Below are positions 1 through 51,790 of a stretch of DNA of 51,790 bases, piece by piece (the first letter of the stretch is position 1; every line of letters begins with the position of its first letter). Made by a program: the position numbers and the translations under genes. Source of the stretch: Dictyoglomus sp. (GTDB lineage Bacteria; Dictyoglomota; Dictyoglomia; Dictyoglomales; Dictyoglomaceae); NCBI GenBank assembly GCA_025060475.1, contig JANXBZ010000013.1, positions 1 to 51,790 of the forward strand. Direction: 5' to 3'. The notes below the pieces were generated by a model that did no database searches, had not been told where the DNA came from, and was given only the letters and a program-made list of their open reading frames with translations.

Positions 1-314
1 TAAGAAGCTTTTTCTTCTAAAAAGTAGAGACTTTTAACAAAAAAGGGGAAAGGTTCTTCCCACTTTTTTTGTAGATAATTTTTATATAATTTTACCTTTG
101 CTGTTATAGCTGCTATTTTATTAGTTGAAAAATATCTCTTATTAACATCTAAGTTAAGAAAAAGTTCTTTGTCTATTTCGAGACTCCCTTCATCTTTTAA
201 TAAGAAATATTTATTATTCAACCCTTCGACCTTTTCGATCGATAATAAAAAGCCTATAACACTAGCGTTATATAGCCAATTTCCTGGGTATAATGTTACT
301 GTCTTTTCTCCCAT
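1..314 (-). CDS. cas8b: Cas8b/Cst1 (type I-B Cascade large subunit), N-terminal part
   Basis: The reading frame is open from an ATG at 314 to the window edge, about 104 residues, and begins MGEKTVTLYPGNWLYNASV. The LYPGNWLYNA-IGFL opening is typical of the Cst1/Cas8b1 large subunit of type I-B Cascade, which helps recognise the PAM and hold crRNA and target DNA. The start lies three bases after the cas6 stop, with GGTGG inside the cas6 end as a likely ribosome site, so the two are co-transcribed. The rest of the protein, including any zinc-binding CxxC pairs, and the expected cas7, cas5 and cas3 genes lie outside the window. The family call rests on the N terminus and the position next to cas6. 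Confidence 0.75.
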   Translation of the reverse strand, partial: MGEKTVTLYPGNWLYNASVIGFLLSIEKVEGLNNKYFLLKDEGSLEIDKELFLNLDVNKRYFSTNKIAAITAKVKLYKNYLQKKWEEPFPFFVKSLYFLEEKAS

Positions 315-317
315 TTT

Positions 318-1118
318 CTAAACCACCTCCACCATTCCAAATCCTTGAGCTCTTCGTAATCCAATTCCAATTTTTTGTAAATAGTCCAAGTCTTCAGGAT
401 TTCCAGAAAGTTCAAAAACTCCCGAGAAACAAGTAAAAGTGTATAGACAAGGTTCTTCATTTTTTTCTCTTATTCTGTGTTTTATTACTTCTTTTCTTAT
501 TTTTATGGGTCTCAATTCAATCCTCTCCTTTATTCCTTCTCCTCTAATGCCTTTTAAAATTGAATCTATTAAGTAATTAAACTCTCTTAAAAAATAAACA
601 AATTTTTCACTAGTATTTTCAAGAATATCTCCATCGCTATCAATGGGTAATAAAGGATTTTTGTTTTTATCTTCTATCAGTATTGGTGAAAGCGTTTTAA
701 AAATAGCTTTATTGTCTTTTATTATTTTTTCTTTTAAAAGAGTGATATTTATGATTTTAGAGATTATTCCATCTCCTACTTTATAGGGATAAAGTTTTTT
801 ATTTATCAAGCCATTATAAAGAATAACAAGGAAATTAATATCTAAAGAGGATATGTAAAATTCAACTGGACTTTTTAGATAGAAGATATTTTTTTCTTTT
901 TTAAACTCTTCTTTATCGTGTTGAAATCTTATTGCAAAGCAAAAGGGTTTAGGAGCCTTATTCGTCTTTTCTATATTGTCTTCTTCATAATGGTATAATC
1001 TATCTAAATATTCTTTACCTTCTTCTGATAGATTAAGGGCATCTTTAATTAGCTTCATAAAATAGTTTCTGTAATCTATAGGAAGGAGGTCCCCTTCATA
1101 AATGAGCTTAAATCTCAT
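318..1118 (-). CDS. cas6: Cas6 crRNA endoribonuclease
   Basis: This is a 266-residue Cas6, the RNase that cuts pre-crRNA within each repeat to leave the 8-nt 5' handle. The C terminus carries the diagnostic glycine-rich loop, GIGLRRAQGFGMVEVV, of the second RRM-like fold. His43, in LYHYEED, is placed like the general acid/base histidine of Cas6 proteins, but that assignment is by position only. The ATG is preceded by a good ribosome site (GGGGTGAT). A -10 box on the minus strand (TATAAT, 1176-1181) lies about 60 bases upstream, making cas6 the first gene of the cas operon. The only CRISPR-repeat-like sequence seen in the window is the single unit at 50551-50580. Confidence 0.9.
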   Translation of the reverse strand: MRFKLIYEGDLLPIDYRNYFMKLIKDALNLSEEGKEYLDRLYHYEEDNIEKTNKAPKPFCFAIRFQHDKEEFKKEKNIFYLKSPVEFYISSLDINFLVILYNGLINKKLYPYKVGDGIISKIINITLLKEKIIKDNKAIFKTLSPILIEDKNKNPLLPIDSDGDILENTSEKFVYFLREFNYLIDSILKGIRGEGIKERIELRPIKIRKEVIKHRIREKNEEPCLYTFTCFSGVFELSGNPEDLDYLQKIGIGLRRAQGFGMVEVV

Positions 1119-1584
1119 AATCTATCACCCCTTTTTAAAGATGAATTTTATTTTCCTTTTTAAAATATTCCTTATATTATACCTCTTAAATAAATTTACT
1201 GGAATTTCTAAAATTTCTTTTAAGAGATATTATAAATAAGGAAAGGGTCAATAGTAGTCCCTACAAAAATTTTTTTTCTTTTTTTACTATCTATATGTAA
1301 TTTCAGTTATACTATACTTTGAATACTTTGTTATAATTCTTAGTAGCTAAGTACCAGTATAGTACTAGCAGAGGTAACAGAGAAAAAAGAAGCTGAGGTA
1401 TGACTCTAATAGAGATAAAAAACTTAAGCAAATTCTAAAAAATAAGAAATATAAAGAGAAATTATGCCTAAATTTCTCATTGTTCTTTAAACCAAGCTTA
1501 ATCTTGTTTAGTGATTAGAAGAAAATTTGAAAGATATAAAAAATTTACATGTTTTCTTATATAATATATAAAGAGGAGATTAGT
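1119..1584. promoter_or_regulatory. Divergent intergenic region between cas6 and the LacI-type gene
   Basis: No gene or CRISPR repeat was recognised in these 466 bases. The minus strand has a TATAAT (1176-1181) suited to the cas operon, with only a weak -35 (TTCCAG). The plus strand has a TATAAT at 1332-1337. An 8-bp perfect inverted repeat, GAGAAATT (1456-1463) and AATTTCTC (1471-1478), lies about 110 bases before the regulator gene. It could be a leader hairpin or an operator. Confidence 0.5.
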
Positions 1585-2574
1585 ATGAAGCATGTTACCA
1601 TAAGAGATGTGGCAAGGCTTGCAGGGGTAGGTATAGCTACTGCTTCTCGAGCTCTAAATAATAAAGAAGAAGTAAGTCCTAAGACACGAAAAAGAGTTTT
1701 AGATGCTGCAAAAAAATTAGGGTACATTCCTAATTCCTTAGCTCGTGGACTTATCTCTGGAAGAACAAAAAAAATTGGCATAATAATTACAACAATTCTA
1801 AACCCCTTTTATGCCACTGTAGTTTCAGGTATAGAGAACGTATTATCTTCTCAGGGTTACACCTTAGCTCTATATAATTCCAACGAAGATCCTGTGAAAG
1901 AGAGAGAATCCATATTAACTTTAAGAGCTCAAAGGGTAGACGGATTAATCTTAGCTCCAGTGGAATATCAATCTAAAAGTGTAAAATATCTTTTGGAAAA
2001 CCAAATTCCCTTTGTTCTTGTAGCAAGAAATACCATAGATAAAAATACTAACTATGTAATTTGTGATGACTTTAAGATAGGAAGAATAGCGACGGAATAT
2101 CTTATTAAGAAAGGACATAAAAGAATTCTTTTTATCAATTCTTGGAGAAGTTCTAGTGCTCTATTAAGATTAGAAGGACATAAGAGATCTCTTCTTAATT
2201 CTGGTTTAAAGATAAATCCTAAGCTTATATATTCCTTAAGCCCCAATATTAATTTAAGAGATATTTTAGATCATGTTTTTTCACAAAAATTAAAACCTAC
2301 AGCAATATTTTGTTTTTGTGATTCCATAGCTTTAGAAGTAATTAAAATTTTAAAAGATAAAAAAATAAAAATACCTGATGACGTTGCAGTAATGGGATGT
2401 GATAATTTGGATTTTACCGATTTAATAGACCCTCCTCTTACTACTGTTGACATATCAAAATATGAAATGGGAATAAAATCCGCAAGAATACTTATTGAAA
2501 AACTTAAAGAGGAAAAAAAGGAACCCATACAAGTAATGTTAGAACCTAAGTTAATAATTCGAGCTTCTGCATGA
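1585..2574 (+). CDS. LacI/GalR-family transcriptional regulator
   Basis: This is a 329-residue LacI-type repressor. The N-terminal helix-turn-helix and hinge helix are classic: TIRDVARLAGVGIATASRAL, then KKLGYIPNSLARGL. A periplasmic-binding-protein-like ligand domain follows from about residue 60 (GRTKKIGIII, then VDGLILAP and AVMGCDNLDF). The family binds operators as dimers and usually senses a sugar. The start at 1585 is chosen because AGGAG lies at 1574-1578 and the HTH begins at once; an ATG 36 bases upstream in frame lacks a ribosome site. It is monocistronic and convergent with the thioredoxin gene. The nearby GH44 and lectin genes are plausible targets, but no LacI-type operator was recognised at their promoters. 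Confidence 0.9.
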   Translation: MKHVTIRDVARLAGVGIATASRALNNKEEVSPKTRKRVLDAAKKLGYIPNSLARGLISGRTKKIGIIITTILNPFYATVVSGIENVLSSQGYTLALYNSNEDPVKERESILTLRAQRVDGLILAPVEYQSKSVKYLLENQIPFVLVARNTIDKNTNYVICDDFKIGRIATEYLIKKGHKRILFINSWRSSSALLRLEGHKRSLLNSGLKINPKLIYSLSPNINLRDILDHVFSQKLKPTAIFCFCDSIALEVIKILKDKKIKIPDDVAVMGCDNLDFTDLIDPPLTTVDISKYEMGIKSARILIEKLKEEKKEPIQVMLEPKLIIRASA

Positions 2575-2600
2575 TAATATCAATAAATGAAAGTACTTAT

Positions 2601-3329
2601 TTACAATTCTATTTTTTCTCCATTATAGATTTCCTTTGTATTTACATCTTGTAAAAATACTGCTATAGAGAATTTGTTGGGACTAAAATTTTTATGTAAA
2701 TCATATTCTATTTTTAATTCAAGATTTTCCTTAGGATTTATTTTTATGCTTTTTCCTCTCTCATCAGGAATATAATCTCTTATGACAAATCTATGCTTCT
2801 TTTCTCCATTTCTACCTTCATAATGAACTAATTTTTCATAAAAAATAACGAAAAGCTTAAGATTTTTTGTAGTATTAGAAAGAGATTCTATTCCAATTTT
2901 AAAACTTATTTTGTTTCCACTTCTCTTCAAATCATATATTTCAAGGGAATATATCGGTTTTTCTTTTAAAATATCATTAATTATTTCAATAATTTCATCA
3001 TAATATGCTGGATGAATAGCATATTTGCCATTTATTATTAAAGTAGGTACTCCCTCAATTCTATAATAATTTGCTCTGTTGTTAGTCTCTTTAGTATCTA
3101 AACCATCATGCCAAACTTGATTTCTTAAAAGTATAATTTGATTTGAAAATTGATCATAAATTTTATCTACTAGTGGACCATATCTTGCACAGGGACCGCA
3201 CCAAGTAGCAGTGAAAAGCTCAAGAACTAATTTTCTACTAACATTTTCTTGAGGGGAAGAATATGTGGAGGTTAAAAATAAAAGAAAAATAATAAAAATT
3301 TTTAAAAGGAATTTTGAATTAATATTCAT
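2601..3329 (-). CDS. Exported thioredoxin-fold protein
   Basis: This 242-residue protein has an uncleaved or cleavable signal segment (residues 8-24, very hydrophobic) and then a thioredoxin fold. The active site is WCGPC (Cys44, Cys47) and the cis-proline is in EGVPTLIING. The second half, from about residue 125, is predicted beta-rich, as in the Omp28-like group of secreted thioredoxins. A likely role is disulfide exchange or binding of extracytoplasmic proteins; no specific partner is visible. The ATG has a GGAGGAAT ribosome site. The gene is alone on the minus strand and convergent with the LacI-type gene. Confidence 0.8.
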   Translation of the reverse strand: MNINSKFLLKIFIIFLLFLTSTYSSPQENVSRKLVLELFTATWCGPCARYGPLVDKIYDQFSNQIILLRNQVWHDGLDTKETNNRANYYRIEGVPTLIINGKYAIHPAYYDEIIEIINDILKEKPIYSLEIYDLKRSGNKISFKIGIESLSNTTKNLKLFVIFYEKLVHYEGRNGEKKHRFVIRDYIPDERGKSIKINPKENLELKIEYDLHKNFSPNKFSIAVFLQDVNTKEIYNGEKIEL

Positions 3330-3496
3330 ATTTTTATTCCTCCAATTTTGTATATTTTGAGGATTATTATAGAATATCTTTAGGGGTTTGGAAATCTATG
3401 GTATTCCATAAACCAAAAGAATTGAAGTGGAAGGACAAAATTTAAAATTAGTAGAGTAGTTTAAATTATGGTCTATCAGGAGATAGCAAAAAATTT

Positions 3497-3982
3497 TTAT
3501 ACAGTATACTCTTTCCAGTTTTTACTTTGAAGTTTCATGCGTTCTATTATTAATTTTAAAAATTCTTCTTCTGCCTCCTCATCTCCACTTTCTTCAAGTA
3601 TTTCCATATCTTCTAGGATGATATAACCAAGGTATTCAAAAACTTTTTCTAAAGATGGATCAAGTAAAGCTTCTTCCTCCCCTTTTCTAAATATTGATGT
3701 TTTAGATGTAGGTTTTATATTAAACCAATACCATCGATCTTCAAGTAAATCTTCTCCAAAAGTCAGTGAATCTATAATATAACATGAGTAAAATCTTGGT
3801 GAAAATTCTAATTTTATATTTTCAAAAATCCATCCTCTGTAAACATAAGCACCATAGATTTCTGCAGTTTTAGAATTTTCCCTCCATATTATATTTCCAT
3901 CATGTAATAACTTAGCTCCGTTTGGAAGTTCTAAAGTGTAATTTTCTCTTTTTAAATATTCTGAACTACACTTAATTAACAT
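3497..3982 (-). CDS. Uncharacterised acidic-tailed protein
   Basis: I do not recognise this 161-residue protein. The first two thirds are rich in aromatic and beta-forming residues, with no signal peptide or membrane segment. The last 40 residues are strongly acidic and probably helical (GDEEAEEEFLKLIIERMK). The start at 3982 follows a GGGGGTGAAT ribosome site. It lies 37 bases downstream of the GH44 gene on the same strand and so is probably the last gene of that operon. It could be a small cytoplasmic accessory protein, but there is no evidence for a function. Confidence 0.6.
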   Translation of the reverse strand: MLIKCSSEYLKRENYTLELPNGAKLLHDGNIIWRENSKTAEIYGAYVYRGWIFENIKLEFSPRFYSCYIIDSLTFGEDLLEDRWYWFNIKPTSKTSIFRKGEEEALLDPSLEKVFEYLGYIILEDMEILEESGDEEAEEEFLKLIIERMKLQSKNWKEYTV

Positions 3983-4019
3983 TTATTCACCCCCCTTCTA
4001 TTTGATGTTATGTTCTCTA

Positions 4020-5672
4020 TCAAAACACCAAATGATATACTGTTAGAGGTGGAACTTTCAATTCAAAACGATTATTTTCTATATTCTTTATTTCTCCCAT
4101 TTTTCTTATATTAGGTGAGTTATAATCAAATCCCCATATAACACAAGAAGAATAGGTATATGAACTTTCTATATTTACCTTTGCTATACCTTCTTTGTCC
4201 CAATTTCTATTTATAATAATAATATGTAGTTTATTTTCATTATCCTTATGAATAGAGGCGTATACTGGCATATTTTCTACATCACTGGTTTCTGCTTTTA
4301 CACATATATCTCCATATTTTGACCCTTTTCCGTCATAATTTAAATAAATATTGTAAGCGGAAGAAATGTAGCTACCTGAATCCCCCCATCTTGTGGCAAG
4401 ATAAATACCATATTTCCCAAAGATACCAAGAACATCAGTTTGAGCAATTCCTCCTGAAATATGATTTCTTCCTCCATAATCATATTCAGTTATGGCAAGC
4501 TTTGTTCCAGGATAATAAGTCTCAATATCTTTCTTGATAGTAGGAATTATAGGTAAAAACTCAGGAAACCATTGATTGATCCAGCTATTCTCGCCCGCAG
4601 TAATAACACCTTTTTGAGAGGATTTATAGGTAGGATCCCATAAGGTTCTTGGAGCCTGCATTCTTGCAATACTGACATCTTTATCTATGTTATTTTCTCC
4701 TTCAAAGCAAATTCTTACATTACCTCCTCTTGCCTCGGGATACCAGTGAAGAGATAAAACATCAAGAAGTCTTTTTCCATAGTTTTGTGATTCTTCCTTC
4801 ATTTTCTGCAGATAATAGCTAATAAACCACTTATGATTTCCTTTTACTTGATTCCAATCAGGAGCATCCTGTAGAGAATAATATCCCATAAATCCATAGG
4901 ATTCATATCCCATAACTTCTGCATCTTTATCCATCTCCTTTATTACCTTTGCAAGTTCAACAGATTTCTGAATAAGTTCATTACATGTAGTCTTATTGGG
5001 ATGAATTCTTGGATGAGTGCTTGACCATAAATCGGGCTCATTATCAAGAAGATAACCTTTTATCCCAGTATTTGTATTTGCTTTCCCATATTTGTTTATA
5101 AGGAAATTTATAAGTTCATCTATATATACAAAATTATCAGTAGTATCTGGAGTTAAAGAAAAAGGAGAATTTTTCTTAAATTGAACTTGTGCCCATCTTG
5201 GAGATGGTGCAGTTTCATTCTCCTTTACAGTACCATTTGCATCCTTTGCCACATAACCTGCCATCTGAAGAGTAATAAGGCTAATTGCTCCCATTTTTAA
5301 AGAATCATCATGAAATTTAGAAAGTACAATAGCAGGTATATTATAGTCCTTTTGTGGTATTCCCATAACCCAAGGTAAGTAATAATCACTATAATGATAC
5401 CAGTCAGAACCTGCATTTGACATATTAGTTTCCCAATTATAACCTGTAAGTCTATTGCCTCCAATTCTTCTTGCAGTATGCCTTACATTTTCAACATCCT
5501 GATTTGCTCCATAGATGTATGGACTAATAGTTATTCTTTCTTTGTTGGTATTAATATTTACATTAACACTAAATTGTCCTGTGGGAATAATATTACCACC
5601 TCCTTCACTATTTTTTACACATCCTGAGAGGATTAGAAGTAAAAATAAAATTAGGATGCTTAATTTCTTCAA
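4020..5672 (-). CDS. GH44 endoglucanase/xyloglucanase lipoprotein
   Basis: This is a glycoside hydrolase family 44 enzyme, 550 residues, expected to cut beta-1,4-glucan or xyloglucan chains outside the cell. Family signatures are visible: RRIGGNRLTGYNWETN near residue 70, LLDNEPDLW with the acid/base Glu at about 212, LHWYPEARGG, and AITEYDYGG with the nucleophile Glu at about 396. The N terminus is a lipoprotein signal ending in LILSGC (Cys18), so the enzyme is probably membrane-anchored. The start is set at a TTG (5672), 8 bases after AGGAGG; the in-frame GTG at 5681 lies too close to that site. It follows the 159-residue secreted protein by 30 bases and probably shares its promoter. Confidence 0.88.
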   Translation of the reverse strand: MKKLSILILFLLLILSGCVKNSEGGGNIIPTGQFSVNVNINTNKERITISPYIYGANQDVENVRHTARRIGGNRLTGYNWETNMSNAGSDWYHYSDYYLPWVMGIPQKDYNIPAIVLSKFHDDSLKMGAISLITLQMAGYVAKDANGTVKENETAPSPRWAQVQFKKNSPFSLTPDTTDNFVYIDELINFLINKYGKANTNTGIKGYLLDNEPDLWSSTHPRIHPNKTTCNELIQKSVELAKVIKEMDKDAEVMGYESYGFMGYYSLQDAPDWNQVKGNHKWFISYYLQKMKEESQNYGKRLLDVLSLHWYPEARGGNVRICFEGENNIDKDVSIARMQAPRTLWDPTYKSSQKGVITAGENSWINQWFPEFLPIIPTIKKDIETYYPGTKLAITEYDYGGRNHISGGIAQTDVLGIFGKYGIYLATRWGDSGSYISSAYNIYLNYDGKGSKYGDICVKAETSDVENMPVYASIHKDNENKLHIIIINRNWDKEGIAKVNIESSYTYSSCVIWGFDYNSPNIRKMGEIKNIENNRFELKVPPLTVYHLVF

Positions 5673-5702
5673 AAATAACACCTCCTAATAATTTTAATCT
5701 AA

Positions 5703-6182
5703 CTATTTTATCTTTGGAAAATCTTCTTTTGGTATATTAATAGTTTTAGCAGTTCCCCCTACCACTTCATAGAGAGTTACTTTATAGACTGTGTAGTGAA
5801 TAGAAGATTCTACCCTTTGAGTTTTAAATATGAAAATATCTTTAAACCTTTCATATCTGGCATTCTTAGTAAATTTACCAACATTACTATCCCATTTCTC
5901 TCCAAGGCTAAAATATAAATAATATTTTCCATCTTTTATCCCTTTTATAGTAAAAGTTTCCTTAGCTCTTATATATACAGCTATCAATACTTTTTTAGGT
6001 TCATCTACAGAAGAAATTATGCATATGGCATCAGTTTTATTCATATCGTTTTTGATTGTTAAGACTCCATACCCATTTCTTTCAGAATCTTTTAAAAATG
6101 TGCCTGTAGTAGGTCTTATATTTCCAATAATAGGTGTAGAAAGTAAAATAAATATTAAAGAGATAAGTAATAACTTTTTCAT
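5703..6182 (-). CDS. Secreted beta-rich protein of unknown function
   Basis: This 159-residue protein starts with a clear signal peptide (MKKLLLISLIFILLSTPIIG). The mature part looks all-beta. The stretch VYIRAKETFTIKGIKDGKYY, followed by YFSLGEKWDSN, resembles a small extracellular domain found as a stand-alone or appended module in bacterial surface proteins. I cannot name a function. It has an AGGGGAGA ribosome site and is the first gene of the minus-strand unit with the GH44 enzyme, so a role in glycan binding or at the surface is a reasonable guess only. Confidence 0.6.
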   Translation of the reverse strand: MKKLLLISLIFILLSTPIIGNIRPTTGTFLKDSERNGYGVLTIKNDMNKTDAICIISSVDEPKKVLIAVYIRAKETFTIKGIKDGKYYLYFSLGEKWDSNVGKFTKNARYERFKDIFIFKTQRVESSIHYTVYKVTLYEVVGGTAKTINIPKEDFPKIK

Positions 6183-6313
6183 ATTAATCTCCCCTATTTA
6201 TATCATCTCCTCTTTAAAATAGATTTTAATAAAATTATATCAAAATTGCCATAAAAATTTTTTATTCTTTTCAAGATGTGATAAAAATCACTTTTTAAAA
6301 AATTTTATTTTTT

Positions 6314-6381
6314 TATAATACTCATAGAAATAAGATTTGAATAATCATAATATTAATAATTTATATCACATTCAAATCTTA
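6314..6381 (+). promoter_or_regulatory. Promoter -10 and 5'-terminal stem-loop of the lectin-like gene
   Basis: A TATAAT at 6314-6319 predicts a transcript start near 6326. The RNA would then begin almost at once with a perfect 12-bp inverted repeat, TAAGATTTGAAT (6331-6342) and ATTCAAATCTTA (6370-6381), enclosing a 27-nt A/U loop. The ribosome site AGGAGG (6402-6407) lies outside the stem. A 5'-end stem-loop of this kind usually protects mRNA, but a DNA-binding site is also possible. No good -35 was found. Confidence 0.55.
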
Positions 6382-6413
6382 CTTCTTTAAAAAATTCAAT
6401 TAGGAGGATAGAG

Positions 6414-7955
6414 ATGAAAAAAACAGTATTTCTTTTCCCCTTCATTCTTTTTCTTCTTTTTCTTTCCCCTTCCTTAGGTTTGGTAACACCAAAATATGGA
6501 GTATTATATGCAAATAACAATCAGGTTATAAATTATAATTTTACCTTTCCTAATGTTCCAGTAGTTTTAACATCTGCTCAGGTAAATGGAAGGGCTGTAT
6601 CAAGCTGTGCTGTAAATGTGGGAAGAGATAATTTTGTTATTTCCCTGAGAGATGATGCAGGGAATCCTGTCCCTTCTGCTTGGGTTCAGTGGATAGCTTT
6701 TATTCCTGATGCATCTTTAAAAATGGTAGGATCCATAATGGTTGCAAGTCATGGTCAACGTATATCCTTTAATCTTCCCAATTATCCAGTAATAATCACA
6801 AATGCTCAGAAAGGAGGAGTTGCTTTAATTTCTGGTGCTATGAACAATTCTCCCACAGGATTTGATTTATACTTGGTAGATAGTAATGGAAATCCTGTAA
6901 ATGATGCTTGGGTTATTTGGGGAGCTATTATTCCTGAGCCTCAGCTTAATGGATTTAAGGGAGAAGTCAAAGTATTAAGTAATGGTAGCAATATTTCCTT
7001 TACTCCTCCTTTTATAAGTAGTCCTTCTTATGTTCTTTCCGCACAGCCAGGGGTTATTGCTGGAGCAGTTAATAATAGAAATGATGGTTTTACCCTGTCT
7101 TTAATTAAGCATGATGGAACTCCTGCCCAAAATGTATGGACTCAGTGGCTAGGTTTTGCAGGATTGCCAAGTACAGTTGTGCCCTCAACTCAAAATATAA
7201 GCTATACAGAAGTTTCTACGTCACATGGTCCTGTAGTGGGATGTTCTGGAAATTATAGGTATAGTATAGATGCTAATGGATATTTGAAGGCTTGGTGTTA
7301 TGCTTATGCTAAAATACCAGCAAGTGATGTTGTTTCTTATGTAAAAGCATTTAGATCCCATAATATTAAAATTAATGCACCCACTAATGATTTTTACACT
7401 TGTAATTTAACCATGGAAGTGGATGTTAAGGGATTAATTGGTAAGATAGATTATGCTTTGCCAGTCGGAGCAAGTGATACTCAATACTTGGGAAAAGTTA
7501 CCGCTGGAATAGTAGAGAATGTAAATCTTTATTATTTAGAAAGTCAATCTGGTTATAGAGCTATTATATGGCAAAAGGCATCAAGGGATTGGTTAGAATT
7601 CATTGAATCCTCAATTAAAACTATATTGGGAGGATATGGAAGTATTTTTGTTCCAGGATATGATGTGGCAGTAACATTGATTGAAGTAGCCAATCAATCT
7701 GTAAATGCTGCTGAAGTTGTAAACGGAAAATATAGGATTGAATTTAAGAATATAAAATTAAAAGGAAATACAAATTATAGTATCTTTGTGTGTATAGAAG
7801 GTAAAGCAAGAGCAGTTTGTGCCGGTTTAGCAGAATCTGTCTGTGAGGTAGATTTTTATTATCTTCCTCCTTATATTGGTGATAGTGAAAGAAATGATCC
7901 CCTTGGTGGTAGAGGAGTTAGAATTCTAAGTTATAATCTTACTTTCAATCAATAA
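6414..7955 (+). CDS. Secreted protein with three H-type lectin-like repeats
   Basis: This 513-residue exported protein has a signal peptide of about 22 residues. Three tandem repeats of about 75 residues follow (roughly 28-103, 107-180 and 183-255). Each shows a P-V-near-strand start, a GFxLxLxDxxGNPV-like turn and a W-x-x-W-x-x-hydrophobic end (WVQWIAFIP, WVIWGAIIP, WTQWLGF), as in H-type lectin domains that bind GalNAc-type sugars in a ring of beta sandwiches. The remaining 250 residues are beta-rich and unrecognised, with several cysteines. It has an AGGAGG ribosome site, its own promoter with a 5' stem-loop, and a strong terminator. It may be an abundant surface protein for adhesion or polysaccharide capture. 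Confidence 0.65.
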   Translation: MKKTVFLFPFILFLLFLSPSLGLVTPKYGVLYANNNQVINYNFTFPNVPVVLTSAQVNGRAVSSCAVNVGRDNFVISLRDDAGNPVPSAWVQWIAFIPDASLKMVGSIMVASHGQRISFNLPNYPVIITNAQKGGVALISGAMNNSPTGFDLYLVDSNGNPVNDAWVIWGAIIPEPQLNGFKGEVKVLSNGSNISFTPPFISSPSYVLSAQPGVIAGAVNNRNDGFTLSLIKHDGTPAQNVWTQWLGFAGLPSTVVPSTQNISYTEVSTSHGPVVGCSGNYRYSIDANGYLKAWCYAYAKIPASDVVSYVKAFRSHNIKINAPTNDFYTCNLTMEVDVKGLIGKIDYALPVGASDTQYLGKVTAGIVENVNLYYLESQSGYRAIIWQKASRDWLEFIESSIKTILGGYGSIFVPGYDVAVTLIEVANQSVNAAEVVNGKYRIEFKNIKLKGNTNYSIFVCIEGKARAVCAGLAESVCEVDFYYLPPYIGDSERNDPLGGRGVRILSYNLTFNQ

Positions 7956-7962
7956 AAATCTT

Positions 7963-7997
7963 GGGGAGAGATCTTCTCTCCCCTTGTTATTTTTTTT
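7963..7997 (+). terminator. Rho-independent terminator
   Basis: A 9-bp perfect stem, GGGGAGAGA and TCTCTCCCC with a 3-nt loop (7963-7983), is followed by TTGTTATTTTTTTT. It lies 8 bases after the lectin-like gene stop. Confidence 0.9.
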
Positions 7998-8128
7998 AAT
8001 TCTTTGATTATAAAAAGGTCTTATTTTAATCCTATACTGAATTTTTAATATAAGCAGATACAAGGTATGTGATTGCAATTAAAAAAATATCTACTGCATA
8101 TTTTAAACTTCTATTCCCTCATATAAGG

Positions 8129-8650
8129 GATGTTTCTTATATAAGGTTAGGACTTATTTAAGCTTTGGAAAGATTCGATTGGAAAAAGGGCTATAAATTC
8201 TCTACCTATGCTAAATGGTGGATAAAACAGTCAATTACAAGGGCAATAGTAGATTTTGGATCTTTGATTAGAACACCATTACATTTTAAAGAAAGACAAG
8301 AAATTTTAAGAAAAGGTTATAAAAATTTTTTAGAAAAATATAACAGAGAACCAAATTTAGAAGAATTATCCTATTTTTTGGGATGGGATATGGAGTTAAT
8401 TAAAGATTTAAAATGTTTTGAATATAAATTTATTCCCTATGATATTCTCTTAGATGAATTTTCCAATGAAGAATATGAGTGTTTGCAGGAATTAATTAAT
8501 TGTATAGATAGCTGTTTAAAAACAAAAATGATGATGTATAATGATTTTTCAGAGGAAATCATATTGGAAGAGTTTTTAAGGGATGAAATCTATGGGGAAA
8601 GTAAGTTCATTCAGGAATTTATAAAATTGGAGTTACAAGGGAAAGAATAA
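8129..8650 (+). pseudogene. Decayed primary-type sigma factor
   Basis: An open stretch from 8165 encodes [20 protein letters not shown] and IRTPLHFKE, the core of sigma-70 regions 2.3-2.4 and 3.0. There is no region 4 helix-turn-helix: after about residue 110 similarity fades and the frame ends at 8650. Upstream the family sequence continues but is broken. The codons before ALERFDW read GLI-stop-A (a TAA at 8159 where GLIKALERFDW is expected). The preceding 25 bases resemble LIQEGN only if a CAA-to-TAA change and small deletions are allowed. No AUG or ribosome site fits. I read it as the remnant of a second RpoD-like sigma factor; a functional short sigma fragment starting at TTG 8165 is less likely. 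Confidence 0.7.
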
Positions 8651-8654
8651 TACA

Positions 8655-8698
8655 AAATCTAAATTCTTAAAGGATTATCGTAATCTTTAATTAGATTT
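8655..8698. repeat. Long imperfect hairpin between the sigma remnant and the next gene
   Basis: The outer arms AAATCTAA (8655-8662) and TTAGATTT (8691-8698) pair perfectly. The inner arms TTAAA (8667-8671) plus GATT (8673-8676) pair with AATC plus TTTAA (8682-8690), leaving a 5-nt loop. In total 17 bp pair, with a 4-nt and a 1-nt bulge. It could be a terminator, a leader structure of the 294-residue gene or a trace of a small mobile element. Confidence 0.6.
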
Positions 8699-8730
8699 AA
8701 GAATAAAAGTTTTAATTTGGAGTTAAAATT

Positions 8731-9615
8731 ATGTCTGTTATTATCGATACTGAGAGAGGGAAAAAGGTTGCTGATCTTCTCTATAGGGTTTTCTCTACCA
8801 AGGGGATTCATGGAAAAACTGAAATGCCAGAGGATATGATACCTAAAGGTGTAGAAAAAGGTTCTATTGATCATATATTATTTATCACTCTAACAGTTTC
8901 TATTGATTATCAAAGAGATGCTACATTATTATGGGAAAGTTCAAGAAAAACTTTTGAAGATGCCGAAACAAAATATCTATTTGTTCCTAAATTATTATAT
9001 GAAACTCCCATAGAAAAAATTATTTTAGATATGCAAAAGTATAAACTGTCTAAGAAAATTGAAAAGGATGCTAATATTTGGAGAGGAATTGGAGTTACTT
9101 TTTATAAAAGATGGCAGGGTAATCCTTTCAAATTTCTCGAATATTGTGATTGGGATGCAGAAAATGTTTTGAAATATTTGAAATATTTAAAGTATGACTT
9201 TCCATATCTTCGTGGTCCTAAAATTAGTTCATTATGGTTAAGGATGCTAAGGGATAACGTAGGAATTCAATTGAAAAATTTAGAAAAAATTCCAATTCCT
9301 GTAGATATACATATAGCGAGAGCTACTTTAACTACTGGGGTTATTAGAGGTAAATTTAGAGATAAATTCAATAAAATATTTGAGCATATACGAAAAGCTT
9401 GGTTTGAAAGCGTTAAAGGGCTTAGATTAAAAGATAGAGAGATGATATCTTTAGATATAGATGAACCTCTATGGATACTTTCAAAGTATGGTTGTAGAAA
9501 TCGTGATGAGATTACAGGAGATTGTCTACTTTATGAGAGATGTGAAGCAAAAGAATATTGTGTAAAAGGGATGGTGAGAATAAAAGATGGTATTTTGGAG
9601 TTGGAAACACAATAA
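8731..9615 (+). CDS. HhH-GPD-like protein with four-cysteine C terminus
   Basis: This 294-residue protein has an ATG start with GGAG about 8 bases upstream. The centre reads FPYLRGPKISSLWLRML and then PIPVDIHIARATLTTG. This resembles the helix-hairpin-helix and following Pro-Val-Asp-x-His segment of HhH-GPD base-excision DNA glycosylases, where the Asp is catalytic. Near the C terminus lie four cysteines with spacing C-x9-C-x5-C-x5-C (YGCRNRDEITGDC, then C and C), placed like the Fe-S cluster loop of EndoIII/MutY but with unusual spacing. A lysine-type bifunctional active site is not obvious. It could be a divergent DNA glycosylase or an unrelated metal-binding protein. It has no operon partner. 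Confidence 0.5.
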   Translation: MSVIIDTERGKKVADLLYRVFSTKGIHGKTEMPEDMIPKGVEKGSIDHILFITLTVSIDYQRDATLLWESSRKTFEDAETKYLFVPKLLYETPIEKIILDMQKYKLSKKIEKDANIWRGIGVTFYKRWQGNPFKFLEYCDWDAENVLKYLKYLKYDFPYLRGPKISSLWLRMLRDNVGIQLKNLEKIPIPVDIHIARATLTTGVIRGKFRDKFNKIFEHIRKAWFESVKGLRLKDREMISLDIDEPLWILSKYGCRNRDEITGDCLLYERCEAKEYCVKGMVRIKDGILELETQ

Positions 9616-9918
9616 TTTATTAATCTCTTTTAGAAAGAGTTTGGGAATGTTTTATTAAAAGAAGTAAATTTTTTAAACTATTTTTTAGAAAATACTTAAG
9701 GATAGTAATGGTAAATGAGTAAGGTAAAAAGTCTAGACTTTTAATAATTGAATCTACTTAAGTTAGGAGATTTTGTTTTTTATTTTTACTAATTTTAAAG
9801 CATAAGACCATAAGTATAGAATATGTTATTCCATTCTTCTGTTATATATAGTATAGTCTCAATTTCTTTCTAAGTGACCTATCTCCATGCCTATCTACTT
9901 TTTGTTTATTAAGTTATC
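9616..9918. other. Gene-free stretch with two weak hairpins
   Basis: No coding sequence is convincing here. CTCTTT/AAAGAG (9625-9639) just after the preceding stop, followed by TTT, may be a weak terminator. A perfect 16-bp palindrome, AAAAGTCTAGACTTTT (9727-9742), could act as a bidirectional terminator or a binding site. Confidence 0.4.
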
Positions 9919-9949
9919 TTGACTTGGAGTTAACTCCAAAATTTATAAT
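9919..9949 (+). promoter_or_regulatory. MerR-type promoter and operator of the aldo/keto reductase
   Basis: The -35 TTGACT (9919-9924) and -10 TATAAT (9944-9949) are separated by 19 bp, the overlong spacer typical of promoters remodelled by MerR activators. The spacer holds the palindrome TTGGAGTTAACTCCAA (9924-9939); with flanks it reads CTTGGAG-TTAA-CTCCAAA, matching the CTTnnAG-N4-CTnnAAG pattern recalled for AdhR-type regulators. The dyad centre lies 7.5 bp after the -35, exactly as at 13698-13728. Confidence 0.85.
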
Positions 9950-9989
9950 TTTATTTATAACTAAAAATAATAATTAAGGAGGTATATGA

Positions 9990-11120
9990 ATGAAATACAG
10001 AAATTTGGGAAAACTTAATGTAAAAGTTTCTGTTTTAGGATTTGGCGCTATGAGACTTCCAACCTTAGGAAGAGAGTCCCAAATAGATGAACCTAAGGCT
10101 ATAGAGATGATAAGATATGCTATTAATCATGGAGTAAATTATGTGGATACTGCATATCCCTACCATGGAGGGCAAAGTGAAATAGTAGTTGGAAAAGCAT
10201 TAAAAGAAGGATATAGAGAGAAAACATATGTTGCTACAAAACTTCCTGTTTGGCTTGTTAGTAGAAAAGAAGATATGGATAAGTATTTAATGGAACAGTT
10301 GAAAAAATTAGATACTGATCATATAGATTTTTATCTTTTACATGCTCTTAATGAGAGTTCATGGCAGAGAATGTATAATTTAGGAGCTTTAGATTGGGGC
10401 GAAAAGATGAAAGAAAAAGGTCTTATTAGATATTTTGGTTTTTCTTTTCATGATAATCTGGAGGCTTTTAAAAAGATTATTGATGCTTATGACTGGGATT
10501 TTTGTCAGATTCAGTATAATTACATGGATATAAAAGAACAGGCAGGAAAAGAAGGTTTAGAATATGCAGGGAAAAGGGGTATTGGAGTAGTAATAATGGA
10601 ACCTTTAAGGGGAGGTAGATTGGTTAATCCTCCTGAGGAAGCAAAAAGACTTATGGAAAATTATAAAACAAAAAGATCTCCTGTAGAATGGGCATTACTT
10701 TGGATTTGGAATCATCCTGAAGTTTCCACAGTTCTTTCTGGAATGAGTACCTTGGAGCAAGTCAAAGAAAATATTGAGATCGCAGATAAGGCTGAAATTG
10801 GTTTGTTAACTCAAGAGGAGCTTAGGATTATTGAAAAAGTAAGAGATATTTATTTGGGGATAAAAGCAATAGATTGCACTCAATGTCAATATTGTATGCC
10901 CTGTCCCTATGGAGTAAATATTCCTCTAAACTTCCATCTTTACAATGAGGGAGTAAGATATAATAGTTGGGGAGCTCCTTCGTGGCACTATAATCATGGA
11001 ATGAATCCAGAAGAAAGGGCTGAAAACTGTAAGAAATGCGGTGAATGTGAGCCAAAGTGTCCTCAAAGTCTTCCTATAAGAGATCTATTAGAAAAAGTTG
11101 CAAGCGCCTTGAGTTCCTAA
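9990..11120 (+). CDS. Aldo/keto reductase with C-terminal 4Fe-4S ferredoxin motifs
   Basis: This 376-residue protein has an NADPH-dependent AKR barrel (residues 1-280) and a ferredoxin-like tail. The AKR features are GFGAMRLP, the catalytic Asp/Tyr in YVDTAYPYHGG, the Lys in VATKLP, and HIDFYLLHAL. The tail carries CTQCQYCMPCPYGV and CKKCGECEPKCPQ, two cysteine sets that can hold iron-sulfur clusters. Such fused AKRs reduce aldehydes or ketones and may exchange electrons with ferredoxin. It has an AAGGAGG ribosome site and its own MerR-type promoter. The operator shared with the cupin gene and the AdhR-like regulator in the window suggest induction by reactive carbonyls such as methylglyoxal. 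Substrate is not predictable. Confidence 0.9.
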   Translation: MKYRNLGKLNVKVSVLGFGAMRLPTLGRESQIDEPKAIEMIRYAINHGVNYVDTAYPYHGGQSEIVVGKALKEGYREKTYVATKLPVWLVSRKEDMDKYLMEQLKKLDTDHIDFYLLHALNESSWQRMYNLGALDWGEKMKEKGLIRYFGFSFHDNLEAFKKIIDAYDWDFCQIQYNYMDIKEQAGKEGLEYAGKRGIGVVIMEPLRGGRLVNPPEEAKRLMENYKTKRSPVEWALLWIWNHPEVSTVLSGMSTLEQVKENIEIADKAEIGLLTQEELRIIEKVRDIYLGIKAIDCTQCQYCMPCPYGVNIPLNFHLYNEGVRYNSWGAPSWHYNHGMNPEERAENCKKCGECEPKCPQSLPIRDLLEKVASALSS

Positions 11121-11202
11121 AGATTGTCAAAGAAATAGGAATCGGGGAGGTGAGAAGTAAGATTTACTGAAAAATTGGAGAGAAAATGATAAACTATTAA
11201 TT

Positions 11203-11628
11203 ATGAAATATGGAAGGAGAAGTATATCAATAAATTTAACAGAATTGATTTCAAAATTAAAAGAAAATTTTGAAGAAGATGAGAATATTATATTTGCATA
11301 TCTTTTTGGAGGATTAGCTAAGAATAGAATTTCTCCTATAAGTGATATTGATATAGCAGTATATTTAAGAAATGTAGCGAATATTGTGAATGAAAAAATT
11401 AGAATTTTGAATAAAATATGTGATTCTTTAAAATATGATGATGTAGACCTTATAATTCTGAATATGGCTCCTATCTCTTTAAAGGGAAGAATACTTCAAA
11501 ATAGAATAGTTATTATTGATAAAGATCCTTCTTTGAGGTATTCATTTGAGTCTTTGACTTTAAGAATGTTTTTTGATTTTTCTATAAAAGAAAAACAAAT
11601 TCTTTATAGGAGATATAAGCTTGGTTGA
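11203..11628 (+). CDS. mntA: MNT-type nucleotidyltransferase, antitoxin of HEPN/MNT pair
   Basis: This 141-residue minimal nucleotidyltransferase has the polymerase-beta-like motif FGGLAKNRISPISDIDIAV: G36-G37-x10-D48-x-D50. In MntA antitoxins the motif is usually GSx10DxD, so the Ser-to-Gly change is unusual but the two metal-binding Asp remain. A third acidic position is in DDVDLIIL. Characterised MntA proteins add AMP to the HepT toxin and silence it. The gene overlaps the HEPN gene by 8 bases, the usual arrangement. The ribosome site is weak. The pair lies between the aldo/keto reductase and the MFS gene in an accessory-looking stretch. Confidence 0.85.
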   Translation: MKYGRRSISINLTELISKLKENFEEDENIIFAYLFGGLAKNRISPISDIDIAVYLRNVANIVNEKIRILNKICDSLKYDDVDLIILNMAPISLKGRILQNRIVIIDKDPSLRYSFESLTLRMFFDFSIKEKQILYRRYKLG

Positions 11629-12046
11629 TAAAGCTCTTATTCTTAGAAAGATATCCGAATTGGAAGAACATTTAAAAGAATTAGACGAGTTTAAAGATAT
11701 AACCGTTGAAATTTATTCGAAAGATTGGAAAATACAGAGAATTATAGAGAGAACATTGCAGATTACTATAGAAATTTGTATTGATATAGCAAATCATATT
11801 ATTTCAGAGGAAGGCTTTAGAATACCTTCAAGTTATAGTGATACTTTTAAAGTATTGTATGAAAAAGAAATTATTAATAATGAGTTGTTAGAGATAATGG
11901 AAAGGATGGTAAGATTTCGAAATATAATAGTTCATAATTATGATAAAATTGATCCTGGGATTGTTGTAAATATAATTAAAAAAAATCTCAATGATTTCAT
12001 AAAATATAAAGATCATATTATTTCATACTTAAAGAGAAGAATTTAA
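11621..12046 (+). CDS. hepT: HEPN-domain RNase toxin (HepT family)
   Basis: This 141-residue all-helical HEPN protein carries the RNase motif Rx4HxY as RNIIVHNY (Arg100, His105, Tyr107) near the end of the third helix. HepT toxins cleave RNA and are inactivated when the partner MntA adenylylates the Tyr. The TTG start at 11621 is supported by AGGAG at 11608-11612 and gives an 8-base overlap with mntA. Motif residues are intact, so an active type VII toxin-antitoxin module is likely. It is convergent with the MFS gene, with only 2 bases between stops. Confidence 0.87.
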   Translation: MVDKALILRKISELEEHLKELDEFKDITVEIYSKDWKIQRIIERTLQITIEICIDIANHIISEEGFRIPSSYSDTFKVLYEKEIINNELLEIMERMVRFRNIIVHNYDKIDPGIVVNIIKKNLNDFIKYKDHIISYLKRRI

Positions 12047-12048
12047 AT

Positions 12049-13224
12049 TTATACTTTCCTTCTTTTTCCTCTTAGTAAAGTTAAGCCGAGAAAAGTAGAA
12101 ATTAAGGCAATAACTGTTAAGAATAAGTACATGCCCTTTAATCCTAAGATATCCGCAACATTGCCCGATATTAATGCTGTTAATGTTTGAGAAATAGCCA
12201 TTGCCATAGATAGAATTCCTTGGGCACTTGCTCTTTCCTCTTCCGATACAAGATCGTTAATATATACCACTGCAACAGTAATCATTATTGCAAAGGTTAA
12301 GCTATGGGTAAAAAGTTGTATTAAAATAACATCTAAGGCTTTGTTAGCCAAGGAATATAAAAATACCCTTATAGGTAATATTATTGAAGTGAATAAAAGA
12401 AGAGGCAATCTTCCTATTTTATCCGATAAATATCCCCATAGATAAGTAGTAGGTATTTCGGTAATAGAACATACAGAAAGAGCCCAACTAATATCACTAT
12501 TTGTCCCTCCTAAATGTTTAATTAAAAGATTGACATTTCCTGCAGAGCCCCCCATGGCAAAAATATAGATCATAAAGAATATTAAAAAATTTCTAACATC
12601 CGTTCTTGTTATAAACTTTTGTATATCTTTTATCTCTATCCTTCTTACTCCAGTTTTTAATTCTGGCTCCTTTAGAAGAAGAACTGTTAATAATCCAAGA
12701 AAAAAGATTAAACTTATTAACGGAAACATAATATTAGGTTCTGTAAGTTTGGGATAAAAACCAATAGTTAGCATCATTATTAAAAATCCTATGGGAGCCC
12801 ATACTCTTACTGATGCAAAGGCTTTTCCTGTGCCTATTCCAGTGGAATAGTCAAAGATTAAAACATTTGATAATGTGGTCAAAGAGTTCATAAAAATGCC
12901 TATAAGGGAGTACATAAAAACAAAGCCTAAAAATTGATTTAATCTTGGAAAGACTAAGAAGTATATTAGTATAAGTATTAGAGAACTTACTATTAAAAAA
13001 GGCTTTCTCTTTCTCAATCTATCAGAAAGATAACCTACATAAACCTGAGAAAGAGCACCAAAAAAGGCAGAAAGGGCAGAAAGGGTTCCTATCATTCCAA
13101 TAGAAAAATTCTTATATTCTCTTAAATAAACAGGTATAAAGAAGAATATAAAGGTCCAATTGGCATAATAAATGAAAAGAAAGACTTTTAAAAGCAGTAA
13201 ATCTTTATTTTTTATCACCTTCAT
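12049..13224 (-). CDS. MFS transporter
   Basis: This is a 391-residue major facilitator protein with about 12 membrane segments in two halves. The MFS loop signature is GYLSDRLRKRKPF after TM2, repeated as GYLSDKIGRLP in the second half, which fits the sugar/drug exporter MFS_1 group. Substrate is unknown. It starts 14 bases after the cupin gene stop and shares its MerR-type promoter, so export of a toxic metabolite or uptake linked to the cupin enzyme is possible. The start has an AGAGGT site. Confidence 0.85.
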   Translation of the reverse strand: MKVIKNKDLLLLKVFLFIYYANWTFIFFFIPVYLREYKNFSIGMIGTLSALSAFFGALSQVYVGYLSDRLRKRKPFLIVSSLILILIYFLVFPRLNQFLGFVFMYSLIGIFMNSLTTLSNVLIFDYSTGIGTGKAFASVRVWAPIGFLIMMLTIGFYPKLTEPNIMFPLISLIFFLGLLTVLLLKEPELKTGVRRIEIKDIQKFITRTDVRNFLIFFMIYIFAMGGSAGNVNLLIKHLGGTNSDISWALSVCSITEIPTTYLWGYLSDKIGRLPLLLFTSIILPIRVFLYSLANKALDVILIQLFTHSLTFAIMITVAVVYINDLVSEEERASAQGILSMAMAISQTLTALISGNVADILGLKGMYLFLTVIALISTFLGLTLLRGKRRKV

Positions 13225-13238
13225 ATGAATTTACCTCT

Positions 13239-13640
13239 TTATTCCTTCAAATTATCGTATTCTTCTTCAGAAACGGGCTCAAGCCATTGGGTTATATTTT
13301 CAGATGCGCTGATAACTACATGAGAAAGCCATGTATCCTTTCCTGCTCCATGCCAGTGTTTTACCCCACTTGGAACTTTTATCACATCACCAGGTTTTAG
13401 TCTTTGGGCTTTCTTCCCCCATTCCTGATACCAACCATATCCATCGATAATTAATAAAATTTGTCCATGGGAATGAGTATGCCAATTATTACGACATCCA
13501 GGCTCAAAGGTAACATTTATTACTTGAAAATTATATTTTTCCTCAGAGGAAACTAAGGGATTAAAATAAACCTTTCCTGAGAAATATTTACTTAACTCAG
13601 GAGAAGCAGGCTCTCCTTTTCCAAATATATTTTTTTCCAT
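13239..13640 (-). CDS. Cupin-domain protein, MerR-regulated
   Basis: This 133-residue single cupin has the metal-site motif NWHTHSHGQILLIIDGYG, with further ligands in PSGVKHWHGA, so a metal ion with three or more His ligands is expected. Similar small cupins with a WYQEWG segment occur beside aldo/keto reductases and flavodoxins; the reaction is unknown (they may be isomerases, dioxygenases or decarboxylase-like). It has a strong AAGGAGGA ribosome site. It is the first gene of a two-gene unit with the MFS transporter, driven by the MerR-type promoter at 13698-13728. Confidence 0.85.
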   Translation of the reverse strand: MEKNIFGKGEPASPELSKYFSGKVYFNPLVSSEEKYNFQVINVTFEPGCRNNWHTHSHGQILLIIDGYGWYQEWGKKAQRLKPGDVIKVPSGVKHWHGAGKDTWLSHVVISASENITQWLEPVSEEEYDNLKE

Positions 13641-13697
13641 TTCTTTCCTCCTTTTTATTCATAATTATTTTTTCTTCCCTTATGGAATATAGGTTTA

Positions 13698-13728
13698 AAT
13701 ATATATCTTAGAGTTAACTCGAAGTCAA
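13698..13728 (-). promoter_or_regulatory. MerR-type promoter and operator of the cupin-MFS unit
   Basis: Read on the minus strand, -35 TTGACT (13723-13728) and -10 TATATT (13698-13703) are 19 bp apart. The spacer carries CTTCGAG-TTAA-CTCTAAG (13707-13724). Spacing, dyad sequence and dyad position match the promoter at 9919-9949. Confidence 0.85.
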
Positions 13729-13777
13729 TATTTATGATCTTTAAAAAGAATTGATAAGAAAGAAGAATGGGAATTCC

Positions 13778-13980
13778 AAGATAGTAGATAGTGTGATAGA
13801 TCTTATTGGGAATACTCCCATGATAAGGCTAAATAAAATTGGGGAGCATGGAATGGCAGAAATTATTGGAAAGATAGAATCTTTTAATCCAGGAGGAAAT
13901 GTTAAGGAAATGTCTTTGCATCCTTAAAAATGGCAAAGGATTTGGGAGAAGGAAAGAGAATAGTAGTTATACTTCTGATA
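13778..13980 (+). pseudogene. cysK: Remnant of cysteine synthase (CysK)
   Basis: From 13781 the plus strand reads IVDSVIDLIGNTPMIRLNKI and then KIESFNPGGNVKE, the unmistakable N terminus of O-acetylserine sulfhydrylase, PLP-lysine region included. After about 45 residues the sequence jumps to MAKDLGEGKRIVVIL, the C-terminal end of the same family, so roughly 230 residues have been deleted. Stops and a frameshift follow. There is no start codon with a ribosome site. It lies between the cupin promoter and the DraG-like gene and marks a recombination scar. Confidence 0.85.
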
Positions 13981-14010
13981 ACTGTATGTAAAATTTTAGA
14001 AAAATTGCTT

Positions 14011-15045
14011 TTAATATATTCTCCTTGTTTTTTGACTTAACTCAAACAAATCATCGGCAATCTTTAAAATAACATCCTTAAGTTCTATCTTTTGGATCCA
14101 TTCTTTAGGAATGTTATCAATTCCTAAATAGGCTCCTAATATATTACCTGTTATTGCTCCAGTACTATCACTGTCTCCATCATGATTTACAGCAGAAATT
14201 AAAGCTTTTCTAAAATCGTTTCTATATTTTAAAGCACAATATAAAGATATAGATAAGGCTTCTTCCCCTGTAAACCCTTGTCCTAATTTAGGTATGGCAG
14301 AAATATCTCCAAGAGAACTCTTAGAAAGTTTATAGGCCTCAATTAGAGCTTCTACAAGTTCTTCACTTTTTTTACAATTCTTCAGCTTAGAAATGACTTC
14401 CATTAAGGCTTCTTCTAAATCTAAACCATCAATTATAGCAGAAATAAAATAAGCTAGAGCACCTCCTGCCAAATATCCTGTAGGATGTCCATGGGTTATT
14501 GCTGAAAAATCAACAGCCATATCAAAAGCAACATTCTTAGGATATGCCAACCCACAAGGTGCAATTCTCATAACTCCTCCACATCCCTTACTATTGTTTA
14601 TAGGATTATCTAAAGTGCCCATTTTTCCAGAAGAAAGAGCGGATATGCAAGTCTTTCCAGGGGCTTTTATCTTATAAAGTTCTCTTATTTTTATCAGAAA
14701 TCCAACATTTATCTCCTCAAAGTTTTTTAAAGGAAAACCTTGAGTATAAAGCCACCTCAGATAAGAATGATACATAACTTTTTTGTGATCAACATATGAA
14801 CTATTTATAATTTTATAATTTTCAAAGATTAATATTCCTTCTGCGGTAAAAAGAGTCATCTGAGTATCATCTGAAAATTCTGAATTACTGTTATCTTTTA
14901 CTATTAAATCTGTAATTCCCTCATTTCCATATATTTTAAGAATTTCCTCTCTTTTTAAAAATTCAACAGGATAGCCAAGAGCATCACCTATAGCTCCCCC
15001 AATAAGACATCCCCTAAATTTTTTTAGAAGTTCACTTTTAAACAT
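14011..15045 (-). CDS. ADP-ribosylglycohydrolase (DraG family)
   Basis: This 344-residue protein has the family's metal-binding residues: GCLIGGAIGDALGYPVEF at the N terminus, FSDDTQMTLFTAEG, GCGGVMRIAPCGL with ITHGHPTGY, and HDGDSDSTGAITGNILGA near the end. These coordinate two Mg2+ ions in enzymes that remove ADP-ribose from proteins or small molecules. Length matches the family. The ATG at 15045 overlaps the last base of the upstream HEAT remnant and lacks a good ribosome site, so the two may once have been translationally coupled. The substrate is unknown; nearby genes give no ADP-ribosyltransferase partner. Confidence 0.87.
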   Translation of the reverse strand: MFKSELLKKFRGCLIGGAIGDALGYPVEFLKREEILKIYGNEGITDLIVKDNSNSEFSDDTQMTLFTAEGILIFENYKIINSSYVDHKKVMYHSYLRWLYTQGFPLKNFEEINVGFLIKIRELYKIKAPGKTCISALSSGKMGTLDNPINNSKGCGGVMRIAPCGLAYPKNVAFDMAVDFSAITHGHPTGYLAGGALAYFISAIIDGLDLEEALMEVISKLKNCKKSEELVEALIEAYKLSKSSLGDISAIPKLGQGFTGEEALSISLYCALKYRNDFRKALISAVNHDGDSDSTGAITGNILGAYLGIDNIPKEWIQKIELKDVILKIADDLFELSQKTRRIY

Positions 15046-15405
15046 TATTTTAAGAATTTATATTTATTCTTTTCCCACCATTCAATCCATTTGTTTATAT
15101 TATAGTCAAAATGAATGCCTGTAATCTTTCTAAGGAATCTTATTACAGCATCTTTTACATTAAAATGGGAATCATTTAATATTAGTATCAGTGCTTCTAT
15201 TGCTCTTTGATCTTTTATCTCTCCTAGAGCATAGGCGGATGCTTCTCGCACAAATGGATTTATATCTCTTCTCTGTTATATCCAAGTCTTCTTATATTTG
15301 GATCACTATGATTTATGACTTTAATCAGTTCTTCTATATTTACCTATTTCTCATATTCCAAATAGCTTAATCCTTTATCTGCAATTATTAAAGATAAAGA
15401 TCTTT
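15045..15405 (-). pseudogene. Broken HEAT-repeat gene
   Basis: The 3' part (15045-15251) encodes VREASAYALGEIKDQRAIEA and another HEAT helix pair ending WIEWWEKNKYKFLK. Upstream on the same strand the repeat continues as VNIEELIKVINHSDPNIRR in a different frame, so a one-base indel lies near 15265. Further upstream, ADKGLSYLEYEK is cut off by a TAG just before VNIEEL. The gene is therefore a decayed HEAT protein, perhaps once coupled to the DraG-like gene. A short functional product from the GTG at 15251 cannot be excluded, but no ribosome site is seen. Confidence 0.65.
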
Positions 15406-15784
15406 TTTAGAAGGAGAAAGATAAAATCTGGTGCATAAAAACTATTTTTCTTTTAGCAAAATAGTTAGTGAGATATGCGCCAGTATAATAAGATAGAAAG
15501 AATTAAGACTGTGCTCACTGTCCTTGATATAAACAGGAAGTTAAAACTTTATCTAATAAGCTAAAAAGAACTGACTTCTCTTATAGAAGACATGAATATT
15601 TTTTAAAAGAAAATATTACTTATCTATCTCTGAAAGTTATATAAATTTGCCTATTATGGCTTATTTACTAAGAATTTATCTATATTTCTTAAGAGTGGCA
15701 CCTATGTCCATACCAAGTGCTAGTAGATTATTTTCTTTTTGATATAATGATTATTAAATATTAATATTCTTGGAGGATTTAATA
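15406..15784. other. Gene-free stretch upstream of mgsA
   Basis: About 380 bases hold only short frames with stops and no recognisable domain. They may contain further decayed sequence. The ribosome site of mgsA (GGAGG, 15772-15776) is at the right end. Confidence 0.4.
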
Positions 15785-16273
15785 ATGGAATATAAAAAAA
15801 TTTTAATGGGAAAACAAAAGAGAATTGCCTTAGTGGCTCATGATAATAAAAAGCAAGAATTACTGGACTGGGCTAAATTTAATAAAGGCACTTTAGCTCA
15901 GCACATACTTTATGCTACAGGAACCACAGGGGATATTTTGGAAAAAGAATTGGGATTGAAGATTAATAAACTATATAGTGGTCCCTTGGGAGGAGACCAA
16001 CAGATAGGAGCCAAAATAGCAGAGGGGGAAATAGATTTTCTCATATTCTTTTGGGATCCCTTGGAACCTCTGCCCCATGATCCCGATGTAAAGGCTCTTT
16101 TGCGTATTGCAGTGGTATGGAATATTCCCATAGCATGTAATAGAGCAACAGCAGATTTTCTTATCTCTTCCCCTTTAATGAATACTGAGTATGAAAGATT
16201 AGTTCAAGATTACTCCGATTATGTACATAGAAAGATAAAGTTGATGGAGAATGGAGGAGAAAATATATACTAG
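15785..16273 (+). CDS. mgsA: Methylglyoxal synthase
   Basis: This 162-residue enzyme converts dihydroxyacetone phosphate to methylglyoxal and phosphate, a bypass of lower glycolysis. The start at 15785 is chosen because GGAGG lies 8 bases upstream and because active-site numbering then matches the E. coli enzyme: Asp20 in AHDNK, Asp71 in [11 protein letters not shown], His98 and Asp101 in [17 protein letters not shown] and CNRATADF are further family marks. It appears to be monocistronic and precedes the Ugp-like operon by 184 bases. Two carbonyl-stress-type promoters lie within 6 kb, which may be a functional link. Confidence 0.96.
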
Positions 16274-16457
16274 GTTTCTTTTTTAAATATTTCCTCATAA
16301 CTTTTAAATCTTTACAAAACCTTTAAACCCTTTTAAGTATTGCCTTACATTAAAGCTTTAAAATTTCTTTAACTTATTAAAGTCAAAATTTAATATTTTC
16401 TTAAAGCTTATTTAAAATTAGCCCTCTATACTTCTGCTTGAAAGGAGCTTATTGAAT

Positions 16458-17348
16458 ATGAAAAGTAGAGTTCTATTTAAAAATAAGTTTGTCCCATTAA
16501 TTTTTCTCTTACCTCAAGTAATATTTGCAATATTATTTTTCTTGTATCCAATATGGGAATCTTTTGTATTATCCTTTCAGCAAACAGATCCTTTTGGTAT
16601 AAATCAAAAGTTTGTTTGGTTTAAAAATTATATAGATTTATTTACAAGTAAAGATTTTTTGAATGCTCTTTTTGTGACCACTGTTATATCTATTTCTATA
16701 GTTTTTATAACAATTCCAATTTCTCTTCTTTTAGCTCTTATGGTTGAAAAGCCTATTTATAACAGTAAATTGTTTAAGACGTTATTAATATGGCCCTTTT
16801 CTATTGCTCCTCCTGTTGCATCGGTAGTTTGGGTTTTTATTTTTCAACCATCCATTGGAATCATTTCAAGATTATTGGAAAGTATTGGATATGACTGGAA
16901 TTATATATTAAATGGAGGACAAGCCTTATTTTTAATTATATTCGTTTCTTCTTGGGCTCAGATTGGGTATAATTTTATATTTTATTTGGCTGCACTTACA
17001 TCAATACCTAAGTCTCTTATAGAATCTGCTAAAATTGATGGAGCAAATTCTAAAAGAATTTTCTGGCATATTATTTTTCCCTTTATTTCTCCTACAACTT
17101 TGTTTCTTTTGATAATGAATTTAATTTTTTCCCTTTTTGAAACTTTTGGTATAATTGATGCTCTCACAAAGGGTGGTCCAGCAAAAGCCACAGAGACTCT
17201 CATTTATAAATCTTATGTTGATGGGATAACAAAGTTTGATCTTAATAATTCAGCTACTCAATCAGTAATATTGTTTTTTATAGGTATTTTACTTACCTAT
17301 TTACAGCTTAGATTTTTTGAGAGGAGAATTTATTATCATGGAATCTAA
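16458..17348 (+). CDS. ABC sugar/phosphodiester permease (UgpA/MalF type)
   Basis: This 296-residue inner-membrane permease has six predicted membrane segments and the EAA loop contacting the ATPase (LIESAKIDGANSKRIFWHIIFPF). It belongs to the CUT1 carbohydrate and glycerol-3-phosphate importers. The start is set at ATG 16458, 10 bases after GGAG, rather than the TTG at 16452. It is the first gene of a four-gene unit with a second permease, a UgpB-like binding protein and a phytase-like protein. No ATPase gene is in the unit; a shared MsmK/UgpC-type ATPase elsewhere is expected. Confidence 0.92.
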   Translation: MKSRVLFKNKFVPLIFLLPQVIFAILFFLYPIWESFVLSFQQTDPFGINQKFVWFKNYIDLFTSKDFLNALFVTTVISISIVFITIPISLLLALMVEKPIYNSKLFKTLLIWPFSIAPPVASVVWVFIFQPSIGIISRLLESIGYDWNYILNGGQALFLIIFVSSWAQIGYNFIFYLAALTSIPKSLIESAKIDGANSKRIFWHIIFPFISPTTLFLLIMNLIFSLFETFGIIDALTKGGPAKATETLIYKSYVDGITKFDLNNSATQSVILFFIGILLTYLQLRFFERRIYYHGI

Positions 17349-18207
17349 ACTTCTTAAATTCAAGAATAATATTAGAGAAAATTACTTTGCTTATTTAGTT
17401 CTATTATTAGGTGTTCTTTTTATTATGTTCCCCATATATGTAGCTTTTGTAGCATCAACCTATGATACACCTACAATTAGTAGGGGAAAAATGTCTTTAA
17501 CTTTTGGAAATAAATTTTTAGAAAATTATAAACAGGCTTGGGATTTAGGATCTGGACAACGAGTTAAGGGTGTTCCTATAAAAATCTTATTATTAAATTC
17601 TTTTATCTTGGCCATCTTAGTTTCAGTGGGAAAGATTACTCTATCCATTCTCTCTGCATATGCTATTGAATTTTTTAGTCTTCCCTTTAAGAATTTTTTC
17701 TTTTGGATAATATTCTCTACTCTAATGATGCCTTTAGAAGTTAGAATTGTCTCTACCTATAAAGTTCTTTCAGATTTTAACCTTATCAATACTTATCAAG
17801 GTTTAGTTTTACCACTAATGGTTTCTGCTACAGGTACACTTCTTATTAGACAATCTCTTAAGAGTATACCCAAAGAGGTTTTAGAGGCTGCTCTTATAGA
17901 TGGAATAGGTCCTTTTTCTTTATTATTCAGTATTATTATTCCCTTCATTAGACCTAATATTGCATCATTATTTGTCATTATGTTTATTTACGGATGGAAT
18001 CAATATTTATGGCCTCTTTTAGTATTAACAGAGCCAGAAAAACAACCCATTGTTGTAGGTATAGCAAGGATGATTGGAGGAGCAGATAGTATGACTGACT
18101 GGAATTTAATAATGTCTTCCGCGATTATTGCCATAATTATTCCTCTTTTCATTACTATAATTGCCCAAAAATGGCTGATAAAAGGACTTGTAGATATAGA
18201 AAAGTGA
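17338..18207 (+). CDS. ABC sugar/phosphodiester permease (UgpE/MalG type)
   Basis: This 289-residue permease has six predicted membrane segments and an EAA loop, VLEAALIDGIGPFSLLFSII. It is the second channel subunit of the CUT1 importer begun by the preceding gene, which it overlaps by 11 bases. The start is the ATG at 17338 behind GAGGAG. The long first periplasmic loop and the GWNQYLWPLLVL motif match UgpE-like subunits. Confidence 0.92.
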   Translation: MESKLLKFKNNIRENYFAYLVLLLGVLFIMFPIYVAFVASTYDTPTISRGKMSLTFGNKFLENYKQAWDLGSGQRVKGVPIKILLLNSFILAILVSVGKITLSILSAYAIEFFSLPFKNFFFWIIFSTLMMPLEVRIVSTYKVLSDFNLINTYQGLVLPLMVSATGTLLIRQSLKSIPKEVLEAALIDGIGPFSLLFSIIIPFIRPNIASLFVIMFIYGWNQYLWPLLVLTEPEKQPIVVGIARMIGGADSMTDWNLIMSSAIIAIIIPLFITIIAQKWLIKGLVDIEK

Positions 18208-18289
18208 AGGGGGTGAAAAAGTCTAGATAAATTTTTTAGAAAAACTTTAAGATTCCATTACTATATAAAATTTAAGGAGGTAGAATATA

Positions 18290-19615
18290 ATGAAGAAGAT
18301 TGTGATTTTAATTTTAACTCTTTTTATTTTAAATGTTTCCTTCACTCAGTCTTCAAAAAAGATAGAAATAGAATTTTGGCACGCCTTCTCAGGTAGATTA
18401 GGAGATCTACTTACTCAGCACGTAGAAAGATATAATAAATCTCAAGATAAATACTACGTTAAGTTAGTATATAAAGGATCCTATCAAGATGTTCTTTCTC
18501 AGACTATAGCTGCTTTTAGAGCTGGTAAGGCACCTCATATTGCTCAGATTTTTGAAGTAGGTACTGCTACTATGATGTATGCTAAGGATGCTATATATCC
18601 ATTATATCAACTTTATAAAGATTTTGGAGAAAAGCTTGACGTAAATAATTTTATCCCTACGATAAGATACTACTATAGCTATCCTGATGGGAAAATGGCT
18701 TCTATGCCCTTTAATAGTTCTACTGCTATTTTATGGTATAACAAAGATGCTTTTCAAAAAGCAGGTCTTAATCCAGATAATCCTCCAACCACCTGGAAAG
18801 AGTTAATGGAATACGCAGATAAAATTGTAAAAGCAAAGGCTGCTAAAAATGGTTTTACTTGCACATGGTTTTCTTGGACCCAATTTGAACAATTTTCTGC
18901 TATACACAATGTTCCCTTTGCAACAAGACAGAATGGATTTTTAGGACTTGACGCAAGACTTGCCTTTTCCCATCCTTTATATCGCAAACATCTTGAAAAT
19001 CTAAAGGAGATGAGTGATAAAGGTTTATTCATATACGGAGGAAGAGACTCTGCTCCTGGGAGTTTATTTCTCTCAGAGGAAGTTGCTATGATAATTGAAT
19101 CTTCCGCTGCATATGCTAGTATATCTGCTAACGCTAAATTTAAATGGGGAGCAAGTTTCTTACCATATTATGATGATTTTTTAAGTAAACCATACAACTC
19201 AATAATTGGTGGAGCCTCCCTTTGGGTTATGAGAAGACCTAATATGAATCCTGAAGAATACCGAGGAGTTATTGATTTCTTCAATTACTTAAAAAGACCT
19301 GAAATAGATGGATGGTGGCATATGGTTACTGGATATGTTCCTGTTACCTATGGAGGATATGAATATGCTAATAAACAGGATTTTTATAAACAAAATCCTG
19401 TAGGGAAGATTCCAATTGTTCAATTAACAAGGACAAATCCAACTCCTAACACAAGAGGGCTTAGACTCGGAAATCTTCCAGCTATAAGAATTGTGATTTA
19501 CGAGGAAGTTGAGAAATTATTCCAAAACAAGCAAGATGTAAGATCCACTATAAATAATATAATGGAAAGAGGCAATAAGATTTTAAGAGAATTTGAGGAG
19601 ATTTATAAGCAATAG
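18290..19615 (+). CDS. Extracellular solute-binding protein, UgpB-like
   Basis: This 441-residue binding protein has a signal peptide (cleavage near residue 20). It closely follows the UgpB pattern: IEFWHAFSGRLGDLL, VYKGSYQDVLSQTIAAFRAG, QIFEVGTATMMYAKDAIYPL and MPFNSSTAILWYNKDAFQKAGL. In UgpB the EVGTATMM region and nearby residues bind glycerol-3-phosphate or glycerophosphocholine. This suggests a phosphodiester or phosphate-ester ligand rather than a plain sugar, although related proteins bind oligosaccharides. It has an AAGGAGG ribosome site. It is third in the operon and directly upstream of a phytase-like secreted protein. Confidence 0.88.
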   Translation: MKKIVILILTLFILNVSFTQSSKKIEIEFWHAFSGRLGDLLTQHVERYNKSQDKYYVKLVYKGSYQDVLSQTIAAFRAGKAPHIAQIFEVGTATMMYAKDAIYPLYQLYKDFGEKLDVNNFIPTIRYYYSYPDGKMASMPFNSSTAILWYNKDAFQKAGLNPDNPPTTWKELMEYADKIVKAKAAKNGFTCTWFSWTQFEQFSAIHNVPFATRQNGFLGLDARLAFSHPLYRKHLENLKEMSDKGLFIYGGRDSAPGSLFLSEEVAMIIESSAAYASISANAKFKWGASFLPYYDDFLSKPYNSIIGGASLWVMRRPNMNPEEYRGVIDFFNYLKRPEIDGWWHMVTGYVPVTYGGYEYANKQDFYKQNPVGKIPIVQLTRTNPTPNTRGLRLGNLPAIRIVIYEEVEKLFQNKQDVRSTINNIMERGNKILREFEEIYKQ

Positions 19616-19640
19616 TATCTAAATAGGGGGATAAACTATT

Positions 19641-20915
19641 ATGTATAGAGTTTTATCAAGATTAATATTATTGGCATCTTTGTTAATAATATTTATCTTA
19701 GGACAAAACTTTGGAGAAAAAACTGAAGTCTATAGGTATAAAATTGATACACCTTTTTTAAAGGAAAAATACAATATAAGTTTTGGTTCTGGAATATATT
19801 TCCTTGGAAAAGAAGGAGAAGATTTAGTCTTCTTGTCTATAACTGATAGAGGACCTAATGTGGATTCTCCTGATATACTTCTAGATAACAAATTATATCC
19901 AAGTAAAATCTTTTTAGTACCTGAGTTTTCACCCCAGATAGGCTATTTAAGGATAAGAAACAATAAATGTTATGTAGATAAATTTTATGAAATCTACAAT
20001 GAAAATGGGGAGAAATCAACAGGAAAACCTTTACCACTGAATAAGATAGGTTCTACGGGAGAGATTCCTTTGGATGAAAAATTAAAAATAATAAATTTTG
20101 ATGATTTAGGGCTAGATCCTGAGGGAATAACTATTGATGATAAAGGATTTATTTGGATATGTGAAGAATACGGTCCAAGTATTATTAAAATTGACCCCAA
20201 AACTTATAGAATTTTAGAAAGATTTTATCCTGGAAAAGGACTTCCTGAAATCTTGAAATGGAGACAGCCAAATAGGGGATTTGAGGCTATTTCCTTTCAA
20301 GATGGTAAGATATATGTTGTTGTGCAAAGTACTTTAGATATAGAGGGAAAAACTAAAAATAATGCAAATTTTGTAAGAATAGTTGAATTCAACCTTGATG
20401 ACAAGAAAGTAAAGATGTACGCCTATCCTTTAGATGAGGACTATTCTAAATACAGTGATGGAATGATAGGAGATATGGCCAGCCTTGGAAAAGGAAAGTT
20501 TTTAGTCCTAGAGAGGGGAAAACTTTCTTCGGGTTATAAAAATATAATCTACTTAATAGATCTAAATTCTGCAGTTCCAATACCTGAAACTCTTGATGAG
20601 AGTCAGACAAAAGATAAGAAAATAGAGAATAGATTCTATGTTAAGAAAACAAAAATAATTGATCTAAGAAACTTAGGATATAATTTTGAAAAAAGTGAAG
20701 GACTTGCTTTGATTCAGAAGGATACACTCGCAATTTTAAATGATAATGATTTTGGAGTAAAAAGTAATTTATCAACCTTAAAATCTCCTCAACTTATTAA
20801 TGGAAGAATATGGGAAAAAGATACTTTGAGAGACATAACCGAAAATTTTAAAATTGTTTCAAACGAAGAGATACTTGAGCTTTGGATTTTGAAATTACCT
20901 CTTTCTATTGACTAA
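19641..20915 (+). CDS. Secreted esterase-like phytase-domain protein
   Basis: This 424-residue protein has a signal peptide or N-terminal membrane anchor (residues 8-21). It matches the 'esterase-like activity of phytase' beta-propeller family: GSGIYFLG, LSITDRGPN, DDLGLDPEGITIDDKGFIWICEEYGP, RGFEAISFQDGKIYVVVQS, and KSEGLALIQKDTLAILNDND near the end. The family is predicted to hydrolyse phosphate esters or bind them with Ca2+. It follows the UgpB-like gene by 25 bases, so it probably processes the substrate that the transporter imports. It is followed by a strong hairpin, which ends the unit. Confidence 0.8.
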   Translation: MYRVLSRLILLASLLIIFILGQNFGEKTEVYRYKIDTPFLKEKYNISFGSGIYFLGKEGEDLVFLSITDRGPNVDSPDILLDNKLYPSKIFLVPEFSPQIGYLRIRNNKCYVDKFYEIYNENGEKSTGKPLPLNKIGSTGEIPLDEKLKIINFDDLGLDPEGITIDDKGFIWICEEYGPSIIKIDPKTYRILERFYPGKGLPEILKWRQPNRGFEAISFQDGKIYVVVQSTLDIEGKTKNNANFVRIVEFNLDDKKVKMYAYPLDEDYSKYSDGMIGDMASLGKGKFLVLERGKLSSGYKNIIYLIDLNSAVPIPETLDESQTKDKKIENRFYVKKTKIIDLRNLGYNFEKSEGLALIQKDTLAILNDNDFGVKSNLSTLKSPQLINGRIWEKDTLRDITENFKIVSNEEILELWILKLPLSID

Positions 20916-20924
20916 TAAAATTAC

Positions 20925-20960
20925 TTTAAGGGAGGAGAGAGATTTCTTTCCTCCCTTAAA
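20925..20960 (+). terminator. Strong hairpin ending the Ugp-like operon
   Basis: A 12-bp perfect stem, TTTAAGGGAGGA (20925-20936) and TCCTCCCTTAAA (20949-20960), has a 12-nt loop. The following sequence is T-rich only in part, so termination may be incomplete or the hairpin may protect the 3' end. Confidence 0.7.
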
Positions 20961-20966
20961 CTTATA

Positions 20967-21008
20967 TTGATATCTCTTAAAAAAGTTTTTATAATATAAT
21001 CTAAAAAA
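20967..21008 (+). promoter_or_regulatory. Promoter giving a near-leaderless mRNA
   Basis: TTGATA (20967-20972), a 17-bp spacer and TATAAT (20990-20995) form a good promoter, with a second overlapping TATAAT at 20995-21000. The transcript would begin within about 8 bases of the ATG at 21009, and no ribosome site is present. Confidence 0.7.
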
Positions 21009-21935
21009 ATGATCCCCTCAGAAGAAGAAAGAGATATATTAATAGTTGAAGATTCTCCTACTCAGGCGGAATACTTAAGAAAAATCCTGAGAGACTATGG
21101 ATATTCTTCTTTTGTTGCTTTAAGTGGAGAAGAAGCTTTAGAATTGTTAAAAACAAAAATACCTCAGGTAGTAATTTCCGATATTGTAATGCCAGGAATT
21201 GATGGATATGAATTATGTGGAAAAATTAAATCCGATGAAAAATTAAAAAACATAATTGTTCTTCTATTGACAGTACTTTCAGATCCTAAGGATATTATTA
21301 GGGGTTTAGAGGTTGGAGCGGATGGATTCATAACAAAGCCCTTCGATACCAAATATCTTATATCTACCCTTCAATTTTTAATTTCCAGTAGGGAATTAAA
21401 AAAGTTAGGTACCATCGAATCTGTAATTGAAATAAATATTTTGGGAAAAAGATACAGATTATATACCACTCAGATCCAAATATTGAATTTACTTCTTCAG
21501 AGTTATGAAAAATATTTAGAAAAAAACGAAGAGATTGAAAAATTAAAGGAAGAAATTAATAAATTAAATAAAGAGTTAAAGCTTCTTTATGAAAAGGATA
21601 AAGAATATGAATATCTTATCGAGGGAATTCCCTTACCCCTTTTTGTGGTAAAGGATATAGGAGGAGAAATTCTAACTTCAAATTCTTATGTTTCTCTCCT
21701 TTTAAAGAAGGATAAAGAAGAAATCATAGGAAAAAATCTTTTTGAGCTTCTCAAACTATCCCCTTTGGAAATAGCAAAGTTAAGAGAAGTACTTCTCTCT
21801 CCTAAAGAGAAAAGAACATGTAAGATTAAGGGGAATATATGTGATGAAGAAGTGGAATTGGAGTGTATAGGGGTTCCCATAATCTATAATGAAAAACCTG
21901 CAATTCAGCTTACTATTACTATAAAGAAAATTTAA
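21009..21935 (+). CDS. Response regulator with REC and PAS-like domains
   Basis: This 308-residue protein has a receiver domain (about 8-130) with acidic pocket VEDS, phosphoacceptor Asp58 in ISDIVMPGIDGYE and Lys110 in ITKPFD. A coiled coil (about 165-200, EKLKEEINKLNKELKLL) and a PAS-like domain (about 205-308) follow. There is no DNA-binding or enzymatic output, so it probably relays a signal by protein contact. Its 3' end overlaps that of the convergent HD-GYP gene by 17 bases. The mRNA looks near-leaderless. Confidence 0.85.
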   Translation: MIPSEEERDILIVEDSPTQAEYLRKILRDYGYSSFVALSGEEALELLKTKIPQVVISDIVMPGIDGYELCGKIKSDEKLKNIIVLLLTVLSDPKDIIRGLEVGADGFITKPFDTKYLISTLQFLISSRELKKLGTIESVIEINILGKRYRLYTTQIQILNLLLQSYEKYLEKNEEIEKLKEEINKLNKELKLLYEKDKEYEYLIEGIPLPLFVVKDIGGEILTSNSYVSLLLKKDKEEIIGKNLFELLKLSPLEIAKLREVLLSPKEKRTCKIKGNICDEEVELECIGVPIIYNEKPAIQLTITIKKI

Positions 21936-23271
21936 AGCCCCTTTCTCTAAAAAGTTTTATACAGACCTCTACCACATTTTCATCGTACTTAGTTCCTTTA
22001 TTCTCTTCTATTTCTTTTAAAGCCTTATCAATTCCCAAGGGAGGACGATAAGGTCTATGGGAAACCATGGCTTCTACTACATCTGCAACGGAAACAATTC
22101 TTACTGGAAGAGATATTTCTTTATCCTTAAGACCTTCGGGATATCCTGATCCATCAAGTCTTTCGTGGTGCTCTTCTACTATCTCAAGAACTTCGGATGG
22201 AAAATCAATATTTTTAAGCATGTTATATCCATTAATGGGATGGGTCTTAACAATATTCATCTCAAGAACACTTAATCTTCCAGGCTTATTTAAAATCTCA
22301 CCAGGTATGGAAATTTTTCCAATATCATGAAGTAGGGCTCCAGTTTTAATAGCTTCTATTTTATCCTTTGGAAGATTCATTTCTTTGGCAATTTCTTGAG
22401 AAAGTTCCGATACCCTTTTTTGATGATAAGCGGTATAAGAATCTTTATACTCCATAATAGAAGAAAGGGTCATAATTACTTGAGTAAAAATATTGTTTAG
22501 CTTATGTATACTCGCATAAAGTTTTCTCTCTATATCTCTTCTTTGAGTTACATCTACAATAGAGACTAAGACTCTTTCATTTTCTATAGGTAAAATATTT
22601 ATATTCAAATCTCTTGGCTTTCCTAGTAGATTATAGGCTTGAACTTCAAAATTCAAATTTAAATTACCATTATAAAATTTATTTATCTCTTCTTTTATAA
22701 TATCTAAACTACTCTCGTTAAGATAAAGAAAAATATTTTCTTGAAAATTTCTAAAATCAAAATCAGAAAATTCCTTTTTAAAGCTTTGATTTACATTTAC
22801 AATTTTTATTCTTTTAGCAACTTCGTATACTAATTCGGGATGGACATCAAAATATCTGTATAGTTCCTTTCCCATAACCTTTTTTAAAGTCTTAAAATAT
22901 TGAAAAAGTTCCGAAACGTCAAGCTCTACAAGGGGAATATTAAACTTATTAAAAAACAGGTTAAAGTTATTATATGTCTCTTTTAATTTATAGATATCAT
23001 AGAGGGAAAGGACAGTTAAATTTTCACTAAGGGGAAAAATATTAACAAAGACCTTTAATATCTCTCCCTTTTTTGTTCTTAAAAAGGTTTCAAAATCCCT
23101 TTCTTCTAATAGATTTAAATCTCCTAGAATATCATCAACAAGTAATTTATTCTCAACTTCTTCCCTTTGATATCCTGACAATTTTTCAAAGACAGAATTA
23201 CATTTTATTATTTTATTGTTAGAATTTATAACAATAACGCCATGTTTTATATTTTCTAAAAAATCTTTCAT
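21919..23271 (-). CDS. PAS-HD-GYP cyclic-di-GMP phosphodiesterase
   Basis: This 450-residue soluble protein has a PAS domain at the N terminus (VINSNNKIIKCNSVFEKLSGY), a probable second PAS near 150-245 and an HD-GYP domain from about 265. The catalytic motifs are intact: LLHDIGKISIP, THPINGYNML, EIVEEHHERLDGSGYPEGL and IVSVADVVEAMVSHRPYRP. HD-GYP enzymes hydrolyse cyclic-di-GMP. With the GGDEF protein at 37770 it gives this region both arms of cyclic-di-GMP turnover. A TATAAT lies upstream on the minus strand. Confidence 0.93.
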   Translation of the reverse strand: MKDFLENIKHGVIVINSNNKIIKCNSVFEKLSGYQREEVENKLLVDDILGDLNLLEERDFETFLRTKKGEILKVFVNIFPLSENLTVLSLYDIYKLKETYNNFNLFFNKFNIPLVELDVSELFQYFKTLKKVMGKELYRYFDVHPELVYEVAKRIKIVNVNQSFKKEFSDFDFRNFQENIFLYLNESSLDIIKEEINKFYNGNLNLNFEVQAYNLLGKPRDLNINILPIENERVLVSIVDVTQRRDIERKLYASIHKLNNIFTQVIMTLSSIMEYKDSYTAYHQKRVSELSQEIAKEMNLPKDKIEAIKTGALLHDIGKISIPGEILNKPGRLSVLEMNIVKTHPINGYNMLKNIDFPSEVLEIVEEHHERLDGSGYPEGLKDKEISLPVRIVSVADVVEAMVSHRPYRPPLGIDKALKEIEENKGTKYDENVVEVCIKLFRERGFKFSL

Positions 23272-23359
23272 AAAATCTCTAAAATACTATATTTTTTTAT
23301 GATTATAACATATTGAAAACTTTTTTTTATATATCAGTTTTTTAAGGTAAAATAAAAAT

Positions 23360-24013
23360 ATGGAGAAGGGAAATATAAGTAAGTTTTTGATGAAGGCTCA
23401 GGAAGAAGAGAGAAAGAAAATTGCAAGGGAACTTCATGATGAAATTGGTCAAGCCCTTACTGCAATAAAAATTAATTTGGAACTTCTTAGAAGAAAAATT
23501 GATCCTAAATTGGTAAATTACATAGATGATAGTATTAATTTAATAGATAAAACTATCGAACAGGTAAGAAATTTATCCCTAAATCTTCGCCCCTCTCTTT
23601 TGGATGATCTGGGCTTACTTTCTTCTTTGAAATGGTATATAGAGAGGGAAAAAAAGAGAAATAATCTTAACATTGAATATGTTTTTAACTTCCAACAGGA
23701 AAAAATAAATAAAGATCTTTCCATAAATATTTTCCGAATAATTCAAGAAGGCTTAACAAATATTATAAAACATGCCCAAGCAAGGAATATATTCTTAGAA
23801 ATAAAAGAAGAAGGAGAAAACATATTAATAACCATTAAGGATGATGGAATTGGTTTTGATGTGGAAAACATATGGGAAAAAATAAAAGAAGGGAGAGCCC
23901 TTGGAATTTTAGGAATAAAGGAAAGGGTGGAACTTTTTAATGGAAATATGGAAATTAAAAGTAAAAAAGGAGAAGGAACGGAAATAAAGATAACCTTATC
24001 TCTTGAAATCTAA
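23360..24013 (+). CDS. Soluble NarL-type sensor histidine kinase
   Basis: This 217-residue kinase consists only of a HisKA_3 dimerisation domain and an HATPase domain. The phosphorylated His26 is in IARELHDEIGQALTAIK; the X-region is LRPSLLDDLGLLSSL; the ATP site has the N box EGLTNIIKHAQA, the G1 box DDGIGFD and GILGIKERVELFNG. There is no sensor or membrane part, so the input must come from a partner. The NarL-type regulator at 26464 is the likely cognate. A TAAAAT at 23348-23353 immediately before the ATG and no ribosome site suggest a leaderless mRNA. Confidence 0.92.
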   Translation: MEKGNISKFLMKAQEEERKKIARELHDEIGQALTAIKINLELLRRKIDPKLVNYIDDSINLIDKTIEQVRNLSLNLRPSLLDDLGLLSSLKWYIEREKKRNNLNIEYVFNFQQEKINKDLSINIFRIIQEGLTNIIKHAQARNIFLEIKEEGENILITIKDDGIGFDVENIWEKIKEGRALGILGIKERVELFNGNMEIKSKKGEGTEIKITLSLEI

Positions 24014-24019
24014 GATTTC

Positions 24020-24415
24020 TTAAAGACTTACTTTTTCTTCTCCTTTTAACTTTTTTTCTGCAGGAACTATTATAGTCTCGTAAGCCTCAATCTTTAAATT
24101 TAACTTATCAAGAGCCTTTTGAATATCTTTAAGACGGGATATAAGTTGTTCCCTTTGCTCCATTAAAATCTTTTTTCTCTCCTCAATAGTCTTATCTCCC
24201 TGTTGAAATAGCTTTACATATCTTACCAAGGCTTCTATTTGTACTCCAGCCTCTCTCATACATTTGATAAACTCAATCCATCTACAATCTTCTTCGGTAT
24301 ACTCCCTAACTCCACTTTTATTACGATGAACTCTAGGAATCAAGCCTATCTTTTCATAATATCGGAGGGTATCCTCAGAAATTCCATATTTTTTACTTAC
24401 CTCAGAGATTTTCAT
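24020..24415 (-). CDS. MerR-family regulator, AdhR-like
   Basis: This 131-residue regulator has the winged helix-turn-helix typical of MerR (MKISEVSKKYGISEDTLRYY, EKIGLIPRV) and a C-terminal dimerisation coiled coil. Cys52 (IKCMREAGV) is at the position of the conserved aldehyde- or quinone-reactive cysteine of Bacillus AdhR; Cys44 is a second cysteine. It is downstream of the flavodoxin gene (26 bases) with an AAGGAGG site. The promoters at 9919 and 13698 have the operator geometry expected for this group, making this protein the best candidate regulator within the window. Confidence 0.9.
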   Translation of the reverse strand: MKISEVSKKYGISEDTLRYYEKIGLIPRVHRNKSGVREYTEEDCRWIEFIKCMREAGVQIEALVRYVKLFQQGDKTIEERKKILMEQREQLISRLKDIQKALDKLNLKIEAYETIIVPAEKKLKGEEKVSL

Positions 24416-24441
24416 TTTTAAAAACCTCCTTAACTATTATA

Positions 24442-24927
24442 TTACAATTTTATTCCTATCTTATTCAACCATGAGGATATTTTTTCTTTTATATTCTTAT
24501 CTCCTCCATAATATACACTGAAAATTTCTAATATTTTAGAATTGGGACAAAGTTTTTCTATATCCTTTATAATCTTTCCCTGTCCTCCTCCCCCATGACT
24601 ACAAAAGGGAGCAATAATTTTTCCTGAGAAATCATATTGAGTTAAAAAGGTGGCAACAGGTGGTGCAATGGTGCTCCACCAATTGGGAGTTCCTATAAAT
24701 ATAACATCATAGAGTTCAAAGTCTTCAACTTTTCCTTTAATTGGAGGCTTGTATCCTTCTTTAATTTCCTTCTTTGCCTGTTCCACTGTGGCATTATAGG
24801 AGGAAGGATAAGGAGTCTCAGGCTCTATTTCGAAAAGGGTTCCTCCTACTTCCTTATGAATTAATTCCGCTATTCTTTTTGTGTTTCCCGACCAGCTATA
24901 AAAAGCTATAAGAATATTTTTATCCAT
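24442..24927 (-). CDS. Flavodoxin
   Basis: This 161-residue flavodoxin-fold protein has the FMN phosphate loop FYSWSGNTKRIA (residues 9-20), the second loop GTPNWWSTIAPPV and FCSHGGGGQGKI. Proteins of this length and motif are electron carriers or NAD(P)H-type oxidoreductases. It lies directly upstream of the AdhR-like regulator, an arrangement common for carbonyl-stress flavodoxins, and 12 bases downstream of the small basic protein gene. Confidence 0.9.
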   Translation of the reverse strand: MDKNILIAFYSWSGNTKRIAELIHKEVGGTLFEIEPETPYPSSYNATVEQAKKEIKEGYKPPIKGKVEDFELYDVIFIGTPNWWSTIAPPVATFLTQYDFSGKIIAPFCSHGGGGQGKIIKDIEKLCPNSKILEIFSVYYGGDKNIKEKISSWLNKIGIKL

Positions 24928-24938
24928 AATTTAACTTA

Positions 24939-25154
24939 CTAAAGTTTTATTCTCCACTTTCTCTTTCCTATTTTCTCAATTTTTCCCTTTTTAATCATAT
25001 CCTCAAATCTTTTTTTAATCAACTCCATAATAATTCTCAATTCCTCAGAGGATTTTTCTTTTCCTCTTGGAAGTTTTCTTTTTCCCTTTTCAAGCCTCAG
25101 AATCGTAAAATCCTTCTTTCTTTTTAAATGATCATCAAAATTAAATTTTCTCAT
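24939..25154 (-). CDS. Small basic protein coupled to nucleotidyltransferase gene
   Basis: This 71-residue protein has many Lys/Arg residues (KRKKDFTILRLEKGKRKLPRG) and a helical middle (SSEELRIIMELIKKRFEDMI). I do not recognise a family. It overlaps the preceding nucleotidyltransferase gene by 14 bases, which implies translational coupling and a joint role. It could be the partner in a toxin-antitoxin-like pair or a nucleic-acid-binding accessory. Confidence 0.6.
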   Translation of the reverse strand: MRKFNFDDHLKRKKDFTILRLEKGKRKLPRGKEKSSEELRIIMELIKKRFEDMIKKGKIEKIGKRKWRIKL

Positions 25155-25692
25155 TTTTTAACTTAATAAGATTTTCATAGACCCCCTCTTCTTTGGATTT
25201 ATTCTCTAAATAATTCCAGTCAATTTCATCTTTATATAAAAGAATTAATTCCTTTGCCCATTCACAGTCCTGCTGAGATTTCCAATAAAAACAGGCATTT
25301 AATCTATCTATGATCAGATCTTCAATCCCAATTATATATGCAGTCATTCCTTCTATTTCAACTAATGTGAGTCTATTATAATCTCCTGCAAGAATTTCAC
25401 TAGGAATTTCAAGAGATATATCTATCTCGGGATTATACCAGTGCCTTCCTATTTTTTTAAAATTCCAACCTTCTAAGATTTTTCCAACCTCTTCAATACC
25501 ATTACAAACAAGATCTATATCTTCCGTGGAATAACTTCCAAGGGTGTAGAATTCAAGGGCGTTTCCTCCTACTATTATAGGGGTTATATTCTTTTCTTTT
25601 AAAAGGGTAGTTAAAAGAGCAACGAAATAAATTCTTCTCTTAAAGGGTAATTCAATATTTTTTAATTTTTCAAAGGATTCTTTTAAAGCCAC
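25141..25692 (-). CDS. Nucleotidyltransferase-fold protein (AbiEii/DUF6036-like)
   Basis: This 183-residue protein has the minimal nucleotidyltransferase core PIIVGGNALEFYTLG followed by STEDIDLVCNG, i.e. a GG motif and the paired Asp of the metal site, and later IDISLEIP as the third acidic strand. Related proteins form toxin-antitoxin or abortive-infection modules. It sits between the PD-(D/E)XK-like gene (4-base gap) and the small basic protein (14-base overlap), so the three form a compact cassette. Activity and target are unknown. Confidence 0.72.
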   Translation of the reverse strand: MALKESFEKLKNIELPFKRRIYFVALLTTLLKEKNITPIIVGGNALEFYTLGSYSTEDIDLVCNGIEEVGKILEGWNFKKIGRHWYNPEIDISLEIPSEILAGDYNRLTLVEIEGMTAYIIGIEDLIIDRLNACFYWKSQQDCEWAKELILLYKDEIDWNYLENKSKEEGVYENLIKLKNEKI

Positions 25693-25695
25693 AAT

Positions 25696-26388
25696 TTAAT
25701 AAATAGGCTCAAAATCGTAGGAATAATAGATATAAATTCCCTTGCTCTTTGCAAATTCTTCTACCTCTGGTTCTGTCATATAAGTGACTACAATGGGGAA
25801 AATTTCTCCTATTATAACCTCTCTAATATCCTTTAATCTGTCAATAAAATCAATAACATGTCTTATGGAAAGATTTGCCTTTGCCTCACCTACTATATAA
25901 ATCTCTTTTCCATTTCTTTCTCCCTTTCCTAAGATATTTATTTCCATATTCTCTCCCTTTTTATTTTTGATAAATTTTCTTACTAATCTTTCCTTTACTT
26001 CAATTCCAAAATCTCTTTTTAAAAGAGAGGGAAGAGATCTATAGGCTCTATCTTCGAGTTGGAATCTAACAACGTGAGATAATCCGCCTAATTCCTTTGA
26101 TATTCCATTAATTTGTCTTTGCATGTTTTTTAAAACTAAAGTAAGTTCTCTAATCTCCTCTTCGGTTTTTCTTTGAGCTTCAACAAGAGCGTCTAATCTT
26201 TCCTCAGTTCTTTTTTGAGCTTCAGCAAGTTCTTCAATTCTTTTTTCTGTTCTTTCCTGAGCAAAGATAAGCCTTTCGATTGCGGATTTTAGATCCACAA
26301 TCTCTTTATGAAGGGGAATTCTTTCTTCAAGCTCTTGAAGGACAATTTCTCTTATTATTGGATATAACTCTTCTTTTGGAATTGCCAT
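25696..26388 (-). CDS. Coiled-coil protein with PD-(D/E)XK nuclease-like domain
   Basis: This 230-residue protein starts with a short helical head. A long coiled coil (about 40-105) follows, built from near-identical 14-residue units (TEKRIEELAEAQKR, TEERLDALVEAQRK). The C-terminal domain reads MEINILGKGERNGKEIYIVG and then EAK, which fits the D/E-Ix-G ... E-x-K core of PD-(D/E)XK nucleases in the DUF3782-like group found in thermophiles. The key Asp is replaced or shifted, since EINILG carries Glu/Asn. Family members are of unknown function. It is the first gene of the minus-strand cassette and divergent from the NarL-type regulator. Confidence 0.7.
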   Translation of the reverse strand: MAIPKEELYPIIREIVLQELEERIPLHKEIVDLKSAIERLIFAQERTEKRIEELAEAQKRTEERLDALVEAQRKTEEEIRELTLVLKNMQRQINGISKELGGLSHVVRFQLEDRAYRSLPSLLKRDFGIEVKERLVRKFIKNKKGENMEINILGKGERNGKEIYIVGEAKANLSIRHVIDFIDRLKDIREVIIGEIFPIVVTYMTEPEVEEFAKSKGIYIYYSYDFEPIY

Positions 26389-26446
26389 AATTTTAAGCTC
26401 CTCATGAAGCTATTTTATCATATATTTTTTAATCTTAAAAATTGAT

Positions 26447-26463
26447 TATAATAAAAATGACTT
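26447..26463 (+). promoter_or_regulatory. -10 box abutting the regulator start
   Basis: TATAAT (26447-26452) ends 11 bases before the ATG at 26464. No ribosome site is present, so the mRNA leader would be at most a few bases. A clear -35 was not found. Confidence 0.55.
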
Positions 26464-27102
26464 ATGAAAATAAAAGTTTTGATTGCAGACGACCATACTT
26501 TGGTAAGAGAGGGGATAAAAGCTCTTCTTAGAGAGATTCCTGATGTGCTTGTTGTTGGGGAAGTGGGAGATGGTAAGGAACTAATAGATAAATTAAAGAC
26601 TCTTGACCCTGATATTGTTCTATTGGATATTTCCATGCCCAATGTGAATAATTTAAGCTTTTGTGAAAGAATAAAAGAGATTTCTGAAAATACAAAAGTC
26701 ATTATTCTATCCATGCATTATTCCGAGGAGTATGTTAGATCCGCATTAAAATATGGAGTAAAGGGATATATATTAAAAGATTCTTCTCTTTCGGAATTAG
26801 AGTTTGCAATTAGATCAGTATTCAAGGGGGAAATATATTTAAGTCCTAAAATTTCTAATATATTAGTAAAGGATTATTTAGAAAAGGTTAAAGATCCCTT
26901 AGATGTACTAACAGAGAGACAAAAGGAAATATTGAAGCTTTTGGCGGAAGGATATTCTGCAAAGGAAATATCCCATAAGCTTGGTATAAGTATAAAAACT
27001 GTGGAAACCCACAAATCTCAAATTATGGAGAAATTAAACATTTATGATTTAGCAGGTCTTGTAAAATTTGCAATAAAATATGGATTAATTAAGCTAGAAT
27101 AA
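26464..27102 (+). CDS. NarL/LuxR-family response regulator
   Basis: This 212-residue regulator has a receiver domain (ADDHTLVREG, Asp55 in VLLDISMPN, Lys105 in GYILKDSSL) and a LuxR-type HTH (LTERQKEILKLLAEGYSAKE, KTVETHKSQIMEKL). It is phosphorylated by a HisKA_3 kinase, very likely the soluble kinase at 23360, and binds DNA as a dimer. It precedes the chemosensory genes on the same strand with a 91-base gap and may control them. Confidence 0.94.
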   Translation: MKIKVLIADDHTLVREGIKALLREIPDVLVVGEVGDGKELIDKLKTLDPDIVLLDISMPNVNNLSFCERIKEISENTKVIILSMHYSEEYVRSALKYGVKGYILKDSSLSELEFAIRSVFKGEIYLSPKISNILVKDYLEKVKDPLDVLTERQKEILKLLAEGYSAKEISHKLGISIKTVETHKSQIMEKLNIYDLAGLVKFAIKYGLIKLE

Positions 27103-27193
27103 AATCCTACTTTTTCCTATCCTCTTCTCAGAAATTTTCCTATGGAAAATTTTTTTCCTCTTTTTTATTTTCTTTAATTAGGAGATAAAAAAC

Positions 27194-27949
27194 ATGGTGA
27201 AGGTATTTTTAATTGATGATAGTGAGGATTTTATAAATTCTGCAATTAAATTATTGGAGGAGGAGGGGATTGAAGTTATTGGTTTTGCCCTTTCAGGGAA
27301 AGAGGGAATTGAAAAAATTAAGAATTTAAAGCCTGATTTAGTTTTTGTTGACATTATAATGCCTGAGATGGATGGATTTTCAACAATAAAGGAAATAAAA
27401 AAAATAAACAATCATGTAAAAACTGTAATTCTTACCTTATATGATAATGAAGAGTATAAAAAAGCAGGTTATGAAATAGGAGCTAATGGTTTTATCTCCA
27501 AATCAGAGTTTTTCTCAGGAGTAAAAGATATTATCAATAAAATCTTAGGGGAGAAAACTATGAAAACTATTTTAATTGTAGATGATTCTAAAACTATTAG
27601 AAAGATGGTGATTACGATTCTTTCGAAAATTCCTAATTTAATCTTTGAAGAGGCGGAGAGTGGTCTTTTTGCTTTAGAAAAACTTGCTCTTAAAAATATT
27701 GATCTTATGATTCTTGATCTTAACATGCCCGATATGCATGGTTTGGAAGTGCTGAAATTCTTAAGAAGTCATGATAATTATAAGGATTTGCCTGTGATTA
27801 TTCTCACCACTCGGGGAGATGAGGAGATGAGGGAAACCGCATTAAAAGAAGGAGCAAATTATTATATAACAAAGCCCTTTGATCCTGAGGTATTGATTTC
27901 TAAAGTGAAAGAATTTTTAAACTTAGGAGCTTATCATGGGGGAGGATAA
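27194..27949 (+). CDS. Tandem receiver-domain (REC-REC) protein
   Basis: This 251-residue protein has two complete receiver domains. The first has LIDDS, Asp53 (FVDIIMPEMDG) and Lys103 (ISKSEF). The second starts at residue 123 (MKTILIVDDSKTIRK) with Asp175 (LILDLNMPDMHG-like) and Lys227 (ITKPFD). No output domain is present. An internal ATG at 27560 could give the second domain alone, but its upstream GGGGAGA is in frame and the first domain has no stop. The end overlaps cheA by 14 bases, so the protein probably takes phosphate from CheA, as a sink or connector. Confidence 0.85.
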   Translation: MVKVFLIDDSEDFINSAIKLLEEEGIEVIGFALSGKEGIEKIKNLKPDLVFVDIIMPEMDGFSTIKEIKKINNHVKTVILTLYDNEEYKKAGYEIGANGFISKSEFFSGVKDIINKILGEKTMKTILIVDDSKTIRKMVITILSKIPNLIFEEAESGLFALEKLALKNIDLMILDLNMPDMHGLEVLKFLRSHDNYKDLPVIILTTRGDEEMRETALKEGANYYITKPFDPEVLISKVKEFLNLGAYHGGG

Positions 27950-29876
27950 AGAATTTTTAGAATCCATATTAAAGGATTACTTTGCTGAGTGTGAAGAGCA
28001 TCTTCTATCCATAAAGAAGAATATTTTAATTTTAGAAGATTTTCTTGGAAAGGAAAGGATAGATGAAAGTATAGTAAATGAGCTTTTTAGAAGTTTTCAT
28101 ACAATAAAGGGACTTTCCGCGATGGTAGGAATATCTTCTGCAGAAAATCTTTCCCACGATTTAGAAAGTTATTTAAAGCTCCTAAAATCTGGAAAAAAGA
28201 TTTTAAAGGATGAGGATTTAGCAATATTAAGAGAGGGAGTTAAATATTTGGAGGAAGTTATTTTGTGTGAAAAAGAGAAGAAAGAAATTCCTGATCTAAC
28301 CTCTATCCTTGATAAGTTAAAATTACTTCTTTCAGAAAATTCTCCTAAAGAAGAAAAGAATATAAAGATGGAAAGGGAATTAGAGGATCTCTTTGATAAA
28401 AAAACTAAAGAAGGTAAAAGCATATTTCAAGTAATATTCTATCCTTCTCAAGAGCTTTCAGAAAAAGGTATTAATGTAGATTTTATAAGGGAAAAGCTTT
28501 CAGAAGTTTCAGAGATTATTAAAGTGTCCCCTAAGATTGATGAGAATAAAAGAATGTATTTTGAATTCATTGTTGCCTGTGATAAAGAAGAAAAACTTAA
28601 ATTTTTACAGGAACTTGAGGTTGATTTCTATCTTTTGAGAGAAAAGATTGTTTCCAAGGAGGAAAAAAAGGAAAAACCATCTATAACATCTCAGGCTACA
28701 TCCTATATTAGAGTAGATCTTTCTAAGCTTGATGAACTCATGAGAATATTGGGAGAGCTTGTAATTGCTCGATCAAGGCTTCATGAGAATTTAAGGGAAA
28801 TAGAAAAATATCTCCCTCTCCATATATATAGAAATCTTTTGGAGACCAATAGATCCTTGGAAAGACATTTAAGGGAATTAAGGGAAAGTCTTATGAGAGT
28901 AAGACTTATCCCCATAGGAGAAGCCTTTGAAAGGATGCAATTTGTAATAAGGGATTTGATTAGAGAGAGTAACAAAAAGATAAATTTGCATATATCGGGA
29001 AAGGAAACAGAAATTGATAAATATATTGTGGAAAGAATTGTGGAGCCTCTTCTTCACTTGGTAAGAAATGCCATAAGTCATGGAATTGAAGGAGAAGAAG
29101 AAAGAATAAAAAAGGGAAAGGATCCTACTGGAAATATATACCTCCGAGCCTATACATCAGGAGAAGAAGTGGTAATAGAAGTGGAAAATGATGGAAGACC
29201 CATTGATACCGAAAAAGTTGCTGAAAAAGCTTTAAAGCTTGGACTTATAAGGGACAAATCAGAAGTAAGTTCCGAGGAGAAAATATTAGATATCATATGT
29301 TCTCCTGATTTTTCTACAAAGGATGAAGCGGATAGAGCCAGTGGAAGGGGAGTAGGAATGGCTGTAGTTAGAAATACTGTAAAGGAGCTTGGAGGAAAAC
29401 TTTCTTTAAGAAGTAATGAGAAAAGCACTTGCTTTACTCTAAGACTTCCCCTTACCCTTGCCATTTTGGACACGATAATTGTAGAGGTTTCTTCAGAAAG
29501 ATATGCCATTCCTCAATCTTCCATAAGAGAGATTATAGAGATAAGAAAGGAAGATATTGTTGAATTTCGAGGCATGAAAATTATTTCCCATAGAGATAAA
29601 AGTATACCTTTGGTGTTTCTCTCCGATGTTTTTAAATTATCAAAAAATAATAAAAATAAATATTATGTGCTTTTAGTTATTAAGGAAAACAAAGAATGGG
29701 GAATTATAGTAGATAAGGTGATAAATATAAGAGAGGCAGTAATAAGACCTATTAATGATCCTATCATTTTGGAAAATCCTGCTATCTCAGGAGCAACAGA
29801 TTTTGGAGATGGAAAGGTGGTACTAATTTTAAATGTGGAGGGACTTTTAAGAAGAGAGGTGAGAGAAGGTGTTTAA
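27936..29876 (+). CDS. cheA: CheA chemosensory histidine kinase
   Basis: This 646-residue CheA has all five domains. P1 carries the phosphorylated His55 in FHTIKGLSAMVG. A P2-like ferredoxin fold (about 145-230) may dock CheY/CheB. P3 is the dimerisation helix pair (ELMRILGELVIARSRLHENL). P4 is the ATP domain (HLVRNAISHGIEG, ASGRGVGMAVVRNTVKELGG). P5 is a CheW-like domain (IIVEVSSERYAIPQSSI). It overlaps the REC-REC gene by 14 bases and cheW by 8, so the operon is tightly coupled. The full P1-P5 set means it can drive CheY, CheB and the REC-REC protein. Confidence 0.96.
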   Translation: MGEDKEFLESILKDYFAECEEHLLSIKKNILILEDFLGKERIDESIVNELFRSFHTIKGLSAMVGISSAENLSHDLESYLKLLKSGKKILKDEDLAILREGVKYLEEVILCEKEKKEIPDLTSILDKLKLLLSENSPKEEKNIKMERELEDLFDKKTKEGKSIFQVIFYPSQELSEKGINVDFIREKLSEVSEIIKVSPKIDENKRMYFEFIVACDKEEKLKFLQELEVDFYLLREKIVSKEEKKEKPSITSQATSYIRVDLSKLDELMRILGELVIARSRLHENLREIEKYLPLHIYRNLLETNRSLERHLRELRESLMRVRLIPIGEAFERMQFVIRDLIRESNKKINLHISGKETEIDKYIVERIVEPLLHLVRNAISHGIEGEEERIKKGKDPTGNIYLRAYTSGEEVVIEVENDGRPIDTEKVAEKALKLGLIRDKSEVSSEEKILDIICSPDFSTKDEADRASGRGVGMAVVRNTVKELGGKLSLRSNEKSTCFTLRLPLTLAILDTIIVEVSSERYAIPQSSIREIIEIRKEDIVEFRGMKIISHRDKSIPLVFLSDVFKLSKNNKNKYYVLLVIKENKEWGIIVDKVINIREAVIRPINDPIILENPAISGATDFGDGKVVLILNVEGLLRREVREGV

Positions 29877-30336
29877 TAAGCTTGATGAGGATAATTCCTA
29901 TGTAATATTTCAATTGGGAAATACTTATTATGGGATAAGAAGTAAATATATTCAGCAGATTGAGATGATAGAAAATATTACCCATGTTCCTAATGTTCCC
30001 AATTATATAGAAGGAGTGGTTTTTTCCCGAGGAAAGGTTATTCCTGCTATAAATCTGAGAGTAAGATTGGGAATGGAGAAAATTCATTTCAATATTAAGA
30101 CAAGAATGATAGTAGTAAAAGTTAAGAATAGAGAAGTAGGGCTTATTGTGGATTCTGCAAGGGAATACACTACAATTTCTAAGGATAAGATTCAGGAATC
30201 CTTTGAAGATATATTTGAAGTTTCAGAAAGATTTTTAGAAGGAGTTGCTAACTTAGGAGATAGATTAATCTTAATTTTAAATTTAGAGGAGATTTTAAAA
30301 GAGGGAGGGAAAGAAAGTGAAGAAGAAAAAAAGTGA
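29869..30336 (+). CDS. cheW: CheW adaptor
   Basis: This 155-residue CheW domain couples the receptor to CheA. The pattern includes [40 protein letters not shown]-like segments and [19 protein letters not shown]. The start is a GTG overlapping the cheA end. It also overlaps the receptor gene by 20 bases. Confidence 0.95.
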
Positions 30337-32203
30337 TGAGATAAATCTTGAAAACCTTACGGGGATAGAAATAACTGAGGATTTAGATGAGAGATTAAGA
30401 GGTTTTACCGAGGAGTTTAGAAATACCACTGAACAGGCGGAAAGTATAAGCAGATCTACAGAAGAATTGGTATCTTCCGCTAATGAGATGACCGCATCCA
30501 TAGAAGAAATGAAAGAAAATCTTGATAGTCTCTCTACTTCTGTTGAAGAAATTTCTTCAAGTATTGAGGAGCTTTCCCAATCTATTCAAAGTGTTAGCCA
30601 GATGGCTCAGGAAATAGCATCATCCTCTACAGAATTATCCGCAAGTATGGTAGAGATGGTAAACTCTATAAAAACAGTAAGTTCCGATGTAGAATCCTTA
30701 GCTACTGCCGTAAGTGAGACTGCATCTTCTATAGAACAGATTTCCAGATCAATCCAGGGTGTGGCGGAAAATGCAAAAGAATTATCAAACTCCGCTGATA
30801 TAACCACATCCTCTATTAATGAAATGGCATCCTCCATAGAAGAAGTAACTGCATCCATTGAAAATCTTTCAGCTTCAGTGGAGGAAATTGCAACATCCAT
30901 AGAAGAGATGGCAAGATCTATTGATAGTGTAGCAAAGAGTACAAAGGATATAAGTGAGGCAGTATCCAATAGTGCTACTAGTGCCCTTCAGTTGGAAAAG
31001 TCTATAAAATCTGTTGTGGATATAACAAAAAGGGCAGATGAAATATCAAAGACTCTTGAGAAAGAGGCAAAGGAAGGAGGAGCTACTGTTGAAAAAGCTA
31101 TTCAAGGTATAAATAGGATAAAGCAGGTAATGGATCAGATATCTTCCGTTATAAAGGAGATGGGAAAGAGAGCAGGCGAAATTACAGAGATTGTAGATAC
31201 CATAGATTTGATTGCAGAAAGGACAAACCTCCTTTCCCTTAATGCATCCATAGAAGCTGCAAGGGCAGGAGAGGCAGGAAGAGGTTTTGCTGTTGTTGCG
31301 GAAGAGATTAGAAATCTTGCGGATAGATCCACAAAGGCAACTTCTGATATAGCTAAAATTATAAAAAACTTGCAGGCTGTAGCGGAAGAGGCTGTAGATG
31401 CATCAAAGGAAGGCTTAAAAGTTGTGGAAGAGAGTACCTATCTTTCTGAGGAAGGGGCAAATGCTCTAAAAAGAATTCTCTTAGGTGTGGAAGAAACCAC
31501 AAAGATGATCTCTCAAATAGCAAGAGCCAGTGAAGAACAACTTATTGCGGGACAGAATGTGGTAAATAGTGTGAACATTACCTCTAAACAGGCGGAAGAA
31601 ATTGCAAGATCTACCTCGGAACAAACAAAAACAGCTCACAATATTGTACAAAATATAAATAATATAAGAAGAATATCAAAGGAAATGGTAAATGCCATGC
31701 AAGAACAATCAAAGACTGCTAGGGAGATATTAAGATCAGGGCAGACTACTGCTCGTCTTGCAAGTCAAGTAGAAAAAGCTACAGCGGAACAATCTCAGGG
31801 AGTTTCTCAGATTGTTCAGGCAGTAGATTCCATGAGAAAAATATCCCTTTCCACTGCAAAAGCTATGCAGGAGCAAAGTATAGCCAGCGATCAAATTTCA
31901 AGAGAAACAGATAGGCTTTCTAAGATAATTAATAACGTGAGTAAAGCCTTATCGGAACAAGCTATGGCATCCTCTCAAATTTCTATTGCAGTGGAAGATA
32001 TTAGGAAACAACTTGAAGGTATCAGAAAGGGAATTTCAGAGCAAGTTTTATCTAATAAAAATACCTTATCCGCTATAAGCAATATCTCAAAACAGATAAA
32101 ACTTATTGCAGATTCCAATAAAAGAAATATGGAAAACTTAAACTTAATTTTCAGAAGTATTTCTGGTATAAAAAAATTAGTAGGAGAATTGGGTAAAGAA
32201 TAA
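30317..32203 (+). CDS. Soluble chemoreceptor with exceptionally long symmetric coiled-coil arms
   Basis: This 628-residue methyl-accepting protein has no membrane segment and no recognisable ligand domain. The conserved hairpin tip [20 protein letters not shown] begins at residue 301, in the middle of the protein: about 300 residues precede it and about 300 follow. Both flanks are Ser/Thr/Glu-rich heptad sequence ([19 protein letters not shown] and many similar units), with QEQS/SEQ motifs in the C arm that could be methylation sites. Common receptors have about 18-22 heptads per arm; here around 40 fit. The start is GTG 30317 behind GGAGGG. Signal input must come from partner proteins, for example the PAS-HEAT protein next door. 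Confidence 0.9.
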
Positions 32204-32219
32204 AATCCTTGGAGGAAAA

Positions 32220-34919
32220 ATGAAAGATAATCTTGAAATAGGTATTATCACTACCGATAGAAATCTTGTTATTACCTACTGGAGTCCTTGGATTGAAAAA
32301 ATCACAGGGATATCTCAGGAAAATGCTTTGGGAAAAGTTCTTACAGAAATTTTTCCAGAGATTAAAGAAAGAAAACTTACCATATTTTTAGAAGAAGTCT
32401 TAAATTCTGGAATGATAAGAGTCCTTTCCACGAGGATTCATCACTACTTTTTCTCTGTTAAGCCTCAATTCCCTTCAAAATATTTCCATAGAATGCAACA
32501 GCTAGTAACCATATCACCTATAAAGGAGGAGAATGAAATATTGGGACTTGTAATAACCATTAAAGACGTTACTCCAATTTTGGAAGAGGAACTTAAGTTA
32601 AAAGAAGACTTAAAAAATCCCGATGATAAGATAAGGCTTGAAGCAGTAAAAAGATTATCTCATAAAGAAGATTTGATAGAAGTAATCTCAGATGAAAACT
32701 GGAGAGTAAGAAAATTGGCAGTAGAAGAATTAAAAAAATCATCAAAGGAAATGGTAGAGGAATTATTAATAAAAATGAAAGAGAAATATCAAAACTTAAG
32801 TGTATTAAACAGCATTATCCAGATTTTATCCTCTGTTGACTTAGATATTATAGATGCCCTTTCCCATATGCTTTCTCATCCTGACCCTGATTTAAGGTTA
32901 TATACGGTACAGATTCTTCAAAATCAAAAAGATAAAAGAGCAGAAGATCTACTGATAAAGGCTCTTGATGATAAAAATCCCAATGTAGTTTTCTCTGCCA
33001 TAGAGGGATTGGGAAAGAGGAAATCTCAAAAAGCAATCCCATATCTTTTAGATATTGTTGAGAAGAAAGATTTTTATCTTTGTATTCCTGCTTTAGAAGC
33101 TTTAAAAGAGATAAAGGATCCTGTAATTCTTCCTAAAATTTATCCCCTTCTTTATGAAGATTTGTTTTCCATTTATGCAATAGAACTTTTAGGGGAGATA
33201 GGAGACGAAGATTCCTTTGAGATTTTAGTGGATTATCTTAATAAAAATACTGAGAATATAGAGTCCATCTTAGTAGCTTTAGGCAAAATATATAGAAGAT
33301 ATGAAGAAATATCTGAAGGAGAATATATTGGAAAATTATTTAGAGATAAAATCACTCCCTTTGGATTAAGAAATATAATTGACCATTTATACAATTTAAA
33401 AGAGGAAGATTTAAAGAATTTAATTCTGTTATTGGGATATATCAAGGATCCAGTCTTGGAGAAAACTATTGTTAAGTTTATTGGAAATCCAAATATAAGG
33501 AGTGAAGTCATAAATGTATTGGTAAAATATGGAAAGGATATAATTCCCTTACTTATAGAAAAATTAAGGGATGAAGATATAGAGATAAGGCTTTCTGCTG
33601 TAATTGCTTTAGGAAGAATAGGAGATAGTTCTGCTGTCCCCTATCTTATTGAGACCTTAGAGGATGAAGATTTAGCTGTGGTAAGTGCTGGAGCTTTAGC
33701 AAAAATTGGAGATAGGAGAGCCTTTGAACCCCTAATTAATATGCTTAAAAATCCCAATCCCTATATAAGACAGGCAGTAATTTCAGCATTAAACTCTTTA
33801 GGACATCCAGAAATGCTAAGGAAAATTAAGGAGCTTTTGAGAAGTGAAAATCCATGGGAGAAAGAGTCCGCAATTAAAATAGCAGGATATTTTGGCTATG
33901 AGGAATGTAAAGAAGAGATATTTAATTTAATAGAAGAGGAGAATGAGGAAATAAGAAAGGCAATATATGAGAATATAGTGTTTTTTGAAGATGAAAGAAT
34001 TCCAGAGATTCTTAATAGGGGATTAGATATAGAGAAAAGAAAGGTAAGGGAAGTTATTGCTAAATCCTTAATATTTTTAGAGCAAGAAAAAGCAATACCT
34101 CTAATAGAGAAAGCCTTGAAAGATTCTTCGCCCTGGGTAAGATATTATGGGGTAAAATCCCTTGTTTTCCACAATCCTCCTAATCTTTTTGAGATCCTTT
34201 CTTCCCTTATTGAGAAAGAAGAAACTAATTTAGTAAAGGCTGTAGTTATAGAATCTTTAGGAAAGCTGAGAAAGAAAGAATCTATTCCTCTATTAAAATC
34301 CTTTTTAAGTTCTGAAGATAAGGATTTAGTTATAAATGCCATTAAAGCTTTGGGGAATATAGATCATCCTGAAACTATTTCCCTTCTTCTTCCCTTTCTT
34401 TCCCAAGAAGGAGAGATTAAGAGGGAAGCTTTGAGGGCTTTGGGGAATAAAAAAGATAGCTCTATAGTAGGAAACATTTTATGGGCTATAGCGACAGAAG
34501 AAAAGGAAGAGATAATAAAAGAAGGTTTATTAGCTCTTATTAATATTGGTACAAAAGAAAGCCTTAAAGGAATTCTTTCCTTAGCTATGGATTCTTCTAA
34601 AAGAGAATTTTGTGTAGAAGCTCTAACCCAGGTTCCTTTGGAGAAGATTTCTATTCTTTTGGAAGATGTATCCCAAATGCATAAATCAGTAAAAAAATCT
34701 TTAATTTTAGCCTTGGAGAGGAAAAAATTAGGAGTTTATCCCCTTCTTGAAAAATTTTTAAAAGATGAAGATAAGGAGATAAGAATACAAGCAATACTAT
34801 CCCTTAAGAATCTTGGATCCTATGAAGGAGAAAATCTACTTAGAGAACATCTTAAAATAGAAAAGGATCCTGAGATTATAGAAATTATAAAAACCAATCT
34901 TGAGAGGAAAAAGGCATGA
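32220..34919 (+). CDS. PAS domain fused to a long HEAT-repeat array
   Basis: This 899-residue protein starts with a PAS domain (about 1-125; TYWSPWIEKITGISQENALG, then TRIHHYFF and MQQLVTISPI). About 750 residues of HEAT/PBS-lyase-type helix pairs follow (DEDIEIRLSAVIALGRIGD, VPYLIETLEDEDLAVVSAGA and so on). HEAT arrays are scaffolds that bind partners. The PAS is of the same distinctive type as the first PAS of the cyclase at 37770. It lies between the receptor and cheR, overlapping cheR by 4 bases, so it is part of the pathway, perhaps the sensory or docking component for the soluble receptor. No enzymatic lyase activity is implied. Confidence 0.87.
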   Translation: MKDNLEIGIITTDRNLVITYWSPWIEKITGISQENALGKVLTEIFPEIKERKLTIFLEEVLNSGMIRVLSTRIHHYFFSVKPQFPSKYFHRMQQLVTISPIKEENEILGLVITIKDVTPILEEELKLKEDLKNPDDKIRLEAVKRLSHKEDLIEVISDENWRVRKLAVEELKKSSKEMVEELLIKMKEKYQNLSVLNSIIQILSSVDLDIIDALSHMLSHPDPDLRLYTVQILQNQKDKRAEDLLIKALDDKNPNVVFSAIEGLGKRKSQKAIPYLLDIVEKKDFYLCIPALEALKEIKDPVILPKIYPLLYEDLFSIYAIELLGEIGDEDSFEILVDYLNKNTENIESILVALGKIYRRYEEISEGEYIGKLFRDKITPFGLRNIIDHLYNLKEEDLKNLILLLGYIKDPVLEKTIVKFIGNPNIRSEVINVLVKYGKDIIPLLIEKLRDEDIEIRLSAVIALGRIGDSSAVPYLIETLEDEDLAVVSAGALAKIGDRRAFEPLINMLKNPNPYIRQAVISALNSLGHPEMLRKIKELLRSENPWEKESAIKIAGYFGYEECKEEIFNLIEEENEEIRKAIYENIVFFEDERIPEILNRGLDIEKRKVREVIAKSLIFLEQEKAIPLIEKALKDSSPWVRYYGVKSLVFHNPPNLFEILSSLIEKEETNLVKAVVIESLGKLRKKESIPLLKSFLSSEDKDLVINAIKALGNIDHPETISLLLPFLSQEGEIKREALRALGNKKDSSIVGNILWAIATEEKEEIIKEGLLALINIGTKESLKGILSLAMDSSKREFCVEALTQVPLEKISILLEDVSQMHKSVKKSLILALERKKLGVYPLLEKFLKDEDKEIRIQAILSLKNLGSYEGENLLREHLKIEKDPEIIEIIKTNLERKKA

Positions 34920-35752
34920 GATTTTTTCAGGAAGCCTTAGATTTTCCTGGCAATTCCTTCTATCTCCTAAGGGATCTTATAAAGGAAAATATAGGTATTT
35001 TTTATGATGATTCTAAGAAGGATATCTTGGCGGATAAACTTTCTCCTCTTGCTCTGGAAAGAAATTTCTCCAATTTTTTAGATTATTATTACTATTTGAA
35101 ATATGATCCCGAAGGAAAAGAAGAATGGGACAAAATTGCAGATGCCCTTTCGGTACAAGAGACTTACTTTTTTAGAGAGATAGATCAGATCAAAGCTCTT
35201 GTAGATATTATAATTCCTAAAATTTCTCAGGAAGGGATAAAACACATAAAAATTTGGAGTTCTGCATGTGCCACAGGAGAAGAACCTCTCTCTATTGCTA
35301 TAATGCTAAAGGAAAAGGATTGGTTTGAGAAAATGTATATTGAGATATATGGGACTGATATAAGTAATTCCGCTATTGAAAAAGCTAAAATAGGAATTTA
35401 TAAGGAAAGATCCTTTAGAAATTTCCCCAAAGAATTAATTAATAAATATTTTACAAAAGAAGAAAATGGATTTAGAATAATTCCAGAAATTCATAAAAGG
35501 GTAATTTTTAGAAGGGCAAATTTAGTTAAAGAAGAGGAAATTAAAGATTTAGCTAAATCGAAGATAATATTTTGTAGGAATGTGTTTATATATTTTTCTG
35601 ATGATATTATACAAAAAATCTTGAGGGTTTTTGAGGAAAATATGGAAAATCCTGGATATTTGTTTGTTGGTTCTGCAGAATCTCTCTTGAGATTTTCTCA
35701 TTCCTTTGATCTTCAGATAATTGGAGGAGCTTTTGTATATGTCAAAAGATAA
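34916..35752 (+). CDS. cheR: CheR receptor glutamate methyltransferase
   Basis: This 278-residue CheR methylates glutamates on the chemoreceptor using S-adenosylmethionine. Marks are the N-terminal helical domain, VQETYFFREIDQ, the SAM site IWSSACATGEEPLSIAIML, EIYGTDISNSAIEKAK and the FCRNVFIYF motif. No TPR or pentapeptide-tethering domain is fused. It overlaps the PAS-HEAT gene by 4 bases and cheB by 14. Confidence 0.95.
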   Translation: MRFFQEALDFPGNSFYLLRDLIKENIGIFYDDSKKDILADKLSPLALERNFSNFLDYYYYLKYDPEGKEEWDKIADALSVQETYFFREIDQIKALVDIIIPKISQEGIKHIKIWSSACATGEEPLSIAIMLKEKDWFEKMYIEIYGTDISNSAIEKAKIGIYKERSFRNFPKELINKYFTKEENGFRIIPEIHKRVIFRRANLVKEEEIKDLAKSKIIFCRNVFIYFSDDIIQKILRVFEENMENPGYLFVGSAESLLRFSHSFDLQIIGGAFVYVKR

Positions 35753-36821
35753 TTTAAATAAAATTATAAAAGTTCTCATAGTGGATGATTCTGCTTTTGT
35801 AAGAAAAACTCTAACTCATATTTTATCTAAGAGTCCCTTTATTGAAGTGGTTGGAACTGCGAGGGATGGAGAGGAAGCCTTAGAGCTTGCAGAAAAGCTA
35901 AATCCCGATGTAATAACCTTAGATTTAATCATGCCCAATATGGATGGAATTTCCTTTTTAAGGGAACAGATGAAAAGAAAGCCTATTCCAGTGGTAATAG
36001 TAAGTATTGCCAGTGAGTCTGGAGAACTTGCTATAGAGGCTTTAAATTTAGGTGCTGTAGATATTGTTCAAAAGCCTACTGCTCTTGCAACGGAAAAAAT
36101 CTATGAAATATCTGAAGATTTGATAGGGAAGGTAAAGAATGCAAGTAAAATTTCTCTAACTAAGGTTGAAAAATTAATAGAGAAGCCACCTGAAAAGTTA
36201 GAAGTAAAGAAAGAATTAATAAAAACAAAAGTAGATATAATAGTGATAGGGGTATCTACGGGAGGACCTCAAGCATTAAGATATTTAATTCCTAAATTTC
36301 CTAAAGAGTTTCCAGTGCCCATTGCAGTGGTTATACATATGCCAGTAGGATATACCGAGCTTTTTGCCCAAAAACTTAATGAAATAGCGGAACTTGAGGT
36401 AGTAGAAGCAAAAGATGGAGAGCTGTTGGAAAGGGGCAAAGTTTATATTGCTCCTGCAGGAAAACATATGCTTTTTGTAAGAAAAGAAAAGGTATATATA
36501 AAGCTTGATCTTAAGCCCTTTGATACCTTACACAAGCCGTCTATAGATATTACTTTTAGATCCGCAGGAGAAGTTTTTGGGGAAAGGGTTTTGGGAGTGA
36601 TAATGACTGGAATGGGAAATGATGGAACCTTAGGTGCAGAATTTATAAAATCAAAGGGAGGAAAAATTTTTACAGAAGCTGAAGAAACGTGTATTATATA
36701 TGGGATGCCTAGATCTGTAGAGGAAAAGGGACTTTCCGATAAGGTTGTTCCTCTATATAAAATGGCAGAGGAAATTATTAATTTTGTGACGGGGGGATAT
36801 GATGAAAATTCTTTTAATTGA
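35739..36821 (+). CDS. cheB: CheB receptor methylesterase
   Basis: This 360-residue CheB has a receiver domain (LIVDDSAFVRKTL, Asp62 in ITLDLIMPNMDG) and a methylesterase/deamidase domain. The catalytic residues are the Ser in GVSTGGPQAL, the His in VVIHMPVGYTE and the Asp in TGMGNDGTLGA. The start is ATG 35739, 9 bases after GGAGGAG; an in-frame TTG 18 bases upstream would bury that site. It overlaps cheY by 23 bases. Confidence 0.95.
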   Translation: MSKDNLNKIIKVLIVDDSAFVRKTLTHILSKSPFIEVVGTARDGEEALELAEKLNPDVITLDLIMPNMDGISFLREQMKRKPIPVVIVSIASESGELAIEALNLGAVDIVQKPTALATEKIYEISEDLIGKVKNASKISLTKVEKLIEKPPEKLEVKKELIKTKVDIIVIGVSTGGPQALRYLIPKFPKEFPVPIAVVIHMPVGYTELFAQKLNEIAELEVVEAKDGELLERGKVYIAPAGKHMLFVRKEKVYIKLDLKPFDTLHKPSIDITFRSAGEVFGERVLGVIMTGMGNDGTLGAEFIKSKGGKIFTEAEETCIIYGMPRSVEEKGLSDKVVPLYKMAEEIINFVTGGYDENSFN

Positions 36822-37149
36822 TGATTCTTCTCTTGCAAGAAGATTATTAAGAAAAATATTAGAAAAAGAGAATCATGAAATAATAGAAGCAGGAAGTGGT
36901 ATGGAAGGTTTAGAAAAATATTATCTGGAAAAACCCGATGTAGTATTTTTAGATCTTACCATGGAAGGATTATATGGACTTGATGTTTTAGAAAAAATAA
37001 AAGAGATAGATCCCTCTGCAAAGGTAATTGTAGCTTCTGCAGATATCCAGAAGCAGACAAAAAATCTTGCATTGGAAAAAGGTGCCTTTGCTTTTATAAA
37101 TAAGCCCTTCAATGAGGAAGAAATTTTAGATGTCCTTAGAAAGGTTTAG
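36799..37149 (+). CDS. cheY: CheY-like single receiver
   Basis: This 116-residue stand-alone receiver has LLIDDSSLARR, phosphoacceptor Asp52 in VFLDLTMEG and Lys102 in INKPF. The usual Met-Pro after the Asp is Met-Glu here, and the switch Thr/Ser is SAD. As the last receiver between cheB and cheC it is the likely phosphate-carrying output of CheA. With no flagellar motor genes nearby, its target is unknown. Confidence 0.92.
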   Translation: MMKILLIDDSSLARRLLRKILEKENHEIIEAGSGMEGLEKYYLEKPDVVFLDLTMEGLYGLDVLEKIKEIDPSAKVIVASADIQKQTKNLALEKGAFAFINKPFNEEEILDVLRKV

Positions 37150-37160
37150 GAGGAAAAATA

Positions 37161-37766
37161 ATGCTATTAACAGAGAAACAAAGAGATGCTCTTACAGAGC
37201 TCATTAACATTGCCTTCTCAAGGACAGCAAATTCCCTTTCAGAATTAACAGGAGATAGAATTCTTCTTGAACCACCTAAAGTTGATATTCTTCCCATAGA
37301 AAATATAAGTAAAAAGTTAGGGGAAGAATTAAATGGAGAAGTGGCAACAGTACATCAAATATTTACTGGTCCTGTGGCTGGAGATGCCTTACTTATGTTA
37401 GATTATCATGGAGCAGTAAGACTTGCAAGTATCGTAGCAGGAGAAGAAGAAATAGAAGTAGATTATCTAACTCCATCCTTAAAAGAAGTAATAATGGAAT
37501 TAGGAAATATTCTTCTTAATGCTTGTCTTGGTATGTTTGGAAACCTTCTTCAATTACATATAACCTTTTCAGTTCCCAAAATTCATTTAGATGAGCTAAA
37601 TGCAATTTTAGATACCCTTGTTATATCCCAAGAGGAATTAAAATATGCCCTTATTGCAGTAACAAGATTTAGAATAAAAGATAGTTCCATAAAGGGCTAT
37701 TTAGTGATTATTCTTGGAGTGGCATCCCTAGAGAAACTTTTAGAATCCTTAGATAAATTAGGTTAG
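37161..37766 (+). CDS. cheC: CheC-type CheY-P phosphatase
   Basis: This 201-residue protein has the two helices that carry CheC active sites. The first reads DALTELINIAF, matching [DS]xxxExxN. The second reads EVIMELGNILLNA, where Glu replaces Asp/Ser at the first position, so site one looks canonical and site two may be weaker. CheC proteins dephosphorylate CheY-P and can bind CheD; no cheD is in the window. The ribosome site is AGGAGGA, 12 bases after cheY. Confidence 0.9.
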   Translation: MLLTEKQRDALTELINIAFSRTANSLSELTGDRILLEPPKVDILPIENISKKLGEELNGEVATVHQIFTGPVAGDALLMLDYHGAVRLASIVAGEEEIEVDYLTPSLKEVIMELGNILLNACLGMFGNLLQLHITFSVPKIHLDELNAILDTLVISQEELKYALIAVTRFRIKDSSIKGYLVIILGVASLEKLLESLDKLG

Positions 37767-37769
37767 AAA

Positions 37770-39506
37770 ATGGAAGAATATCTAAAAAGCTACTATCAAT
37801 GGATTGAAGAATATATACCTTGGGGAGTTTTTGCTGTAGATTGGGAATTTAAAATTATCTTTTGGAATAGATGGCTGGAAATAAATACAAAAAAGAGAAA
37901 AGAAGAGGTTTTAAACAAAAATCTTTTTGAAATATTTCCTGAGCTTAAGAAATTTAAGAGTTATTATCTTCAAGCTCTAGAGGGAGGATCCATTATATTA
38001 GCCCAAAGATTTCATAAATATTTTATTCCAATAAAAATAGAGGACGAGGATTTAGAATATATGCAACAAACTACCCAAATTTTTCCCCTAATGGATGATG
38101 GAGAAATAAAGGGAGTAATAACTGTAATAGAGGATGTAACAGATAGAGTCAAAAAAGAGGAGATTTATAAAAGACAAATAAAAAATCTTAGCATATTAAA
38201 TGATATCCAGAAATCAATCTTTGTTTTAGATTTTGAAGAATGTATCGAGAAGATTTTTGATGGTGTAATAAAGCTTAGTAATGCTCCAATAGTTGCCCTT
38301 TTCTTAAAAGAAAATGGAAAATTAACATTAAAAAAATCCACGGTAAATTTAGAAATAGATAATGAAATTTTAAATAAGCCTAATTGTATTATAAACCAAG
38401 CTATAAAGGAAAAGAAAACTATATATATTCCTAATATAAAAGAGACAGAAATAATTTGTCTTGAACCTTCTTCTAACTCTCTTCTTGCCCTTCCCCTTTT
38501 AGGAAAAGAAGATATATTAGGAGTTCTACTATTAGAATCCTTTGATAGAAATGCCTTCAAAAAGAATGATATTCTTAATTTAGAAACCATAGCCATGCAG
38601 GGAGCATTAATCTTAGATAATGCGAGGCTTTTTTCTGCTTTAAAGGAGTCTGAGGATAGATATAGAATCCTTGCAGAGCAGTCTCTTGTGGGAGTATTCA
38701 TGATTCAGGAAGAAAAAATAATATATGTAAATCCCAGATTTGTAGAATTATTTGCATATCCTTTAATAATAGAAACTTTGGAAGATTTTATAAATTTTAT
38801 TTCCCAGGAAGATAGGGAAAGATTTCGAGAAAGATATAATATGGTTCTAGAAAGAAGCTTAGATTATATTATTGATGAATTTAAGGCAAGAAAGTCTAAT
38901 AATCAACCCATTTATATTGAAATATCTATGGTTAATATACATTACAAGTCAAAGCCCACTATTTTAGGAACTATTTTAGATATTACTTATAGGAAACAGT
39001 TAGAAGAAGAATTGAAGATCTTATCTATAACCGATGCTCTTACAGAACTTTATAACCGAAGGGGATTTCTTACCCTTGCTGAACATACTTTAGGACTTGC
39101 AAGAAGATTAAATAAAAAAGCCATAATATTATTCATAGATCTTGATCATATGAAGTGGATAAATGATAACTTAGGGCATAATGTGGGAGATCAGGCTTTA
39201 ATTGATACTGCAAATATTTTGAGAAAAACCTTTAGACAAAATGATCTTATTGCAAGAATTGGAGGAGATGAATTTGTGGTTCTTGGTGTAATAGGTGAGG
39301 AAAATCATAAAGAAAAAATAATTGAAAGACTTATGGCGAATGTGAGAAAATTTAATGAAGAAGAAGAAAGACCTTATGAAATCTCCCTTAGTGTGGGGCT
39401 CATAGTTCATGATCCAGAAGAGTCTATGCCCCTTGAGGATCTTTTAGAAAAAGCGGATAAATTAATGTATGAGGAAAAAAGAAGAAAAAAGGGAATTAAA
39501 AAATGA
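37770..39506 (+). CDS. PAS-GAF-PAS-GGDEF diguanylate cyclase
   Basis: This 578-residue soluble protein has a PAS domain (1-125; IFWNRWLEI, then RFHKYFIP and MQQTTQIFPL), a GAF domain (about 145-285), a second PAS (about 295-410) and a GGDEF domain (about 415-578). The active site RIGGDEF is intact, as is the inhibitory site RxxD (RQND) exactly five residues upstream, so feedback control by cyclic-di-GMP is expected. It is 3 bases after cheC and therefore appears to be an output of the chemosensory system. The HD-GYP protein at 21919 is the opposing enzyme. Confidence 0.93.
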   Translation: MEEYLKSYYQWIEEYIPWGVFAVDWEFKIIFWNRWLEINTKKRKEEVLNKNLFEIFPELKKFKSYYLQALEGGSIILAQRFHKYFIPIKIEDEDLEYMQQTTQIFPLMDDGEIKGVITVIEDVTDRVKKEEIYKRQIKNLSILNDIQKSIFVLDFEECIEKIFDGVIKLSNAPIVALFLKENGKLTLKKSTVNLEIDNEILNKPNCIINQAIKEKKTIYIPNIKETEIICLEPSSNSLLALPLLGKEDILGVLLLESFDRNAFKKNDILNLETIAMQGALILDNARLFSALKESEDRYRILAEQSLVGVFMIQEEKIIYVNPRFVELFAYPLIIETLEDFINFISQEDRERFRERYNMVLERSLDYIIDEFKARKSNNQPIYIEISMVNIHYKSKPTILGTILDITYRKQLEEELKILSITDALTELYNRRGFLTLAEHTLGLARRLNKKAIILFIDLDHMKWINDNLGHNVGDQALIDTANILRKTFRQNDLIARIGGDEFVVLGVIGEENHKEKIIERLMANVRKFNEEEERPYEISLSVGLIVHDPEESMPLEDLLEKADKLMYEEKRRKKGIKK

Positions 39507-39517
39507 GGTGATAGGAT

Positions 39518-40162
39518 CTGCCTAAGAAAACCTTTTTTAATCTTCCCAAGGAAAAAAGAGAAAGGATAACAAATGTTCTTATAAAATTTTTTGCAGAAAA
39601 ACCTTATAGCCAAGTAGATATTGAGGATGTGGCAAAGGAATGTGGTGTAGCTAAGGGGAGTATGTATCAATATTTTGAAAATAAGAAGGAGATGTATTTT
39701 TATTCAATTGAAGTTGCCACAAAAAGACTCCTTGAATTAATGAAAAATTATGACTTTGAAAATATTAGCCTTTTTGATTATATAGAAAAATCCTTTGAAG
39801 AAACCTGGGATTTTGTTTTAAAACATCCCCATGAATATACTCTTCTTGAAAAATCAGCCTTTTATGATGATTCTCCCTATAGAGAGGAAATAGCAGAATA
39901 TTATGAAAAAATGACCAAGGATGTTTTGTATAATTTAGTTATTAAAAATCAAAAAGCAGGATTTATAAGGCAGGATATTCCTCCTGAGATAGTTGAAATA
40001 TTTATTGAAAGTTCCTCTTGGGGTTTAAAAAGATTCTTTATTCATCTCATAAGAAGTAAAGGAATAAAGATAACAGATCTTTCCACAGAATATATAAAGG
40101 ATCTTCAGAAGCAGTATATAAAATTATTAAAAGAAGGAATTGAAAATAAAGATAAAGCTTAG
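39518..40162 (+). CDS. TetR-family regulator with apparent CTG start
   Basis: This is a 214-residue TetR repressor. The family N terminus is complete only if translation begins at CTG 39518, giving (M)PKKTFFNLPKEKRERITNV. The preceding in-frame codon but one is TAG (39512-39514), and GAGGTGA (39504-39510) sits about 7 bases upstream as a ribosome site. No ATG, GTG or TTG fits before the HTH (VDIEDVAKECGVAKGSMYQYFENKKEM); the next GTG (39629) would remove half of the DNA-binding domain. Ligand-binding helices follow. It lies directly upstream of the exporter genes, which it probably controls. Confidence 0.85.
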   Translation: MPKKTFFNLPKEKRERITNVLIKFFAEKPYSQVDIEDVAKECGVAKGSMYQYFENKKEMYFYSIEVATKRLLELMKNYDFENISLFDYIEKSFEETWDFVLKHPHEYTLLEKSAFYDDSPYREEIAEYYEKMTKDVLYNLVIKNQKAGFIRQDIPPEIVEIFIESSSWGLKRFFIHLIRSKGIKITDLSTEYIKDLQKQYIKLLKEGIENKDKA

Positions 40163-40267
40163 ATCTTCTAATTACCTATAAGAATCTCATCTAAATTTAC
40201 TCTATTGTTATGTGAAACTGCTTAAAGAATGAAATATTGATTAAAAAGTGAAAATATTTTATCTTTC

Positions 40268-40562
40268 TTTTGAATCCCCTTCTTGATACTTTTCCATACT
40301 CCCAAATTCTTCTTATCCCATCGTTATATCCAACTTCTATACAATCTTTTACATAATTTGTAAATTCCTTCCTTCTATCTCTCTTATTGCTATCCTTTCA
40401 AGTTCTCTAAAAGACAATCCTTGGGATATCTTAAATAATAGTAGTCCAAGAACAAAATGCTCAGGATATGCCTTTGGTTTTCCCCTTCTTACTGGTTTTT
40501 TTATTTTCCTCTTTCTTCTCAAAAAATCTCTCTGCCAAATTTATAAGTAATTTTAGTTCCAT
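40268..40562 (-). pseudogene. Transposase N-terminal remnant
   Basis: Read on the minus strand from ATG 40562: MELKLLINLAERFFEKK, then a frameshift, then PVRRGKPKAYPEHFVLGLLL and SQGLSFRELERIA. This is the helical N-terminal part of IS5/IS4-like transposases (R-G-x-P-x-x-Y-P ... L-S-x-R-E-L-E). The catalytic DDE domain is missing and no inverted repeats were found. The rest of the 543-base gap between TetR and the ABC gene (40163-40267, 40563-40705) shows nothing recognisable except the TTG-start ribosome site GGAGGTG. Confidence 0.65.
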
Positions 40563-40705
40563 CTTCGTTTTATTCATACTCTATATTTTGTCCCTAAATC
40601 CTTTCTTTGTAAATTTTTAAATAAAATTTTCTTTTGGATTTCATAGACAAGAAAGCATTTTTTATATTAAAATATTTTGATAGCTAACTATTGGAGGTGT
40701 GAAAT

Positions 40706-42457
40706 TTGAAATATTTGATAAAACTTGTTAAGATTGCAAAACCCTATTGGGGATATCTTATAATATCTGTTATCAGTCTTTTAACAATAACAGGACTTAA
40801 TCTTTTAGGTCCTTGGCTTATAAGATCCTTAGTAGGTGTAGTAACCAATATAAATAAATATCCCAATGCCCAGGAGTATATAGTAAAAATCTCCCTTTTA
40901 CTTGTTATTTCCTATATTGGGGGGATAATTTTTCAATTTCTAAGAAGTTATTTTTCCCATTATGCAGCATGGAATCTTGTTGCAGATGTTCGAATGATGC
41001 TTTATGATAAGCTTCAAAACCTTTCCTTTAGATATTTTTTAGATAAACAAACAGGTCAACTTATGTCCCGAGTTGTAAATGATACTGCCAATTTAGAAAT
41101 GCTTATTGCCCATGCGGTTCCTGACCTTCTTTCTAATTTTCTTATCCTTTTAGGTATAATGATAATTCTCTTTAAAATAAATACCATATTGGCTTTACTT
41201 TCACTAATTCCCATACCCTTTTTGTTGTTAAGTAGCACCTATTTTGCAAAAAAAATAATGCCCATTTTTAGAAAGGCTCAGAGGGCTATTGCAGATTTAA
41301 ATGCGGATCTTCAGGATAATCTTTCTGGAATAAGAGAAATTCAGCTCTTCAATAAACAGGAAAAGGAATATTTAAAGATAAAGGATAAGGTTTATAAACA
41401 TATATCTTTTCTTCTTTCTGCCCTTAAACTTAGTGCAGTTTTCCATCCTACAGTGGGATTTTTAAGCTCTCTTGGCAATTTGATAGTTGTATCCATAGGA
41501 GGAATAATGGCTTTAAAGGGAAGAGTTCTTGTTCAGGATATAGTGGGATTTTTACTTTATCTTAATATGTTTTATCAACCCATAAATTCCTTATCTCAAA
41601 TTTTAGAAAATCTACAACAGGCATTAGCTGGAGCAGAAAGGGTTTTTGAAGTACTGGAGACAGAATCGGAGATAAAGGAAAAAGAGAATGCCATAGAATT
41701 GAAAAATGTAAAAGGCAAAATTACCTTCGAGAATGTATCCTTTTCTTATAATTCTGATATTCCTGTTCTGAAAAATATATCCTTTGAGATAAATCCGGGA
41801 GAGATGGTAGCCTTTGTAGGACCTACAGGAGTAGGAAAAACAACAATCATGTATTTAATAAATAGATTTTTTGATCCCAATTCTGGAAGTATAAAGATAG
41901 ATGACATCGATATAAGGGATGTTACTTTGAGATCTTTACATGAAAATATAAGCATGGTTATGCAGGATGTTTTTTTATTTAATGGAACAATTTTTGAGAA
42001 CATAGCATATGGAAAGGATAATGCAACTTTAGAAGAAGTTATCAATGCTGCAAAGATTGCCTGTGCTCACGATTTTATAATGGAACTTCCCAATAAATAT
42101 TATACAGAGATTGGAGAAAGGGGAATAAAACTCTCTGGGGGGCAGAAACAAAGACTTGCCATTGCAAGAGCTGTCCTTAAGAATGCTCCTATACTTATTT
42201 TAGATGAGGCTACATCATCGGTAGATACAGAAACAGAAAGGGAAATTCAGAAAGCTATTAACAATTTAGCAGGTACAAGAACTATTTTAATAATTGCCCA
42301 TCGACTCTCCACAGTAAAGAGGGCGGACAAGATAATTGTATTAAAAGAGGGCGAGATTATAGAAATAGGAAATCACGAAGAACTTATGAAAAAGAAAGGA
42401 CTTTATTATAAACTTTGTTCTGTACAGTTTTCCGAGGAGAAAATGGCAAATGTTTAG
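40706..42457 (+). CDS. ABC exporter half-transporter (MsbA/MdlB type)
   Basis: This 583-residue protein has a six-helix exporter membrane domain (1-320) fused to an ATPase. The ATPase has Walker A GPTGVGKTT, Q-loop QDVFLF, signature LSGGQKQR, Walker B ILILDEATS and switch His in IAHRLS. All sites are canonical, so it probably works as a homodimer, exporting lipid, peptide or drug. Start TTG 40706 is supported by GGAGGTG 6 bases upstream. It follows the TetR gene across an IS remnant. Confidence 0.93.
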   Translation: MKYLIKLVKIAKPYWGYLIISVISLLTITGLNLLGPWLIRSLVGVVTNINKYPNAQEYIVKISLLLVISYIGGIIFQFLRSYFSHYAAWNLVADVRMMLYDKLQNLSFRYFLDKQTGQLMSRVVNDTANLEMLIAHAVPDLLSNFLILLGIMIILFKINTILALLSLIPIPFLLLSSTYFAKKIMPIFRKAQRAIADLNADLQDNLSGIREIQLFNKQEKEYLKIKDKVYKHISFLLSALKLSAVFHPTVGFLSSLGNLIVVSIGGIMALKGRVLVQDIVGFLLYLNMFYQPINSLSQILENLQQALAGAERVFEVLETESEIKEKENAIELKNVKGKITFENVSFSYNSDIPVLKNISFEINPGEMVAFVGPTGVGKTTIMYLINRFFDPNSGSIKIDDIDIRDVTLRSLHENISMVMQDVFLFNGTIFENIAYGKDNATLEEVINAAKIACAHDFIMELPNKYYTEIGERGIKLSGGQKQRLAIARAVLKNAPILILDEATSSVDTETEREIQKAINNLAGTRTILIIAHRLSTVKRADKIIVLKEGEIIEIGNHEELMKKKGLYYKLCSVQFSEEKMANV

Positions 42458-42518
42458 ATTAAGTCTTATATAAGAGAAGGCTTGTTAGATATAAGTTTGT
42501 TCTCTATAGGGTTTAATC

Positions 42519-42549
42519 TTGACTTTCACTGACTAAAGAGTCATAATAA
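42519..42549 (+). promoter_or_regulatory. Promoter with dyad, upstream of the MacB-like exporter
   Basis: TTGACT (42519-42524), a 19-bp spacer and TAATAA (42544-42549) surround the inverted repeat TGACT-aaag-AGTCA (42530-42543). The dyad is placed 12.5 bp after the -35, unlike the MerR promoters here, so repressor control (for example by the TetR protein) is more likely. The palindrome TCTTATATAAGA (42464-42475) follows the preceding gene. Confidence 0.5.
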
Positions 42550-42578
42550 GGAAGAAAATTTTAGAAAGGGGGAATTTT

Positions 42579-43277
42579 ATGTTTATTGAGATTAAGAACT
42601 TGTGGAAGAGCTACCAAGTGGGTAGTTTTAAAATTGATGCCCTTAAAAATATTACCATGGATTTAGAAAAGGGGAAATTCTATGTAATTCTTGGCCCATC
42701 AGGATCAGGAAAAACAACCCTTCTTAATATTCTTGGAGGAATTGATAAGGCTGATTCTGGGAAGGTTTTTGTTGATGGCGAAGATATAACAGCTCTTGAT
42801 GACACGGCTCTTACTAATTATAGGAGAAAGAAGCTTGGCTTTGTTTTTCAATTTTATAACCTTGTAAACTCCCTTACCGTTCTTGAAAATGTCCTTTCCA
42901 CAAAATATCTTTCTGAGGATGGGTTAGATCCAAAAGAGGTTCTTGAAGTGGTAGGAATGTGGGAACATAAAGATAAATTTCCCTTTGAACTTTCTGGAGG
43001 GGAACAGCAAAGGGTTGCTATTGCCAGAGCTGTAGTAAAAAATCCTTCTATTATTCTTTGTGATGAGCCCACAGGTGCTCTTGATTTTGAGAATGCAAAG
43101 AGAGTTTTAAAGCTTCTTGAAGATATAAATAAAAAATATGGTACTACAATAATTGTAGCAACCCATAATACAGCTATCTCCAAAATGTCCCACAAGATAA
43201 TAAGATTAAGAAGCGGAGAACTTGTAGAATACAGTGATAATCCATCTCCTATACCTGCTGAGGAGGTGGTCTGGTAA
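42579..43277 (+). CDS. ABC ATPase of an FtsX/MacB-type exporter
   Basis: This 232-residue ATPase is of the LolD/MacB group: Walker A GPSGSGKTTLLN, Q-loop FQFYNL, signature LSGGEQQRVAIARAV, Walker B IILCDEPTGALD and switch His in VATHN. It powers the permease encoded immediately downstream, with which it shares one base (TAATG). The ribosome site is AAGGGGG. Confidence 0.94.
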   Translation: MFIEIKNLWKSYQVGSFKIDALKNITMDLEKGKFYVILGPSGSGKTTLLNILGGIDKADSGKVFVDGEDITALDDTALTNYRRKKLGFVFQFYNLVNSLTVLENVLSTKYLSEDGLDPKEVLEVVGMWEHKDKFPFELSGGEQQRVAIARAVVKNPSIILCDEPTGALDFENAKRVLKLLEDINKKYGTTIIVATHNTAISKMSHKIIRLRSGELVEYSDNPSPIPAEEVVW

Positions 43278-45493
43278 TGTTGAGAAAAATTCCTTTTAGA
43301 ATAATGTGGAGAGATAAAGCCCATTTTATTGGCATAATTTTATTGGTTTTTCTTGCATCCTTTGGATATGCTCTTTTCAGCATTCTTATTACAAATATTG
43401 ATACCAATTACAAAAATTTTGTGGAGAAGTATAATCAGGAGAATTTTCATTTTACAACCTTTTTTCCTGTAGATATAGAGGGACTAGAGAAAAAATATAA
43501 TGTATTAATAGAAGAAAAATTTACTTGGGATTTTGAATTTGGAGAAAAGATAATAAGATTTTTTAATATAACAGAAAAGGTAAATAAACCCTTGATATTA
43601 GAAGGAAGTATGCCCCAAATTGGAGAAATTGCTCTTGACCCCAATTTCCTGAATGCAAATAAGTTGAAAATAGGAGATGAAATTGAGATTTTAGGAAAAA
43701 GTTTTAAAATTTCTGGTGCTGTTGCTCTTCCCGATTACATATATATTACAAAAAATGAAAATGATCTTCTTCCTGATCCTATTCATTTTGGAATAGGAAT
43801 AATGAATTTTGAAGATATGAAGAAATTTTTAGGAAATATTGCATATAGATACTACATGGTAAGGGGAAAAATTTCCGATCTTGATTCCTTCAAATCAGAA
43901 GTAAACTCTAAATATACCCTTCTTAATTTTCAGGAAAAGGATGAAAATTTTAGAATTATAGTAACTGAAATGAAAATGGAGAGTGCAAGACCCATGTCCT
44001 ATGTTATTTCTTTCACTATTATGATAATTTCCTCTATACTTCTTTTTATAGTTCTAAGAAGACTAATAAATTCTATGCATGCTGAGATTGGCACCCTTTA
44101 TGCTTTGGGATATGATAGAAAAGAACTATTAAAGACTTACATTATGTTTCCCATATATATATGGATATTAGGATCTATTCCTGGAGGAGCTTTAGGTTAT
44201 GTCCTTTCGGATCCTTTTACAAAATTTTATGTTTCCTTCATAAGTGTACCTGTTGTGGAAAAGTTTTTCCCTCTAACTGATCTTTTTATTGCTATATTTA
44301 TACCTGCTTTATTTATGTTACCTTCAGGATATATAGCTATAAGAGATCTTTTAAGAAGAAGTGTGGTAGAGATAATAAGAGGAGAATCGGAAAAAGGATT
44401 TAAAAGCAAATTTAGAATGAAATTCCTTGATAGATTTTCCTTTAGAAGAAGAATTATGCTTAAGCAAGGACTACTTCATCCCTCAAGGGAGCTTGTCTTG
44501 ATTATTGGCGTTGCCTTTGCTACTTTGATTATAATGTATGGTGTTGTTGCAAAAACTGCGCTTTCGTATTTAGTAGAAGATACCTTTGAGAATATTTTTA
44601 AATATAATTACATGTATCTTTTTAACTATTATGAAAAGGAAAAGAATTATCCAAAAGCAGAACCTTTCAATATGCTTTCCTTTTATTTAAAGGGAACAAA
44701 GGCAAAGGTGGTTATTTATGGAATAGAAAAGGATTCTCAAATGATTATTTTAAAGGATAAGCATGGAAATAGGCTAAAACTGGAAGGACTTGTTATTGCT
44801 CAATCTTTAGCGGATAAGTTTAATCTAAAGGAAGGAGATATTATAAATATTGTAAATAATATAGATGGAAAGGAATATAGTCTAAAAATTAACAAGATTG
44901 CAGATCTTTATGTGGGAAATAGTGGCTACATGATATTAGATGATTTTAATAAAACCTTTAATATGGAAGAAGGTTCCTTTATTGGACTATATTCCATGAA
45001 TAAACTTAACATACCTAAGGAAAATCTTGTATCTTCTTTCAGTAAAGAAGATATTATAAAATCCTTTAGAGATTCTGCCCAAAGTGTCGACCAAATGCTT
45101 CAGGTTATGTATATGCTCTCCTTCTTCTTAGCCTTTATAATAATCTATGTACTGTCCGCTCTTGTTATAACAGAAAATAGAAAACCCCTTGGTATATTTA
45201 AAATCTTAGGATATAAAGATGGAGAGTTAAGCTCCATGTTCTTAGGTTTTAATAATTTCTCCTTTATAGTAGGCTTTCTATTGGGAATACCTCTCTTTAA
45301 TACTTTAATGGGATATATAATGAATGAAGCCTTAAAAGATGTAGATTTTTCTTTTAAACTTCAGCCTACCATAAGAGACATTTTATTCTCATTTTCCTAT
45401 TTATTTGTTGCTTTCTTGCTTTCAAGATATTTAGGAAGAAGAAGAATAAAAGCTATTTCTCCCCATGTTATCTTAAAGGAACAATCAGAATAA
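43277..45493 (+). CDS. FtsX/MacB-family ABC permease
   Basis: This 738-residue membrane protein has an N-terminal membrane helix, a large extracytoplasmic domain (about 40-230), three helices with an FtsX core (about 240-350), another helix, a second extracytoplasmic domain (about 430-600) and three C-terminal helices. This duplicated layout is that of FtsX-like permeases in mechanotransmission ABC systems, which extract lipids or export peptides. AGGAGGTGG precedes the ATG. A strong terminator follows, ending the two-gene unit. Confidence 0.88.
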   Translation: MLRKIPFRIMWRDKAHFIGIILLVFLASFGYALFSILITNIDTNYKNFVEKYNQENFHFTTFFPVDIEGLEKKYNVLIEEKFTWDFEFGEKIIRFFNITEKVNKPLILEGSMPQIGEIALDPNFLNANKLKIGDEIEILGKSFKISGAVALPDYIYITKNENDLLPDPIHFGIGIMNFEDMKKFLGNIAYRYYMVRGKISDLDSFKSEVNSKYTLLNFQEKDENFRIIVTEMKMESARPMSYVISFTIMIISSILLFIVLRRLINSMHAEIGTLYALGYDRKELLKTYIMFPIYIWILGSIPGGALGYVLSDPFTKFYVSFISVPVVEKFFPLTDLFIAIFIPALFMLPSGYIAIRDLLRRSVVEIIRGESEKGFKSKFRMKFLDRFSFRRRIMLKQGLLHPSRELVLIIGVAFATLIIMYGVVAKTALSYLVEDTFENIFKYNYMYLFNYYEKEKNYPKAEPFNMLSFYLKGTKAKVVIYGIEKDSQMIILKDKHGNRLKLEGLVIAQSLADKFNLKEGDIINIVNNIDGKEYSLKINKIADLYVGNSGYMILDDFNKTFNMEEGSFIGLYSMNKLNIPKENLVSSFSKEDIIKSFRDSAQSVDQMLQVMYMLSFFLAFIIIYVLSALVITENRKPLGIFKILGYKDGELSSMFLGFNNFSFIVGFLLGIPLFNTLMGYIMNEALKDVDFSFKLQPTIRDILFSFSYLFVAFLLSRYLGRRRIKAISPHVILKEQSE

Positions 45494-45500
45494 TAAAAAA

Positions 45501-45520
45501 GGGCTCTCTTAAGAGAGCCC
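45501..45520. terminator. Bidirectional-type terminator
   Basis: GGGCTCTCTTAAGAGAGCCC is a perfect 20-bp palindrome with AAAAAA before it and TAAATTTTT after it. It ends the MacB-like unit 8 bases past the stop codon. Confidence 0.9.
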
Positions 45521-45548
45521 TAAATTTTTATAAGTTAATTTTTTGTGT

Positions 45549-45561
45549 TATAATGACTTTC
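45549..45561 (+). promoter_or_regulatory. Extended -10 promoter giving a leaderless mRNA
   Basis: TGTTATAAT (45546-45554) is an extended -10. It ends 7 bases before the ATG at 45562, where transcription itself would start. No ribosome site exists, and the earlier in-frame ATG (45553) lies inside the -10 box. Confidence 0.65.
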
Positions 45562-46494
45562 ATGAATAATTATAAATTTATTGTGGAAGTTGAAGATTTA
45601 AGAAAAACCTATGGAAATATAAAGGCTGTTGATGGAGTAAGTTTTAAGATAAAACAGGGCTCTATCTTTACCCTTCTTGGTCCTAATGGTGCAGGAAAAA
45701 CTACTACCCTTGAGATAATTGAAGGGCTTAGAATTCCTGATAGTGGAAGGATCAAAATATTTGGAAAAGAAGTGAGAAGAATAGGAAGGGAAGAAAAGGA
45801 GTTAATTGGTGTTTCGCTTCAGGAAACTCAACTTATTTCCCATCTTACTGTAAGAGAAACCCTCTCTATGTTTAGAAATCTATATAAAAAGGGTTTAAAA
45901 GTAGACGATGTTCTTGAGTTTATTAATTTAAAAGATAAAGCTAAGGATCGAGTGGATAAGCTCTCAGGAGGACAGAAACAAAGACTTGCTATTGGGCTTG
46001 CCCTTATTAATGATCCAGAACTTCTTTTCCTTGATGAGCCAACTACAGGTCTTGATCCTCAAGCAAGAAGAAGCATATGGGATCTCCTTTTACAATTAAA
46101 AAAACAAGGAAAGACAATTATTTTAACTACCCACTACATGGAAGAGGCAGAATTTTTGGCAGATTGGGTATGTATCATGGATTATGGAAAAATAATAAGG
46201 GAAGGAACTCCTGAGGATCTCATTAAAAGTATAGGAGGAGAGAGTATTATCGAGGTAGATGTAGAAGAAAATCCTTCCTTTTTTGATAGATTAAAGGAAT
46301 TAAACCTAAATTATACTTATAATCCCAAGCATAGTCGTCTCTTGATAAAAACCAATAATGTTTTAGAAACTATAGATTCTATTTTAAGAATTGCCAGGGA
46401 ATGTTCTTTAAAGGTTAGAAATGAGATTATTCGCCAGCCAAATTTAGAAGATGTATTTTTAACTCTTACAGGAAGACAATTGAGAGAAGAATGA
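45562..46494 (+). CDS. ABC-2 exporter ATPase (DrrA/NatA type)
   Basis: This 310-residue ATPase has Walker A GPNGAGKTTTLE, signature LSGGQKQRLAIGLAL, Walker B LLFLDEPTTGLD, switch His in TTHYMEEAE, and the C-terminal extension typical of drug or polysaccharide ABC-2 exporters. The start at 45562 is preferred since the ATG at 45553 overlaps the -10 box. It overlaps the next permease gene by 4 bases. Confidence 0.93.
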   Translation: MNNYKFIVEVEDLRKTYGNIKAVDGVSFKIKQGSIFTLLGPNGAGKTTTLEIIEGLRIPDSGRIKIFGKEVRRIGREEKELIGVSLQETQLISHLTVRETLSMFRNLYKKGLKVDDVLEFINLKDKAKDRVDKLSGGQKQRLAIGLALINDPELLFLDEPTTGLDPQARRSIWDLLLQLKKQGKTIILTTHYMEEAEFLADWVCIMDYGKIIREGTPEDLIKSIGGESIIEVDVEENPSFFDRLKELNLNYTYNPKHSRLLIKTNNVLETIDSILRIARECSLKVRNEIIRQPNLEDVFLTLTGRQLREE

Positions 46495-47654
46495 CAGTAC
46501 TGAAAACTTCTATTTATTTTTTTAAATCCGCTATAAGAGAAAGGGCTTTTATTTTTTGGTTTCTTGCCTTTCCCATTATTCTTATGGTTATGCTTATTAC
46601 TATCTTTTCTTCTATGACAAGGGTTGAGAGAATTAATTTTAATATTTACCTTATTAAGCCTGAATCTAATGAGTTTTCTAATATGATAGAGGATGTATTT
46701 ACAAAATTAAGTGAAGGAAAGGATAAAATATTTAATCTGAGGCTTCTTAAAGATATTTCGTCAAGAGAAAAACTTATTGATGATCTTAAAAGGGGTAAAA
46801 CCAATTTAATTTTAGAAATTCCAGAAGGCTTTGATGCCCAGGTTCTCTCTTACATTACCTTTAAAATGTTAGGAATGGAAGGAACATCTCCTGCAATAAA
46901 GATCTACAGTTTAAAATATAATACATCTTCTGAAACTGCAAGTATGATAGCAAAGAATGTATTCAATAGAATGAATTTAGAATTTGTCAAAAAAATAAGA
47001 AACGTAAAAGAATATTCTGTAAAGACAGAAATATTAGGAAGTAAAGAAGGATTTTCCTATGTAGATTTTATCTATCCAGGAATTGTTATAGTTTCTATAT
47101 TTTTTGCAGGATTAATGGGAATTGGGCAGGAGCTTTCCTGGTATAAAGAGGGTAAAATTTTAAAAAGATATCAACTTACTCCCTTTTCTTCATTACAATT
47201 TTTCATATCCTATTTTCTTGCAAGATTTTACTTTTTTGTCCTTCAAGTTTTATTAGTAACCTTTGTGGGAAAGGTAATTTACAAGAGCAGTGTTAATCCA
47301 TTATCCTTTTACTTCATCTTCTATGTGATTTTATCAATGTTAGTGTTATCCACCTTAGGCTTTTTTGTCTCCTCTATCTCTAAGAATACTAATATGTCCG
47401 CTATAATTGCCCAATTAATTCAATTTCCCTTACAATTTCTCGGAGGAATATATTTTCCTGTTTTTCATGTTCCCTGGATAATTAGATGGATTGTTGTTAT
47501 TAATCCTATTACCTATCTTGCTTGTGGTATTAGAGATACCCTTGGAATAATGCCCTCTCCATATCCTCTCTATTTAACAATTTTGGTCCCATTATTATAT
47601 ATAGTAATCTTTCTCTTTATAGCTCTTAAAAGATATGTGGGTGAATCTTCATGA
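46491..47654 (+). CDS. ABC-2 type permease
   Basis: This 387-residue permease of the ABC-2 (YhgE/NatB-like) group has one N-terminal helix (about 20-42), an extracytoplasmic domain (about 43-190) and five C-terminal helices (from about 195), including the GIYFPVFHVPWIIRWIVVIN segment typical of the family. It forms the channel with the following paralogous permease. Both ends overlap their neighbours by ATGA. Confidence 0.9.
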   Translation: MTVLKTSIYFFKSAIRERAFIFWFLAFPIILMVMLITIFSSMTRVERINFNIYLIKPESNEFSNMIEDVFTKLSEGKDKIFNLRLLKDISSREKLIDDLKRGKTNLILEIPEGFDAQVLSYITFKMLGMEGTSPAIKIYSLKYNTSSETASMIAKNVFNRMNLEFVKKIRNVKEYSVKTEILGSKEGFSYVDFIYPGIVIVSIFFAGLMGIGQELSWYKEGKILKRYQLTPFSSLQFFISYFLARFYFFVLQVLLVTFVGKVIYKSSVNPLSFYFIFYVILSMLVLSTLGFFVSSISKNTNMSAIIAQLIQFPLQFLGGIYFPVFHVPWIIRWIVVINPITYLACGIRDTLGIMPSPYPLYLTILVPLLYIVIFLFIALKRYVGESS

Positions 47655-48718
47655 AAGCATTTTTAACTATAGCTTTCTATCGCTTTAAAAGTTTTTATAG
47701 GGATATCTTTACCTTCTTTTTCTCTTTAATCCTACCTATAATTTTTGCCATTATATTTGGTTTTGTCTTTGGCGGATCAGGAGATGTCAATGGAGAAAAC
47801 ACAATTAATATTGGGATATTAGATAACAATGATATTTTGATTAAAACTCTAGAGAAAATAGAAGGAATAAGTATTTATATTATAAAAAATCTTGAGGAAT
47901 TAAGAGATTTAGTATTAAAAGGCTCTTTAGATGCAGGAATATTATTTGATGGTAAAAATTTTAACTTAATCATAAATTTTGCAAGTTTTCAACAAAAGCC
48001 TTTCTTAAGAACCCTTGGAGATACGGTATCAAATGCTTATTCTCTAAATGAAGCAGGAGTAGAAGGAGGATTTCTAAAAGTAGAAGAAGAGTTTATTGAT
48101 CCAGGAAAAGCCAGGGTTTCCCAATTGGGATATCTTCTTCCTGGGGTTATGAGCTTTTCTATTGCTTCTTCTCTTTTTGCCATGATAGCTCTTTTTGGAT
48201 ATTACAGAAAAAGAAAAGTATTAAAAAAATTCGCACTAACCCCAATAAATTCCTTTTCCTTCATTTCAGGGATGATTACGGGAAATTTCTTAATTAGTTT
48301 TTTTTCCTCAATTTTTGTATTATTCTTTACTCAAATTATTTTTAATATAAAATTCTCTATAAACTGGGGATATTATTTTCTTTCTCTTTCATCTTCCATA
48401 TTAGGAATGATGGCTCTTGGTATTTTTCTAACTTCTCTATTTAAAGATCCTCAAACAGCAAATAATGTAGGAAATTTACTGGTTAATATCATGATATTTT
48501 TCTCTGGAGTATACATGCCCTTAGATTTTCTTCCCGATTATTTAAGAAAATTTGGGCAGACATTACCCCTTTATTATGTGGCAAAGTCCTTAAGAATATC
48601 GGTAGGTGTGGAAGAGGGAGATTTAAGCTTCATACTTAAAATGTCTCTTGTGATGATTACTGTCTTTATTATCTTGGTAGGTATGTTTGGAAGAAACATC
48701 CTTGAGATGGAAGAATAA
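47651..48718 (+). CDS. ABC-2 type permease
   Basis: This 355-residue second channel subunit has the same layout as the preceding gene: an N-terminal helix (about 20-40), a soluble loop and five or six C-terminal helices with SGVYMPLDFLPDYLRKFGQT. The ATPase and two different permeases form a complete three-gene ABC-2 exporter. It is convergent with the DUF362 gene, one base apart. Confidence 0.9.
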   Translation: MKAFLTIAFYRFKSFYRDIFTFFFSLILPIIFAIIFGFVFGGSGDVNGENTINIGILDNNDILIKTLEKIEGISIYIIKNLEELRDLVLKGSLDAGILFDGKNFNLIINFASFQQKPFLRTLGDTVSNAYSLNEAGVEGGFLKVEEEFIDPGKARVSQLGYLLPGVMSFSIASSLFAMIALFGYYRKRKVLKKFALTPINSFSFISGMITGNFLISFFSSIFVLFFTQIIFNIKFSINWGYYFLSLSSSILGMMALGIFLTSLFKDPQTANNVGNLLVNIMIFFSGVYMPLDFLPDYLRKFGQTLPLYYVAKSLRISVGVEEGDLSFILKMSLVMITVFIILVGMFGRNILEMEE

Positions 48719-48719
48719 T

Positions 48720-49859
48720 TTATTTAAATAAAAGTTTTGCAAAAGAACTTTTTTTAATAATTACAGCTTTCTGAGGACATAGTTCATGACAACAAAAGCA
48801 AGATATACATTTTTTGTAATCTATTATCATTCTGTTATTTATTAATGAAATAGCTTTATTTGGACATGCCCTCTCGCAAATTTTACATCTTATGCATTTT
48901 TCATCCAAAATTACGGGAATTTGCTTAAAAAGCTTAAGGTAAAAGAAAGGAGCTATTTTATTGAGAAACTTAGGAATTCTTGATGTCAAATTATGTAAGT
49001 TTCTAATCCTTTTTACATCTTCATTATATAATTTATCCTTTTCTTCTCCTATCACCTCAATATTTTTTAAATCTATCTCGCCAAGTCCCTTTTCATAGGC
49101 AATAACATTGGTATAAATTTCTTCAGGTTTATATCCCAAAAGAAGGCTTGATATGACATCCACTGCTACTGGGTCAGTACCAATGATAATTTTTCCAAAT
49201 TTTCTTGGGATTCCTGCGGATGGTCCTTCCCCTTCCATTCCCACTATGGCATCTACGATATTTAATATGGGATTTATCTCTTTAAATATATCCACTAATA
49301 TCTCTGCAAAACTTTTAGGACTTATGGCAATGGAGTGCATTTTTGATTTATTCATGCCAGGAACAAGCCCAAAAAGATTCTTTATAACGCAGGTCATAAG
49401 CATAAAAGAATGAGTTTTTAATTTTGGGACATTGATAATAAAATCTACATCCTTTGTGAATTTAACAATAGGAATAGAATTTATAAAATTATTTCCAGGG
49501 ATATTTATTATTCCCTCTTTATATAAGTTAATAAGCTTTGCCCCTGTTCTTTCTGCCACTTCTTCCATACCTGTGGCTTTATAGAGATATTCCATATTGG
49601 CAGAAGAGTTTCCAGGGGTATCTCCAATATATATATCCTTTGCTCTTTTTTCCTTAAGAACTTCAACAATTGCTTCTATTACTGTGGGATGAGTAGTTAT
49701 TGCTTTTTCAGGGGATGATGCCATTAATAAATTAGGCTTTATAAGTATTCTTTTATTTGAAAAATCTAAAAGATTAAATTCTTCAAAAGCTTTTTTGATA
49801 AATGTTCTTAATACTTTTATATCGTACTCTGCATTATAAACAAATACTTTAGACTTCAC
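48720..49859 (-). CDS. DUF362 protein with two 4Fe-4S clusters
   Basis: This 379-residue protein has a DUF362 domain (1-300: KRILIKPNLLMA, THPTVIEAIVEVL, DFIINVPKLKTH, GTDPVAVDVISS) and a ferredoxin domain with two clusters (CIRCKICERACP and CISCFCCHELCP). DUF362 proteins are presumed iron-sulfur oxidoreductases of unknown substrate. It starts at GTG 49859 behind AAGGAGGA, with a possible -10 TAGAAT near 49890. It lies about 170 bases downstream of the structured RNA on the same strand, which is relevant if that RNA is cis-acting. Confidence 0.88.
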   Translation of the reverse strand: MKSKVFVYNAEYDIKVLRTFIKKAFEEFNLLDFSNKRILIKPNLLMASSPEKAITTHPTVIEAIVEVLKEKRAKDIYIGDTPGNSSANMEYLYKATGMEEVAERTGAKLINLYKEGIINIPGNNFINSIPIVKFTKDVDFIINVPKLKTHSFMLMTCVIKNLFGLVPGMNKSKMHSIAISPKSFAEILVDIFKEINPILNIVDAIVGMEGEGPSAGIPRKFGKIIIGTDPVAVDVISSLLLGYKPEEIYTNVIAYEKGLGEIDLKNIEVIGEEKDKLYNEDVKRIRNLHNLTSRIPKFLNKIAPFFYLKLFKQIPVILDEKCIRCKICERACPNKAISLINNRMIIDYKKCISCFCCHELCPQKAVIIKKSSFAKLLFK

Positions 49860-50032
49860 GAATTTTTCCTCCTTTTTTTGACTAATATTCTATCATAAAA
49901 AGCAAAAAAAACTTAAGTTATAAAGCCCATTTAAAAGTGATAGTGGATTAACAGAATATCATCATAAAATGGATAAAACCATTTCTTAAACTAAGGTTAA
50001 AAATGATGGTTTTAATTGAGGAAAATTCTCCA
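49860..50032 (-). other. Leader region between the RNA gene and the DUF362 gene
   Basis: An inverted repeat TAAAACCAT (49974-49982) and ATGGTTTTA (50006-50014) lies between the RNA's U tract and the gene. A minus-strand TAGAAT near 49890 may start a separate mRNA. Confidence 0.4.
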
Positions 50033-50281
50033 AAAAATTTATGCCACAGGCTCAACGGACCCTTACAGAACCCTTCAACACTTTTCTGAGACTTTCAGCC
50101 TCAAGATTTAACCACCGATTTCGCAGGAGTACCAGGCTTTACTAATACTCCTACTACTCTCTAGTAGCTACCTGAGTACTTGGTATGGAGTCTCGCCCCA
50201 ACCTTTCCTCAGCTCTTGAGACTTACATTGTCCCAGCCAAGTGCATCCGAGCCCTTTCGGACCCCTTGATGCCTGTGGCAA
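50033..50281 (-). ncRNA. Independently transcribed structured RNA, possibly Dictyoglomi-1 RNA
   Basis: These 250 bases have no reading frame and are 50% G+C (120 of 240) in an A+T-rich setting. The ends pair: TGCCACAGGC (50042-50051) with GCCTGTGGCA (50271-50280), then TCAA with TTGA after a one-base bulge, 14 bp in all. Inside are further stems: 50246-50250/50257-50261; 50190-50194/50218-50222; 50128-50136/50171-50180 (9 bp, one bulge); 50154-50158/50163-50167. A promoter lies directly upstream and a six-U tract (50032-50037) directly after the closing stem, so a discrete minus-strand transcript is expected. Signatures of RNase P, SRP, tmRNA or 6S RNA were not found. The Dictyoglomi-1 RNA is recalled as having only a few known copies; identity is unverified. 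Confidence 0.8.
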
Positions 50282-50286
50282 TTATA

Positions 50287-50314
50287 ATTTTAACATAACT
50301 TTAAAGTTTGTCAA
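50287..50314 (-). promoter_or_regulatory. Consensus promoter of the structured RNA
   Basis: On the minus strand TTGACA (50309-50314), a 16-bp spacer and extended -10 TGTTAAAAT (TAAAAT, 50287-50292) predict a start at about 50281, the first base of the RNA's closing stem. Confidence 0.8.
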
Positions 50315-50550
50315 GTTTCAAAAAACAAGGAGAAATCTAACTTTTTAAAAAGATAGAATTTCAAAAAATATAGGTTTTATCTATGTTTCTTTATATGTCA
50401 AGAGGAATTTTTTGAAAATTTTATAGGGGGGAATAAAAAAATTATAAATTCTAAAACTTCAAAGTTTTTTATTTTAGAGCTTATCTTCGGAATTTATCCC
50501 TAAAATTTATTCAGCAAAACACTCCCAATTCCTGTGATCAGCTCAAAGTA
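50315..50550. other. A+T-rich stretch without recognised genes
   Basis: No coding sequence or family was recognised. AAAACTT-ca-AAGTTTT (50453-50468) followed by T-rich DNA is a weak plus-strand hairpin. Confidence 0.4.
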
Positions 50551-50580
50551 ATTTCAATACCTTATAGGCACGCTACAAAC
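50551..50580 (-). CRISPR. Orphan degenerate CRISPR repeat
   Basis: This 30-base unit reads on the minus strand GTTTGTAGCG-TGCCTATAAG-GTATTGAAAT. It has the length, the inner CCTATAAGG and the ATTGAAA(C) 3' end of type I-B repeats in thermophilic Firmicutes-like bacteria, the last eight bases being the usual crRNA 5' handle with a final C-to-T change. No second unit lies within about 70 bases on either side, so it is a lone or decayed repeat. The following 150 bases (50581-50732) hold no gene. Confidence 0.65.
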
Positions 50581-50732
50581 TCGTAGAAATTTTTTTCTAA
50601 AGCAAGAGCTATAACTTCCCAAATTGCAAGATTTTGAGAGACAAGAAAGAAAAGGATATAACTATAAATCCTGAGATAAAGTGCTTGCTTTTATCTACTT
50701 CCTATTTTCATTTTTGCCCTCACTTCTTAGTT

Positions 50733-51269
50733 TTAGGGAGAAAGAGAAACATACTTAAGCCTTCCAAAACTATGAATATGTCCCTCCCTAATTTCTTCTT
50801 TTAAGCCCCATTTTTCTATGACAACTTTGCCTAAACTTCCTGAAGCATGTATTATTTGAACAGAATCTTCATCTACTTTTATTACTAAACCGCAATGTTC
50901 TACCTTATTTTCTTTATTTGCTATATATACAATATCGCCTTCAACAATCTCATCTTTTTCCAAAAGTCTCGAGTTTTCAGTATATAATGTAAAAACGTCT
51001 ATATCTTTTGCGGGTTTTCCTTTGTATAAAAACATGATATTATGTATAACCTGTTTATATGCCCATATGACTAAGCCTGAACAGTCAAATCCAATATTAG
51101 GGTCTTGTTCTCCCCACACATAGGGCTTGTTTACTTGTTGTAAAGCATGCTCCAAAGCTTTATTTGCTTGTTCGGGGCTAACTTCTTTCTGTAGATATGG
51201 AATATGGCTACATCCAGCCATTAGAACTAACATTAACAAATACAAGATTATCATGTTTTTAAATAACAT
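50733..51269 (-). CDS. NlpC/P60 cell-wall peptidase lipoprotein
   Basis: This 178-residue protein has a lipoprotein signal ending in LMAGC and an NlpC/P60 cysteine-peptidase domain. The catalytic Cys is in PNIGFDCSGLVIWAY, the His in VEHCGLVIK and the third polar residue near IIHASGS. Such enzymes cut peptidoglycan stem peptides. The start at ATG 51269 is chosen because GGAGG (on the minus strand, 51280-51285) is well spaced; an in-frame TTG 24 bases upstream overlaps that site. It is monocistronic within view. Confidence 0.85.
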   Translation of the reverse strand: MLFKNMIILYLLMLVLMAGCSHIPYLQKEVSPEQANKALEHALQQVNKPYVWGEQDPNIGFDCSGLVIWAYKQVIHNIMFLYKGKPAKDIDVFTLYTENSRLLEKDEIVEGDIVYIANKENKVEHCGLVIKVDEDSVQIIHASGSLGKVVIEKWGLKEEIREGHIHSFGRLKYVSLSP

Positions 51270-51790
51270 ATGTCCAACTACCTCCGTATACAAGGAAGTC
51301 TTCTGTATCTATTCATACTCCAGGAGTACTTCCCATAGTTCACTTACATTTTTATCAAAACTTGAAATATATGGGACGAAAATTCATAAGATATAAGTCG
51401 ATATTCCTGCTTAGTCCTCTATTTATCTTTCAAGTGTTATGTATTCTATATAAGAATAATCTCGACCTCTCCAAAAATATAATCTCATCCTTAATCTTGT
51501 TTTAACAATTGGGCTCCTCTTTTTTGGGCTTTAGATTCTATTCTTACATATTAATAATGTTCCCAAAATAATCATAAGTCCAACCACTAAAGGTGCCATA
51601 ATCTTCCCATATTATTCGAAGAGCAGGATAGATAAAAATATATTTCCTTGTTGAACAGTATTCATATCTGGGGTAGTAAATTAAAGAAGGGTAATTTTTA
51701 TAAAATCTAAATATAAAGTTGAAGATTGTTCTTGAATTGCAGAACCTTTTATTCCTAACGCCATCTTGATATATTTAGTATGACTATTTA
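51270..51790. other. Gene-poor window end with a possible tiny membrane peptide
   Basis: About 520 bases hold no convincing gene. On the minus strand 51531-51599 encodes a 22-residue hydrophobic peptide (MAPLVVGLMIILGTLLICKN...) with a weak GGGAAG upstream. It could be a small membrane protein, but length and ribosome site make this uncertain. Confidence 0.3.

Follow-up and report, generated by a model that had tools for sequence, protein, structure and literature searches.

The Dictyoglomi-1 RNA of Dictyoglomus as a probable stand-alone RNA gene with a strongly conserved closing stem

The structured RNA encoded on the minus strand at positions 50042–50280 of the window (the whole 51,790-nucleotide stretch of Dictyoglomus sp. 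DNA analysed here) is, with near certainty, a member of the Dictyoglomi-1 family (RF01703). Dictyoglomi-1 is a known, uncharacterised structured RNA that, among the genomes searched, is confined to the heat-loving bacterial phylum Dictyoglomota. Sequence comparison makes it very probable that it forms a stand-alone gene; this reading is favoured because paralogous copies share a common footprint, the next genes differ, and RNase P, SRP, tmRNA, and a 6S candidate are found elsewhere in the window's genome.

Family membership and phylum range

The cmscan match to RF01703 was full length and scored 171.4 bits (E 4.5e-38) against an Rfam cut-off (gathering threshold) of 150 bits, which bears out the guess of Dictyoglomi-1 RNA made in the first-pass annotation. 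The window copy aligned end to end with model positions 1–236, and a permissive Rfam scan returned no other family. The same annotation had noted the absence of RNase P, SRP, tmRNA, and 6S motifs, and the Rfam scans, which matched RF01703 only, agree with it. Permissive scanning of the most divergent copy, from genome G002, gave RF01703 and a GAIT match at chance level only. Hidden kinship to another Rfam family was rejected on these scans.

Nucleotide 1 of the 239-nt RNA was placed at 50280, close to the earlier start estimate of about 50281, and nucleotide 239 at 50042. The idea that the window sequence newly defines the full length of the RNA did not hold: positions 1–236 of the Rfam model already span the whole closing stem, so the window copy does not define the ends. 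What is newly added here is the probable promoter and terminator footprint, obtained from paralogue comparison. At 50.2%, the G+C content of the RNA block stands above that of the window (31%) and of the intergenic flanks (26.0%), which matches the earlier description of a 50% G+C block in A+T-rich flanks. None of the listed reading frames of at least 60 aa overlapped the block.

DNA and model searches detected Dictyoglomi-1 in all seven Dictyoglomota genomes searched, often in two copies. G001, G002, G003, and G004 carried two each, and the window's genome, G005, and G006 one each (the last cut by a contig end), giving 11 copies in total. A model built from seven of the copies (R1) found none in 379 other genomes, under strict filters that very divergent copies could escape. 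An exact 20-base pattern of the 3′ stem, searched in a collection of 84,980 species, matched contigs of two Dictyoglomota genomes and gave four single matches in unrelated genomes, and R1 found nothing at these four loci. No copy was found in the viral contigs searched.

Weinberg et al. (2010) described Dictyoglomi-1 as a probable RNA and marked both a cis-regulatory and a riboswitch role with a question mark (PMC2864571). Compared with RF01703 as described there, the window copy has the same overall consensus structure and comes from the same phylum, but its helix P2 is in a different register from that of the Rfam alignment, and its first internal loop has lost AGUA. A search of the literature on Dictyoglomus expression found nothing relevant, and the literature searched yielded a single paper on this orphan family.

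Predicted fold and closing stem

The minimum free energy of the window RNA was −118.2 kcal/mol, compared with −70.3 ± 3.9 kcal/mol for dinucleotide shuffles (z = −12.2), and none of 200 shuffles was as good. The closing stem P1 is formed by a 5′ strand (UGCCACAGGCAUCAAGGGGUCC, 50259–50280, minus strand) and a 3′ strand (GGGUCCGUUGAGCCUGUGGCA, 50042–50062, minus strand). In the predicted fold it consists of 10 + 4 bp around a bulged A, in agreement with the 14-bp terminal stem seen earlier, followed by a G.G mismatch and 6 bp of GGGUCC/GGGUCC; P1 also contains tandem G.U/U.G pairs. The four further helices of the first-pass annotation understate the fold, which is a long stacked rod with two arms. 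Arm C (50172–50212, minus strand) is a hairpin with a GAAA/[AG]AGUA internal loop, and arm D (50109–50170, minus strand) is a 13-bp hairpin with an [AG][AG]GUA/GAAA internal loop. Helix P2 of the window copy pairs AGGGCUC with GGGUUCU, where the Rfam alignment has mismatches. GAAA-type strands lie opposite AGUA, GGUA, or GUAA in internal loops of arm C, arm D, and the main rod, and such AGUA/GAAA loops may be bulged-G or UAA/GAN-like modules. A fourth such loop, beside P1, retained AGUA only in the G003 and G004 copies. The separate copies, each folded to its minimum free energy, shared the closing stem and the overall layout, and at 70 °C the predicted fold partly loosened or rearranged in some copies.

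In an alignment of seven copies, built regardless of structure, 94% of the cells were paired, a percentage favoured by taking the tested structure from one of the aligned sequences; the double changes are not explained by this choice. Double changes were observed at 22 pairs; shuffles gave 11.2 ± 2.2, none of 500 reaching as high a value, and sliding the strands out of register left no more than 6. The covariation score was 0.315, compared with 0.237 ± 0.013 in shuffles. The covariation check over the Dictyoglomus copies thus shows that the helices covary.

Within this alignment, 17 of the 20 P1 pairs never varied. The G002 copies are 181 nt long, are without arm D, and fold as a single unbranched rod (z = −8.3). 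Over the whole RNA they were about 58% identical to the window copy, whereas their P1 strands were identical at 22/22 nt (5′) and 20/21 nt (3′). Judged from this comparison, the closing stem is conserved in sequence, beyond pairing alone, because P1 of G002 is near identical at such divergence of the whole. Both the near-invariant closing-stem sequence, kept despite divergence of the RNA to 58%, and the compact 181-nt unbranched form in one species may be new. The P1 invariance could reflect double duty as start region and terminator stem.

Promoter, terminator, and neighbouring genes

Upstream of the RNA, on the minus strand, a −35 element TTGACA (50309–50314) and a −10 element TAAAAT (50287–50292) are separated by a 16-nt spacer. 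This predicted promoter scored 11/12, ended 6 nt ahead of RNA nucleotide 1, and was shared between paralogues, in keeping with the TTGACA-16 promoter proposed earlier. The −35 element was kept in all copies with sequenced upstream flank except those of G002, where the promoter reads TTGATT-N16-TATAAT, and the −10 element was identical in the G003 to G006 copies. After the closing stem there is a U tract (50032–50037, minus strand) resembling an intrinsic terminator. The U-tract ending described earlier is real, modest in the window copy (UAAAUUUUUU), and a T-rich tract was found in every copy with a sequenced 3′ end.

The paralogues G002a/b, G003a/b, and G004a/b showed 80–100% identity over 30–40 nt upstream, and beyond this the similarity was mostly near chance. 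Downstream likeness was limited to the first 10 nt, which hold the T-tract (90% identity for G002a/b, 80% for G001a/b, 70% for G004a/b, and 60% for G003a/b). Paralogues in unrelated places have in common just the block from the −35 element to the 3′ T-tract. This footprint is the best evidence on the gene unit and indicates that the promoter and the terminator have been preserved together with the RNA as one; judged by comparison, the RNA has its own promoter and terminator, as a stand-alone RNA gene should. The footprint and the differing downstream genes give good support to the earlier argument for an RNA that stands alone and against a riboswitch.

These downstream genes belonged to seven unrelated families (DUF362/ferredoxin, MarR, SAM methyltransferase, sigma-like factor, HD protein, GH44, and GH28), with no constant link to one functional class. 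A neighbourhood of ABC transporter, DUF362, and GH44 genes was partly common to the window copy, G001a, G002a, G003b, and G004b. Within it the directly downstream gene differed, except that G003b and G004b had the same one, and in G001 an opposite-strand gene sits between the RNA and DUF362. The downstream gene changed here while the RNA stayed, which argues against a leader.

Identity was 87% between G003a and G004a and 90% between G003b and G004b, compared with 70–76% between a and b copies. As a groups with a and b with b, the two paralogues there predate both species. The two copies within G001 and within G002 were 98–100% identical, which suggests recent duplication or gene conversion. 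In the G001 assembly, contigs C37, C43, and C80 (loci L052, L050, and L051) break inside the near-identical copies, as expected for such a repeat, and only one 5′ flank was recovered. A separate observation concerns a solitary, slightly degenerate CRISPR repeat at 50551–50580 (plus strand), which precedes the RNA promoter by about 240 nt. It reads TTTCAATACCTTATAGGCACGCTACAAAC, compared with TTTCAATCCCTTATAGGTACGCTACAAAC for the genome's own repeat, of which contig C12 carries a long array. No second repeat was found near it and the motif was absent from the other Dictyoglomi-1 loci examined; it is probably the remnant of an array.

Alternative explanations and proposed role

A divergent universal RNA (6S, SRP, RNase P, or tmRNA) would suit the size and G+C content, and the G002 rod resembles 6S in outline, but this identity is very improbable. 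RNase P, large SRP, and tmRNA were each located elsewhere in the window's own genome, which refutes them as candidates. Like 6S RNA (RF00013), Dictyoglomi-1 appears as a stand-alone long rod of similar length, but it has no large central bubble; the Rfam scans gave no RF00013 match at its locus, and a single-copy 6S candidate exists in all seven Dictyoglomota genomes, above the Rfam cut-off in one. In the window's genome this candidate lies at G000:C3:35948-36209 (+) (locus L065); the Rfam model did not detect it at E 1, and similarity to the G001 6S match revealed it. The invariant terminal stem, with GGUCCGA in its 5′ strand, would also fit a Y RNA bound by Ro protein: we take this motif to recall the Ro site of Y RNAs, and in bacterial Y RNAs the invariant closing stem is likewise the presumed protein site. 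A TROVE domain was, however, found in none of the seven genomes, with a positive control search in Deinobacterium, and the Y RNA reading, which deserves hardly any credence, was rejected for this lack of a Ro/TROVE protein.

A MITE with 10-bp terminal repeats is scarcely credible. The perfect 10-bp inverted ends and the two copies in several genomes agree with it, but conservation extends 30–40 nt past the 'terminal repeat' into the promoter, which refutes it; moreover, the a and b copies keep their places between G003 and G004, and the helices carry compensatory changes. A cis-regulatory leader or riboswitch, with the T-tract as attenuator and the fold controlling the same-strand downstream gene, is unlikely. 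It draws on the question marks of Weinberg et al. (PMC2864571) and on the codirectional next gene in 9/10 copies, mostly 30–350 nt away; however, codirectional neighbours are common anyway and the loci are few. The downstream genes have no common function, a convergent gene faces G001a, paralogue similarity ends at the T-tract, and in G002b the interval from the RNA to the next gene contains a good promoter of its own (11/12; p 0.015 against shuffles). No significant separate promoter was found there in the other copies.

We favour a trans-acting RNA with a protein-binding closing stem. It is rather probable that Dictyoglomi-1 is a structured RNA gene with transcription of its own and vertical inheritance; its product would act in trans, with P1 as protein recognition site. 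A housekeeping-type promoter would start transcription at the closing stem or within 2–3 nt of it, and transcription would stop at the U tract, with the closing stem also serving as terminator hairpin. The discrete transcript of about 240 nt would fold as a rod with two side arms. P1, with its irregularities (bulged A, G.G mismatch, and tandem G.U/U.G), would be the putative protein recognition site, and the interior would serve as a scaffold in which shape counts more than sequence. Action as an RNA–protein particle through P1 is plausible, if tentative. On the doubtful side is the more specific proposal that Dictyoglomi-1 forms the RNA core of a phylum-specific particle, in which an undescribed protein would read the invariant P1 and the modular interior would be a spacer or scaffold, reducible to the 181-nt rod.

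Our results move the question of 2010 (PMC2864571) towards the 'RNA gene' side, and they point to the closing stem as the place to look for a binding partner.
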